A stretch of 64,000 nucleotides of DNA, from contig JAAEAF010003722.1 in NCBI GenBank assembly GCA_011037195.1, positions 1 to 64,000 of the forward strand, given 5' to 3'. Source of the DNA: Triatoma infestans. Lineage: Eukaryota > Arthropoda > Insecta > Hemiptera > Reduviidae. This document shows positions 1 through 64,000 of this stretch, piece by piece. The notes beneath the pieces were generated by a model. That model saw only the letters and a program-made list of their open reading frames with translations. It was not told the origin of the DNA and did not search any database. How positions within the stretch are numbered: position 1 is the stretch's first letter; each line of letters begins with the position of its first letter. The translations under genes were made by a program, and so were the position numbers.

Positions 1-725
1 TTTAATTTATCATCACCTATTTACTTTACACTGATTTGTTTTAATAACTTGAATTAGTCCCGATATAGCCACACTGTTGAGTACACGGTTTTCAACCTTT
101 CCCATTCTCTTCTATCTCTAGCTACTCTCATCCAAGTAACTCCCCCACAAACTTTTCTAAACTCTTCTTCCCAGGTGCGGGATGGTCTTCCTCGTTTTCT
201 TTTCATTTCCCTGGGATACCATTCTATAATTTTTTTGGACTACCTCTCATCTTTTGTTCTTACTATGTGTCCTGCCCAGTTCCATTTTCTTTCTGCCACT
301 GTTTTACCGACATCCACCAGAAGTGACTGTTCTGTAATCCACTGTTTCTATTTTTTATCCTTTCTAGTTATTGCTATCATTATTCTTGCCATCGACCTCA
401 CAGTCACTCTTAGTTTTTTTATTATTTTTGCACTTAAGGTCCATGTTTCACAACCATATATAATAGTTGGCAGCACACATGTTTTGAACAGTTTTGCCTT
501 ATGCTCTATTTCCACCTTGGATCGAAACAGATGTTTATATTTATTAAATGCTGACCATCCTAAGCTACATCTTCTTATCACTTCTTCCCATTCTCCTTCT
601 TTTGTGATTTTCTGCCCCAGGTAAAAAAAACTATCAGTACTTTCTATCTCTTCATCTCCTATTTTCAGTATTTGAGTATTTTCGTCACAATTTAAATACA
701 TAATTTTTGTTTTCTTGCCATTTAC
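1..725 (-). pseudogene. RTE-like non-LTR retrotransposon, 3' end (RT C-terminus)
   Basis: Minus-strand relic of a LINE open reading frame. The uninterrupted part (348-701) reads through the region after the RT palm, with the typical motifs FFYLGQKITKEGEWEEVIRR, KLFKTCVLPTIIYGCETW and a basic stretch. Below 348 the minus strand continues with a frame change into GRR and TWMRVARDRREWERL, the usual C-terminus of RTE-like endonuclease/RT proteins. The fragment is 5'-truncated at about 725 (reading GKKTKIMYLN) and its 3' end lies near base 1. Endonuclease and catalytic palm are missing, so it cannot be functional. Family assignment rests on motif recognition only. Confidence 0.8.
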
Positions 726-1095
726 GGAGCATCAATATAAAAGATAAAATTTCTCTCAAAACGGAAGAAGACAATTAGAGCTAAAAACATTGATTTACGG
801 TGACAACTCAGTTTCGACAATTTGACACGAACTGCAGTAATAAGGAAAATTAAAAATAGAAAAAGATATATGTAGTTTTTCTTTCCTTAATTTACATAAA
901 TATGGCCGCTGCGAACTTAGTAACAAACTACCAAAGGGTATAAATCAGCTTCCAAACACAGATTGGTTTTTTTTAAGTTTTATAGCCATTTAAGACAACA
1001 TCCAGACCTACTGAAGTATGGCGTCAAGCCATTTGAACAATTATTTGAACAATTAATGCTGATTGATTAATTAAGTACATTTAAGATTGGGATAC
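726..1095. other. AT-rich gap, no gene seen
   Basis: No coding signal. A short piece near 740-860 resembles the end of repeat R3 (a GGTGAC..CTCAGTTTCGA block followed by AATTTGACACGA), but it is too diverged to be sure. Confidence 0.4.
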
Positions 1096-1420
1096 TTCAT
1101 TTATCTCTAACACTTTTAGGGAATTTTTGGAAAGTAGAAGTACATTGACTTGTACGCTCACTAGTGTGTTTAGCAATGGGAATTCCTAAGGCAAATGGAC
1201 AGTTTGCACGGAGTAATAGGGTGATAAGTACAATGCTTTCTAAAAATCGCGACGAAATATATGGGAGGTTGTCATTACCTCCTGCTGACTTTGTTTTGAA
1301 TAACACTATTTATTGGTCAATAATATATTCTGCTAGCAGATTGTATTAGTAGTTGGTCAGGATGGCGAAGTACTTGATTTTGACAAAATCACGAAGTTTT
1401 GAGATTGTCGTTATAATTGA
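1096..1420 (+). pseudogene. Ty3/gypsy integrase core fragment
   Basis: The plus strand reads GIPKANGQFARSNRVISTML followed by SKNRDEIYGRL, PPADFVLNNT and, after a frame change near 1340, VGQDGEVLDFDKITKF. This matches the end of a Ty3/gypsy-type integrase core, where the usual text is G.PRANGQ.ER.NR...ML, then ALNNT and LLFGV.Q. The catalytic Glu of the DDE triad (in the ER pair) is Ala here, and no other integrase, RT or LTR sequence surrounds it. It is a dead fragment of a different element from the gypsy copy at 48.8-54.8 kb. Confidence 0.6.
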
Positions 1421-2063
1421 CCAAGGAGTCAATAAAAAATTAGTTTTTTAATATTAGAGTACCATAATAATGTAAAAAAAAAAATACAAAATGACCTCGA
1501 TAGAATTGAGAATACTGAATGAATTCAGATAATCAGATCTGAATGAATTTCAGATTTTATTCTGAAGGCACATTCGAATCTAATTAGAATAAAACCATGG
1601 CAGAATTCAACTGTTTTTCACTTAAATTTTGATATTAAACATATAGTATGATTTCTCCATTATTTCCAGATCACATTGATTTTTTAATTACTTTTCCTTG
1701 TTCAATTTATGTGGTTTCTAAAAGCATAATATACGTATCTCTTTAATTTTAATCTTTTTAAGAATTTTGTCTTATTTTGTTCGTTTCATTGCTCCATATA
1801 AGTCCATCATTATATTTTTTCTATATAAGATTCATGGTGGAATTTGTATCTCCAACTTTATGAAATCATACTAGGATTATATTTTTATTATAAATGTACA
1901 GATTCATGTATTCTTTTATGTAACTATGTAATTTATGTCTTTTATGAGAAATCTTGCAATGCATTTTCCCAATAAAAAAAAAATTTCTAGTGTTTTTTAC
2001 ATTGATTGATAGTTACAATATTGATACTGGTAGAATATAATAGAGTTTTAATATTATATTTAA
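1421..2063. other. AT-rich gap, no gene seen
   Basis: Low-complexity AT-rich sequence with several A or T runs and no open frame with recognisable content. Confidence 0.5.
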
Positions 2064-2319
2064 TCTTAGTGTAATTTTTTTTATATATATATTTAAGGCG
2101 TGTCAAAATTTATGGTCTTTGGCGCCCAGAGCCATCTCAGCACTGCCGGCCTCCGGACAGTGTTCTCTCGTTGCAGACACCACTGTCCATCACCGAAGAA
2201 CGTAGAGGCTTCTAGGAAGAAAAAATCTAAGGGCAGCACAGCTTGATTCGAACCCGGGATTTCCGCGTAAGAGTCCAGTACACTAACCACTTAGCTATTC
2301 CCCTCCCTCTTAGAGTAAT
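2064..2319 (-). mobile_element. SINE1 copy a, tRNA-derived, with 12-bp TSD
   Basis: Read on the minus strand, the head carries a tRNA-like box A (TAGCTAAGTGGTTAG) and box B (GGTTCGAATC). A body of about 150 bp with GCCGGCAGTG follows, and the unit ends in GCGCCTTAA-like sequence and an A-rich tail. It is flanked by TCTTAGTGTAAT (2064-2075) and TCTTAGAGTAAT (2308-2319), a 12-bp TSD with one mismatch. The promoter boxes imply RNA polymerase III transcription and LINE-driven insertion. Five other copies are in this window. Confidence 0.85.
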
Positions 2320-2635
2320 GATAGATAAATAGTTGCTTGTGAAAACAGTAATTGTTAATAATATTTTTACATATATATATTTGCCGTTGTTATTCATCCC
2401 AGCTTTAGATCTTTAGAGTTAAAGAATTAAAACAATTTGAAAGATTGCTACGCTTGACGGTTTTAAGGATGATATTTTCTTGAACTGTTTTCTTGTAAAT
2501 TCGGAATCATGAGCACGCAAATAAGTGCTGCATTCATCGTAAATCTTCTTGATGGCTCAAAACTGACTGATTAAGACTTCTTTTTTCTTTAACTGTATTC
2601 AGACTAATATTTCAAGGTTCTTCTTATTTTAATAC
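2320..2635. other. Gap, no gene seen
   Basis: AT-rich sequence with no recognisable feature. Confidence 0.5.
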
Positions 2636-3363
2636 TACTTTGAGATTATCATCAGAGATATTTTACATGGTAGCCTGCTTCACTTTGTGGTTATCGACCA
2701 GTTTCGGGTGTTCGCCCATCTTTACGATGCGTTTGTCAGACAATGTGATTACACAGACTTGCACAGAGCGAATTCAGTTTATACACTGACTAGTCTGTTT
2801 AATTGTATTTTAAAACTAAACTTTTAAACAAGGTCAAAGGGAGGTATGGTCATGGTAACTAGGTGGGAAAGGAACAGTGTTTGAGTTGTTAAAGGGGCAA
2901 ATTTTCCTTAAAATGGAAACAACACATGGGAGTCTAATTTTTCCAACTCTGTTGTTGGAGAGAGATTCATTCACTTGACCATTAAATAATTAGAATAACT
3001 TTAAAATTAAATTAAATAACGATTTCAAGCTAACACAATTTGGAATTAAGTGATTGAAATAATAAAAAATCAAATACACATAAGCATATTAAGCATATTT
3101 TATAATATTTATAATCATGTTATGTATATATATATATGCATTTACTATACTATATATATTACAGTATATGTAGCAAATATATTATACTAAACATATACCA
3201 TACTTATACACATATATATATATCACATATATACCTACCATGTGTATATTATGTATACACATACACATATCATATATTATATATATATCATGTTATATAA
3301 CATATTTATATATATATATTTCCAGCTCTGCGGAACCAACCACCACGCAAGTACTTTGAGATT
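2636..3363. mobile_element. PLE-A copy 1 (Penelope-like, non-autonomous), 12-bp TSD
   Basis: Element 2648-3351 is flanked by TACTTTGAGATT at 2636-2647 and again at 3352-3363. The left part (2648-2830) is the long arm of family PLE-A, with GTAGCCTGCTTCA and a GTTCGCCCATC hairpin. The right end is the family's one-sided extension TTCCAGCTCTGCGGAACCAA (3320-3339). The second inverted arm is absent; about 490 bp of other sequence, ending in a TATATA/ACATAT-rich run (3115-3318), fills the middle. The matching TSD and the extension show that both outer ends are genuine. Confidence 0.7.
3115..3320. repeat. TATA/ACATAT simple repeat tract
   Basis: Imperfect alternating purine-pyrimidine AT/ACATAT tract inside PLE-A copy 1, immediately before its terminal extension. 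Confidence 0.8.
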
Positions 3364-3931
3364 GTTTTAACTTTTCAAGACTGATTTGGACGCCAACTCC
3401 AACCAATATTTTTATGAGGTTCCCTCCAAGGAGATTTGGGCAAATCTTGTTGCTAAAATTGGTAGATATATCGAACACTGGCATCGTTTTGGAAATGTCT
3501 ATTGCTTAGTAGCATTGTATCAGTAACACAGAACTTTGTAAGTGTTAAAAAACATAATTTATATCACAGTCAACTAATTTAGTGGACGTTTTGATATATT
3601 TTGATACATAATTATTTCTTGCACAATTAGTTCTTCGCTAGAAGGCAGGGCTAATGGGAAAAGAGTATGGTTACTTGTTCGACTATGGCTTATACATGAT
3701 CAAAGTAACAAATTGTATTTAATTATTAATTGCGCACGTGAGGCAACTTTAATAATTTCTCTTCTTGTGTAAATGTAAGTATTGCGGTAGTGTCAAATTT
3801 TAGAAATTGAGTTTATCGACCGGAAATACCAGAAATATAGGTTTTGAAGCCGAGATTAAGGGTCGTGAGAGTATGGAAAGAAAATTTACGAATGGTATAT
3901 GTCGGTGTATGATTAAAATATCACAATAACG
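3364..3931. other. Gap with possible R3 end
   Basis: No gene. 3770-3870 resembles one end of repeat R3 in reverse (AAATTGAGTTTATCGACCGG and a following purine-rich block); the rest is plain AT-rich sequence. Confidence 0.4.
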
Positions 3932-4262
3932 AAAAATCACAGAATCATAGACATTTTCCGTGGAAGCCTGCTTCATTTTGTGGTCATCGACCGGGTTCGG
4001 GCGTTCGCCCATCTTCAGGATGCGTTTTTCAGACAATGTCAACACAGACTTGCATAGAGCAAATTCAGTTTTACACACTGACTGGTGTTATTAACTGTAT
4101 CTTAAAACTAAACTAAACTGTTGATGACTAAACTAAACATCCTGATGATGGGCGAACGCCCGAAACCGGTCGATGACCATAAAATGAAGCAGGCTACCAC
4201 GGAAAATGTCTCTGATGCTTTCCAGCTCTGTGGAACCAACCATCACAACAAAAATCACAGAA
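3932..4262. mobile_element. PLE-A copy 2, complete fold-back, 13-bp TSD
   Basis: Element 3945-4249 (305 bp) is flanked by AAAAATCACAGAA at 3932-3944 and 4250-4262. The arms are inverted: the left long arm (3945-4110) is the complement of the right arm (about 4135-4220), sharing CGGTCGATGACC and AAATGAAGCAGGCT. Only the right end carries the extension with CCAGCTCTGTGGAACCAACC. It has no coding capacity. The right arm has the best-preserved hammerhead-like motif in the window (4138-4175). Size, TSD and the one-sided tail match copy 3, so this is a discrete mobile unit. Confidence 0.8.
4138..4175 (+). ncRNA. Hammerhead-ribozyme-like motif, family A
   Basis: In order: CATC (4138-4141), CTGATGA (4142-4148), one extra T, a GGGC/GCCC hairpin (4150-4161), GAAA (4162-4165), self-complementary ACCGGT (4165-4170), then C followed by GATG (4172-4175). 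CATC and GATG can form stem I, CTGANGA and GAAA are the conserved hammerhead core, and the expected cut would follow GTC at 4171. The unpaired T between the core A and stem II is not canonical and is the main argument against activity. Motif recognition only; activity is unknown. Confidence 0.45.
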
Positions 4263-4870
4263 AGCTCAAAATTGATATTCCTTTTAGTTACTATCACCGC
4301 ATCTGATCTGATAGTTTACGTCAAAATGCATCAATCGGTATCGCAAATTTACTGAATTTTTTGTTTTTTTAATTTTTCCCGATTTTCTTGAAAACGGCTC
4401 AAACGATTTTCTTTACACTATATTCACACATAAATGCTTATCACTTTCCCGGAAAAGTTGATTCATGGGAAGATTATGGAGGGAACAGCAACATTAAGAT
4501 TTCCTCTGAAGTATAACTTCAGTAAAATGTACATTTTTATTACGTAAATACAATTTCAAAGTACATTAAATGTATGGCTAATTTATAGAAAAATAGAACT
4601 CCCAAATTTGAAGAAAATTGGTTAACCAGAAGGGTGATTTCTACAAAATTGATTTTTGATTTATTTGGAATTTTCTCAAATTAATGGCTATAACAATTTT
4701 TTTTTTTGAAATTTTTAAAATGGATCACTTTTATTTGAAACGTATTTCCGGTAAAGTTTATTTCCGATAGTATTTGAGTAACTATGAAGTAAAAATTTCA
4801 AATGCTATGTAGGTTTGTTCAATGCTATTGGCGCTCTTTTCTGAATTTCGGTGTAATTACTTCAATTGTT
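4263..4870 (-). repeat. R3 repeat, two diverged monomers, reverse orientation
   Basis: Two successive blocks (about 4310-4560 and 4560-4860) contain the R3 features in reverse: a TTTCTTGAAAACGG-like block, AATGCTTATCACTTT, a GGAGGGAACAGC-like block and a GGTTAACCAGAAG-like block. Similar text recurs at 47.3-47.8 kb. Non-coding. Confidence 0.5.
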
Positions 4871-5606
4871 ATCTGTTTTGGATAGATACATATATATATC
4901 CATCATCTCTGGATTTATGATAGGATAAGCCGTGTGATGATTGTTGCACCTCAGATATTTTTTAATTTGATTACCATTTCCTCTGCAATAGTAAAGTATT
5001 CGTCTCCGCGTACGTCTAACTACTTTGGTAGATGAATAGACAGCTAGGTATAATTATTTATATAATTTTCTTGGTCCCCTTGGATATCTCTCTGTAATAA
5101 AGCCGCATTTAATATCATCAGCCAGTGTGGATTCTTTTAAAATTCTATTCCTTTAAAAAGTAAAATACCTGCGATCGGAGACATCCGCATTTTTGGCATT
5201 TCTCAGATACTAAACCCAGATAGGTCTTTTGCACAAGCTTTGCCCCCTCCAATCATGGTCACTTATAATAATATTTTTTAATTAATATTAACTACAGAAT
5301 TTGATCTAAAATTAAAATTTTAAATTTTTATAACTGTGAAATATTAACACTAAAAAAAAAAGAAGACTTGTTTAAAAAATTAGGTATAATTTTACAATAC
5401 TTATTTCAGAATGATTCAGTAATTATTTCTGACACGAAAATGCTCTCTCAATCACTCTTTCGCGCGCGCGCTCTCTCTCTCACCCTCAAAAAATATATGT
5501 ATTTATATAGTTATGCATGTACGTATATTCAGATTGGCATTAGCCTTACCAGCCCAGATGGTCATGGCAATTTTACCAAATAATTGAAAAAGGCTGTTAA
5601 GGTAAT
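4871..5606. other. Gap, no gene seen
   Basis: AT-rich sequence. A short CG then CT dinucleotide tract lies at 5460-5482; nothing else is recognised. Confidence 0.5.
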
Positions 5607-5938
5607 ATATACAAGACAGGTTGTTGTGGTGGTTGGTTCCGCAGAACTAGAAAGCATCACAGACATTTCCCGTGGTAGCCTGGTTTATTTTGTGGTCATC
5701 GACCGGTTTCGGGCGTTCGCCCATCTTAAGGCTACTCTTAGATTTTCTCCTTCTCATAAAGAGTAGCACGGCGGATTCGTACGCGAGAGTCAGTGTGTAA
5801 ACTAAATTTGCTCTGTTCAAGTCTGTGTTGTCACACTGTCTGAAAAAACGCATCTGAAGATGTGTGAACGCCCGAAACCGGTCGATGACCACAAAATGAA
5901 GCAGGCTACCACGGAAGATGTCTCTGATATACAAGACA
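5607..5938. mobile_element. PLE-A copy 3, complete fold-back, 12-bp TSD, opposite orientation
   Basis: Element 5619-5926 (308 bp) is flanked by ATATACAAGACA at 5607-5618 and 5927-5938. Here the extension (GGTTGGTTCCGCAGAACTAG) is at the left end and the long arm is at the right, so the unit is inverted relative to copies 1 and 2. Arms pair around CGGTCGATGACC and AAATGAAGCAGGCT. The centre (5727-5800) resembles a piece of SINE1 (ACTCTTAGATTTTCTCC). The right-arm core is CTGAAGA with a slightly altered stem II. Confidence 0.8.
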
Positions 5939-6116
5939 TGAATTATTAATAACGAATATTTTTATAGAATCATAATTACAGTTCAAATTTAATGAAAATT
6001 TTGAGGGTAATTTTGATTTTTAAATATCCCAACTCCTTTAATAATTGAAATAATTAGATTATACGATTAAAAATAATGTATTTATATATAAATAAATATT
6101 AAACAAAAAACTTATA

Positions 6117-6382
6117 CTTAATTTTAATTTTTTTATTTTATTTAAGGCGCCTCAACATCTGCGGTTATTAAGCCCGGTGCCTTCTCAGTGCACTGCCGGC
6201 CTCCGGACAGTGTTCTCTCGTTACAGACAACACTGTCCATCACTGGACAGTGAGTTGTGAGCAGTAGAGACACCTAGGAAGAAAAAATCTAAGGGCTGTA
6301 CGGCTGGATTCGTACCCGGGATCTCCGCGTTGGTAGTCCAAGGCGCTACCACCGAGCTAAATTCCTTCCCTTAATTTTAATT
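6117..6382 (-). mobile_element. SINE1 copy b with 13-bp TSD
   Basis: Minus-strand SINE1 (6130-6369) with the GCCGGCAGTGCACTG body and a degenerate tRNA-like head. It is flanked by CTTAATTTTAATT at 6117-6129 and 6370-6382. The body has a small duplication of the GGACAGTG block compared with other copies. Confidence 0.85.
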
Positions 6383-7235
6383 ATCTCACAAATGATTGCC
6401 TCTTTGGAAACAGCAAACACAAATTCTCTTTATTGAGGCAAGAATATAACTGAATAAGTTTTGGACATACTAGTACCGCTATATATGACCGCCTTGACTG
6501 GGAAAAACCAAATCTCTGCGATCGCAGACACGCCGCACGGATCGGGTTAAGAGAGGTGAAGAGTACTCCTGTTGCTTTGATTTATTCATTTACCAACAGT
6601 TCCATTTTTACTCGTTGTTCTTGTTCCACGCTTAATCAAGGGAGGAAAATCTGATCACATATTAGTGGTAAGGTAGCCTCAAAAAAAAAGGCATTTAATT
6701 TGGTTTTTTAGTTTGTTTTTTTTACTTAATAATTATAACTATGCGAATTAACTTCAAAAGGATTTTAGTTTGTTTGAGAAGTATCATTACAGAAGAAATT
6801 TAAATCCCCCCCCCCAAATAACAAAAATTGTGTTCATCAAACAGTACCAAGTTGAAGTATCATATATCCGTTTGTGATAAGTATCATACTTGAAATTCAT
6901 CCATTTATCCTAGCTTATACAACCGAGAAACCTTACAACACTTTATAAGAAAATAAAAGAAAAAAATTTAGGGGGCAATGAATAGATTCGATTACCTATA
7001 CAGCATCTAGGCCCAGTGATTGTGTTTCATCTGATCTATAACATTGTGTGAGTAGGCCTTGTCATTCTTATTAATAATTGTTTAAATAAGTTTAATAATA
7101 TTACAATCGAGGCGCGCACCGCCAAGCGGACATGTGTTGCGGGGTGCGGGATTTATTTTTTTTCACTATTTATTTGAAATTTATAACTGAAAACTGATTT
7201 TCAGTTTAAGTAAATAGGCTGATATTGTGATAATT
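6383..7235. other. Gap, no gene seen
   Basis: AT-rich sequence with a C-run near 6807-6816. Nothing recognisable. Confidence 0.5.
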
Positions 7236-7436
7236 GAGGGGCGGGTGTTGGTGTATTGGTTATGAGCATGGACTTGTAAGTGGGAGGACCCCAGTTCGGT
7301 CCAGCGTATAACTAAATTTTATATTTGTTTATGTTAATAGTGTAGGTGCTTCCGCCCCCGTCCACGACACCTAATTTGGTAGTTGGACGTTAAGCACGCC
7401 TGAAAAAATAGGCATTACTTTACTTTACTTTTGTGA
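7236..7436 (+). mobile_element. SINE2 copy a, tRNA-derived
   Basis: The head has tRNA-like boxes (GGTGTATTGGTTATGAGCAT, then CCAGTTCGGTCCAGC), and the body has a CCGCCCCCGTCCACGAC block. The 3' end is the diagnostic AGGCATTACTTTACTTTACT. That ending recurs at 33.75 kb and, as a short remnant, at 8625-8650. Different from SINE1. No clear TSD was found. Confidence 0.65.
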
Positions 7437-7654
7437 TATTGAACGATTTAGTCATCCAGTGATTATTCAAGAGGTCGATCGATTTATTAATTTTTACAAG
7501 AGGTTACGTTGTTGAGGATTTCCAGGGAGGGAATGAGAGGTTAAGGCATGGGTTGATTGATTAGACCCAGTCTAAAGGCTATGATAGAAGATTATTGTGG
7601 AATCTGTGAGAAATTAGGTGTAAGGTTAGATTTTATTCATTCATTGTCAATTAT

Positions 7655-8605
7655 TTACGTAATTTCTTACAGGGGAGCATACTTGCACCTCTTTTATTCA
7701 CAGTATACACGGCTGATCTCCCATTACATCCTAACACTACCACTTTCACGGCTATCGTTTTCTCTAATAGTGATCCCGCCTCTTCAAACCGATCTCAATG
7801 TCTTCGAACAATGTGCTCTGTAGGTGAAGAATCAAGGTTAATCAACATAAATCCAAGCACATAGTCTTCACCTGAAACCGAAAAACCATAATTCAATTTT
7901 ACCATAATTTTCTTCCAATTGTAACTCAAATCCGCTATCTCGGACTCCACCTAGACAGACAACGTGAAGCGCTCATACTCAACTCAAACGAAATGAACCA
8001 TTTTATCAATACAGAATGCTAAAAAAACTACTAGAAAAACGCTCAAAATTTACACTGCACAATAAAGGCAACTATACAATTCCTTACTAGCTCCTATTTG
8101 GACATACGGACTGGAATTATACGGGACTGCCAGAAACACAAAGCTGTATCGCATTCAATCCCTACAGTCCAAAATCCTACGCACCATCGTCAATGCTCCC
8201 TTCTACGTCTCTAACCTCACTATCGACCACACCGACCTAAAAATTCCCTTCGTCTCCGCTTTAGCCAAATCCCGCTACCTAAAATTCCATTCCAAATTAA
8301 CTTCTTATTCCAATCCCCTAATCCAAGCCTTCTGTACTTCCACTCTCCCCACCAAACCGCCAAGACGGCTAAGGCGTCGATGGCCGCGCGACCATCTAAA
8401 TACTTAACAACGGCTGTCTTGAGATACAGTCGTACACACTAAGGCCATAATGGCGTATTAAGATTGCTTTCGCTGGATAGCCGTCGTTCACAACTTCAAG
8501 CCAGGGAGTGCTCGCTAACCAACGCACATACTTCCATTTTCATTATTTATCTGTTTTACTTGTTGCATGGTTATTGTGCAAATAAAATAAATAAATAAAA
8601 AAGAT
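7655..8605 (+). pseudogene. Jockey-like LINE relic, RT to 3' tail
   Basis: Starts in the RT palm (GSILAPLLFTVYTADLPLHP), loses the catalytic box region, and continues through frameshifts to the C-terminal part: a YGLELYGTARNTK-like stretch, SLQSKILRTIVNAPFYVSNL, KFHSKL and the terminal RRLRRRWPRDHL. It ends in an AATAAATAAATAAA tail at about 8580-8600. The same C-terminal motif (RLKRRWPRDYL) ends the copy at 38.8-39.3 kb, so both belong to one family. 5'-truncated and inactive. Confidence 0.75.
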
Positions 8606-8930
8606 TACGTAATGCACTTCCTGGGACATCGAAACTTTACTTTACTTTTTTGCTTTTATTTAGAGTTTATAAAAATATTGTAATAGGATCTGGTTTCATT
8701 AGAAAATTAATCCAAAAAAGAAGAAATCAATTATAACCAAAAAATTGCTGGATATAATGTTATTGTTCGATATATTAATTTTATTAGTTTCAAGTAAAAC
8801 ACTTGAATATTTTTTTCGTAGTAAACCAGCAACCAACTTAGATTGATCTATTTGAAATAATAGCCTCAGATTTGTACAGACAAATAGAGTTTTTCTTAAG
8901 TTGAGAGAACGTAAAAAAGTGGTACAATTT
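8606..8930. other. Gap, no gene seen
   Basis: Contains a short SINE2-like 3' end near 8625-8650 and otherwise AT-rich sequence. Confidence 0.4.
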
Positions 8931-8934
8931 AAAA

Positions 8935-9150
8935 AAAACCTGGTATGAAACACTCATACAACTTTCTGTACCGTAACACTCTGTTACATCTTCATATATA
9001 AAATGTCAAGTTTGAATTTTCTATACGATATACACAAACACATTTCTAGAAACCGTTTTTACTTAGTCAGGGAACTCAGTCTTGCATTTCCGATGAAAAC
9101 TCAATTTGAAAAATTTGACACAATCATAATACTTCATCTTACAGCAATAT
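8935..9150 (+). repeat. R3 repeat, short copy with both ends
   Basis: Begins with the R3 head (GGTATGAAACACTCATACAA, then CTTTCTGTACCG) and ends with the R3 tail (GATGAAAACTCAATTTGAAA, then TTTGACACAATCA). The internal monomers seen in the long copy at 35.9-36.8 kb are missing. Confidence 0.55.
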
Positions 9151-10262
9151 GAGCAAGTAATAATAATAATAATCGTTGAAAATTATTATACATTCAGTCT
9201 AAGTACATGTACACCATATCATATGTATATCTGTGTATAGTAAACTGTCCATTGTTATTTTTTTTGGTAGTGGTAGTCGACTAGCCAGGATAAATGATTC
9301 CCTCGTGGTCTAGGTCCATTTACGCCGCCGTCGTCAGTTCAGACACTAACGAGGGAAATCTTCCAGTCTCCCCAACAAAGTACACATGTAATATTGTGAC
9401 ATTTATGTTATGGCGCCGGCCAAATGGCCTTCACTACATATCTCTTTCTCTCTCTCTTGGAGCGGCCTATCTTTCTACTGGAGTAGTCCCAATTATTTTT
9501 CATGATCCTTGAACAATATTAACCCATAACGATAGAAATTGATAACATACTAAAACTAAGATTAACTAAACAATAATTCAGTTACTTCCCTGGCAAAAAC
9601 GATTATCACTATGATGATGGAAATACATGATTATATTTCGATTTATTGTGCATGTCTAACATTTAGTTAACTAAATATTACACATTTCTTTTGATAACTA
9701 AATAAAATCTGTAAACATCCAAATCGCCGGTTAATTTATAGTCAACAATTCAAGTTTTACCAATTTTTATGAAATATTTTTACGAAATTGTATTAATATA
9801 TTTCATTTTCAAGACTTTTTATAGCAAGTTTTATTGGGTCTCTACACAGATATATTTTATTTATCGATTTCTGCAGAGTATCTCTCAAAATTTTATTTTA
9901 TGAGTTTATTATAATATAAATATTTGAGTTCAATTAGAAAGCTGTTTTTAAATTTTTGCAACAATAAATTCTGGCTTTTTACAAAATTTCATCGGTTGTT
10001 TACTTAAGATCATCACAAAAAAAAAAAAAATACTGAAAAAAATGTAGAGCAATGTCTTTAAAACCTTCCATCATATACGGTTCATCTGAGAGATTCTACT
10101 CCTAAATTATTTGTTTCATTTAGATAAGAAACAGTAAGCACTCGTAAATTCCTTCTGTGTATCTTTATGGTTAATTTGTTAGTTTTGAACTACCAACGTC
10201 ATCTTGAGAACAACATTTTTTTGCCAAATTTAATATTCTGTCAGTATAACACGTTCATTCAT
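9151..10262. other. Gap, no gene seen
   Basis: AT-rich. 9290-9520 is less AT-rich and has an open frame with no recognisable content and a CTCTCTCT tract; I see no support for a gene. Confidence 0.4.
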
Positions 10263-11063
10263 GCAAGTTTCTTTTCTTGTTTATTTCTATGTGGTGTGCT
10301 GTTTTATAGTAGTTTCAGATGAATAATTTGGATGACAATGATGAACCAATTGACAGCCAGATATATATTTAATTTAGATGTTAATTTAACATTCGTCGCA
10401 ATTTGTCCTTGACGTTTCAGCATTTGCCATTATCAAAAGGATGAAATTTTATGTAATAATAAACATTGTCTGGAAGAAAGAAAAAACATATTTAAACAGA
10501 TGGTGTTTTAGTTAAGTATACAAACAATAAGTACAATTTTTTATTATTATTTATTTGATTATTTGGTCCACAATTAAATACTCACCTTAAGAAGTTATAA
10601 TGATTTTTACTATATGTTTTGTAAGTTGGATAGTAATTTATGCTGTTGGCCAAAAATATATAATAAAATTTTGTATTAGTTTCAAATTTTCCAATTGTGA
10701 ATTTAGTTATTCTTCTTTTAATATCAGTTGCCCAAAAGATAGCGTGTAGCTAGGGGTCTAACTCAATAAAATGTAAGTAATAAAAACCAGTTTTAAATAT
10801 TTGTCATACAACTTATACAACTAATAACAGTAATATTAATAAATATTTTCATTATACAGATCAAAAAACTATGCCAGCCGGTATAAATCCTATCATATAT
10901 TATCAACCCATTAGAATACATGTGGTGCACCATATTTGAAAAATATAATATCCTCAATCATCCATAAAATTTAACTACATTCATAACGTAAATACCAATC
11001 AGAATAAGCAGTCTAATATTACTATCCTTTCTATAAATATTGCCATTAATATTACTATTACTA

Positions 11064-12627
11064 TTAATATTAATATTCTCGTCGGGTGGTCCTTTTGGTC
11101 ACGCTTGATGTAAAGAACGCCTTCAACTCGGTTAGTTGGGTAGATATGCTGCGAGCGCTGGAGGAAACGTTTCGAGTCCCGAAGTACCTTCTGCGAGTGA
11201 TAAGTGATTATCTGCGGAACCGAACGGTTATTTATCAGACTTCGAGAGGGCCAAGAGCATCCGCAGTTACGGCAGGAGCAGCGCAGGGATCCATCCTGGG
11301 CCCAGACCTCTGGAATGTGGCGTATGACGACCTGCTTAGACAGGAAATCCCAGAAGAAACAGTTTTGGTTGGATACGCAGACGACGTGGCAGCACTTGTA
11401 GCCGCCCGTGATGTCGAGAAAGCCCAACTAAAGTTGAATAGGGTGATGCGTATCGTCAATAGATGGATGACGGTGCATGGACTGTCTTTGGCACTATCCA
11501 AAACAGAGATCGTGGTCCTGACGAAAAAGAGGATCCCCACGAGCATATCATGGCGTGTTGGAGAAGAAATTGTGACCTCGAAGAGTACTGCCAAGTATCT
11601 GGGTTTGACGATTGATGGTAAGCTGAGCTTCGGTAAGCAAATTCAGAGCGCAGCGGATAAGGCCGCGAAGAGTGTTGCGTCCCTCAGTAGGCTGATGGGA
11701 AACATTGGTGGTCCCCAGGGCAGTACACGGCGAGTGTTGATGAGTGGCACACTCGATACTCCTTTACGGAGCTGAGGTATGGGCGGACGCTCTTAACAAG
11801 CAGGCCTACAGGACAAGAATAGCTCGAGTGCAGCTTGGTGCACTGAGGATTGCCTCTGCATACCGCACGGTGTCTGAGCCAGCAGTTCTTGTGATTGCCG
11901 GAGTGATCCCGATTGAACTCCTTGCTAGAGAACGCAAGATCCTCCACGAAAGGAAGGCAGAAGGGAGTAAGGAGGCTCTCTCCAGGGAGGAGAGGAATCG
12001 CACTTTCCGGAGGTGGCAGGCTTCCTGGGAAGATGATCTGCGGGGCCGATGGACCGCTAGGTTAATTAGGGAGATAAAGCCATGGACGAAGAGGCCACAT
12101 GGGGAAGTGGACTATTACGTCACACAACTCCTGAGCGGGCATGGCTATTTCAGGGCGTACCTGAAAAAGATGGGAAAGGTAGAGAATGAGGAATGCCTTT
12201 ACTGCCCCGGCAGTAAAGACGATGCTTCCCACACGTTTTTCTCCTGCGGTCGGTGGGACCGGCTCAGAGGTGATCTTGAGGCTGTGATTGGGCAACAGAC
12301 TCCAGACACTCTAGTTGAGGCTATGCTGGCCAGAGAGGCCAACTGGCAAGCTGTAGCTCGGTATGCCAGGGACATTCTTCAGCGGAAGAAGCAGGACCTG
12401 GACGACTGCCAAGTAGGGTAATACCGAAGGAGATACTCAATGAGTAAAGACACGAGGCCTAGTTCTGATGTAATGCTGGTCACCAGTGAATCCAGACTAG
12501 GTCTAGCAGCAGAGGGGTGTTTTAGCCGGTAGTCTATTTTAGGAGTCCGGCACAGCAGGGTCTCTGCGTACGTAAATGCATTTCACCCCTCGATCAAAAA
12601 AAAAAAAAAAAAATTAATATTAATATT
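11064..12627 (+). mobile_element. R1-like LINE, 5'-truncated, 14-bp TSD
   Basis: Insertion of 11078-12613 into the middle of PLE-D. TTAATATTAATATT occurs at 11064-11077 and 12614-12627, although the target is itself low complexity. The element ends in a poly(A) of about 16 after a 3' UTR of about 175 bp (12422-12596). Base composition is clearly more GC-rich than the surroundings, which fits a younger insertion. Confidence 0.8.
11086..12421 (+). pseudogene. R1-like LINE ORF2 (RT palm to C-terminal zinc finger), one frameshift
   Basis: The first frame (11086-11775) begins inside the RT with VTLDVKNAFNSVSW, then GAAQGSILGPDLW, the catalytic box GYADDVAALV, LALSKTEIVVL and AKYLGLTIDGKLSFG. Near 11740 the frame changes. 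The second frame (11744-12421) continues with SILLYGAEVWADAL, RIASAYRTVSEPA, HGEVDYYVTQLLSGHGYF and the Cys/His motif CLYCPGSKDDASHTFFSC. This domain order and the SGHG..C..C.....H....C ending are typical of R1-group LINEs. Endonuclease and the RT fingers are lost to 5' truncation; the frameshift also inactivates it. No RNase H domain. Confidence 0.85.
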
Positions 12628-12832
12628 ACTATTACTATAAATTACTATCCAACTTACAAAACATATATTAAAAATCATTATAACACCTTAAGATGAGTAT
12701 TTAATTGTGGACCAAATAATCAAATAAATAATAATAAAGAATTATACTTATTGTTTGTATAATTAACTAAAAACACCATCCGTAAAAAATGTTTTTTCTT
12801 CCAGACAATGTATATTATTACATAAAATTTCA

Positions 12833-12874
12833 TCCTTTTGATAATGACATGTATTACTGCTGAAACGTCAAGGA
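12833..12874 (+). ncRNA. Hammerhead-like motif, family D
   Basis: TCCTT (12833-12837) precedes TTGATAA (12838-12844). A weak hairpin follows, then GAAA (12862-12865), CGTC and AAGGA (12870-12874). TCCTT and AAGGA can form a 5-bp stem I. The core differs from CTGANGA at two places (C3 to U, G8 to A). The left arm carries the same motif on the minus strand at 10406-10441. Confidence 0.3.
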
Positions 12875-13481
12875 CAAATTGCGACGAATGTTAAATTAAC
12901 ATCTAAATTAAATATATATCTGGCTGTCAATTGGTTCATCATTCTCATCCCAATTAATCATCTGCAAGTTTCTTTTTATTTCCAATATTTCTTTAAATAA
13001 TTACATTTAAACTTTAAATAATATAGTAATGTTTAGTACCGTGTACTATTTTCATTGCTAACCAATGGAACTATGTGATATAGGAAAATGTCATTTTGAT
13101 GAATTGTGTATAGTTTTTTGTAGAGGATAACCTCTTATATAACCTCATAATCCTAGCAAACTGACGAGTACACAATAAAACTGTTTTCTGTTTCAAATTC
13201 AAGAAGAGGTATTAGAACTATTTTTGTTATAAATGTAATTCATTGCTATATTAGAACACGATAAATATAAATACATTTCCGAATGTAAATCCACCAATAT
13301 AGTTAAATGAATAGTTTTAATATTGTGGTATTCAAATGTTTATATTTGTGATTAGTATAAATAGTATTCCGATCGTGCCAAGTTTTCGAAATTGAGTTTT
13401 CACCAGAAATACAAGTTTTGAGGGCTCCCTGAGTCTAAAAAGTGGTTTTCCAGAATATGGTCTGTATGTATATGAGGTTTT

Positions 13482-13491
13482 GTGTGTGTGT

Positions 13492-13520
<29 letters not shown>
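13482..13520. repeat. (TG)n microsatellite
   Basis: Nearly pure GT dinucleotide tract with one TT interruption near its start. Confidence 0.9.
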
Positions 13521-13524
<4 letters not shown>

Positions 13525-13633
13525 TAACAAAACACCTCAAAAATCAATAGTAGCAAAAAAATTAAATTTGATATTCCGGTTAAGCACTTCCATTGCATCA
13601 GATACGAAGAATTCGGCAAAAACCATCAATCGA

Positions 13634-13699
13634 AAGTGCGACTTTACTGAAAAGTGAGTGCGACTTTACTGAAAAGTGAGTGTGAGTTTACTGAAAAGT
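13634..13699 (+). repeat. 22-bp minisatellite, three units
   Basis: Units AGTGCGACTTTACTGAAAAG(TG) at 13634-13655, 13656-13677 and 13678-13699. The third has TGAG for CGAC. A partial fourth unit follows. Confidence 0.85.
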
Positions 13700-13721
13700 G
13701 AGTATATGAGTTTTTTCTAAA

Positions 13722-13885
13722 AAGTCCAGCTGTGCTACCCTTAGATTTTTTCTTCCCGAGCCTCTACAAGCGTCTGGTGATGGCAATGTTGTCTGTAACG
13801 TGAGAACACTATCCGGTGGCTGGCAGTGCACTGACAAGGCTCCGGGTGCCAATGACCATAGTTCTTGACTCACCTTAAATTTGAA
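13722..13885 (+). mobile_element. SINE1 copy c, head missing
   Basis: Begins at AGTCCAGCTGTGCTACCCTT and includes AGATTTTTTCTTCC, GGCAGTGCACTG and GGGTGCCAATGACCATAG. It ends at CACCTTAAATTTG. The tRNA-like head with box A is absent. Confidence 0.75.
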
Positions 13886-14881
13886 ATAACAATAATAATA
13901 GCAGCAAGAAAAGTTGTGTGAGTGTTCACACAAGATTGCTTTTTATTTTATTTTATTGATAAAGTGATATTTGATTTTTTATTTTAAAGTTGTCAGTAAT
14001 AGTTATTTATTTTTTTTTAAAGTCTGTTATTTGTATACTTGTTTATAGTAGGTATATTTACATAAATTATTGTTCATTCTAAAACTGGACTTGTAAGTTA
14101 TCTGTCAGATTCCGCGTACACATTTTTAGTAACATGTAACAAAGGTTAAGGCAAGTCTTCAAGTTTATCACACATTTCAACTGTATAGATTAAAAGAATA
14201 AAAAAGTTCATTAATCAAATTCTATACCGCAATGGAATTATCACATTTTTTTCGTATTCGTTTAAAATACATAGACGAAAGTAAAAGAACTGAAGAAGTT
14301 CCTAGAGTGGTTTCTATAACTTCATGAATTGTTATTTTAACTGCTAAAGGACAAGATGTGCCGAGTCCTTTTGGCGGTTTTATAATAATATTTCGCAAAC
14401 TTAGTATTTTAGAAACTTAAGACTTAAAATTTTGAAATTAGTATATTGTACACAAAATAGAGGCCAAGTAACGGAGGAGATCTCAGTTTGTATTTATTTT
14501 AGAAAGTTTAATTATCTCTAGAGATTAAGCTCTAAATTGGTGTAGAAGAAGGTGTTTGCAGCCTTCGAATGATTGCCTATGAAATTTTGAACTTCTTTTG
14601 AAAGCTTGGACAGCCTGAATTTTCACATCGAATCAACTCTACACTATAATAATTTGAAGCACAAATAATATAAATGGAACTATGTTAATAACCTGTTTCG
14701 TGATCTATTTAAATTCTTAAGTTGCTAATATTTAATCAAAGTAAATTATTTGCAGGATACATTTACATTTATATAAGTATGCTTTTTTAATAAATTTAAT
14801 AAAATTAAGGTCAATTTATTAATATTTTATTTTTACCTCCTTTTATTGTGGGGCAAGTCATGTGACGAAGTGGTTAAAGGG
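13886..14881. other. Gap, no gene seen
   Basis: AT-rich sequence without recognisable content. Confidence 0.5.
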
Positions 14882-14909
14882 TCATCACTAGGGAACGGAA
14901 TCGTAGGTA

Positions 14910-15135
14910 TTTACATATTTTTTTCTACGCAATTTACAGACTTTTTCAACTAGAAGTATTCATACTGACACTTTTTAAGCCATTTGAGTCTACTTTTATT
15001 TCACATATTTCCACATATTTGGATGTTATCGCATATTTATACATATTTGATCAAAATAAATAAATATTTCTACATATTTAATCAAAATATGTACATATTT
15101 TTTCATATTTTTCATTTTGGGCATATTTTCATAAT
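14910..15135. promoter_or_regulatory. Subterminal ACATATTT repeats, left end of hAT
   Basis: At least seven copies of ACATATTT or CATATTT within about 220 bp. Related AAATATTT/ACATATTTTC motifs sit inside the right end (17030-17125). In hAT elements subterminal repeats serve as transposase-binding sites; here that role is inferred. Confidence 0.5.
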
Positions 15136-15351
15136 TGGGAGGTGGTTGACAGGAACTGTGAACCACAGACTTTAGGGCTGTGAATCACAGTGGGTACAAT
15201 GGTTATTGTAATTTACACAGAATGCTGCTAAACAGTGACGGGCACTTGTTAGTTCTTTGAAGTTGTCTGACGTTGTCTGTTCTTTCAGCTCGTTCGTTGA
15301 AGTGTCCAATTCATTTCGTTCGGTCACTTAGTGTATTCTTTTTTGGGTGAA

Positions 15352-16818
15352 ATGCCACGAACATCGGCCTCAAACAGACAACTGGTTGCTAAATATCTTC
15401 GCGAGTTTCCAGCAGAACTTTTTCGAAGTGATAGAGACATTTTGTACTGCACAGCTTGTGACAAGCGCGTTTCTTGCTCTCAGCGTTCCCAGGTCACCCA
15501 ACATATTGCCACCGGATCGCACATAGAGAATAAAAACAGAAAGAAAGAGACGACGTCCTATCAAGCCTTCCTTACATCTCCATCATCAAGTAAGTCTACT
15601 CTGAGTACAGATCTGTGTCGGGCTTTGGTTAGAGCAGATATCCCTTTCCACAAACTTAAAAATCCTCATTTCAAAGGATTCTTAGAGACCTATATTGGGA
15701 AAAAAATGCCTGACGAGAGCACTCTGCGGAAAAACTACCTAGAAGATATCTATAAAGATACACTAACCAAAATTAGTGGACCGATTTGGGTGTCAATTGA
15801 TGAAACCACTGACGTTGAGGGCAGGTATATTGGCAATGCAGTTATTGGAAAACTTGACAGTGATGCTGATGTGGATTCAAAGCCATTCCTTTTGAACTGT
15901 GAGGTTCTCGAAAAATGCAATCATTCAACCATTTCACGATTCTTCGATGCCTCAATGCATATCTTATGGCCCAGTGGAGTTTTGAACGAAAAAGTTCTTT
16001 TGTTTCTCTCTGATGCTGCCCCCTACATGGTCAAGGCTGGGCAATCTATTCAGGTATTTTATTCTAAGATAATTCATGTGACGTGTATTGCTCATGCCTT
16101 GCATCGATTAGCAGAAACTGTCCGATCTTTGTTCAGTGACGTAGATTCCTTAATCTCCTCGGTTAAAAAAGTGTTCTTAAAAGCACCAAGTCGCATTAAA
16201 ATGCTAAAAGATCTCTATCCAGACTTGTGCCTTCCACCAGAACCAATATTGACAAGATGGGGTACTTGGCTGGAAGCAGCTCAGTATTACTATGAAAACT
16301 ACAATAAAATCAAGAATGTCCTTTCACATCTCGAAGACGAAGCAGTAGCGATAAATACAGCCAAGTCTTTATTCGAGAAACCTAATTTAAGGAACGACCT
16401 TGCATTCATTTCTGACAATTGCGTATTTCTTGCACAAGCCATTACCCAACTTGAGTCCCAAAATGTTCGACTGACAGAAAACGTGTCCAACGTTAAAAAA
16501 GTCATCGAAAAGGTGGAAGGAATACCTGGGAGTAAGGGAGATCTGATCAGATCAAAACTGGTAGAAGTACTGAGCAAGAACAAAGGGTGGGAGACCATCT
16601 GCCAGATTTCTGATATTATCAGTGGAACAGAAGTCACCTCAGAACATCGTGTACCCTTTACAACCAACGAGATAACTTCTTTCAGCAAGGCACCTATAAC
16701 ATCTGTAGATGTTGAACGATCTTTTAGTCGTTACAAGTCCATCTTACGCCCAGATCGTCGTCACTTTACGTTCCAACATTTGAAATTTCATGTGGTTGCA
16801 AACAATTTCGAAGAGTGA
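15352..16818 (+). CDS. hAT-superfamily transposase (BED finger, CGBP1-like N-terminus)
   Basis: Single uninterrupted frame, about 488 residues from the Met at 15352 (MPRTSASNRQ); an in-frame Met at 15331 is possible but adds only seven residues. A BED-type zinc finger has C33, C36, H51 and H57. The RNase H-like core has VSIDETTD (Asp about 150), FLSDAAPYMV (Asp about 220), the C..H pair of TCIAHALH, and LTRWGTWLEA (about 300). The C-terminal dimerisation segment is ITSVDVERSFSRYKSIL. hAT proteins cut and paste their element and leave 8-bp TSDs, as seen here. The frame is open over 1.5 kb in a window where nearly every other element gene is broken, so it is recent or constrained. Domestication is possible but nothing here shows it. 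Confidence 0.85.
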   Translation: MPRTSASNRQLVAKYLREFPAELFRSDRDILYCTACDKRVSCSQRSQVTQHIATGSHIENKNRKKETTSYQAFLTSPSSSKSTLSTDLCRALVRADIPFHKLKNPHFKGFLETYIGKKMPDESTLRKNYLEDIYKDTLTKISGPIWVSIDETTDVEGRYIGNAVIGKLDSDADVDSKPFLLNCEVLEKCNHSTISRFFDASMHILWPSGVLNEKVLLFLSDAAPYMVKAGQSIQVFYSKIIHVTCIAHALHRLAETVRSLFSDVDSLISSVKKVFLKAPSRIKMLKDLYPDLCLPPEPILTRWGTWLEAAQYYYENYNKIKNVLSHLEDEAVAINTAKSLFEKPNLRNDLAFISDNCVFLAQAITQLESQNVRLTENVSNVKKVIEKVEGIPGSKGDLIRSKLVEVLSKNKGWETICQISDIISGTEVTSEHRVPFTTNEITSFSKAPITSVDVERSFSRYKSILRPDRRHFTFQHLKFHVVANNFEE

Positions 16819-17139
16819 AGTTTTCAAAATTGAAAATTTAACACATCTTTTTATAAATAGTAAAAATGTTCTTTGTTGTATAAATCATTATAACTTGTAA
16901 AAACAAATTATTTGTTCCTAATAAATTATTATAAATTGTAAAAATGTTCTTTTCTTGTATAAATAATTATAACTTGCCCCCCCAAAAAAAAAAATTCCAT
17001 TTTCATAAAACAAAATGTCCATTTTACTTAAATATTCCAGAAAATATTTTAAGAAAATCACATATTTTCCACATAATTGACGAAAATAAATGCATATTTT
17101 AATTAAATATTTGGCATTTTTAAATACATAATCATCACT

Positions 17140-17329
17140 CATCAGTGTTAGTTAAACTATCTCGCTATGGTGGATGACGTTCGTCATTTCGAGCCCTGAG
17201 ACAGATGTATACATTTCTCATTAGATAACTTGATATGGATGTTAATATTCGAAATATTCTAAATAAAATGGTGGATCACTCACACTACTTTCTCTTACTT
17301 ATTTTACGTTTTTTTACATATTATGTACA
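17140..17329. other. Gap, no gene seen
   Basis: AT-rich sequence between the hAT element and an R3 copy. Confidence 0.4.
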
Positions 17330-18050
17330 TAATTTTTATAGTGAACTTGTATTCATACATACTAACGTTTAGTTGGCTTCAATTTTATATTCATTGAGAG
17401 AATCGGAACTTCAATGAAATGAATTTTCTCGAAAATGTCTCTAAACTAAAGTGTCAGTTCTCTACTTGTACGTACTTATATAACAATTTTAATAAAATCT
17501 TCATTTTAACAACCAAACAATTTTTAAAAACCAAAGTGTCTTAATTGAGAAAATTGCAGAACCCCCCGCCAACCAAACTGTCCAGTACAATCGAACTACC
17601 GGTAAACCAATTTTTTTTTTTTCAAACTCGGAATTTCGGCAACACATTTTATTGTAACCTAATATTATATAGATGATAAAATCATATAATAATAAATTAA
17701 AGTAGCACTTTACAATTGAATATAATCTTTACGCTTCCCTCAAAACCTTGCTGAAATCAAGTTCCCCAGGAGTCTGTTTTAAATAAAAGTTATAGCTGTT
17801 TGTTTATATAGTTGATATATCTAGGTTTTTATAAAAATGATTCGAGCAATTTTTGAGAAAATCGCAAAAAATTACACTAAAAAAATCCTTTCTTAAAATA
17901 CGCACTTCTAGTTTGACTATGTTGACCGAAACCATGCTGGTCCCATGGTAGAATTTAATCGAAATATCAATATCAAACTTGATGCGATTTATAAGTTTTT
18001 GAGTTATACTTAATCACTACACATACATGCGCGCAAACACATACCCACAA
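17330..18050 (+). repeat. R3 repeat, long diverged copy
   Basis: Contains the R3 landmarks TTCAAACTCGGAATTTCGGC, GATAAAATCATATAATAA, TAGCACTTTACA, CAGGAGTCTGTTTTAAATAA and CCATGCTGGTCCCATGGTAG. The same series occurs at 35.9-36.7 kb. Confidence 0.5.
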
Positions 18051-19195
18051 TAAATAAATAAGTCTTGATAAAGCGGGAAAATATTCACTAAACTTTGGCA
18101 TAATTGTAGTATTTTATTTATTGGCCGAATCTCATCATTAATTAACTTTCATTGTCATTAATAAGGGTCAATATATGTGTAAGTTTTGACAATAAACAAG
18201 GGTCCTGCCGAACGATTACGTATTACAAGCATGTATATATTTGTATATTTTATTTTCACTATTCCATTACTGATATGTTAGTGATTATAATTTAGTTTTG
18301 GTTATCGCTAAATGTAAAACAGTTGGATATTTATCTACAGGAAGGTTGGAAAAAATTTATTATCTGTTTCCATATGAAGAAAAACATTTAAAGCAATAAA
18401 TATTTTATCTGTACAATGCGGGAAGTCCGTTTTTCTCCTAGTGTACAATATTTATCTCTTGTATTTTCTCTCTGTCTTACTTGTAGACTTTTACTCATTC
18501 TACATATGTATGAGGAGACTAAGAGACTAAGAATCAAGAGACAGGTTTGCTATATGTATGGGGATGTATGTAGTAAATCAAATGTAGCTCTATACCATTC
18601 TCCATAGAGCTCCACCGCCGCTCTGTTACGGATGATCTTACCTCCTTCCCACTTCTTCTATATATATATATGTCCATTCTCCTACATAATGATAGCTCAT
18701 TTATAACTTTATCGGACTACTGGGAACAAATAAATAATATAAACTAGAAGAAAAAAAAAAAACCGTCTCATGTAAGTGATCCCAGTTTATGCCAAAACAT
18801 ATTGATCTTCGATTGATAAATTATTGTTTCAATTATGTTATTTATTCTATTGTTTTTGTTTTGTTTTTGTTTTACTTGTTTAAGAATGAAGTATCTCTAT
18901 AATATTTTTAGCTGGGATAGATGTTATTCTCAATCTCACACACATCTTTACCTTGTGATTGAAATGTGGGAGCAAAGTGGCTATCCTCAGAATTTCTAGG
19001 AAGAGTTCCGGAAGGGAAGTGTGCAGTGAAAACAGTTAGTGGTTTCTGCCGAATCCTTTCTCTAGAACTCCCTTATGATAAAATTGCTTCGATAAAAATT
19101 TTCTCTGCAAATTTCAGTACAAGAAGAGAGTCATGGAGCGGTGAATATTTATTGATGAATAGAGAACATTGATTTCGTAATACACAGTCGTGTAC
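18051..19195. other. Gap, no gene seen
   Basis: AT-rich; a TATATATA tract at 18659-18672. No recognised coding content, although 18966-19172 is open on the plus strand. Confidence 0.4.
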
Positions 19196-19640
19196 CATCC
19201 TGAGAAGACGGGCCGAAGCGTTTGGGTCATGGGAGTCCAGTCATTCGGAGCTTATGGACAAGTTTCCCAGCATCATCCAGGCAGAACTTCACGCAATTAT
19301 TGTTAGATATGCCCAGTTTAACTTGGATAGGAAATTCCGTAATCAGAGATTATAATACTACCTGATAGCCAGGTCATCATTAAAGCATTGAATTCATATG
19401 TCATCAGTTCGAAAATAATATGGAAACAAACTCAATGACCTGGGCAGGAAAGACAGAATTACCCTAATTTGTGTGCCAGAGCTTGTTGAAGAAGGAATGA
19501 GATGGTTGAGACCGTGGCAAGAAAAGGTATTAAATGTTACTGGAACTCTTTTATGGGTTAAGCGGCCAGTCTTTCCGGTAAGAGCTCGGAAATGAGGAGG
19601 AAATGAAGAAAGCACAGCTCTCTCGAAAACGTTCCTCGGG
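19195..19640 (+). pseudogene. LINE RNase H domain relic
   Basis: Across several frames the plus strand reads VFGAYGQVSQ-like text, SIIQAELHAII, LPDSQVIIKALNSYVISSK and DRITLICVPE. QAELHAI and DSQ are the second and third active-site motifs of LINE-type RNase H. Multiple frameshifts; no RT attached. Likely from an I- or R1-group LINE like the one at 44.6-45.4 kb. Confidence 0.6.
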
Positions 19641-20316
19641 CTAAGAGAAAGATCTAAAGCCTGAGTATCAGTCTGGGTAAAAATAGGCTTCACATGCTGA
19701 TGGGTTTCCTCACGGGACAATGTAGACTCAGGAGGCATCCGAAGAAACGAGAACTTGAATGCGACAGCATCTGCAGTTCGAACGAACTGGCCGGTATTCT
19801 CCAGGGAAGATTTGGAAACTTTTTGTCATAACAGGTGTTGGAGGAAAATAAACCCTCATTCAAACCTTTCTAGATCTAAGATTTAAATTGCCTTACTGCC
19901 TCATCGTTAATATAATGTGCTACAATCGACCCAGATTTTTAACAAATACTGCGGGCTCAAATAAAAAGTAATGCAATTGATGTTACTTGTCTTGAAAATA
20001 CCTACCAATCAACTAAAATCAGTAAAACTAGTCCTATACAATCTGTACAGAGATCTACTGTTTCGTAGGAGCCACTAAACCGCATTGTTTCTCATGTCTG
20101 AACTTAAGAATTCTTCATACGTCAGTGTTCATTAGTTTACATTAAATCTTTTAAGTTTCTTTGAACAGTCATTCTAAACTTCCTTTCAAAAGAAATACAT
20201 TTTATATTTACTCCTCATTAGACCAAACTGGATCTATGGATTGCTCTCAACGCATGCAAAAAACATAACGCAGCTTGTATCCAAGTTTACGGTGACTTCA
20301 AAATTCGCGTCGAAGG
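19641..20316. other. Gap, no gene seen
   Basis: No recognisable feature. Confidence 0.4.
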
Positions 20317-20706
20317 CCTAGAAAAATACTAGAGATTTTTACGCCATTTTATTAAGCACGTCATTTTTGTGAACATAAACTAATTCCGGGCGTTTGCCCA
20401 TCTTCAGGATGTCATCGTGTAAAAGCAGTGTACGCACAGGTTTTGGGGGAAATGTTTTGTATTGGGTTTTAACATGTGAACTTTGTCAGGTGTAAAGAAA
20501 AAAAATCCTACTTAACCTCAGTTAGGTCATGCAAAACACTTCTCCCTAGACAGTATTTAAATGATTAATTTGTCACCTACAATTCTGTGATATCACAAGA
20601 CATTCTTAAGAGTGGCGAACGCCCATGCAGGTTGCATTCGGAAAAAATTCTGATGTTTTTCAGTTGTGGAAACTCAACCACAATGACCTAGAAAGCACGA
20701 CTTTCA
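20317..20706. mobile_element. PLE-A copy 4, degenerate fold-back
   Basis: The left arm (about 20335-20410) includes CCGGGCGTTTGCCCATCTTC and the right arm (20612-20660) includes GTGGCGAACGCCC. The right end has an extension-like TTCAGTTGTGGAAACTCAAC. CCTAGAAA flanks both sides (20317-20324 and 20697-20704), a plausible but short TSD. The centre (20420-20610) is unique to this copy. Confidence 0.5.
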
Positions 20707-21525
20707 CTCTGGAAAGGTAGAACACTATCCGGCAAACAATGAGGTGACTTAAGCGTAATTTGGTACTCTAGATCACACCATAAATCACATTACCATATTC
20801 ACCAAATATATTTACTCATTTCAATCTTGTGCCATAAATGTAATTAAATATATAAAAGTCTCTTAAATAATTAAATCTGAGAGATGCATCATGTGACATT
20901 TTCTTCCTAGAACACTAAGATTCTAGTGCTCTATCTCACAGAGGGGGAATCTAAGAATTGTTGCAATAGAAAAATCTACATTCAATCAGTTTCATTCGCT
21001 GCTGTTCCATATGTTTATGTCTTAATGTTTACTACACATATGTTGTCATGGAAACGAAAGTTTAATTTAATTTCTAAGAGAATCTATTACTAGTTACAAA
21101 CTATTACTAGTTATAAATTTTAACAAGTTTTTCGCCAAATGGAGGAACCATCAGGTATTCTAAATTTCCCGTATTCTAGAAGATCCAATAGAATTTCTCC
21201 TCTATATTCTTAATAAAATTTAAATGTGTTTGCTTTTTGTCAAAAAACTATCAGTTTCGAAACAATGAAACGAATTCAAAGTCAGAAGTAAAAAAAAGAA
21301 GAAAAAAAGTCGATTGCGGCACAGCCATAGTTCAAATTTCATGTTGTATAAATATAACGTTAATTATTGTATCATTTTTTTAGCAGGTAAATATTAGATG
21401 CTACCCCTTATATGTAAATATTCTTTATGTACCAGAAACATGTTTATTCCTAGTTAGCTCTTTGGTTTATTTATATAAAAAACATACAAAAGAATGTTGA
21501 AACAAGTTGACTTAGTAGGTAGTGA
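20707..21525. other. Gap, no gene seen
   Basis: AT-rich sequence with no recognisable feature. Confidence 0.45.
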
Positions 21526-21675
21526 GCATCAAGTGAGGCAACTGGTAGCAATATCATGTTACAATTAAATCTATTAAGGTTTTATTATAAGGGTGAAACT
21601 GATACCGAGGGAGGGCCCTTTTACACAATGTATATTTGTAAAAATAATAATAAATAATAAATAAAATAAATAGAG
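21526..21675 (+). mobile_element. Possible LINE 3' tail
   Basis: A GC-richer stretch (ACCGAGGGAGGGCCCTTTTA) ends in GTATATTTGTAAAAATAATA followed by repeated AATAAAT units, similar to LINE tails at 8.6, 26.2 and 33.0 kb. No coding part remains. Confidence 0.4.
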
Positions 21676-22373
21676 TTCCGTATCAATGTCACAGTAATAT
21701 GTAGTACTTACATTCATTTAATATAATGCTATGTAACTTTTGTAACTTTTGTAAACACGAAATAAAATGCTGTATTCCTTATTTAATAATGAATTTGGCA
21801 TAATTATTATTATCTAAGGGATGAGATAATTTGTATTTCACTCTACAAATATTAAAACTCACGAACAACTATTCATGATGCTTATATTATTGTCTCTAAT
21901 ATTGAGCAAAATGTTTGATACTGACTAAATCAAGAAAATGTAATCAATTGTATTTGATTTAAAAATCAATACATTCAAAAATGTATTTGATTCATATTAA
22001 CTTCGTTTTGATAAGAACGGAAATGAAAGGCAGATATTGAAAAAAGATTAGTCAAGAAAGTCGTGGCAATTGTTGATGGTAACTGATAACATAATGAGAA
22101 TCTGTATATCCTTTTCAGCATTCTCGTCATTTCTCTTCAATTTTCTTGTTCTTATCAAAATATCACTATTTAAGAGAACTAACTTTAAAATAATTGTACA
22201 ACCTAACTAAATATAACCCACAAATGACAGGGAGTTTAGCTTACTCCAATCTTCACCCAAAGTGGGTGAAAAACAAGTAGAACAAGTTCATCATCGGATT
22301 CGCGACTCTGGTAAGGAAGTATGAATGATTAGGTAAGCGAAAATGATTCACAGAGTTATTACTTATGCACTAT
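21676..22373. other. Gap, no gene seen
   Basis: AT-rich sequence with no recognisable feature. Confidence 0.45.
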
Positions 22374-22491
22374 AAGATTGTATGGGTGCCTTCAAGTTTC
22401 TTGGTACCACATATTGCATATGAATTTAGGAAATTATTTCCTGTTGCTTGTGAAAAAAGTTTTTCATAGAATAGAAACAGCAATGCATAGA
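22374..22491 (+). repeat. Duplicated 118-bp segment, copy 1
   Basis: Pairs without gaps with 22924-23041, at a constant offset of 550 bp. Shared text includes CACATATTGCATATGAAT and CATAGAATAGAAAC. Both copies are open in the same frame (CLQVSWYHILHMN here, CLQDSWCHILHMN in the other). Family not recognised. Confidence 0.7.
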
Positions 22492-22923
22492 GAACAAACT
22501 AGAGCTAGATGTCGTCAGGAAGTGTTGATAGTTGAGCACTTGACTACAATCACCGACAGTGTTATATTTTTATAACACCTAGCGAATTAATGAATTCTAG
22601 GTATGGAACATTGAGGAGCCTGGTTGTCGGAGTTGTAGATTGAGCATCATCTCCAAGTCAGTTGTCAAAAAGTACATAATCCAGTAAACAAATTCAAAGA
22701 AGAAATAGAGAATTAGGGCCAAGCATTGTTGGCATTTTCCTCATTAGTGAGACTTATAACCTTATAGGCAAATGCTAAGTTTCCAGTTTTATTTCAGAGC
22801 CAACAAATTATCTTGGAACTTGTGCTACCTCTTTAGTGTAAAGGACCAGCTACTAGAAAATATGGAGGTAGCAGTAAGGTGCAATGCGAACTCTAGTCAG
22901 CATAGGGTAGTAAAAGTAGAGGG

Positions 22924-23041
22924 CAGATTATATGAGTGCCTTCAAGATTCTTGGTGCCACATATTGCATATGAATATAGTAGATTATTTCCTGCTACATG
23001 AGGAAAAAGAATTTCATAGAATAGAAACTGCAACTCATAGT
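22924..23041 (+). repeat. Duplicated 118-bp segment, copy 2
   Basis: Second copy of the 22374-22491 segment, followed in frame by a Lys/Glu-rich stretch to a stop at 23107. It lies just upstream of the Tc1 element. It could be part of an unrecognised element gene. Confidence 0.7.
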
Positions 23042-23440
23042 ATAGGGAGAGAAGGAGTAAACTTTATGGGAAAGGAAGAAGGAAAGAAGAAATATCGTGG
23101 ACCATAAAGTGCTGGAGGCTATGAAGTGCCTTCTTGGGCCGAAAAATTAATATCTCGTACATTAGAGAATAATATACTGATGGACAAAATTAGCGCACCA
23201 CTCAATTTTTGTTTAGTTAAAATTAAATAAATTATCTTCCGCTTTTGTTTTGGTGAACTATTGATATTTGGGTGATACCAGAGTAAACATAAACCTTACT
23301 GTTTAATCCCACTTTCACAAACAGTAGCCCTTGAACCCATCGAATCGACACATCATAAAATTTATTCTAACTCATTCTTTCTCTTGACCCTGAACTTTTT
23401 TGTTTTTTATCTTTGTGTATTTTAAAAAGAATTTTGTTCA

Positions 23441-24426
23441 ATGGCCGCAGTAAGGAATTTAAGTGAACATGACTTTGCTAGAGGAAGTGCACAGTCAGCT
23501 TCAGCTTGAAGTCGCTAGGATACTGGGCGTATATCACTCGTCTATAGCCAGGATTTAGGGAGACAGGAGGTCATTCAAGAGAAGGGCAAGCTCGGCCTAG
23601 ATGTACAGCAGAGAAAGACGACAGGTTCATCCGGCACCTGGCTTTGCGAAACCGGTACATCATGGGAAATGAGATAAAAAGTCTCATAAGGTAAGTCCGA
23701 AATGTTTCCATTTCCAGCAGGACTGTTAGAAGAAGACTTAAGGAAAGTAACCTTAGAGCCCTACATCCTGCTCGTGGCCCTCTCCTTACCGCACTTCACA
23801 AAATGACCAGGCTTCAGTTTGCACGTGAACATGTGAATTGGCAGAGAGTTCTCTTTACAGATGAGTGGAGAGTAGGTCTAAGTTCTTCAGATGGCCGTAA
23901 TTTCACATGGAGACGCCCAGAAGAGAGGTAAGCGCCAAGCTGTATGGTCCCCCAGGTGGCATTTCGTGGGTGCTCACGGATGTTCTGGGGTGGCATTTCC
24001 TGCGATGGTCACTGAATTGGTTGTTGTGCGAGAAAGTCTTTAACGTCTCAGAGATACTTAGAAGACATAATCGAAGAACATGTAGTGCCATTTGCTCCTT
24101 ACATCGGCGAGGGATTCTTGTTAATGGATGATAATGCCAGCCCCCATGGAGCGCGAATTGTGGCTGACTACTTGATTGAGGTTGGGATTGAGCGCGTGGT
24201 ATGGCCACCACGAAGTCCAGGCTTGAATCATATTGAACACGTCTGGGACCAGCTTAACCGAAGAGTACGACTTCGGAATCCATGTCAAAGCACTCTTGAT
24301 GAACAGGAAGGACTGTTGTTGAAGAGTGGGGCACCATTCCTCAGGACTCATTCAAAAGCTCTTCTAATCAATCCAAAGACGTTTAAGAGACGTAATTCGT
24401 GCCAGAGGAGGAAATACCATTATTGA
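23441..24426 (+). pseudogene. Tc1-type transposase, broken
   Basis: Starts near ATGGCCGCAGTAAGG at 23441 and is interrupted by several frameshifts and stops. Recognisable parts are the arginine-rich DNA-binding region, an RDxNR-like repeat, FTDEWRVG (first Asp near 23861), a GGISCDGH-like block, LLMDDNASPHGARIV (second Asp, 24130) and SPGLNHIEHVWDQLNRR (Glu, 24235). There are 34 residues between the second Asp and the Glu, which is DD34E, the Tc1 signature. The last third (24085-24300) is still open. It cannot make a whole transposase. Confidence 0.85.
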
Positions 24427-24427
24427 G

Positions 24428-24739
24428 TGTAGGGGTAGTGAACCCCCACCACGCATCAGAGAGAAAGAGCCCCTCTCGAGAGAGAGGAGAGGAGAGGCCA
24501 GTTGGATATATATACGAGAGACAGAGTCAAAAAAATATTCTGTTCACAGTCTCACACTTGAATTGTACACATCGTTTTGCCACGGCAGTCAGTCTGTTCT
24601 GTTCTTGTAGTGTTAAGTATACAGTCCTTGGCAGTCAGTCATATGCATATATATCAATTATAGATATCTTATACTGATATTAAGGTGTTATTTATCTATC
24701 AACATCCACAACCAACATCTCCTCCTACAACCATTACAG
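24428..24739 (+). mobile_element. Probable solo LTR inside the Tc1 element
   Basis: About 312 bp starting TGTAGGGGTAGTG and ending CCATTACA. It contains a TATA-like GGATATATATACGAGAGAC (24507-24525) and repeated CAGTCAGTC blocks. It sits directly after the transposase end. GAG precedes and follows it, so a TSD of about 4 bp is only partly supported. No internal retroelement sequence is present. Confidence 0.45.
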
Positions 24740-24872
24740 AGTACGTTTTCTTTAACATTTTTCTTTCTTTTTTTAAGATTTTTTTTTAAGGTGATCTTTT
24801 TTTTTGCAATTTTTTTAACTCATCATGTACCTTGGAGTTACCTGTATAAACTCGTTAATAATTAATTTCGTT

Positions 24873-26196
24873 AATAATAAATCTCCAAAAAGATCCAAAA
24901 AAGAATCTTTTTTTTTTACTTGAAAGAACCTATTGAGGTTGTGAGTTCCTTTAAATTCTTGGGCATATTGTTTTCTAATTCAGGGTGTTGCAATTTGGCA
25001 GCTAAAGATATGCTTAATAGGGCTACGGTGGCTTCTTGTGCTGTGAAGGCAATCTTCTCTAGGGTAAGGGTCTCTTCCTTGGCCAGTAGGTTAAAACTTT
25101 TTGAAAGCAGTGTCTGCTCGGTACTGCTGTATGGCAGTGAGGTTTGGGCGTTAAGGTACATAGATCAGCTAGAGGTCTTACAGACCAAATTTCTTAAATC
25201 CTTGTACTACTGGCCGAATTGCACAGCAGCTATATGGTGAGAATGGAGACGGGCAGCATCTAGTTGAGATATCTTGTTGAGAAACTTTCTAATAAAGATT
25301 TTGAATATGCCCAATAATCGCATTCCTAAAGTTTGTTACAACAGGATGTTAACAATGGACGGTTTAGTCGGTAATAATACCAAATTCAACTGGGTTTCGC
25401 AAATGAAGGAGTACTTTGCTGACCTCGGATTTAGCTGGCTGTGGATAGAGCAAGATGCTGGATTGATTGAAAAAGAAAAAGCCGTCATTCTGAATTGTTT
25501 ACGGGATAAGTTGATCCGTCTGGACTTGGAGAGGATTGCCAAGTCTTCCTATAGTACTATGTACTCTATGCTCGTTAACAAGCATGGAAGTCAGGGCTAT
25601 TTATCATATAGTGTACCACTAGATGTAATTAGGTTTGTGAGTCAAGTACGAATGTCATCCGAAAAAAGGTTAATTGTGTACAGTAAGGGTGTTAAGTATG
25701 AGGTAAATTTGGAGTCAAATTGTGCTCTCTGTAACTATAGTCAGGAAACCTTGGCTTACATGTTTATTGACTGTCCTGCATTTTCTTTGAATAGAGAGAG
25801 ATATTTATGTAAATATTACCCATTAACTGCAACAAGTATTTTCTCTATAAAGAATAAGAATCATTTATTTGATGTGTATAAATTTATAATTAACAGTTTA
25901 AAAATGAGAAAGTTTCTTTTAGATTTTTAATGGATACCTTTTAATTTATATTTGTTTTATTTGGCTTTTATCTTTATTGATATTGTCAAATTGAGGTTAT
26001 TTTATTAATTTTTGTTTTACTGTTCATTTTGTTCATTCATTTTGCATTTTGTTTTTTGTTTTTTTTCTTCCATTTGTTTTTCTGTTAATTACTGCATGTT
26101 AATAGTTTGTATGTCAAACCACTCTCCATCTATCTTGTACCAGTGTGTATTGTACAGATGTAAAATAAAATAAATAAAAATAAAAATAATAAATCT
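24873..26196 (+). mobile_element. LINE family L, 3' end, 12-bp TSD
   Basis: AATAATAAATCT at 24873-24884 and 26185-26196 flanks a 5'-truncated LINE (24885-26184) ending in AAAATAAAATAAATAAAAAT. It lies inside the Tc1 element, so it is younger than it. Three more copies of the family are at 32.7, 45.7 and 54.9 kb. Confidence 0.8.
24920..25930 (+). pseudogene. LINE family L RT C-terminal region
   Basis: The first frame (24920-25240) reads VSSFKFLGILFSNSG, SRLKLFESSVCSVLLYGSEV and QTKFLKSLYYWP, which is the region after the RT palm. After a frameshift near 25240 the second frame (25274-25930) carries a long acidic and basic region and the Cys/His motif CALCNYSQETLAYMFIDC. It ends in VYKFIINSLKMRKFLLDF. 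No palm, endonuclease or RNase H. The ending matches the other L copies (FIVNSLKLRN at 32.9 kb). Confidence 0.75.
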
Positions 26197-26539
26197 TGAA
26201 AATATAATTTCGTTTTCAAATGAGTTATTTCTTCAACCAACAATATTTTTAAAGCCGAAATTTGCACAAATTGGAAATTATAAAAAAAAAAATAATGGTG
26301 GTGCGTTAATTTTGTCCATTAATGTAGTTAACAAGTAGGGTTACAATATTGATTAGAATTACCCGTTGATGAATTTCCAAATGAAATCAACAAAACAAAT
26401 GTGAAACGATTTTCTCTTACTGTAAATTATCAAACTTCTAACTTATACGTATGTTCAGGTTTGAAATTGTTTATTAAAGGTTTATTTGACATTAGTGTAA
26501 CACATAAACATATTCTTCCTTTCTCTGGAGCGCTACAGC

Positions 26540-27015
26540 CCTCAAAAAAAAAAAAAAATGTAGAGCCTAGGCCTTCCCCCACAACTTCCTACTCATCACG
26601 GTCGCTGGCCTTCGAGCCATATGTAGTCACATTAGTATAAAGGATGTTTCTTCAAATCCGCCACAAATGATGACTTCCTCGCAGTAGTCGACGACCAAGA
26701 TTATAGATAAAGCATTCTTCTAAGTAAGCGATCCTCCTGCTAGCCACAACCACCTCAGGCGCCTTTTTTTAATGAAGGCCGCGAGATCTGGATCCCATTC
26801 TTTCACTGGCCCATAAATTTTCCTGAGGATCTCCTTCTAAGCTCCTTTAGACAACTACTACGTGTCATTTGCAGACGTGTCTACTCGACTAATTACTGTC
26901 TTATACACCACCAGTTTCGCACGAGTAGCGTTAATTGTTTCGATTCTTGGCCTTAAAATGTCTGAGCCAACCTCATTAAACTGGGTAACGACCACGTTCA
27001 AATATTTAGGTTTTT
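26540..27015 (-). pseudogene. RTE-like LINE relic
   Basis: The minus strand reads, with interruptions, TFKYLNVVVTQFNEVGSDIL, RPRIETINATRAKLVVYKTV, ILRKIYGPVKEWDP and FIKKRRLRWLW. This order (KYLGV..., RI..A..., YKTVIRPVL..., ILRKI.GP..., RRLRW.GH) is the C-terminal part of RTE-like LINE proteins. The plus strand next to its 3' end has the familiar GCGCTACAGCCCTC and an A run. Heavily decayed. Confidence 0.6.
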
Positions 27016-28257
27016 TTTCATTCTCGCAAATTCATGGTACATCATTTCGATGTTCCTCTATTCTCTGGCCGGATCTCTTGCCTTTTTCTCCTTCGGATCT
27101 CCTAGGAATTCAGTTAGGCACATCTTGATCTTTCCTAGATGGGGTATTTGATTAGTTTGTTGTAGGGAGATGAGTTAAGCCATTTGTGATGTGCTGAGTG
27201 AGCGTGTTTGTGAATGAGTTGAGCTTTGGGCAGAGTCGTGTGGTTTTGCCGTATGATTTTTGGCTACTAGCAATCAATACAATTGAATACAATAATGAAT
27301 CGAAGTTGAATGTGATGTCAAATCATAATTATATATATATATATCCTCATGTTCAAAGTGTGTAAGTTGTTATTAAGGTATTTTACAATTTGAAAATTAA
27401 GATGCTTTTGCTTTAAAGCATTCAACGATTTCTTAGTGGGAAAGCTACCCCTAAACTTTTTTTAAAAATAAACCTAACAAAAATAAAAATATTAAAATAC
27501 ATCTTAATTTAATAAAAAAATAAAAAAAAAAGTATTAAAACTATATGCTGAATATTATAAAAACTTGTTAAATTAAATTTATGTCAACACATTAATGTCA
27601 AAGTGGGTGAAAATTAATAATATTGTGTTTAAAATTTATAAATATATGAAAATACTCTCCATTATAAATATAGTTTTATTAGTAAATGTTTCTATTTATG
27701 ATAGAGATCTATAGTAATTTACATTAAAATATACTATTCATGAATATTATTTATGTATATTAGTTCTAATAACTTTTATTATTTGAATAGTATTTATAAA
27801 ATGAAAAAAAAATATATATACATTTATTTATCAAATTAAGTAATCTGGACATTGTGCAAATTAAATGAATAGATAATTTAGAAAGCACATTATTATCAGA
27901 CGCAACTGTGTGCAACTAGGCGACTGTCAAAGCCGGATATCTGGTAAGGAAGTTGTAAATGACTTATATAAATGATTATTATTACAGTAATTTATAGACA
28001 GTGAATCGTTCTATATCTACATTAACATTGGAATTTATTCGCTTAATAAAGAGCAAGGTGTTTAGTGAATAATTTTAGAAATTGTTAATGGACAGGACCC
28101 TTTATTTTTAAAGACGTCAATTACAAAAAAAAAAAAATATATATATAATATATAAATTAATAATCTTAATTTTTTATCGTAAAATTTAATTTTTAAAATA
28201 CTGTATACATAATTAGCGTTATTTTATTATATATTATAATAAATAGATTTTTTATTA
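27016..28257. other. Gap, no gene seen
   Basis: Very AT-rich, with AT microsatellites near 27330 and 28135. No recognised feature. Confidence 0.5.
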
Positions 28258-28425
28258 TAAAATCCACCCCCTTACTCCGAAACTTTTCGATGTACTTAAA
28301 ATATAAGTTGAACACTAGAAATTTAATAATAAAGGGGGATTATTTTGATTTTTTGGATTGGCCATTTTGCTCCATATTTTTTTGACTCCATATTGGATCT
28401 CATTTTTTTTTTCCAAGGGGATTGG
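28258..28425. repeat. Direct repeat DR, copy 1
   Basis: Shares AAATCCA.CCCCTTACTCC, AAAGGGGGATTATTTTGATT and CCATTTTGCTCCATATTTTT with 29218-29345. Copy 1 has about 45 extra bases (28290-28330). Confidence 0.75.
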
Positions 28426-28659
28426 AATCCCAATCCACTGCATTTCGTTGTAATTGGAATGAAGCTTTTTTTCACTTAAGTGAAATCAAATCGGAACAAT
28501 TAGAATAATGTATTGTAACACATATCAAATATTTACATTACAATATTTTGTTTACAATAAATCAAAGTGAATAAAAATAATCAAGTATACAATAAAGTTA
28601 GTTCAATCACCCAGAAATAAGTGGTGATTCTTAGTTCAATCAACCAAGAACTGTTGAAT

Positions 28660-28775
28660 TAAGTCCGCAATGCTGGATAACATTTATAATTTTATCCGCC
28701 GTAGCATGCTTCATTTTCGTGATTTCTAACCGGTTTCGGATTCTCGTCCATTGTCAGAGTAAGGTCATTAATCAA
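28660..28775. mobile_element. PLE-A fragment, single arm
   Basis: Long-arm sequence with GCATGCTTCATTTTCGTG, AACCGGTTTCGGATTCTCGT and CCATTGTCAG. On the minus strand the core would be CTGACAA with GAAACCGGTT, so it is diverged. No second arm or TSD seen. Confidence 0.5.
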
Positions 28776-28819
28776 TTAGTGTAAAAAAATGCCTCTCTTT
28801 TTTGGGAGAGAACTCTGCA

Positions 28820-29217
28820 CTGCGACTATTGATGGTCCCTTTAGTGCCGTAGATGAGCTTGCTCACCTACACCACCCTCTCTAGTTGAGTTCCCTATGTA
28901 ATCCCAAGATCCTAGAGGTTCTAGGGTGGATATTTCCTCCTCCCCTATCTGGTAACGTCCCAGACTATTAAATCTTCTTTGAATGACGGCATCGCGAAGT
29001 CTGTGAGGAGATGTATCGGAGTTTCCTCCATCTCCCCACAGAATCTGCATGTGCAATCGTCTTCTAGGCCCAGCTTCCTCAGGTATCCCTTGAGTCTTCA
29101 GGATCTTGAGAAATCAGGATACGGATCTTGTTCTTACTCAGACTGATGAAGGCTTTCGACCTTTCCTGGTTGTAGCCTTCCAGACAGACCTTGGTAGAGA
29201 CAGACGTGCACCACACA
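28820..29217 (-). pseudogene. LINE C-terminal domain relic (Cys/His motif)
   Basis: The minus strand reads KAFISLSKNKIRILIS, then LGLEDDCTCRFCGEMEE and TPIHLLTDF with a frameshift between. This is the C-terminal zinc-finger region of an RNase H-bearing LINE (usual pattern L....L.GH..L..HL, C..C...ET..HLLC.C). The final Cys is replaced. It is bracketed by the direct repeat DR. Confidence 0.55.
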
Positions 29218-29345
29218 AGTAAAATCCAACCCCTTACTCCAAAATAAAGGGGGATTATTTTGATTTTTTGGAGGTGAATATTTTGGCCATTTTGCTCCAT
29301 ATTTTTTTGACTCCATATTGGATCTCATTTTTTTTTTCCAAGCCA
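29218..29345. repeat. Direct repeat DR, copy 2
   Basis: Second copy of the 28258-28425 repeat, with an extra GGTGAATATTT insertion near 29270 and about 45 bases fewer in the middle. Confidence 0.75.
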
Positions 29346-30450
29346 GGTTTCGTAGTTTTTTACTCTTACATATTGGTCGACTAGTTTAAGGAATTATTTC
29401 GGGTGAAGCCCAGAGAAGAATTTGTTCTACTTTTACTTAGCCAAGATATAAATATAGGTATTTTAAGAATATCAATGCGATATGATGGGTCCATCGTGGC
29501 GGACACACGGCCGACACCTCTCCAACCGCGCTCTATTCACTTATCTCACCTGTCACAGCACATCTATATTTTATCGAATACACTTTTGCATTCCTGCTGT
29601 CCTAATAACAAACAGGTTTTTCACTTTTTGTAATGTGCCAACAGTCCACATCGTTTAGCGCTAAGTAGCTGCTTTTAGCGCTTCGCTTTTTTTTTCACCA
29701 GGAAAAATGAGATTATAATACGCTACTTCCTCAATAATACTTAAATTTCTGTAATATTCTGTATTTATTACTTATATTTTTCAGTCCTACCATAACATCT
29801 AAATTGGCAAAACTTATCTTTATTAAGAAGTAATTAAGTAGATAAGCTTCAAGTCATTAACCAAAAAATCTTCGTTTATGAAGTTTGTTATAAAAAATTA
29901 ATCTTTTTTATTAGACACTTGAATAGTGGTTATCGCAGTAAGAAAGAGGAAAGAATAAGAAGGTTAAATTTTGAAGAGATCGTGACAAAGGAGTATGGGA
30001 GCAATGAAAATTAAGTCAGAGTTACACTTCATACGTGAAAATATTAATGAACCATTGTTGTAAACATATCCAAAGAATAAAACGAACAAAAAGTAATTAA
30101 AAAAAAAAAAAAATATCAGATTTTTTATGATTTATCGATCTGTAAATAATCGAACAGCATAATTATTGAACTTGCGACATTTGTAAGGATAGTGTTTGGG
30201 AGGAGTGTCTGCTTTGTATCTGCCATCTTGGACCCATCAATCGCATTGATATCATTTTATGTCTTAAACACCTTTAAGGGGGCGCGGTGGGCTCATTTGA
30301 AAAACAATTTTCATACAAGGAGTAGATATTAAAAATACATGGGATTCCTAGTTTTAAAATGTTGCTAATAACATTAGTAAAAAAAAAAAAAAAAAAAAAA
30401 TGAGCCAGTGTGAATAGCGTTTTGTGGAGAGAATAAGATAAACATTATTA
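29346..30450. other. Gap, no gene seen
   Basis: AT-rich. A short GC-richer piece at 29485-29550 has no recognised content. A-runs near 30098 and 30380. Confidence 0.45.
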
Positions 30451-30454
30451 CTTA

Positions 30455-30690
30455 GAGGGAAGGGATTAGCTAAGTGGTTAGTGCGTTAGACTCCCACGCG
30501 GAGGTCCTGGGTTCGAGTCCAGTGCTACCCTAAGATTTTTTTCTTCCTAGGAACCTCTGCAGCTCACTGTTTGGTGAAGGGCAGTGTTGTCTGAAGCGAG
30601 AGAACACTCTCCGTAGGCCGGCAGTGCACTGAGAAGGCTCCGGGTGCTAATGACCATAGTTGTTGAAGCGCGTTAAATTAAAAAAAAAAA
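30455..30690 (+). mobile_element. SINE1 copy d, full length
   Basis: The head GGGATTAGCTAAGTGGTTAG (box A) is followed by GGGTTCGAGTCC (box B), the body (GCCGGCAGTGCACTGAGAAG) and the terminal GAAGCGCGTTAAATT with A11. This is the clearest example of the tRNA-like head. No convincing TSD. Confidence 0.85.
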
Positions 30691-32685
30691 ATACTAATCA
30701 GGAATCATGGTCAGTTATCTTCAGGAAATGAAATAAGAAAAGTTCTTAAGTTTATGGTGCACCATATTTGTAGTAATCAGCCATATTCAATAATTAATAG
30801 TAAGCAATAAAAACGTTGGTCAACGACAGGTTTAATAGTGGATTATTAATAAAATGTACATATGCATAATTTAAATGGTTATTCTACTAGTATCCATTGG
30901 TTTGTAAATCTTTCTACGAAGTTGGTAATTTCTAACATAACCTATAATTATTAAAAAAAAAAAAATACATTATACGAGTGTGACTTGTTATTGTTGAGAC
31001 CAAACAGTTCGTTTTGTTAACAAAACATTTAAGATATTGTTAGTTAATAAGTCAATAAGGTAAAAGTTAAATTATTAACAAGTGACACATAATAATGAAG
31101 TGATCCCACGATTTATAAAAGATTCGACGTTATGTCAGATATGGTAGTGTTGTAGGCCAGGTGTGCAACCAGTGTTTAGTGAGGAGTGAATGCTTCCTGC
31201 TATAGCATTATTGCCGGCCAACTCTCGCCCCCACTCCATAACTATTTACACAAATAAACAAACAATACTAATTTATTATTGACACTTTTACGGCCCTATA
31301 ATTAGTTTTCATTCTGATAATTATTGACCGTGTAGATAAGTTAAAGAAATCACATGATATTTACATTAGCGGGATATGTATAAAATGATTATAAATGGTT
31401 TCTATACATAAATTTTATTGTTATCTACTTTTTATAAAAAACAAAAGGGATAATAAAGTAAATAGAATAAAGTAAATTAACGATAACAACGAATCCATAA
31501 ACACTAGATATTTATTGTTTACACATATGACTTAGTTAACCGGTGCAATTTAATTAGTAAATGAATATGTATAAATAATATAACCTATTGCTTTCAATTT
31601 TGTAATACAAATTTAATTAATTATTATATATTTGTTCTTATAGGTGGATATCTCAATTACAAATCAAAAAGAATTTTTACTTTCTCCCTTATTAATGTAA
31701 GTGTTGCAATGTTGTCCATTTTTCGAAATAGCATTATAAGATTGATTCTCAATACTATACTTTCCATTTCCGTTCCATAAACATTATACTATACATTCAA
31801 TTAAATTGTTGTCTGTTCATATTTTTGATTTATGATAATGACGAAAACAATGATTTATTCTCCCCTTAAAACTTGATTTATTGAGATCTTATTCTTCAGC
31901 ACAAAAACGAAACGATGTGACCAAAAAAAAAAAAAAAAAATATTTATTTATAGGGTCGAAGATGTTCCGAAAATTTTTTTTTGCTCTTTTGGGTCGTCAA
32001 AAGTTTGAATTTATATAATACAAACTGCACTAGAAATGCAGATAAAATAATCTTAACTATATATTTTTTGTATAATTTTATCAAAGATTATCATATTAAT
32101 AATTTTGTAAACTTTTTTACGACAGCTACTGCGTAAAATTTTCTACAAGGAGGAAATGCAACAGCTACTACGTTTCAGATTCGAGATGTTTATAAAATAT
32201 TTTTTCAATTCTCCAATAGGAGCTCTGTTGACTGGCAAATTAATGCAGTTTATTAAGGTATTTTATATTGTCCGTAGCTATTTTTCATGTTTATATAACA
32301 ATGTTCTTGCAATAAAATGAATATTACACTCATAAAAAAAAATATTTACTTTGAAATTTACTCAAAAAATTATTTACCTTTTGCCATGTTAAGTTCCTTT
32401 GCAATTGCCGACCAGGATTGTCTGTTTATAATTTTATTGTCACTGTATTTAGAATTTTCAAAATCATAAAGGACCGTATTTTCCCATTAGCCGTACAATT
32501 AACATTTCGCCATTTATATTTAAGTATCAACACAAAACTCAAAACACTGTCCGTCAAAAATAAGTTAACAATCAATTAGGATCGGGACTAGTTAGAAACG
32601 AACCGAAGAAGGTAGGCGGGATTCTTACATTCATTTTAGGCTGGCCTCCATAACTCATACAGGATATATATTAATTACTTAAAAT
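30691..32685. other. Gap, no gene seen
   Basis: About 2 kb of AT-rich sequence. 31140-31250 is GC-richer without recognisable content. The longest feature-free stretch of the window. Confidence 0.5.
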
Positions 32686-32689
32686 ATTT

Positions 32690-33065
32690 TTTTAATAATG
32701 GTAACTGCCTTTATTGTTTCTCTATAGAAAAAGATTATCTAATTCATTTGTTATTAAAGTGTAAATTCTTTACATGTCTTAGGAATAAGTATGTATTAAA
32801 ATAATAAATCACAATAACAATGACAATACCAATCTGTTAAATATCCACCTTAGACGAACATTTGAATGATTTGTATCTATTTATTGTAAACAGTTTAAAA
32901 TTAAGAAATAAGGACTAATCTTATTTTGTATTAGTTTAATATTTTGTTTTATAACTATTGTTATAACAGTACTGTGTATTCTTTCTAATGTACTGAGATT
33001 ACAACAACTCCCTACAATAAGCTAATCGCTTAGATGTAGTAATAAATAAAATAATATAAATGTCA
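32690..33065 (+). pseudogene. LINE family L, short 3' end
   Basis: Reads CLYCFSIEKDYLIHLLLKC, then LDEHLNDLYLFIVNSLKLRN, matching the C-terminal Cys/His motif and last residues of LINE L at 25.7-25.9 kb. It ends at ATAAATAAAATAATATAAAT. Severely 5'-truncated. Confidence 0.65.
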
Positions 33066-33099
33066 TCACGAAACTTAAAACACTTATAATTATGTCTTT

Positions 33100-33195
33100 A
33101 TAAAATACGGAACTGAAACTTGGGCGAACACGCGAAAGCGGTCGATGACCATAAAATGAAGCAGGCTACACGGAAAATGTCTTTGATGGTAAAAA
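33100..33195 (+). mobile_element. PLE-A fragment, right-arm type
   Basis: Contains GCGGTCGATGACCATAAAAT and GAAGCAGGCTACACGGAAAA, so it is the arm sequence of PLE-A in the same sense as the right arm of copy 2. The hairpin upstream is decayed. No partner arm. Confidence 0.6.
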
Positions 33196-33552
33196 TTGTT
33201 AATTAGAATTGCAATAATTCCAGTAAAATTAGGCCGTGTGACTTTTTTTTGTAAATGCCACATACCTTTACTCATGGGTTGTTTGTTACCACAACAGAAA
33301 ACGTTAGAAAAATCGTCATTAACTGGTTAACAGAGTGATGCTAGGTTCTATGAGGAATAATCTAGCAAAGTCTGGATTTCTGGGTTACTGGGGTCAGGAC
33401 AATAAACATTATATGTTCATCATTCTGGGTTACATATGTTCCCAAATGAAAACTCAATTTCAAAATCTTGATATGAGCATTGTACTTCTTTTGAAACCAC
33501 AGTTCCTAACTTGAAATGTGTGGCGCATATTAATGTGCGTAGAATTAAGGCG

Positions 33553-33772
33553 CCACAATAGGTGAGTGGTTAGAGGAATGTACTGACAAGTTGAGGAGCA
33601 TTTCTCGTAGCTTTTTGTTTTGATCTCCGATCTTGACCATGAATTTTACTTAATACTTTAATGAGTAATGAATTATGCTTGTTATACACCTAAATTCAAG
33701 ATAACTGATAGGTAATTGAACCTAATGGCCACTAAAAAAATAAGTATTATTTTACTTTACTTTTTACTCTTA
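33553..33772 (+). mobile_element. SINE2-like copy b
   Basis: A tRNA-like box A (ATAGGTGAGTGGTTAGAGGA) at the start and the ending AATAAGTATTATTTTACTTTA shared with SINE2 copy a. Box B is weak (TTTTGATCTCCGATCTTGAC). Confidence 0.5.
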
Positions 33773-35560
33773 ATGTGTAGAAATAAAGAACAATTAGATA
33801 ACTCCGTCCACATTCTAGCTAATTAGTGCAAAAAAAAAGAAAACTACTTCTATATACCTACATTAGAAATGACTCATACCATATGGAAAGCATAACAATT
33901 TTCACGCATTAATGTAAATGAACTTTTAACATTAAATTGAAGGCAATTAATGAATTAATCATAAGCACAGGTCTTCTTTATATTGCTCATTTTAATGGAC
34001 TTAAGTGAAGTTCATAACTTTTCACTGTATTAATTTGCAACTCCTTTTGGATACTAGAATACGTAATCGGATTGGTTGAAGAAAACAGTTTTCTTACGAG
34101 GTAATGAGTCATCTTTTCTTTTTTTTTTTGCAATTTATAACGGACATTCATCCAGACATACTTTTTGTGACTAACTTAACAGATTTCCGCGTTTAATATC
34201 CAACTACCGTGAAAATTCTTGATGAAGTAATTAGTAATTGTATCGGAATTTTGCTTATACTAAAATCTTAGTTGAAGGGTCATGTGTTTTGTGCAGTTGC
34301 ATGCACTAAACTGACTAATATCCACGCTTACATAGCTTGGAATAATATTTAGAATTAGTCCTAGTCTTCCACATATTTTATTAAAGATGTACTTTAAGCA
34401 ATAACTTTTCTCATTCGACAAAGATAAGTATGGTGACGAATAGTATTATCTATAAATAATAGAAGACAAATACTTTTCTTACCAAAAAAACACAAATTAT
34501 ATAAATCCTTGTGTGCTGGAGCTGTCCCAAGACTTGGTTTGATTTCTGATTTAAATTTTGGCAGAGTCACGATACTCATTTTATGGGGCCATCGTATTGA
34601 TCTACTACTGTAAATTGACTTACAAACTGAATCAATTGAATTGCGACTTAGTATATCTTCTCTAGAATGGATTAAACTAAAATATTAATGACTAAGTTTC
34701 GAAAGTAATTTTATTGAATAAAAAAAAGATTGCAAAAAGACTGTATGTCCCTCTATATATTAAATTTTTTATTTTATTTATTATTAATTTCGGGATGTCA
34801 AAGCAAAATTCACATATGTCGGATACGAAACGTACACATATTTTACAGAAAGTGGGCATCAAAACGATGTGCAGAAATAACTATGCATTATGCAAGAAAA
34901 TCGGCACAGCATTTACGAACTACGTATCCAATCAGTAATGATTTTCTGCATTGGTCAAACGGCTAGAAAAGCCAGAAAATAGTTAGGTTATCCGTTTCCT
35001 ATAAACATTACAAAACTGATTGTAACTACGCTAACCTTCTAATCACAAACATACATGAACCTGATGATATCTACCGGATATTGATGTGTTAATACTATTT
35101 GGGGGAAAAAAAGGATTATAACTGAACATAGTTTAAACAAATAGAAATATATAAACATAATACGTCACAATGTACCTTTCCATACCATAGTTATTACTAT
35201 AATCAGCAACACAATGACCAAACACATAGAAGTACACAAAATAAGTTTGTTTGTGTGTACATTTGCGTATGCCAGATAGCATGGTTGAGATATGTCAGAT
35301 AGCCTAATGTGAATGCCAGATAGCTTAATGTAAATATCAAATGACATGGTTTTACATAATTTAATTGTTTATTTACACTATTGTATTTATTGTTGTTTAT
35401 TTTATTGGTTATTACTTGACGCATTAATAAGTGAAAATTAAATATTAGTTTCTATAATTATGCACCAATTAAATAATTATCTAACAACATTGTAAATTTA
35501 CTTCATAACGTAATTTGAACTTCATATTTTCACTCATTGATGTTGCCATTTTTATATATA
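33773..35560. other. Gap, no gene seen
   Basis: AT-rich. 34714-34966 has overlapping short open frames without recognisable content; I do not call a gene. Confidence 0.45.
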
Positions 35561-35564
35561 AAAA

Positions 35565-36850
35565 AAAAAAAAATATGGTGTGAAACACTCACACGACTCT
35601 TCTCCTAATGTAATTATAAAATTAGGAAAGGGAATAGCTAAGTGGTTAGAGTACTGGACTCCCACTCGGGGGATCCGGGTTCAAGTCCAGCTGTCTACCC
35701 TTAGATTTTATCTTCCTAGGAGCCTCTACAGCCCACTATTCTGTGATGGAGAATGTTGTCTATAACGAGAGATCACTGTCCGGAGACCGGCAGTGCTCTG
35801 AGAAGGGTCCGGGCGCCAATGACCGCAGATGTTAACGCGCCTTAATTTAAAAAAAAAAAAATCTGGTGTGAAACACTAACAGAACTTTCTCTTACTCCAG
35901 TTCTCAAAATTATAATTGACAAATTTTATAGTTTGTGAAAACCAAATTTAAAAAATTCGTCGAAAAATAAAAAAAAAAATGTCAGTAAAAGCGTATTTCC
36001 GTTACTAATTTTCTTGAAAACTCGGAATTTTGCCATCTATTTATTTCTAATCATTTTATTTGGATAATAGAATTGTACAAGCCAACTATGATAGCACTTT
36101 AGGGAAAAACATAACCTTCCCTCTCCTAAAACTGCCCTTAATGAATTTTCCCAGAGAAATGTTTTGAATAAAAGTTGTAGATCTTTGTATGTTTAGTTTA
36201 TTTAGGAAGTTTCAAGAAAATCGTCGGAACAATTTTTTGAGATAATGCGAAAAAGTGAAAAAAAATCATTCAGTAAAGTGGTAAAGTAATCCCACTTCCG
36301 GTTATACGATTTTTTTCAAACTCGGAATTTCAACTACATATTCAATTCTAATTAACATTATTTAGATGACAGAACTGTCTAATAAACTGAAATAGCACTT
36401 TACATGAAAACCTAACCCCACCCCTCCTTCTTAACTGCCATTAAATGAATTTTCTCCCAGAGAATTTTTTCAAATAAACGTTGTTGCTCGTTGCATGTGT
36501 AGTTAATGTAACAAGTTTGAAGAACATCGTCGGAACCATTTTTGAGCAAAACGCAAAAAAGTAAAAAAAAAAAAAACAACTAGTAAAGTGGTACTTTCGG
36601 TTGAGGCATTTTGGGAGATAACGTACTGTCAGATCCCATGGTGATATCTAAACGGAATATGAAGTTTCAACTTTCTGCGGTTTTTCGTTTTTGAGCTATG
36701 ATGTTCACTTACACACAGACCATTTGCTAAAAACCATTTTTTTGGACTCAGGGGACCTCAAAACGGATATTTCCGGTGAAAACTCGATATCGAAAATTTG
36801 AAACGATTACAGTACTTTCTCTTACTAGAAGTACAAAAATTTAAAACTTT
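35565..36850 (+). repeat. R3 repeat, longest copy, with tandem monomers
   Basis: The R3 head (GGTGTGAAACACTCACACGA) occurs at 35577 and again at 35869, separated by SINE1 copy e. Then two monomers of about 290 bp lie in tandem (35985-36268 and 36269-36570), each with CTTCCGGTTA-like start, TTTCTTGAAAACTCGGAATT, TAGCACTTTA and a GTCGGAAC(C/A)A block. A third partial unit starts near 36571. The R3 tail is at 36755-36840 (GACCTCAAAACGGATATTTC, then GGTGAAAACTCGATATCGAA). Confidence 0.6.
35622..35862 (+). mobile_element. SINE1 copy e
   Basis: Full-length SINE1 with box A TAGCTAAGTGGTTAGAGTAC, box B GGGTTCAAGTCC, GACCGGCAGTGC body and GTTAACGCGCCTTAATTTA plus A13. It lies between two R3 head copies. 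Confidence 0.85.
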
Positions 36851-36987
36851 TCCTGAAACATGGAAATTTTTACCCAGTTACCCTAACATAAGTGTAAAGT
36901 TGGTGACGTATATATATTATTAGGTAACAAATGGCAGGTGAGAATTATATACTTTTATTTTATAATTCAAAAGATTTCATCAAAATA

Positions 36988-37462
36988 TTGCACTAACTGA
37001 AGGAAAGGATTTTGAGTCTCGGTCTTTTTTTAAACCAAAAATAAAAAAACTTAAATTTTTGCCAACGTTTCGACAAATATATTGTCCTTTTCAAGGCATA
37101 AAAAATAAAAAATATAAAAACTAATAAAAAATCTTAAAAACATATCCAACTTGAAAACTTATGTAAAATTTAGAACTAAAAAGTTGAGATTACCTTAACC
37201 ACACAGAGAAAAGTGAAAAAATAAACCGGTTTCTCAACTTTTTAGTTCTAAATTTTACATAAGTTTTCAAGTTGGATATGTTTTAAAGATTTTTTAATAG
37301 TTTTTATATTTTTTATGCCTTGAAAAAGACAATATATTTGTCGAAACGTTAGCAAAAATTTAAGTTTTTTTATTTTTGGTTTAAAAAAAGGCCGAAACTC
37401 AAAATCCTTTCCTTCATACAAGTAACGGTCGAGAAGAATCTTCCATAATTGCCCGAACTGAA
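36988..37462. mobile_element. PLE-C fold-back element, imperfect 14-bp TSD
   Basis: Arms of about 190 bp (37002-37198 and 37230-37415) are inverted complements around a spacer of about 30 bp; they share GAAAACTTATGTAAAATTTA and CAAAAATAAAAAAACTTAAA-type text. The right side has an extra extension of about 33 bp (37416-37448). TTGCACTAACTGAA (36988-37001) and TTGCCCGAACTGAA (37449-37462) are a probable TSD with two mismatches. Each arm has a GAAACGTT hairpin (37060-37097 minus; 37316-37354 plus). Confidence 0.7.
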
Positions 37463-37825
37463 ATTTTAAGATTCGTAATGTAAAGGTCGCAGATTCCCTT
37501 CAGAGATGCCCTTCAAAATCAATTTTTCTGGGGGTAATGTTTCAAATAAAAGTGTCAGGCTTTTTATATGTGTGCAGTTAGAATTCTAAATTTAAAGAAA
37601 ATCATTGCAGCTTTTCGAGAATATTCCCCCAAAAAACTCAAAAATCTATTTTGTATATAGAATCATACTTCTGGCCAACTAATTTTCTTCAGATTTGGAA
37701 TTCTAGCTATATTTCTGTTGTACCTCAATATTAGAAATATAAATTGTATTGAATTGTTCTTTAAAGGGGAGCCTAACGTTGCTGTTCCCCCAGAACGCTA
37801 CAAAAATCAATTTTATGAGAAAATA
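37463..37825 (+). repeat. R3 repeat fragment
   Basis: Contains TCTGGGGGTAATGTTTCAAA, TAAAAGTGTCAGG and GAAAATCATTGCAGCTTTTC, which match the second half of an R3 monomer. Confidence 0.4.
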
Positions 37826-37839
37826 GTTAAAAAAAAAAA

Positions 37840-38055
37840 AATGCCTCCTTGAGCAGAAGCAGTATTGCCCGGGTGCCATTCTTGATGACCCCCAAGCGTT
37901 TGACTGAGTTTTGTATTCGGGCTTGCTGTGGAAGCTCAAGGGCATCCTACCGCGTACCTATTTCCTAATCGTGAATTCCTATTTGTCTGGGCGACATTTC
38001 TGGATCAACCATGGTTCGGCCATTTCACCTATATATCCTATTGAAATATGTTTGG
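37840..38055 (+). pseudogene. Jockey-like RT fragment
   Basis: Reads YSGLLWKLKGILPRTYFLIV, NSYLSGRHFWINHGSAIS and PIYPIEI, which is the RT stretch before GVPQGS (usual: GLL.KL....P..Y..L..SYL..R.F.V). A stop follows. It probably belongs with the fragment at 38585-39310. Confidence 0.65.
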
Positions 38056-38584
38056 TGTGCTGTTGTTGTAGTGTAGTGGTAGCTTCTGGCGTTAGCGGTT
38101 CTTTAAAGGGCTTGTGTTTGTATGTTTTAAGAGAGTGAAGTAATAAGAATAATTATGAAAACACTGGTAGATTGAATTAAATATATTATCTTTAAAGATA
38201 TTTGAATATTTTACAATATCACAACTGTTACGCTTCATATATCAATTGTTAATTTAGAATAAATGTTAATCTCTATCACTGGCATGAGTTTAAGAGAGCG
38301 ATTCCTGAAGCAAGTGTTTTGGCTTGAATGTCTGTTTTAGACTGTCTTGAAGGAATGTCTTCTTTTCATAGTTCAAATCCTTTCAAATAATGCTGGTATG
38401 TCTGCAGGGAGTTTTATTGTTTTACCCTAACTGTTTCTTGCCCTTTGTCTCTTGGTTTGCATTGACCTAGATTTGTAGTACCTGGCTCTATTTCCATCAC
38501 TTCGGGAACTAGCTAATTTTCACAAAATTATTTTACTAAACTATTTTCCAAAACTATTATTTTTCCATTTCGTTCTTCCACTAC
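38056..38584. other. Gap between two halves of a Jockey-like RT
   Basis: About 530 bp with no recognised content, lying exactly where the RT text ..PIEI and GVQQGS would join. Possibly a later insertion; no TSD was found. Confidence 0.35.
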
Positions 38585-39310
38585 CCTTCCTGGCGTCCAG
38601 CAAGGGAGCATTCTCGGACCTCTTCTCCACACTATATACGCTGCTGACATCCCCACTTCCCTTTCATACATTGCTCTCTATTTTTTCAGATGACATTGCC
38701 ATCCTCTCTCCGCATAACGACTCCGTAATTGCTTTTAGAAAACCTTCAAAGCCATTTGAGCTAACTGGAAACGTGGTGCAAAAAATGGCGAATAAAAATT
38801 AACGAGACAAAATGCCAATACACTATTTGTACATTAAGACGGACTACATTGCCCCCTCTATATTTTAATGGTATTTCTCTATCAACTGCTGACCATGTTC
38901 GCTACTTAGGCACCTGGAACCTCCATAAACGATTAAAAAGACAAGACCTCAACAGACGATTTAAACTATTATCACTATTACTCGGCAGACGATCTAAACT
39001 ATCCCTACAATGTAAAAGACTAATTTGCCAGGTAACCAAAAATTCCAATTCCCACAGAATCCCGTCATTCCAATCCAAAATACTCAGAAAAATTGTCAAT
39101 GCCTCCTTGTTTGTATCAAATCTCACCCTACATCAAGACCTCAATATTCCTTACATAACCGAAGTTGCTAAAACTAAGTACAAAAAGTTCCATTTGTCCC
39201 TCTCTGCTCACCCTAATCCTCTAGTATGCCAACTAAGTTCCTCTACCCTTCCAGATAATCCTCGCGGACGATTGAAACGCCGCTGGCCTCGAGACTATCT
39301 ATGAATAACT
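38585..39310 (+). pseudogene. Jockey-like LINE relic, RT to C-terminus
   Basis: Starts GVQQGSILGPLLHTIYAADI, then decayed palm. The open part (38849-39304) reads TADHVRYLGTWNLHKRLKRQ, QSKILRKIVNASLFVSNLTL, TEVAKTKYKKFHLSL and ends RGRLKRRWPRDYL. Same family as the 7.7-8.6 kb copy. Frameshifts in the palm; the YADD box is not intact. A T-run follows at 39340. Confidence 0.75.
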
Positions 39311-40885
39311 AGTTATTAACTAAGTAAAGCCATATTTTTTTTTTTTTATGGAGTCTCATAGCTGGGTGAGTTCTCCACACAAGTGACTAGGTGATTTGTT
39401 GTATACCACACATTTACTGTTGTATACCATTGAAAATAAATATATACTATAAAAATTATAGGCATACCATTGATCAATATAATCACTAATATGATTTTTT
39501 TATTAAAATATTATCCAATAACAACAAGGATAAGTATCAATAAAATTGTTGGTCGTACTTAGAACATTTTTCCTGGTCAAGAATATTCAGAAAAATTATC
39601 CTGTTTCCTGCAGGAGTGACGTATTTATTTACGGTTAAATTCTTTGAAGTATTTTTTGGAGTAATTGTAAAACAAGTGAACTGATGGCTGGCAAATATAC
39701 TGCAATAAACATAATATAATTTATTCAAAAAAAAAAAAAATAAAAATTAAAATAGTGTCAATGAAAAAAAAAAAATGGCCAAAGGCAGAATAAAATAACT
39801 ATCTCTTTGAAATAAGAATTGAAATATAGTTACAATAATTATGTAAAATGAATTTCCACGTAATAAATAAAATCTTTCATTTTCTCAGTTATTGTTATTA
39901 TTATTTTTTCATATTATTTAAGAGACTGATTAAAAAAAACCTTGATGTTGATCACGGTTACAATATTTAGCTTCTTTAGTTTTATGTTTCGTAAACAAAT
40001 TACATTCCAACTATACGATTATATAAATCATTTTCTAGCTTTTATTAGCGGAAAATTTCCTAATTATGGTGTAACATTAATGCGTCTTGTACACCTGCAT
40101 CCCGCCTGAATATTCCTTTAATGGCCCATACATTTATGGCTTATTCTTGGACATTAATAAAATTATTTCAAAATATATCGCTTATTAAAATTTTATGTAT
40201 TAATAAAAGTTAACTGTTTACGTTTTTCTAATGTTTTTCTTTTTATAAAATTTTATATGAAATCAATAATAATTGTATTATAATAGTCACTTGTTAAAAA
40301 TGTAAGGAATTAAAAAGAAAAAACTGGTTTGACACTTTAAAAATCACCTCTTTCCGTTATTTTTCCACTTCAAGAATTGAAAAATAACAAAAGAGAAAAA
40401 TGAAAAATTGTTTTTGTATTCAGGGGCTTTTGTTTTTGGTAATGAAGAATATAAAATTTATTAATGAATGAAGAATACCAATTCCAGAATCAAATTTCAG
40501 CCTTCTAAAAGTTTTAACGCGTCAAATTTTATTTCTGAAAATCTGTAACGAATCAAGAAACAATAAAAAGAGAAGTTTAAAAATGATTTGGTAGAAAACA
40601 TTTATTGTAAATTGTTTAACTTATTTTTTGAATTAGATAGCCGTTTGAATGGTTTGGCAAAGCCTAAAACTGGCATGTCAAACACGCCGCCTGCGAGTGT
40701 AAGGTGAACCATTAATAAGTAGGCTGCCAGCCACGATTACAATCTAAGACGGTTATTTAATCATTGATAATATTGTATTTGTAGAATTGAAATCATAAGT
40801 TAAAACATAAATCAAATAAATAAATAAATTTAAAAAAACAAAAAACATTTAATTTTAATATTATATATTATTCTATTGCAAAGAT
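39311..40885. other. Gap, no gene seen
   Basis: AT-rich, several A-runs. No recognised feature. Confidence 0.5.
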
Positions 40886-41485
40886 TTCCAGGCATTTAGG
40901 GCGTAAGGGCAACGAAGCGACAGATAGCATTGCCCGGGAGGATTTCGTAGGAATCTGATGGGATCTGTACCCTGTGGCATTGATGATGATGCCCCATAAG
41001 TGCTGCCATCAAAGCATGGGTAGGTCTACAATAGATCACAAGAATTTGGGTGAAAGGAAAACTCCTACAGAAGCAGCCCAAATTTATTAATAGCTATTAG
41101 CCAGGCCTTTACTACCTATCGATACCAACAAAGCCGGTCGGCCTAAACAGATGATTTAGGCCTGCTCACTGTTCAGACTTAAAGAACACATCAGGCCTGA
41201 AACGGTTAGACTGTATAGGTTTTGTCATGTAGATGAGGAAATAGGTCTGCACGTACTGTAACAGTGTGAGGATCATGTCTGGCTGAGAGTTTGCCTCTTT
41301 GGGGAAGAGAAACTGACGCGTTCAAACTTTACACAGGAATCTCTCTTCAGATTGCGAAGTCTAAGGGAAACTGACGCCTTCATACTTTACTAAGTCTAAA
41401 CAGACAAGACTGTAGAAGGTACTCCAATTGTAGGTGTTACAATAAACCCACCTAGGTCGCGATGCTGTAAGCTTGCTAATCAATA
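40886..41485 (+). pseudogene. LINE RNase H and C-terminal relic
   Basis: Reads through many frames: FRA*GQRSDR (decayed GNE..D box), SPNLLIAIS, DLKEHIRPETVRLYR, VDEEIGLHVL, then LFGEEKLTRSNFTQESLF. The layout (GNE.AD, then HL, then a Cys/His region, then F) suggests the end of an RNase H-bearing LINE. Very decayed and uncertain. Confidence 0.4.
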
Positions 41486-41764
41486 CCTACAGAAACTATC
41501 TACTGCGAGGTTTTTAAGCGTAATTATAGATATCAATTAGATTTTTCAGGTTGAAATGTCTTAAATTGCAACACAAATAATTACACCAATTTTTTGGAGC
41601 AAAAAGACCAAAAACTTTAGACTTTAGAGTACAAGTAAGTGATTTTTCTTTGTCCGATTTTGAAACAAATTATATTAATTTTGGCGTCCCACATTTCTAT
41701 AAATTATTTAACAGTCGACAGATTTCCTAATGCATTATATAGAATTAGCGGTATTTGTGCAAAC

Positions 41765-41997
41765 AACTATTTTAAAGGAAAGGGGATAGCGGAATACCCG
41801 GGTTAGCGTCCAGCTGTGCAACTCTTAGATTTTTTCATCCTAGGAGCTTCTACAGCTTAGTGTCCGGTGATGGACAGTGTTGGCTGTAAAGAGAGAACAC
41901 AATTCGGAGGCCTGCAGTGCACTGTAAAGGCTCCGGGCGCCAATGACCATAGATAGATGTTGAGACGCCTTAAATAAAAAAATAAAAAAACTATTTT
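41765..41997 (+). mobile_element. SINE1 copy f with TSD
   Basis: Element 41774-41988 has a shortened head (box A lost, CCCGGGTTAGCGTCCAGC left) and a full body with GCCTGCAGTGCACTG and GAGACGCCTTAAAT plus A-rich tail. AACTATTTT flanks it at 41765-41773 and 41989-41997. Confidence 0.75.
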
Positions 41998-42198
41998 CAA
42001 GTTAAAAAGTAATAAAACTCCGAAAAAATTAAGATTAATGAAAGAAAAATAAAGATAAGGGCAATCATTTTTAAAAATAATTATAGTTTACCAAATTTTG
42101 AAGATTTGTTAATCAATAATGTTGCCAAAAAACAACTTTTGTACTTCTTATATAAGTATATATTTTGACTTTGGTTCTATTGTCTGAAACAATGCCAT

Positions 42199-42271
42199 AA
42201 CTGCAATGTTAATTTTTTTTTTTTTTGGCTCATCGACATCGCAGGCCATTAGCGCAAACTGCAATGTTAAT
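42199..42271 (-). mobile_element. 43-bp retro-insertion with 15-bp TSD
   Basis: AACTGCAATGTTAAT occurs at 42199-42213 and 42257-42271. Between them are a T run and GGCTCATCGACATCGCAGGC. On the minus strand this is a very short 3' end followed by a poly(A) of about 15. It looks like an extreme 5' truncation of a LINE or a LINE-mobilised RNA. Confidence 0.7.
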
Positions 42272-43355
42272 AATTATAAATCTGTTTACTTATTTATTTC
42301 GAGTTTTTTTTTTTAATACTCCCGGCGGCCTGATGGATAACAATTAATTTAATCACAAACGAGTTTGTCATATCTGATCTAAAAGGACACATTTTACGCA
42401 AAAATAGAACTAGCTCAACGTATTTTTACACTTTTTATTTTATTTTTGTACCACACTATGCTATGAGATCATTAGAATCAGAAATATTTTTATCTCTTAC
42501 TTACGCCATTAATAATTAATTGTGCTATTACGATGATTCATAGAAACTTGGAAAAACTGCGTCAGCAAAGTGAGAAAAAAATTATTAATTATATATTTAC
42601 TGTTTATCTATACATAAATAATAAGGCTTATCATTTTCATTGTGATATACCTAAATAGATAAAAGGCTCAATTGAAATATTAGAAATAAATTACGTATAT
42701 TTTTTTTAAAACTAATTATTAAGTTTTCCAGATGAATACAGACGCTGAAACTTCATGTATTAAATAAAAATAAAACTTAGATCGATTTTTATAAAAAAAA
42801 TTTAAAATAAGCTGACCAAATTTAGTTGGGAATATTTCATTTTGGTTAGAAAAATGATTTTTTATTACTATTATTAATCGATATTATTGATCGATAGTCA
42901 ACGCATCACTCCTAATTTATCACCTAAACCAGAAAATCGTGAAAACTGAAAATAAAAAAAAATCTATTCATAAAGCCGCAATTTTTGGTTAAAGGATTCT
43001 GACCGTAACCTTCGTGATAAATATGGTTGTGTGGTATATAAACGGAAAGTCAATTCTGAGTTTGCTGGATGTTTAGCCTTCGATATATTTCCTATACCAA
43101 TATATACATTCTCACTCTCTCCCTCATTCACCAGACAATATACACACAGAATAATTGAAATAAAAATATTTTTTTTATTTTATTCAGAAGTTGCGAAAGC
43201 TATATTTGCAGAGAAAACTCAATTTTGAAATCTGTTCCGATCGTATTTACTTCCTGTTACTGTAGTAAGAGTAAGCTAGAATGTTATTTCTAAGATAACT
43301 CATTCACATAGATGTTTCAAGATAATGTATACTGTGTGAAGCAGGAGGGAAAAAA
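42272..43355. other. Gap, no gene seen
   Basis: AT-rich sequence without recognisable features. Confidence 0.5.
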
Positions 43356-43359
43356 TATC

Positions 43360-44275
43360 CTGAGCATTCCAGACTTCCAAGGGCCTAAAACAGGGGTGCT
43401 GCCTATCGCCCACGTTATTTAAAATCTACCTGCATAGGGCGGTGCATGAATGGCTCAGAAAGTGCAAAGGTATGGGTTTGCAGATTGAAGATGAGCACCT
43501 TTGTACTTTATTCTTTGCTGATGACCAGGTGGTTATAGCCCAGGATAAAGTGGATCTAGAACTGATGATGAGGGAGCTGAAGGAATCATATTCAAGTTGG
43601 GGAATGAAGATAAATTATACTAAGACATGGTGGTAGCAGGAAGTGAGAAGGAAGATTTACTGGTGGACGGGGAGAAATGCAGGAGGACTAAGTATTTTAG
43701 GTACTTGGGTTCGGTTTTGGAAGAGGAGGGAGGTTGTGAAGAGGAAGTGCGGATTAGAAGTGGTCAGGCCCGAAAGGCGGTTAGGATGCTCCACCCAGTA
43801 ATATGGAATCAATCTCTGTCAAAAAATAATAAAAAACGAATCTTCTACTCAATAATAGAAGGAATTCTCGCATATGGATCAGAAACCTGGGCTACTACAA
43901 GGAAAATGTGTGCAAAGATAAGTACTGTAGAAATGGATTATTGGAGAAGGTGTTTGAAAAAATGAAGATATAAGGAAGGAAATGGAGGTCAAAGAGACTA
44001 CGGAGGAGAGATTAGTAAAAAGAAAACTGAAATGGTATGGACACCTCAGAAGGATACCCCGAGAAAGATGGCTAGAGATGGTGAGAAAGTGGAATCCAGA
44101 AAGAAATAGAAGACGAGGAAGACCAGCACGTGGGTGGGAAGATGATATAGAGGAGCAGATGGCTGGTAGAGGACTGCGGGAAGGTGACTGGTGGGAGAGA
44201 GATCTTTGGAGGGACAATGAGACCTGACGGCAACCCAGTAGTAGGGAAACGCCGGGAAAGTAAGTAAGTACCATC
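43360..44275 (+). pseudogene. RTE-like LINE, RT palm to C-terminus
   Basis: Begins near KTGVLPIAHVI (decayed GC.LSP.LF). Open parts are 43442-43636 with CTLFFADDQVVIAQDK (the FADD catalytic box) and MKINYTKT, 43627-43965 with TKYFRYLGSVLEEEGGCEEE, IIEGILAYGSETWATT and MDYWRRCLKK, and 43982-44227 with RKLKWYGHLRRIPRERW and GRPARGWEDDIEEQM. Frame changes near 43630 and 43970. The end GTAAGTAAGTA is a short tandem tail. 5'-truncated; no endonuclease. Confidence 0.8.
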
Positions 44276-44620
44276 TAAAATAATAATTTCAATGAAAAGA
44301 AGTTGGTTATATTGTCTATATATTTTTATAACATTCGCAATATTATTTGGCTACACAACAGTAATAAATTCAACTAAACTTAGCGGTAATAAATTCCAAC
44401 TGATCATAGTTACAGAAATATAAGATGTAGAAAATATTATAACAATGAAACAACAGATAATAGAATTTCATTTTATAAAATCGAAACTGACTTCTACATA
44501 GTTTAAAGCTTTGTAGTTTTTTATTAAAAAAAAAAAAAAATTGGTGTGAAACACTCACACAACTTCTCTGACTGTGAAATGGCAAATTTTCTTCACACTT
44601 TTATAGGTTTTATTAGGTTG
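44276..44620. other. Gap with an R3 head
   Basis: 44540-44575 is the R3 head (TTGGTGTGAAACACTCACAC, then AACTTCTCT). The rest is AT-rich. Confidence 0.45.
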
Positions 44621-44624
44621 TTTC

Positions 44625-45420
44625 TTATATTCAGATCTGTGCCGAGGGAGAACCTGCGTAGAGCCCAAGGGGGCAGGTATACGCATTTGCTCGGTCAGTC
44701 AGGCCGCACTGAAAGCCCTAGAGGCTTACAGAACTACCTCATCCCTAGTGAAAGAATGTCGTGAGGCATTGGTGAGACTCTCCAGGCACAACAAGGTACA
44801 GCTGCTATGGGTGCCTGGATATGCAGGGATTGAGGGTAATGAGACAGCTGATCAACTGGCCAGGAACGGGGTAAACACTCCGTTCACATTGGTCCACAGC
44901 CGGTCCTGGGGATAACTGGCGGAGCGATTCGTGCGTTTGATTAGAGAGTGGTGTCGCAGTAAGCATGAAGAGCTCTGGAGGGGGAGCCCGGGTGCTATAC
45001 ACAATAAAAGGATGATGCCAGGACTGTGTAAACGAAGAACCCGAATGACCCTTGGTCTGAGTAGGAGCCAGATTTCTCTGGTGACTGGACTGTTTACGGG
45101 TCATGGCAGGTTCAGGAAACATCTGTACAAGGTAGGACTCATTCGAGCGGAACCCTTGTGCAGACTATGTCAGGAAGAGGAGGAAACGGCCTCCCACCTG
45201 TTGTTCGATTGCGTAGCAATAATCAGATTGAGGTATGAAACCTTTGGTACTTTGCGACCTGAGGAGATAGTAGCTCAAAATGACCTGGTGGTGAAGGCCC
45301 TTAAACTCCTTAAGGAGGGAGGGTTTGCCTACTAGGAACTATCGGGGGTGGCACAATAAGCCTCTGTTGGCTGCGGTGCCGGGATATGGCCCACCCGAGG
45401 TTGGATAATAATAGGAATAA
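44625..45420 (+). pseudogene. RNase H-bearing LINE, 3' end
   Basis: RNase H remains: SQAALKALEAYRTTSSL with CREALVRL, and the strong motif LLWVPGYAGIEGNETADQLA (44806-44865). A stop follows in SWG*LAE. The frame 44931-45335 then reads LIREWCRSKHEELWRG, LVTGLFTGHGRFRKHLYKVG and CRLCQEEEETASHLLFDC, a C..C....H....C finger, ending in EGGFAY. The 3' region ends in AATAATAGGAATAAT repeats. This order (RT, RNase H, Cys/His finger) is found in I- and R1-group LINEs. 5'-truncated and broken once. Confidence 0.8.
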
Positions 45421-45429
45421 TACAATAGT

Positions 45430-45690
45430 GTTTAAAAACCGTCGGCCGCATTTTTATGGAGGAAAATCACAAAAAACCTGAAAACACCTATTCCGTAAAG
45501 TCGCACTTGCGCTCAACCAATTTTTCTTCAAACTGAGATTGGCAAATATATAATTCTAATTAAAAACTATTCTTTGATAGAATTGTTAGCCATTGTTTGA
45601 ACTGCCATAGCCTTAAGAGGAAAACATAAACCCCCACCTCACCCCAAAAAACTGCCCTTAAATGAATTTACTGGAAAATAAATGAAATGA
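45430..45690 (+). repeat. R3 repeat fragment
   Basis: Landmarks TTCCGTAAAGTCGCACTTGC, TTTGATAGAATTGTTAG, AAACATAAACCCCCACCT and CTGCCCTTAAATGAATTT. Confidence 0.45.
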
Positions 45691-46912
45691 AAAATGGAAA
45701 ATGGGAACGCACGCTTTACAAACAGTTAATTATTATAACTATTTAGGACTCGGTCTTACACCTCTCCTAAATTTTAAAAAACATTTTTCAGCTAAATTGG
45801 AAAATGCGAAATTTGCATTAAGTACTACATATTCGAATTTGATGAAAAAACAGACATTCCAATATCCAAAAAAATAAATGTATTTAATGCTGCGATAAGA
45901 ACTATCATGTGCTATGCTGGGCAGGTATGGGGCTTTCTCAGTTTTAAAGAAATAGAAAAGTTAAATTTATTTTTTGTTAGAAAGTTGTTTTGCCTGCCAG
46001 TAAATGCGCCTCATTACATTTTATATCTGGAATCAAATTTTTATCCGATTTTTTGTTACACGTTAAATTTGCATTTGAATTACATAAAGAAAGTTTTAGC
46101 CTTGCCAGAAGGGCCCAAAGCATTAGCTGAGGAAGTTATAAAGAATAGAATATATTGGCACAAAGAAAACTTAGAGTTATTTGGTAACCTAAACATTAGC
46201 TTGGATTATGTAGGTGTTAATCCAGAAACTGTGGTGGCCAGTTTTAAAAGTAAATTTAAGGAAAATATGATATTAAAAGCGCAATCTTCGAGCTTCCATT
46301 CCTTATATAAACATCTGGTTACTGATCTTGGAGAGGGTCACTACATATCCGATGCTAACAATTTCGGTCTTATGAAGGTCATTTTCAAGTTAAGAGGGCA
46401 GTTAGTTAATTTAAATTATAATGTAATGCGTTCGGAGGAACGGTGGTTATGTACCCTCTGTAATTAGGAGAACGTGAGGACATGTGCCATTATTTAGGGA
46501 AATCCCTGTTTTACAGGAATATAGAATTAGGTGGCTGGGGAAGAAGGCACTAAGCCAGGCAGAAATTATTGACTTACTTAATGGTGGAAATTGGACAAAT
46601 TTGTTTTGCTTTCATGTTTCGGCTTATAAGTACAGGATGTTCCTTATAAGTGGACACAATACTTAGAATTTTGATTTTGCTTTTGTTTTTTAATTCAAAA
46701 TATTATGTATATATCCTCTCTCTTTACAACAGGATTTGTTTACTTATTCTTTGTTTTACTTTAGTGAGTAAGTTATTTTTTTACTAGTTTGTAAGGTGAA
46801 CTCTAGGCTGACGGTATACAACCATGCCTATCAATAGCTATCAGTTTATTGTTTGTATATCTATTTTCTCTTTTTGTAAAATATGTAATAAAGCTTTCTA
46901 TTCTATTCTATA
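45690..46912 (+). pseudogene. LINE family L, third copy
   Basis: Starts in the post-palm region (YLGLGLTPLLNFKKHFSAKL, AKFALSTTYSNLMKK), with a frame change near 45890. The open frame 45907-46467 reads MCYAGQVWGFLSFKEIEKL, ALPEGPKALAEEVIKNRIYW and ends at the first half of the Cys/His motif (ERWLCTLCN). It is followed by frameshifted text to about 46665. The 3' end has GTAATAAAGCTTTCTATTCT. 5'-truncated. Confidence 0.7.
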
Positions 46913-47009
46913 AATTTGATGAGACTGAGAATATATGGAAATGATACAAAGAAAATTTTCTAAAATCGATAAAAATTATTTTAATTTCACTTGTATATTA
47001 CACTCTCTT

Positions 47010-47780
47010 ACTCCTTGAAGTATTGAGATCGTGCCAGATTTTCGAAATTGAGTTTTCACCGGAATTATGTGCTTTGAGGTCCCCTGAATACAAGAAGAAT
47101 AATAAGATTCAGCGAATATCAGAAACGTTTGTATATATGTGTGTGTGTGTCTGTGTGCATGCGTACGTGCGTGTTTTAAAAGAATATCTTTAAAAGAAAC
47201 CACAAACTTAGTATTTGGTATTTACCAATACTTAGTATTCCAATTCGGTATCAAACACGAAGATTTCGGACAGCATACATCAACCGGACAGTACAACTTT
47301 ACTGAATTCTTTAGCTTTTCGTGATTTTCTCAAAAACGGTTCCATCGATTTTCTGTAAATTTCACATACTATTTACAAACATAAATGCCTATCACTTTTA
47401 ATTGGAAGTTTTACCGGTAAAATAATTTGTGGAGGGTTCTGGGGGAAACAGTGGCGTTATGGTTTCCTTTAAAGTGCTATATAAGGTATTATTTATAGCA
47501 GTATAACATATGGTGTTACCAGCTACCGGCTACATTAATACACATTAGTAATGCAATTCCAAATTTAAATAAAATCGGTTAACCAAAAGTGCGATTTTAA
47601 AGAAAAGGGTTTTTTTAGTTTTATGGATTTTTATTAAAATCGGTTACCATTATTTTCATTAAACTGTATTTTTTGGTCGGTCCGTGGTGAACAGCGGCGT
47701 TACATTTTCTTCTAAACTAGTACCATTTCAGTAGCATATATAGTTAAACCTTTTACATAATATTAATACACATTAGAAGC
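47010..47780 (-). repeat. R3 repeat, reverse copy with two monomers
   Basis: The reverse R3 end is at 47020-47095 (TTTTCGAAATTGAGTTTTCA, then GGAATTATGTGCTTTGAGGT). After a GT microsatellite (47137-47162), two monomers follow at about 47250-47510 and 47510-47770, with CGATTTTCTGTAAATTTCAC, GTTTTACCGGTAAAATAATT and GGTTAACCAAAAGTGCG. Confidence 0.55.
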
Positions 47781-48344
47781 ATTGTTAGAATACCAATTTA
47801 TTTAATAAATAAATAAAAATATATAAATTTAAAATTATATTTACCTGCCCATTGGCCATATTGTTTAAAATTTATTGGTTCTTTAAAAATAGGAAATATG
47901 TATATCCTTGTCACTGTCCATAGGGAACTTAATATTTTTATGGAGACATAAACTACTGAAAACCAAATAAAATAGGTAAGACATACATTACTGACAACCA
48001 ACATGTTAACCAGTTAGAACTATATAAATTACTACTAACACGCTAGATCACCTCGTTTAATTTTGTCAGCACTTCTCCCACTATCTATCTGAATAAATGT
48101 GTGTGTGCCTTAAAGTTATAACATTTGATGAATAATAATTTCGGAAGGTGTACTTCTACAGAATAATCATTTTTGTTTTTGTACTTTCACTAAGTGTAGG
48201 TAGAGGGCCCCTTCAAACAAGGAGATAGGATTATACATTTATAACTGAACGGCTTGTGTAACAAAACTAACAAATCTTTTAAATTTAAACAATCACAAAT
48301 TGTGCAGAGATTCTGAAGACATGAGAATTAAAAAAAAAACGCAA
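47781..48344. other. Gap, no gene seen
   Basis: AT-rich sequence without recognised content. Confidence 0.45.
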
Positions 48345-48589
48345 AAAATCTGGTGTGAAACACTCACACAACTGCAGCAGTATACAAAATTTTAAGTGAT
48401 AAATTTTATAATTAGTATAACAAATTTAATGAAATTCGTGTCATTTTTTTTTCTGGAAAAATACCATACCTGTTCGGTAAAAATGCACTTCCGGTTTACT
48501 AATATTCTTGAACATCAGAATTTCAACAACATACCTAATTCTAATTAATGATAGAATTATGTAGTAAACAGAAATAGCACTTAACAGCG
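48345..48589 (+). repeat. R3 repeat, head and first monomer, cut by the TIR element
   Basis: The head (CTGGTGTGAAACACTCACAC) and first monomer run to GAAATAGCACTTAACAGCG and stop exactly where the left terminal inverted repeat begins. The remainder of the R3 unit was not found beyond the right end at 61.34 kb. Confidence 0.5.
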
Positions 48590-48761
48590 ATTCAATATAT
48601 CGTTGTTTTTTTTTTTGTACAGCTTAGTGTTATTTAACGCAATGTACGACGAAGTAGTTACTAATATCTTTTGTCGAACTAATTGTCCTGGCAGTTAAAG
48701 AAAGGAAAAAAGCTAGTGTTTAACCAGAGATTTAGTAACTGTTGTATCTCAATTTACATAC
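48590..48761 (+). repeat. Left TIR of element X, outer segment
   Basis: Matches the reverse complement of about 61155-61340. Ends at the ATAC target of the gypsy insertion. Confidence 0.8.
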
Positions 48762-49393
48762 TGTAACAACAGTTCTCCGCCCGGCCACCAGGTTTGCACC
48801 AAGTGGACCTTTCACTAGGGAGGCACACCCCCACTACACTAGGACTCTCCTACTCCACTACAGAGGGGAGAACTTTCACCGGCTAGACCCGCCTACTGGA
48901 CACCATCCCTACCACCATCCTAGAATCGTATATAAGGGGCCATCCACGACCAGAATAATCAGAGAGAAGTACTCAGCGATTAGAAACTCTTCTAATAGTT
49001 TTGGCGCTAGCTAGGCAGGCCCTTAACTAACTTCTCAGAGCATCTGCGCTAGGCAAGAGAGCCAGGCCGTTTCCTCATCCAGCGATCACCGTTTCAAGAC
49101 ATCTGCGCTAGGCAGGAGAGCCAGGCCGTTTGTTCGTACAACGATCACCGATAAGTAGTGTGCGCTAGGCAAGAGGGCCAGGCCACTCTACTCGACGAGC
49201 GACGATTGACAATCTGTGTCACTCCCTGAGCGAACAGATAGGTCATAGCAACCATTTACTGTATATGCTTTTCAGAATATATGTAACATTTCACTAAGTG
49301 TGCTTTGACATTTACTGGGTGTATTTTATTTGCAGAATCACGAATCCTAGTTCCCCACACCCCCCGGGATATTTATTCTGGGAGTGTGTTATA
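48762..49393 (+). repeat. 5' LTR
   Basis: 632 bp. TATA-like CGTATATAAGGGG at 48928-48940. Downstream are three imperfect tandem units of 50-60 bp with GCGCTAGGCAAGAG and GCCAGGCC (49046-49200). Confidence 0.92.
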
Positions 49394-49399
49394 AAAGAA

Positions 49400-49418
49400 A
49401 TGGCGCCCAACGTGGGGC
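49400..49418 (+). promoter_or_regulatory. Primer binding site
   Basis: TGGCGCCCAACGTGGGGC about 7 bases after the 5' LTR. It begins with TGG, complementary to a tRNA CCA end. I do not assign the tRNA. Confidence 0.75.
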
Positions 49419-49479
49419 ACGAGCTCTAGAACGACCATCGACGGAGCGACAGCCCAGCCCCGAATTAGGAGACATAAGC

Positions 49480-52400
49480 ATGCAGCTCACCCCAGAGATG
49501 TTGCAGCAGCTGATACGAGGCATCAATCAAGACAGGCAGACCCAGCCGTCTGGCCTAATGATTGGGTGTACCGCACGCTACGGAGGAAAACCAGGAGAGG
49601 ACCTGGATGTCTTCATCTCCGCAGCAGAGACGTACAAGGAAGCAGCCCGAGTGAGTGACAACCACGCATTAGCCGCACTGCCCATGCTACTCACAGACGT
49701 TGCAGGAACTTGGTGGCTCGGAGAGAAGGAAACCACCACAACATGGCCTGACGCCATACAGCAGCTGAGGCGAACTTTTGGACCTAGGAAGTTCAACGAT
49801 CAGCTGTACCGAGAGTTTTTCAACACGCCGCAGGACAACAAGACCATCACGGACCAGTTTGTCTGCAGCAAGCGAGCAATACTTGCTCAAATCACCCCGG
49901 CTCTGGACATCCATGTTCAGCTGGACATGACCTATGCGGTACTCCATCCCAGGTTAAGGACCCGCATCAGGAGGGAAACTGTCGATACCTTCTGGGCACT
50001 CGTGCAAGAGGCCAGACGTATCGAGCAGTATGAGGACCCAGCACCAGCAGCAAAGAAGCCAAACGAGAGGACAGGTGGCACTACCAGGTGTGACTACTGT
50101 GGCATCAGAGGCCACTATCAGAAGGACGGCAGGAAGGCAAAGGCAGCCCACCCGCACAAGCAGCAGCCTACAGCACAGGCGGCCTACAGTTGTTTTGGTT
50201 GCAACAGACCGGGAGTATACAGGAGGAACTGCCCGGACTGCAACCAAACGAAGACGCAGCAAGAAAGAACAGGCTCTTTCTGTGCTGCCCACATACAGAT
50301 CCGCACCCGGCAGAGGCCAGCACTCAGCTTTGCCGTGTGGAACCTAGAGGGCACTGGCTTTGTAGACACAGGAGCCAAGACCAGTATAGGCAGCCACCAG
50401 CTGCAGACCCTGCTAGAAGAACGAGGACATCCCCTCACCCTAACAACTGCTACAGTGACGCTAGCAGCCGGAGAAGAAACAACGCAGCAGGTTGCACAGA
50501 CGCAACTGCCAGTCAAACTGAAGGGAAGGACAATCCCGACCAGTTTCACATTCTTCCCGGGAGCCCGGAACACCCAGACGTTGCTCGGAATAGACTTCAT
50601 TGAGGACGCTGGACTTATATTGGATTTTGGAGAACACAGGTGGAGGTTTCATGACACCCCCACACTCTACCCATTCACCAGAAAGGACAAGCCAGCACCA
50701 CCACAGTTACAGATGGACACTGTGACTATGACACCGCAGCCAGCACTACTCAGCCCACTGCCGCTGACTCCAGTAAAAGGAGACACACAAGTTCATAGGG
50801 AAACCCAGAACACGGTTGTGAAGGTACCACAACCCACATCAGGAAGAATACAGATGGACACTGTGACTATGACACCGCAGCCAGCACTACTCAGCCCACT
50901 GCCGCTGACTCCAGTGAAAGGAGACACACGAGTTTATAGAGAAACTCAGAACACGGTTGTTAAGGTACCACAACCCACATCAGAAAGAATCAGCCCACCG
51001 CCGCTGACTCCAGGAGCAGAAGACACACGAGTTTATGGAACAACTCAGGAAGCGATTGTGCAGACGCCACAATTCAGGACAACCATGGTCAGCCCGCTAC
51101 CATCCACACCAACAAGAACGCTAGTAGAGATGGAAGCTACCGAAGAGGCCATACTCGGAGGCTATGGACCCTCACCACCGGTACAACAGGACACCACCAG
51201 GGGTAGGTGGATAATACACCGTTGCGAGCCCACCGAAAGGACTCACCACACGCCCACCAGGCATAGCCATCTAGACTTCCATAGGGTATGGGTGGATGAC
51301 ACCCTATGGCCATCGGAGGAGCAACTACAGCTTTTCACCATAGACGTGGAGCTTAGAAAAGACGAAGGCACCCGGCTCACCCGAGCACAACAGGAGCAGG
51401 CTAATGAGATACTTGCTGCTCACGAGGACGTGTTGGGAATTCCTACAGAGCCTACGCCACACGCAGAACACAGGATAGACACCGGAGAGGCATCACCTAT
51501 AGCAGCACCGCCATACCGGCTATCACCTAGCAGACGTCACATCTTGGAACAGGAGATTTCCCAGATGCTGGACGGACGGATCATCGAGGCCTGCGACAGT
51601 GAATGGACCTCACCTGTCGTCATGGTGCCCAAGAAGGACAACACGTACAGGATATGCATTGACTACAGGAAGTTGAATGCAGTCACCAAAGCAGATCATT
51701 ATCCACTGCCACGGATAGATGACATCTTGCACACTCCTAAAGGGACGCAGTATATGAGCACGCTAGACCTCAGAGCAGGGTACTGGCAGATCAAGGTGAA
51801 ACTAGAGGATCGAGATAAAACCTGTTTCATCACACCTTTTGGAACCTACCGGTTTAACAGAATGCCATTCGGCTTACGCAACGCACCCGCCACCTTTCAG
51901 AGACTTATGGACAAGTTTCGAACTGGACTCAGCCACATCACACTGCTAGTCTACCTAGACGACCTAATAGTGCTCTCACCAGGCTACGAGGAGCATCTAT
52001 CAGACCTACAAGAGGTATTTCAGCATCTAGAGAAGTACAAGCTGAAGGCCAACCGGCCCAAATGCCACTTCTGCTGCGAACGAATCAAGTACCTAGGCCA
52101 CGTGATTACGCCTAGAGGAGTCACCCCCGATCCAGAGAAGATCGAAGCTATACTCAAGAGACCCGCACCGAGGAACGTAAAGGAACTTAAGAGTTTCCTT
52201 CAGACCTGCTCGTGGTACCGACGATTCATCCCAGACTTTGCCAAGATCGCTCGACCGATGACCTTGCTCACCAGGAAAGCCGCCACATGGACATGGACCA
52301 CCGACCAAGCAGATGGATTTGACCAGCTAAAGAAACTACTGACGTCAGCACCCATCCTCCAGCCTGCCGATGAGACTCGCCCCTTCACTATCAAAACCGA

Positions 52401-54124
52401 CGCTAGTGCTTATGCTATTGGAGCAGTCTTAGTCCAGGGGGAGCAAGAAGAAGAACATCCCGTGGAGTACGCCAGCCGCCTGCTTACAGCGCCTGAAAGA
52501 AACTACACGACGACCGAACGAGAAGCACTCGCCTTAGTATGGGCAATCTTCAAGTTCAGAGGATATATCGAGGCCAGCCCCACGTTGATAGTCACAGACC
52601 ACCAACCACTACAGTGGCTGATGACCCTGAAATCACCTACAGGCCGACTCGCCCGTTGGGCCCTGCAATTACAACCCTACGTATTTCAGATCAAATACAC
52701 ACCCGGAAGGAGCAACGCAGTGGCCGACACGTTATCAAGACCCCCTGAAGAAGAGAATTACGCAGTCTGTACCCTCACTATAGACATGCCGAGGAGAAGC
52801 GCTACGGAGATCCGGGAAGAACAGTCCAAGGATCCCGAGCTGAAGAAAATACTAGACGCCTTCACCGATCCAGAGCAAGATGGTGAAGCAGCTAGATGGT
52901 CCGCCAGAGGTTATCTAATAGCGAATGGTTGCCTTTACAGATACGCCACCGACGAGGAGGTGGACAACGCACAGCTAGCTGTTCCAGTACACGAACGAGT
53001 AGCTATACTAAAGGAGTACCACGATGCGCCCACAGCAGGACATAACGGTATTCACAAGACCTACCAGAGGATAATTAAGCATTATTACTGGCCAGGAATG
53101 CGACACAGCATTGAAGAGTATATACGAGCTTGCACGACATGCCAGAGGTACAAGGCATCCAACTTGAAGCCCGCAGGACTACTCAGGACCCCACCAATGA
53201 ACCAGCGATTCGAAGTCATCGCCGTAGACTTATTCGATCCCTTACCCGAATCAGTCGAAAGGTACAAGTGGATATTAGTCATCGAGGACACAGCATCCCG
53301 ATGGATAGAGCTTTTTCCCTTACAAGAAGCTACGGCACAGCGCTGCGGAGAACTACTACTAAACGAGTTCTTCTTACGATACGGAATACCAAGGAAGATG
53401 ATCAGCGACAATGGAACGCAGTTCATCAGTCACGTGATGCAGGACATCACCTTCTGTTTAGGCATTACACAAGCCTTTACACCAGTCTACCACCCGGCAG
53501 CAAACCCCGTGGAGAGACGAAACCGAGAACTGAAGACAAGACGCAGTTAGCCATCCTCGTAGGAGAAGACCACAGCGATTGGCCAAGGAGGCTGCCCGCT
53601 ATCAGATTCGCTCGTAACACCGCTGAATGCCAGGCTACCAAGATGACGCCTGCATACTTAACGTTTGGAAGAGAATTACGGACCCCCGCAGAGATCCAAC
53701 ATGACTTAAGAGAAGTCATCTCTTCAGAGAATTCATCGCCGAAATCACGCCAGCCCTCTCGCGCATGGCAGACACCTACTATAGAGCCCGAGACAACCCC
53801 GAAACGGCTCAGGACCGGCAGAAGAAATACGCAGACCAACGAGCACGTCCCGGCCCCCAGTACGCGCCCGGAGACCGCGTGTGGATCACTACCCACACAC
53901 AGAGCAGTAAGACGAAAGGACGAACAGCCAAGTTCGCTCCACGAAGGGACGGACCCTACGTCATTCTACACGCACAGGGACCCGTCAGCTATGAAGTAGC
54001 AGCCGAAGACACCCCGACGATACCACTGGGCAAATACCACGTGTCAAGCCTGACGCCCTGCACCGCAGACGCCCAGGAGAAGCCAATCCGAAGGTTAAGG
54101 AAGAGAGGCCGACCACGCCATTGA
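49480..54124 (+). pseudogene. gag-pol: gag-pol polyprotein of the gypsy element, two frameshifts near the end
   Basis: One frame runs from the Met at 49480 (MQLTPEMLQQLIRGI; upstream codons have no better start) to a stop at 53550. Gag has two decayed CCHC knuckles: CDYCGIRGHYQKD (about residue 203; last Cys gone) and CFGCNRPGVYRRNC (about 237; His gone). Protease: FVDTGAKTSI (about 295). A repeated linker follows (about 410-530). RT: ICIDYRKLNAV (about 725) and LLVYLDDLIVL (about 824). RNase H: IKTDASAYAIGAVL (about 973). Integrase: HNGIHKTYQ..., CTTCQRYK (about 1187-1220), VDLF Asp (about 1249), SDNGTQF Asp (about 1309) and PVERRNREL Glu (about 1344). The rest of integrase lies in frame 3 (about 53545-53725, reading QLAILVGEDHSDW) and then frame 2 (to 54124, with APGDRVWI). 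Two late breaks inactivate the integrase C-terminus unless they are assembly errors. Confidence 0.9.
50710..51080 (+). repeat. 141-bp in-frame tandem repeat in the protease-RT linker
   Basis: Unit 1 50710-50850, unit 2 50851-50991 (47 codons each, starting QMDTVTMTPQPALL), then a partial third unit keeping the second half (PPLTPGAEDTRVYGTTQ). Units 1 and 2 are nearly identical, so the duplication is recent. Confidence 0.9.
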
Positions 54125-54158
54125 TGTGAGCTCAGCCATTGCAAGCAACACCTGAGCT

Positions 54159-54170
54159 CAAGGGGGAGGA
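54159..54170 (+). promoter_or_regulatory. Polypurine tract
   Basis: CAAGGGGGAGGA directly before the 3' LTR; the plus-strand priming site expected for LTR elements. Confidence 0.8.
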
Positions 54171-54798
54171 TGTAACAACAGTTCTCCGCCCGGCCACCAG
54201 GTTTGCACCAAGTGGACCTTTCACTAGGGAGGCACACCCCCACTACACTAGGACTCTCCTACTCCACTACAGAGGGGAGAACTTTCACCGGCTAGACCCG
54301 CCTACTGGACACCATCCTACCACCTCAGAATCGTATATAAGGGGCCATCCACGACCAGAATAATCAGAGAGAAGTACTCAGCGATTAGAAACTCTTCTAA
54401 TAGTTTTGGCGCTAGCTAGGCAGGCCCTTAACTAACTTCTCAGAGCATCTGCGCTAGGCAAGAGAGCCAGGCCGTTTACTCATCCAGCGATCACCGTTTC
54501 AAGACATCTGCGCTAGGCAGGAGAGCCAGGCCGTTTGTTCGTACAACGATCACCGAGAAGTAGTGTGCGCTAGGCAAGAGGGCCAGGCCACTCTACTCGA
54601 CGAGCGACGATTGACAATCTGTGTCACTCCCTGAGCGAACAGATTGGTCATAGCAACCATTTACTGTATATGCTTTTCAGAATATATGTAACATTTTACT
54701 AAGTGTGCTTTGACATTTACTGGGTGTATTTTATTTGCAGAATCACGAATCCTAGTTCCCCACACCCCCCGGGATATTTATTCTGGGAGTGTGTTATA
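54171..54798 (+). repeat. 3' LTR
   Basis: 628 bp, nearly identical to the 5' LTR. TATA-like TCGTATATAAGGGG near 54331. Confidence 0.92.
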
Positions 54799-54802
54799 AT
54801 AC

Positions 54803-54883
54803 TAAGTTCCGCATATTTTTAATCACTTTTCTAATCTAAAATGTACTCAATTTACACACATAATTCCGTCAATTCTTGCAAAA
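54803..54883 (+). repeat. Left TIR of element X, middle segment
   Basis: Starts TAAGTTCCGCATATTTTTAA and ends with CAATTCTTGCAAAA, which is the LINE L TSD. Matches the reverse complement of about 61075-61165. Confidence 0.8.
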
Positions 54884-55794
54884 TTATTATTATTATTATT
54901 ATTTATTTATTTGTGTAGAGGTACAAGTACCTGTTACAAAGGAAGTACAGTTCTATTACAGTACAAAAGGAAATAATTACAATTTACTATAAAAATAAAA
55001 TACATACTCTTCTTAGTTAAAATAAAATTAAATAGAATCATAAATATTATTATAGTTACTATTCATGAAGCATAAAAGATCTGGTCTTTAACATATTTTT
55101 AGTAAAGTTATAAATAATGCACATATTTTTCTTATCATAATTGTGAACAATTCTGACAAGTTCGTTATTTGCACTATCATCTTTATTAATACATAACTGT
55201 TCTCTAAATGGCTCATAAACTGGACAGGTTATAAATAAATGGGTCAAGGTTTCATATTCATTTAAAGTACAAAGTGTACCAATACTTCTTGGATTGATTA
55301 TATAAGATATGTTACCTATAGAAATTTTGATTAAGTATGGTCCAGAAAGTCTGATTTGAGCAAAGATTTTAGTGACATTAAATGAAATATTTAAAGTTAG
55401 ATATTGCTGACAAGTGCTGTATAGAAAAGAGGAATTCACACTAAATATATTATAAGGGGAACTAATATTTCTGTCTATGTCTATGTAGAATAATTGCTGT
55501 TTATACCTTTCTAAAATGATATTTATATTGCGTTTAACTTTTAAACAATTTTCAAGAGAACCTAGATCTTCCATATTAACTATTTTTAAACAGTCTTTTA
55601 ACTGTAAATACCAATTATATTTAATGTTAGATGGGTATGTTTCACTCAAAGCTACTAATTTATTAAAACAGAGCTTTAAATAACTTTGATCGTCAGCATT
55701 TATAATTTTTCGTAACCATTTAAGAGCTGCTTTAACAATATAAAAACTTAAATGACATTGACCCATTTCTAATCGAACTACAATTCTTGCAAAA
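54870..55794 (-). mobile_element. LINE family L, fourth copy, 14-bp TSD
   Basis: CAATTCTTGCAAAA at 54870-54883 and 55781-55794 flanks a minus-strand LINE end (54884-55780) with an AATAAT-repeat tail at its left end. It lies in the left TIR of element X. Confidence 0.85.
55059..55766 (-). pseudogene. LINE family L C-terminal region
   Basis: Open over 235 residues: FYIVKAALKWLRKIINADD, KYNWYLQLKDCLKIVN, FAQIRLSGPYLIKISIGNI, the Cys/His motif TLCTLNEYETLTHLFITC, and the end IIYNFTKNMLKTRSFMLHE. Layout matches the 25.3-25.9 kb copy. 5'-truncated before the RT palm, so not functional. Confidence 0.75.
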
Positions 55795-56133
55795 TAGAGA
55801 TGTAAGTTTTCGGTAAAAAATGTAGAAAGTACCTATCTTACAGATTGACATGTAAGAAATAAAAATAAGAATAGCGGTCTATGAGTACATATTAAAAGTT
55901 GTAATTTAACTGGAACTTATATGAATTTTGTTATATATTTTTAAACACTTCTTATTAGAGCAAAAGTAATTTCTTTAGAGAATTTCTGAGTTTGTGAAGT
56001 TTCTCAGTAATATCTTACATCTAGTGGAAATCTGATCAAACAGCAATAATGTAATTTTCAAAAAGATCGTCTGTCGAACTAATTGTTTGTACAATTAAAG
56101 AAATTATTTAGAGAAAGGAAAAAATAAAAGAAG
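55795..56133 (+). repeat. Left TIR of element X, inner segment
   Basis: Runs from AGAGATGTAAGTTTTCGGTA to AAAAAATAAAAGAAG and matches the reverse complement of 60428-61070 without the MITE. Near its end it repeats motifs of the outer segment (TCGAACTAATTGT, GAAAGGAAAAAA). Confidence 0.8.
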
Positions 56134-56159
56134 TTTTTTTTTAGAAAACTTGGACAACT

Positions 56160-57335
56160 TAATTACAAATATTGGGGACATTAATGATACTGAGGGCGAG
56201 CGGTTACTAGAAGGTTGTAATTCTAATTGTTAAGAAGCCAGTATGTATACCATACAAAGTCGAGCTGTCAGATGTTGAATTGGAAATTTACTAATAGAAT
56301 TGCAAGAATTATTAATCCGACTAAAAGAGGAAGATTACTACCTAATGGATTTGGATATAACACAGGACTTTGCTGGAATATTTAATAAAACAGAAATGGG
56401 TAGTTATTTAACCAATAACTTTAACTTTTTTTACCAAGGAGAGTATAAGAACGATTGTAATGTACACTTGGATAACGATAAAACAGTTGGTAAGGATTGT
56501 TTAACTTGGTTAACTTCTAACGCAAGATTTAAAATATACAATAAGTTCATTTGTCAAATAACAAGTTCGGACATTAATAAAAAAATCGGTAACCATATTA
56601 TAGATTTTATAAATTGTCCGGATACAACGAATTAAGAGAAACATTTTCGCCTACTGTTGCCAAAGAAATGGTATTCCAGACTAAAAGCTACAATTTATAA
56701 CTACTGTATTGGATATTATTACGAAGCAACCGACGATATATACAACCCTCTGGAAGACTGTTTATCCCTATTGGAAAGTAGCAAGCGTTATTTCCATCAA
56801 GCTCCAATGTGTTCTGTTTCTTTTGCGAAGATGTGACAAGGCTAACAGACACTCTACAAAACAATTTACACTTACAAAACAGTTGTCTTGTATTTAATAA
56901 TTTGTTACAGTATGTATATTGGGCGAATAAGAACACAAGAAAGTTGACTGCTATAAGTTAAACCTACCAGAAAATACCAAAAACAGAGAAAAAAATGATA
57001 AATTATGTCGTTTCGGCATTTAGTTTTAACTCTCTATCAATTAATTATATTGAGATTGTAGAAGATTGTGTAAACAAAGATATTGTACAAATTGTGCAAA
57101 AATGTTACATTAAAGTTGGGGAAACGTATTTCTCAAAAACTGAAACACTGTTTTCTACCATACCAGGAATTATAGATATCGAAAAGACAGGATTCGTCTC
57201 TACCAATAATGTAATTCCTCATGTCTTACGGAAGAGAGCTAATATAACCAACCGGCTATTGCCATATACAGTAAAAGAAATAGAACCCCCATCTCTAACG
57301 TACATACTATCTGCAAAGATAATATGGTATTAAAA
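56160..57335 (+). pseudogene. Broken gene of element X, family not recognised
   Basis: Open pieces: 56300-56635 (MDLDITQDFAGIF, KDCLTWLTSNARFKIYNKF, NKKIGNHIIDFINC), a middle part in another frame (56690-56830, KATIYNYCIGYYYEATDD), and 56995-57333 (MINYVVSAFSFNSL, KVGETYFSKTETLF, HVLRKRANITNRL). At least three frame changes and a stop near 56850 separate them; text upstream of 56300 is also weakly coding. An early D..T.DF block, an R.KIYNK block and a later K/R-AT-IYN block are somewhat reminiscent of rolling-circle-type replication initiators, but no catalytic Tyr or His pair can be fixed, so I leave the function open. It is the only coding remnant between the TIRs. A candidate poly(A) signal (AATAAA) is near 57418. 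Confidence 0.5.
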
Positions 57336-58348
57336 TTAGGTATGTTAAAACATACTGCCAATAGACATAAAAAGAAAGTTTTGTATTATGTATGTAAATT
57401 ATGTATATTATTAACAAAATAAAATTGTAGTATAAGGGATGGATTTTGTAATTAAACAAAATATTATGTTTGTGTTATTTATAATAGAACCGTACTCACC
57501 CATCTATTATGGGAGAAAAAATGATAGAGAAAACGGTGATCAATTTTTGCTTTTAATGATTGCAATTATTTCCTTTCTTTCTTTCTTTTGGATTGCAAAA
57601 ATATAGGAACTTTTATTTTTTGTTTCTTTAAATTATTCACTTAACAGCATATGTGCTAGCGCGCGCGTGAGTGTGCACGGACGCTTAAGACTGGTTTAGG
57701 TAAGATGTGACGCTGCAAAAATACTTCTGTGTAATATTTTCCGTCTAATAAAAACAAGTTTAACATTAAACAGAACTAAAAATGATTTTTATTTTTTGGA
57801 ATATTTTGATAAATTTCTTCAAAATGACTATAGTATATATTTATCTTTCTAATCGGTACTAATTACAACGAGTTTGGGGGCCAGACACTTGTATGTTTGC
57901 ACTAATATTTTGTTTTGTTTTGTTTTAAGCACTCTAACAATTTTTTAAACCGATAGACGTTAGTGCTGGTAGAAATGTCTACAGTTCCAAACAGAAAATT
58001 TCGAATTTAGATATAATGCAATCATTTCCCAATACTTTGCTAACAATGATTTAATTTGCTCCAATATTCTTCGATTAAAAAAAAGTAACATGTTTTTAGT
58101 GCATAATATCACATGCTGTTTAGCCTGTTTAGCCATTATGCCTGTTTAATAATGTAAGACAGTAGAAGAAGTTGCTACATGTTTAGAAAGGTTGAGGAAA
58201 GCAGACTCAACTTGGAAATTACTAGCAAAACTGTTATTGCAATCCACAATAATGCCATACGATAACTTAAGAATATTTTAGTGCAATATATGTTTATATT
58301 CTTTTGTATATCTGTGTTTTTCTTGGTTATTCGACAAATTTAATTGCA
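57336..58348. other. Interior of element X, no gene seen
   Basis: AT-rich; contains a GCGCGCGTGAGTGTGC stretch at 57660-57676. No coding content recognised. Confidence 0.45.
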
Positions 58349-59421
58349 GTCCAATCCAGTGGCGGCTCCTGACTTGGATATGTGGGGGTTCAACATTTTT
58401 TTTTTAAATTATCTGTTTTTGTAATTAGTATTAGTGATTAAGTTGGGACGCGGGGGACCGGCATTTTTAATCCTAATTCTATCTTCGCAGGTTAAATTAT
58501 CCGAATTTTTAATTAAATATTCAACACTAGTAATTGCTACAGATTGTGACATGATAAATTGAAAACAGAAGGAATGAAAAAATGTTTAAAACTTTATCTA
58601 ATGTAAAAATAATATTTAGAAATATAATAATATAAATATAGAAAAACATATAAAATATAATTACTTAAAAAATAAACCAATTCGAATCCAAAAGCTTGAT
58701 AAAAATATAAAAATTCACACTTTGGCAGAGGCCACATCGCACAAAAAAATAACGAACGGCCGGTACAGTGCAATATCGAATGTGCAACTAACTTCGAATA
58801 AGATCGGGTAAGTTCGTTCAACTACAGCTAGCTAGTATTCAACGTTCATCGCGCAAGAATCCCCCACTCTTATTTTAAAAAGTTAATAGGAAACACACGT
58901 TTCTACACTAACACAAAGAAATGTTTTTATATATACATATATATATATATTAAATTCTCCAGCGCGATACCGAATTGTGAACCCCCTGCTTCCTATACTT
59001 TATACATCTCCTGATATGTGCACGCATTATACCTACAATCGTACAAAAATGCACAATACATTAAACAACACATTAGAGTGAGCTCCTATACTGATATACG
59101 TTCCTATTCGTTTATGTTCGATTCTCCTCGAATTTGACAAACAAATTATTTTTTTCACATTCATTCATTTATTTTTGATTGAAACTATAATCAGGATTCA
59201 ATTTTTATAAGCTATATTCATTCAATTTTTGCTGTGACTAATGTTTGAAAGTAATATAAATAAAAATGAAAATATTTTTTGAAATTGAAATACGAAATAA
59301 AAATAAGAGAAAGTAATAAACATATGATAATTTGTTACTTTTAATTTTTTATTTTTTTTCCAAATAGCTGGGGGGTTCAGTCGCGCAATCGCGAATACCA
59401 GTAGCCGCCACTGGTCCAATC
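58349..59421. mobile_element. hAT-type non-autonomous element, 8-bp TSD
   Basis: Element 58357-59413 (1057 bp) begins CAGTGGCGGCTCCTGACT and ends AGTAGCCGCCACTG, bracketed by GTCCAATC at 58349-58356 and 59414-59421. GGGGGTTCA occurs near both ends in direct orientation (58384 and 59373). No transposase frame inside. Confidence 0.88.
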
Positions 59422-59689
59422 AAACTTTGCTGTGTGCAGTGATTCTACTCAAAATATTACATTTTAACCTGACCACAATCCCAAGACATTTAACACAATA
59501 CATTCTCTACTGTGTATTGTGTAATCATTCGTCATGAATCATTCACAACTCTAGAAGTAAACTTCAATCGGTTATTCACTAAGGAAGTTACATCTAGGTG
59601 TGGTATAAATCCCATTAATTTAATAAATTCTCTAAGGGAATTATATATGTAAAGTGAATGCTTATTAGATTACAAAAATGTCTTAAAAT
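59422..59689. other. Interior of element X, no gene seen
   Basis: Nothing recognised. Confidence 0.4.
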
Positions 59690-60341
59690 ATAGAATAATT
59701 CTTTATAACTGGTTATTTTAAATAATTGAACCATTTTCAACAGCCATCAATTTTTATTTAATAATCTTCCAACGTTTCATGCACTCTACGTGCCATTATC
59801 AAGGAATAACAATTCTAGTGTACATTCTGAATTTTTTTTATAACATATTATACATTTATTTCAAATTTTAATATTGTGCAACATTACTATTATATAGTCC
59901 ACTAAATAAATACCTTGTTAAACATTTAATGGTATTTTACTGTATCTATGTTGAGAGGCTTCGTCCATTTTGATTACACAGCATATAAATAAAAAGAATA
60001 AAACAGAAAAAATGATTAAATCTAAATGGACGAAGCCTCTCAACATAGATACAGTAAAATACCATTAAATGTTTAACAAGGTAATTATTTAGTGGAATAT
60101 ATAATAGTAATGTTGCACAATATTAAAATTTAAAATAAATGTATAATATGTTATAATAAAAATTTCAGAATGTACACTAGAATTGTTATTCCTTGATAAT
60201 GGCACGTAGAGTGCATGAAACGTTGGAAGATTATTAAATAAAAATTGATGGCTGTTGAAAATGGTTCAATTTATTTAAAATAACCAGTTATAAAGTAAAT
60301 CGAAGAAACAGCAAATAATTAAACATTTAATAGAATAATTC
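59690..60341. mobile_element. PLE-B fold-back element, 12-bp TSD
   Basis: ATAGAATAATTC at 59690-59701 and 60330-60341 flanks a 628-bp element. Arms 59702-59974 and 60028-60295 are inverted complements sharing GGACGAAGCCTCTCAACATA and TGTTTAACAAGGTA, around a spacer of about 53 bp. The right side alone has an extension of about 35 bp (60296-60329). Each arm carries the GAAACGTT hairpin (59767-59807 minus; 60189-60228 plus). Non-coding. Confidence 0.8.
60189..60228 (+). ncRNA. Hammerhead-like motif, family B
   Basis: TTCC (60189-60192), TTGATAA (60193-60199), extra T, a GCAC/GTGC hairpin, GAAA (60217-60220), CGTT, GGAA (60225-60228). TTCC and GGAA can form stem I. Core positions 3 and 8 are U and A instead of C and G. 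Mirrored in the left arm. Confidence 0.3.
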
Positions 60342-60427
60342 ATTTACCAGTTAAATTGGAAAGTGATCACTATTTTGGGGGAGTTAAGTATGTAAATTGA
60401 GATGAAAAGACTACTAGTTCTACTAAG

Positions 60428-61340
60428 CTTCTTTTATTTTTTCCTTTCTCTAACTAATTTGATTAATTGTACAGACAATTAGTTCGATTTTTTTGAAAAT
60501 TACCTTATTTGTGTAAGATCAGCTTTCCACTAGATGTAAGATATTACTGAGAAACTCCACAAACTATTTCTAAAGAAATTACTTTTGCTCTAATAAGAAG
60601 TGTTTAAAAATATATAACAAAATTCATATAAGTTCCAGTTAAATTACTACTATTAGTATGTAGGCATAGACCGCTATTCTTATTTTTATTTCTTACATGT
60701 CAATCTGTAAGATAGGTACTTTCAGGGGCGGCTTAACCTATAGTGCAGGGTGTGCAATGCACACGGGCGCCGCCGTCTCAGGGGGCGCCGCGGCGCTCCC
60801 TGAGACAGCTAAGAGCATCGTCTTGGACCATCATGGTACAACAATGATATGACAGAAGCGGCCAGCCAGCGCGGTGGCGGCAGTTATCAAACGCGAGCGC
60901 CCTATGGGCGGCTTCTTTTTCGAATATGAAAAAACTTTCTTGTTACGACGGCAATGTTAATAGTTATAGCCGGGGGGGGGGGTCAGGCCTAGGGGGCGCC
61001 AGGGTTTCATTGCACACGGGCGCTACACGAGCTAGAGCCGCCCCTGGGTACTTTCTACATTTTTAACCGAAAACTTACATCTCTACTTTGCAAGAATTGG
61101 CGGAATTATGTGTGTAAATTTAGTAAGTTTTAGATTAGAAAAGAGATTAAAAATATGCGGAACTTAGTACGTAAATTGAGATACAACAGTTACTAAATCT
61201 CTGCTTAAACACAGCTTTTTTTCCTTTATTTAATTGCATAAACAATTAGTTCGACAAAAGATATTAGTAACTACTTCGTCGTACATTGCGTTAAATAATA
61301 CTAAGCTGTACAAAAAAAAAAAAAAACGATATATTGGATT
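60428..61340 (-). repeat. Right TIR of element X
   Basis: Inverted copy of the left TIR, interrupted at 60715-61054 by a hAT MITE and its TSD. Confidence 0.8.
60715..61054. mobile_element. hAT-type MITE, 8-bp TSD
   Basis: Element 60723-61046 (324 bp) begins CAGGGGCGGCTTAACCTA and ends CTAGAGCCGCCCCTG, bracketed by GGTACTTT at 60715-60722 and 61047-61054. GC-rich, with GTGCA..GCACACGGGCGC repeats near both ends in inverted order. Inserted in the right TIR of element X. Confidence 0.93.
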
Positions 61341-61740
61341 CTATAAATATAATTGATCGATAAAAAAATAGGTTTATCTTAATCAAGGAAAGTGGAGATT
61401 TAGCTTTTAATTGTTTACCAAAAACCTTACACTGGTAAGTGACTCACAAATCAATATACTGGATTGGATATATTTGTTGTCAATATACTTGACCGATAAA
61501 AATAGATTTATAAGTTTAATAGATTTATAGATTAATAAGTAAGGTGTATAAGAAGGAGGCATAGATTAGTTTGTTTATTGTTTACCAAAAAAAAACTTAC
61601 ATAAGTATCTGTTTCAGGAATCATTATACGGGATTGGATGTATGTGTTGGTTATATACTTGATCGATAAAAATAGTTTTATCATAAATAAAGTGGGAGGC
61701 ATGGAGGCGTGGACGATTTCTCTCTTTAAGACTTGATGTA
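61328..61740. repeat. Diverged tandem repeat next to the right TIR
   Basis: Three units begin near 61330, 61455 and 61622. Each has AT..(T/C)GGATT, a TATACTTGA(T/C)CGATAAAAAT-type block, and the first two also TTGTTTACCAAAAA and a Gly/Ala-coding-free AT tail. Unit lengths are about 125, 167 and more than 80 bp. Confidence 0.6.
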
Positions 61741-62035
61741 AAAAATAAATAAATAAATATATTATAATTAGGAATTATATTGCAAACATTGTGCACACAT
61801 AGAGGTTAACGCACTTTTGTATTAATGGAAAAATACAGATGCAAAGGTTAATGAACCCTGGCCAGGGGTACCTGGGGCAGAGCCTCCCTTTAAGTCTCTG
61901 TGTATATATATTTTATGTATATATATATTTCATGTATATATATAGAGAGAGAGAGAGAAAAAAGATCTGAGAGACATGAGGGAGAAGTATGTGGGTGAGG
62001 TATAAGGATCTAAAGAAAACTACTATGGCCAAGTT
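61741..62035. other. Gap with simple repeats
   Basis: TATATATA and GAGAGAGA tracts at 61905-61965; no gene. Confidence 0.5.
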
Positions 62036-62235
62036 ACCACAATAGCTAAGTGGTGGAAGTGATGGACTTGGCCGACGAAGGTTGGGGAAGGCTGTGAGAT
62101 CGCTTTTGCTGACCTCAGCAAAAAAAAAATTAATTTTTAATACCTCTTCGTCGTTAGGAGAGGGGGTGGTGTAAACTGAGGTGGCTGAGGAGGACGGCCG
62201 CCATGTTGTGCAGAAAACTGTTTTAGAACCCGTCA
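62036..62235 (+). mobile_element. Possible tRNA-derived SINE
   Basis: A box-A-like ATAGCTAAGTGGTGGAAGTG and box-B-like GTGAGATCGC about 45 bp apart, then CAGC plus A9 and a GC-richer body. The head resembles SINE1 but the body does not match. Weak. Confidence 0.3.
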
Positions 62236-62429
62236 ATTCTATCTACTATACTCCGTCGACTATGTGCTCCTTCACTACTTCCTTCTCGCCGATAAAAGGT
62301 CCGAGCTAAATAAAAGAACACGGTCCTTAGATGTGATCCATGTTCCTTTTGATGAAGTTGATGATATCTAAATAATTAATTTGTAAACAATTAAATCGAA
62401 AAGACGAAAATTCATGCAGAATAAGAAGG

Positions 62430-62795
62430 GTATCGATCTGAGGAAAACCGAGAATAAATAATTTTGCAAAAGGTATTTATATCTATTAACCATATCTATA
62501 ACACCATCCGTAAGCCTCCATCTTTCATTTTGAGCTCTTCTGCCATCTTTTCCAAAAATCATCGGCCACGATTTATCCATATTTATAGAAAGGATCCACA
62601 ATTCACAATAAAGTGATAGTCTGTATTATCATAAAGTTGAAGAGTTAACGGATTCTCGGCCATCATCACTAGACATCTTACATTATTACCTGCCACTTTA
62701 ATTCCTCCTCCAATAAATTCATAAAGGTCGTTCACAAATAATGAAAAAAGGGAGGGGTAAAATAAGACCAACATTCATGGAAAAGCTTTCTGCCA
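62430..62795 (-). pseudogene. LINE RT palm fragment
   Basis: The minus strand reads YPSLFSLFVNDLYEFIGGGI and KVAGNNVRCLVMMAENPLTL, then (after a frame change near 62583) SINMDKSWPMIFGKDGRRAQ and NERWRL. This is the palm of a LINE RT (usual: LSP.LF.LF.NDL, G..I.CLLYADD, N..KS..M.FG). The catalytic YADD is lost (LVMMAEN). Family uncertain. Confidence 0.6.
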
Positions 62796-63250
62796 TCCCT
62801 TCCCCTGTCCTGATGGCCGACTCTGTATTATTATACAAACCTTACAATACTTCTACAATTATAGGATTATATTTGACAAATTTCCTACAAACTTATTGTA
62901 ACAATGCGAAGAGGGAGAAATGAGTACGGCAAAATTTGTCTTTTGGTTATTAGAACTCAACACAGAATTTATTAATTACAAGAAAACACTTTAATATCTG
63001 AAAACAATAAACTCATACAAATTCAACACATCACGACTATAGTTAAATAACAGAGTTCACAATTTAATGGTCTTTATGTTTTTTTTTTTAAATGGTCATA
63101 GAGTAAACACGCGTAACAATTCTCAAAAACTCAGAACATAACCTGATCACCCGTCAGAAACCTTCAAAAAAAAGCCTTCTCTATTACCCCATTCATTCAC
63201 AGTTTCCTCCATAGATAGCGCCATTGTCTCGTTACACTTACAACTTTTCC
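62796..63250. other. Gap, no gene seen
   Basis: AT-rich sequence without recognised features. Confidence 0.4.
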
Positions 63251-63371
63251 AAACATGTTATTTATAAAAGGTGTTTGCTTGACAAACACCCGAAGAAGCA
63301 AGCAACAGAGCGTTGCTCGAGAAGCGGTATGAATGGCGAAATGTATGAATATAAAATGTAATAAGAAATGG

Positions 63372-64000
63372 TTTTCTTACCTTGTGATGCGGAGGCAGGC
63401 GGCAAGGTTGATGTGGCGCGGAAGGAGGAAAGAAAGAAAGGAAGACGGTGTTCCGTGTAAGGGTGCATGTGTGCGTGTTGCTGAGTGGAAAGAAGAATCG
63501 ATAGAAGGAGGGGTTCAAGGTGAAAAAGGGGGAAGATGAAGGCGAATGAAGATGTCCTGAAGACGGTGTCGCACAAAGATGCGGTGGCAGCAGGTGCTGT
63601 AGGCGGAAGCCGGTAGGCGCGATAATGTTATGGCGAGCCACAGGCGAAAAAAAATGAATTTTAAGGCGAACAAATTAGAAAGTATCTGAGTGAACAGGGC
63701 GCGTTAAACAAAAAGATTGTATACTCATCAACAGCAAGCCAGCAAGTGAAGCTCAAAAAGGGACGCGTAGTAGGCGCGGGGAAAGGAAGTGGTGGGGCGG
63801 GTTAGTAACAGAGTGTAATATTTGAAGAAAGTTGAAGCAGAAAAGAATTTAAAGAAAAGTAACAAAAAAAAGTAATTAAAAAAAAACGGGAAAGGAAACA
63901 CCAGATGGCCAAATCGGATTATTGTAAGTAAAGATTAGTGAGTCGGAAGGCGCGCGTAGGGGCGAGAGCGGAGAGAAGTGAGAGAAGAGAAGAGAGGGAG
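63372..64000 (-). other. GC-richer, CpG-bearing segment, possible first exon on the minus strand
   Basis: From about 63290 the composition becomes GC-richer with many CG dinucleotides (GCGCGCGTAGGGGCGAGAGC near 63950). On the minus strand a good 5' splice donor (AAG then GTAAGA) lies at 63371-63383. The minus strand is pyrimidine-rich, with overlapping open frames of no recognisable content. This would fit a promoter and first exon of a gene transcribed leftwards, but a LINE 5' UTR or chance is equally possible. Confidence 0.25.

Follow-up and report, generated by a model that had tools for sequence, protein, structure and literature searches.

Head-to-head fold-backs with predicted dimer-type hammerhead ribozymes in Triatoma infestans are probably insertions of Penelope-like elements

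We found five short palindromic fold-backs, named A1, A2, B, C and D, in the window, the whole 64-kb stretch of Triatoma infestans DNA that was analysed (contig JAAEAF010003722.1). They belong to four families (A-D) and carry a hammerhead-like motif that reads outward in both arms of every fold-back, that is, the copies are arranged head to head (5/5). The window also contains an open reading frame at 15301-16818 (+) that has a DUF659 match just under the Pfam cut-off, shares 96% identity over 73% of its length with Rhodnius prolixus T1H901_RHOPR and is presumably hAT-like. A 1399-aa open frame at 49351-53550 (+) is gypsy-type gag-pol-like, as judged by eye from its translation. Family A comprises the following features, in which pLTR refers to the putative pLTR of a Penelope-like element (PLE).

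3945-4249, no strand: fold-back A1, two head-to-head putative pLTR copies (inverted self-match 3941-4219; bounds from the flanking 13-bp repeat)
3932-3944, +: A1 target-site duplication, left (AAAAATCACAGAA), exact 13-bp repeat with 4250-4262
4250-4262, +: A1 target-site duplication, right, exact 13-bp repeat with 3932-3944
4138-4175, +: A1 right-arm hammerhead, CATC/GATG, CUGAUGA..GAAA, ACCGGU, predicted cut after 4171 (pattern scan)
3985-4022, -: A1 hammerhead copy of the left arm, with CUGAAGA as core and, by mutation, GAAC for GAAA (alignment of copies)
4216-4249, +: A1 one-sided tail, rich in A+C, with a start known to within about 4 bases; right arm only, stops at the target-site duplication
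4148-4249, +: 34-codon open frame of family A through the putative pLTR end and tail, starting with an AUG made up of A9, the extra U and the first stem II G
5619-5926, no strand: fold-back A2, second head-to-head pair, tail about 5619-5655, left (self-match; absent from the preliminary description)
5607-5618 (left) and 5927-5938 (right), +: A2 target-site duplication (ATATACAAGACA), exact 12-bp repeat
5697-5734, -: A2 left-arm hammerhead remnant, mutated core (UUAAGA) (copy alignment)
5850-5887, +: A2 right-arm hammerhead remnant, CUGAAGA..GAAACCGGUC, one stem I base lost (copy alignment)
2650-2822, -: single family A copy, decayed hammerhead at 2692-2729 (dispersed-copy search)
33121-33188, +: family A copy truncated within the hammerhead (dispersed-copy search)
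20384-20412, -: short A-like match to the hammerhead 5' part only, namely one stem I strand, core and stem II (dispersed-copy search)

The last three lines, single or partial copies, are further additions to the preliminary description. Among the six aligned copies of family A, only the right arm of A1 has the exact core and stems. All features of the type I hammerhead core (CUGANGA...GAAA, A15.1-U16.1 and H17) are found in this arm, where the preliminary description had correctly read the exact core and the palindrome ACCGGU at 4138-4175 (+), and the other copies are changed in the core or stems. A hairpin followed by GAAAC had been described for both arms of each family; this fails in the left arm of A1, which reads GAACC. 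Compared with the consensus, the six copies differ at 26 of 228 ribozyme letters (a divergence partly due to copies truncated at that point), 19 of 260 downstream letters and 9 of 66 core letters. We saw no selection on the inserted copies of family A, as the ribozyme differs from the consensus at least as much as the neighbouring stretch in these six copies. This divergence pattern fits dead insertions, and the pairing maintained across families would reflect the parent elements. The copies in the window look like fossils. Three A copies (near 4138, 5731 and 33121) end at or within the 5' side of the hammerhead, not at the cleavage site, and these 5' ends are possibly a reverse-transcription stop.

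Families B, C and D comprise the following features.

59702-60329, no strand: fold-back B, head-to-head pair, unique centre, 43 nt between the arms (self-comparison)
59690-59701 (left) and 60330-60341 (right), +: B target-site duplication (ATAGAATAATTC), exact 12-bp repeat
60189-60228, +: B right-arm hammerhead, UUGAUAA, UUCC/GGAA, stem III ACGU, stem II GCAC/GUGC (pattern scan)
59767-59806, -: B left-arm hammerhead, identical to the right one (pattern scan)
60296-60329, +: B one-sided tail (flanking repeat and arm comparison)
36998-37447, no strand: fold-back C, probable right tail 37417-37447 (self-comparison)
36987-37001 and 37448-37462: C imperfect flanking repeat, 13/15 (flank comparison)
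37060-37098, -: C left-arm hammerhead, UUGAAAA core, UGCC/GGCA (pattern scan)
37316-37354, +: C right-arm hammerhead, one stem I mismatch (sequence re-read)
10276-12962, no strand: fold-back D, interrupted by a non-LTR retrotransposon (self-comparison and flanking repeat)
10262-10275 (left) and 12963-12976 (right), +: D target-site duplication (TGCAAGTTTCTTTT), exact 14-bp repeat
10276-10317, -: D one-sided tail, A+C-rich, 37-42 nt depending on the arm end chosen (flank/arm comparison)
10406-10441, -: D left-arm hammerhead, UUGAUAA, UCCUU/AAGGA, weak stem II (pattern scan, re-read)
12833-12874, +: D right-arm hammerhead, stem II mismatch, damaged (sequence re-read)

Fold-back B lies within a larger inverted repeat, whose arm pieces (55825-56136 and 60425-60723) are 90-97% complementary. 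The centres of B (59976-60018, 43 nt) and C (37190-37231, 42 nt) are near-equal, and their arms are unrelated. The non-LTR retrotransposon in the centre of D, at about 10642-12613 (+), has a poly(A) end near 12613 and an RVT_1 domain in the open reading frame 11074-11775 (Pfam); inspection by eye revealed no target-site duplication belonging to it.

On re-reading the sequence, we found the four hammerhead-like motifs within one base of the coordinates given in the preliminary description, and stem I pairs as claimed there (CATC/GATG in A, UUCC/GGAA in B, UGCC/GGCA in C and UCCUU/AAGGA in D). The pairing is maintained between the families while the bases vary. The double change from C3-G8 to U3-A8, also proposed in that description, is present as UUGAWAA...GAAACGUY in all six arms of B, C and D. 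Apart from this change, these arms fit the type I core and retain its other letters, and stem I is fully paired in five of the six. In all four families, stem III is diminished and self-complementary, as needed for pairing between two copies (ACCGGU in A and ACGU in B-D), so the suggested dimer-type layout agrees with the sequence.

Stems I and II each have at least four pairs in A1 right, B left, B right and C left. D left pairs in both stems only if stem II is taken as three pairs, one of them G-U, around a 4-base loop. C right and D right have one broken pair each. The stem I mismatch in the plus copy of C at 37316 had been pointed out before, while D right, the copy originally cited for its family, has a stem II mismatch that had been overlooked. 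Another correction concerns B, in which stem II is separated from the core by two unpaired bases on either side. The extra U noted between core and stem II in A, B and D does exist, and C too has an extra nucleotide (G or A) between A9 and stem II. The extra U had been counted against the hammerhead, which is not clearly justified, given that in A this U stands in the middle of an AUG, at the position at which a characterised PLE begins its ORF. MAFFT alignment set the families out of register at the core. The families had been regarded as unrelated; outside the motif this is nearly so, with a low uncorrected p in two of 12 comparisons using single-letter shuffles (A-B upstream, p=0.01; B-D downstream, p=0.03). 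Judging from these comparisons, any relationship between the families is weak at most.

It is conceivable that U3-A8 in B-D represents decay, or inheritance from one dead master, instead of a working core. The inserted copies of family A, whose ribozyme enjoyed no protection, and the possible relationship of B and D (p=0.03, uncorrected) are in keeping with this idea. We nevertheless regard it as unlikely, though worth keeping in mind, as positions 3 and 8 changed together in every arm of three families while the other core letters and nearly all stem I pairs were retained. Furthermore, natural hammerheads with C3-G8 covarying to U3-A8 were reported in 2011 by Perreault et al., and ribozymes with covarying bases at positions 3 and 8 had earlier been shown to be active in vitro, according to the consulted part of that paper (PMC3088659). 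The U3-A8 core in three of the four families is a rare but already described variant.

A search with Rfam hammerhead models, which the preliminary description had proposed, recognised none of the four families. Over the window, nothing matched at the gathering score or with E up to 5, and a limit of E up to 10, applied to one short stretch for each of the four families, gave no match either. Stem III is absent here. The unconstrained minimum-energy fold is the two-stem hammerhead form for C and nearly so for B, and is a different one for A and D. As the Rfam models miss all four families, such ribozymes may be under-annotated.

Exact direct repeats flank four of the five fold-backs (A1, 13 bp; A2, 12 bp; B, 12 bp; D, 14 bp). 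Among random flank pairs, an exact 12-bp repeat occurred in 0.25% of trials; when mismatches were permitted, 1.3% attained a score of 12. The 13/15 flanking repeat of C is equalled by about 9% of random pairs and alone is not significant. In A1, A2, B and D, the outer end of the longer arm stops at the direct repeat, and the other repeat copy adjoins the shorter arm. The resulting one-sided tails first measured 30-37 nt, and the re-read ends give 34 nt for A1 and up to 42 nt for D. Their A+C content is 0.67-0.78, against 0.51 in the window; that of the C tail, whose assignment relies on the imperfect flanking repeat, is 0.59. In family A, the extra U is explained by the formation of an AUG from A9, this U and the first G of stem II. 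The frame extends 102 nt from this AUG to the tail end, and the predicted cut lies 24 nt into it. The corresponding AUG frames stop after 12 codons in B and after 14 in D, and C lacks an AUG at this position, so that only A, with its 34 open codons, fits the start-codon reading.

These features indicate that the fold-backs are probably PLE insertions, consisting of two pLTR copies head to head, each with a predicted dimer-type minimal type I hammerhead. The target-site duplications, the one-sided tail and the head-to-head arms match PLE pLTR pairs, and a hammerhead is therefore expected in these fold-backs. As far as the sequence shows, the preliminary description was right about the hammerhead, its pairing, the double change and the dimer-type stem III, and it missed the probable PLE carrier. 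Several observations fit a PLE less well: the failure to find a PLE protein in the nine of 28 open reading frames searched, the weak flanking repeat and less A+C-rich tail of C, the early stops in the AUG frames of B and D, the lack of a match to the Rfam models, the minimum-energy folds of A and D, and duplications of 12-14 bp, longer than the 8-10 bp given for published PLE inserts in the consulted part of PMC3846280.

Three other accounts of the fold-backs were weighed. Long inverted arms and target-site duplications occur in fold-back DNA transposons too, and both count for the view that the arms are transposase terminal inverted repeats of non-autonomous fold-back DNA transposons containing a hairpin that resembles a hammerhead by chance. 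This view also agrees with the Pfam search of nine of the 28 open reading frames of at least 120 aa, which revealed neither a PLE reverse transcriptase nor a GIY-YIG endonuclease. However, a tail on one arm inside the duplication is unexpected for terminal inverted repeats and is a PLE trait, the arms differ at their 5' ends in A1 and A2, and the hammerhead as well as the position of the family A AUG match PLEs. A DNA transposon origin is accordingly improbable.

Short, non-coding, hammerhead-bearing fold-backs would likewise be explained by retrozymes, which are small non-autonomous elements that carry type I hammerheads and spread in the form of circular RNA, and vertebrate retrozyme hammerheads perform best as dimers, as stated in a part of PMC7229834. 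The metazoan retrozymes described there have canonical type I hammerheads and consist of short units, about 150-450 bp, repeated in tandem. The units in the window are instead inverted, minimal and tailed, and the insert start is not at the cleavage site. We found no direct or tandem hammerhead repeats of the retrozyme kind, the arms being inverted in all five fold-backs, and consider a retrozyme origin very improbable. The one-sided tail and the inverted arms thus made us judge both the DNA transposon and the retrozyme as less likely than a PLE.

As for chance resemblance, the motif is short, Rfam gives no match, and the scan patterns were hammerhead rules composed after the motif had been seen. 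The first pattern matched three of the motif sites and one unrelated site, against a mean of 0.3 (maximum 3) in 60 shuffles, and missed family B because its stem II does not adjoin the core. A second pattern, in which stem II starts at most two bases from the core and 2-base stem II loops are permitted, gave five matches (A1 right, B left, B right, C left and D left) against 0.01 (maximum 1) in 200 dinucleotide shuffles. Requiring a stem II loop of at least three bases left four matches, D left being lost, against none in 200 shuffles; with a 3-pair stem II also permitted, there were five against 0.005 per shuffle. A looser pattern, TTGAWRA..GAAACGTY, had six matches in the window against 0.05 in shuffles. 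The core pattern of B and D was also found seven times in viral and prokaryote contigs (two of these being the same phage sequence), which are no real test for relatives of an insect element, and stem I had zero or one pair in all seven. The stem I pairs in the window are therefore not a consequence of the core letters alone. The motif is present in all close inverted repeats of the window (4/4, namely A1, A2, C and B; blastn E up to 1e-6, gap below 600). Chance is hardly credible given the shuffle counts and the outside core matches lacking stem I, and we rejected it; as a sequence pattern, the hammerhead motif is real and above chance.

If the fold-backs are PLE insertions, their origin can be pictured as follows. 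The hammerhead of each pLTR would have no stem III of its own, and its palindrome, ACCGGU or ACGU, would pair with that of a second copy. The hammerhead of the parent element would span the ORF start, as the AUG position in family A suggests. Two motifs brought together, either within one tandem pLTR transcript or by the meeting of two RNAs, may form a double hammerhead that cuts after GUC or GUU. Such mutual cutting through the palindrome in a tandem PLE transcript is suggested by analogy with the literature on dimers. At a solo fold-back locus, cleavage is unlikely unless a partner RNA is supplied, because the sense and antisense motifs in one transcript would fold on each other. Insertion would be separate from cleavage. 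The PLE protein would cut both DNA strands and begin reverse transcription at either of two internal sites of the RNA that lie downstream of the hammerhead. The palindrome, the one-sided tail and the duplicated target would then result if both break ends served as primers or if the first cDNA primed itself.

It may be, although we propose this tentatively, that several PLE families in this triatomine use a lineage-specific U3-A8 hammerhead with a dimer-only stem III, undetected by Rfam, which cleaves only as a pair and perhaps depends on protein. That four families form the same pairs from different letters supports selection for the fold of the RNA in their parent elements. With their natural U3-A8 variants, families B-D lend themselves to studying what the 3-8 pair does in a dimeric hammerhead. 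These copies may also preserve, in their tail, duplications and palindromes, a record of how PLE insertion joins two cDNA ends.

The Penelope families of the rotifer Adineta vaga show head-to-head pLTRs, a one-sided tail and short duplications, as here. As described in the consulted part of PMC3846280, their inserts have inverted pLTRs with an optional 31-bp tail on one of them and 8-10 bp duplications in several cases, some having none; the pLTR extends 12 codons into the ORF (22 with the tail), and head-to-head is the commonest arrangement. Unlike the fold-backs in our window, these inserts mostly include the ORF, and the word hammerhead is absent from that paper.

Family A also resembles PAc, the Poseidon PLE of Anolis carolinensis. 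According to the part of PMC11167929 used here, the PAc hammerhead lies at the ORF start and is cut 26 bp into the ORF, compared with 24 nt in family A. The ORF begins at stem II, and C3 and G8 precede the start codon. Reverse transcription starts 111-118 bp into the ORF at an AC-rich stem loop, comparable to the A+C-rich stretch downstream in family A, both strands being cleaved and extended, and the PLE tail is delimited by two start sites of reverse transcription. The PAc hammerhead cleaved only with the protein, and insertion in vitro did not depend on this cleavage. The ORF of PAc is active and of full length, whereas only pLTR pairs were seen here.

Known minimal PLE hammerheads resemble those in the window in that stem III is missing or diminished, that they lie in PLE pseudo-LTRs and that they act as dimers. 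Such minimal type I hammerheads were reportedly described by Cervera and De la Pena in 2014 and by Lunse, Weinberg and Breaker in 2017. Families B-D, with U3-A8 for C3-G8, may differ in this respect from these collections, which are considered here as represented in citing papers. PLE hammerheads without stem III that act as dimers are thus already known, and why PLEs retain a hammerhead is still called a mystery (parts of PMC6155905 and PMC7761336 for the former, PMC7761336 for the latter). The hammerheads of Perreault et al. share U3-A8 with B-D, and a U-U mismatch at the base of stem II, comparable to the situation in B, is tolerated in natural hammerheads; the consulted text has no statement on PLE type or dimer form for the U3-A8 examples (PMC3088659). 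C3U in the consulted part of PMC7151607 is the start of a written core consensus, not a variant. Within the papers searched, we found none that links a hammerhead ribozyme with Rhodnius. The dimer layout and the U3-A8 change are each already known, and it is their combination, U3-A8 with a dimer-type stem III in three PLE-like families, that is possibly new.
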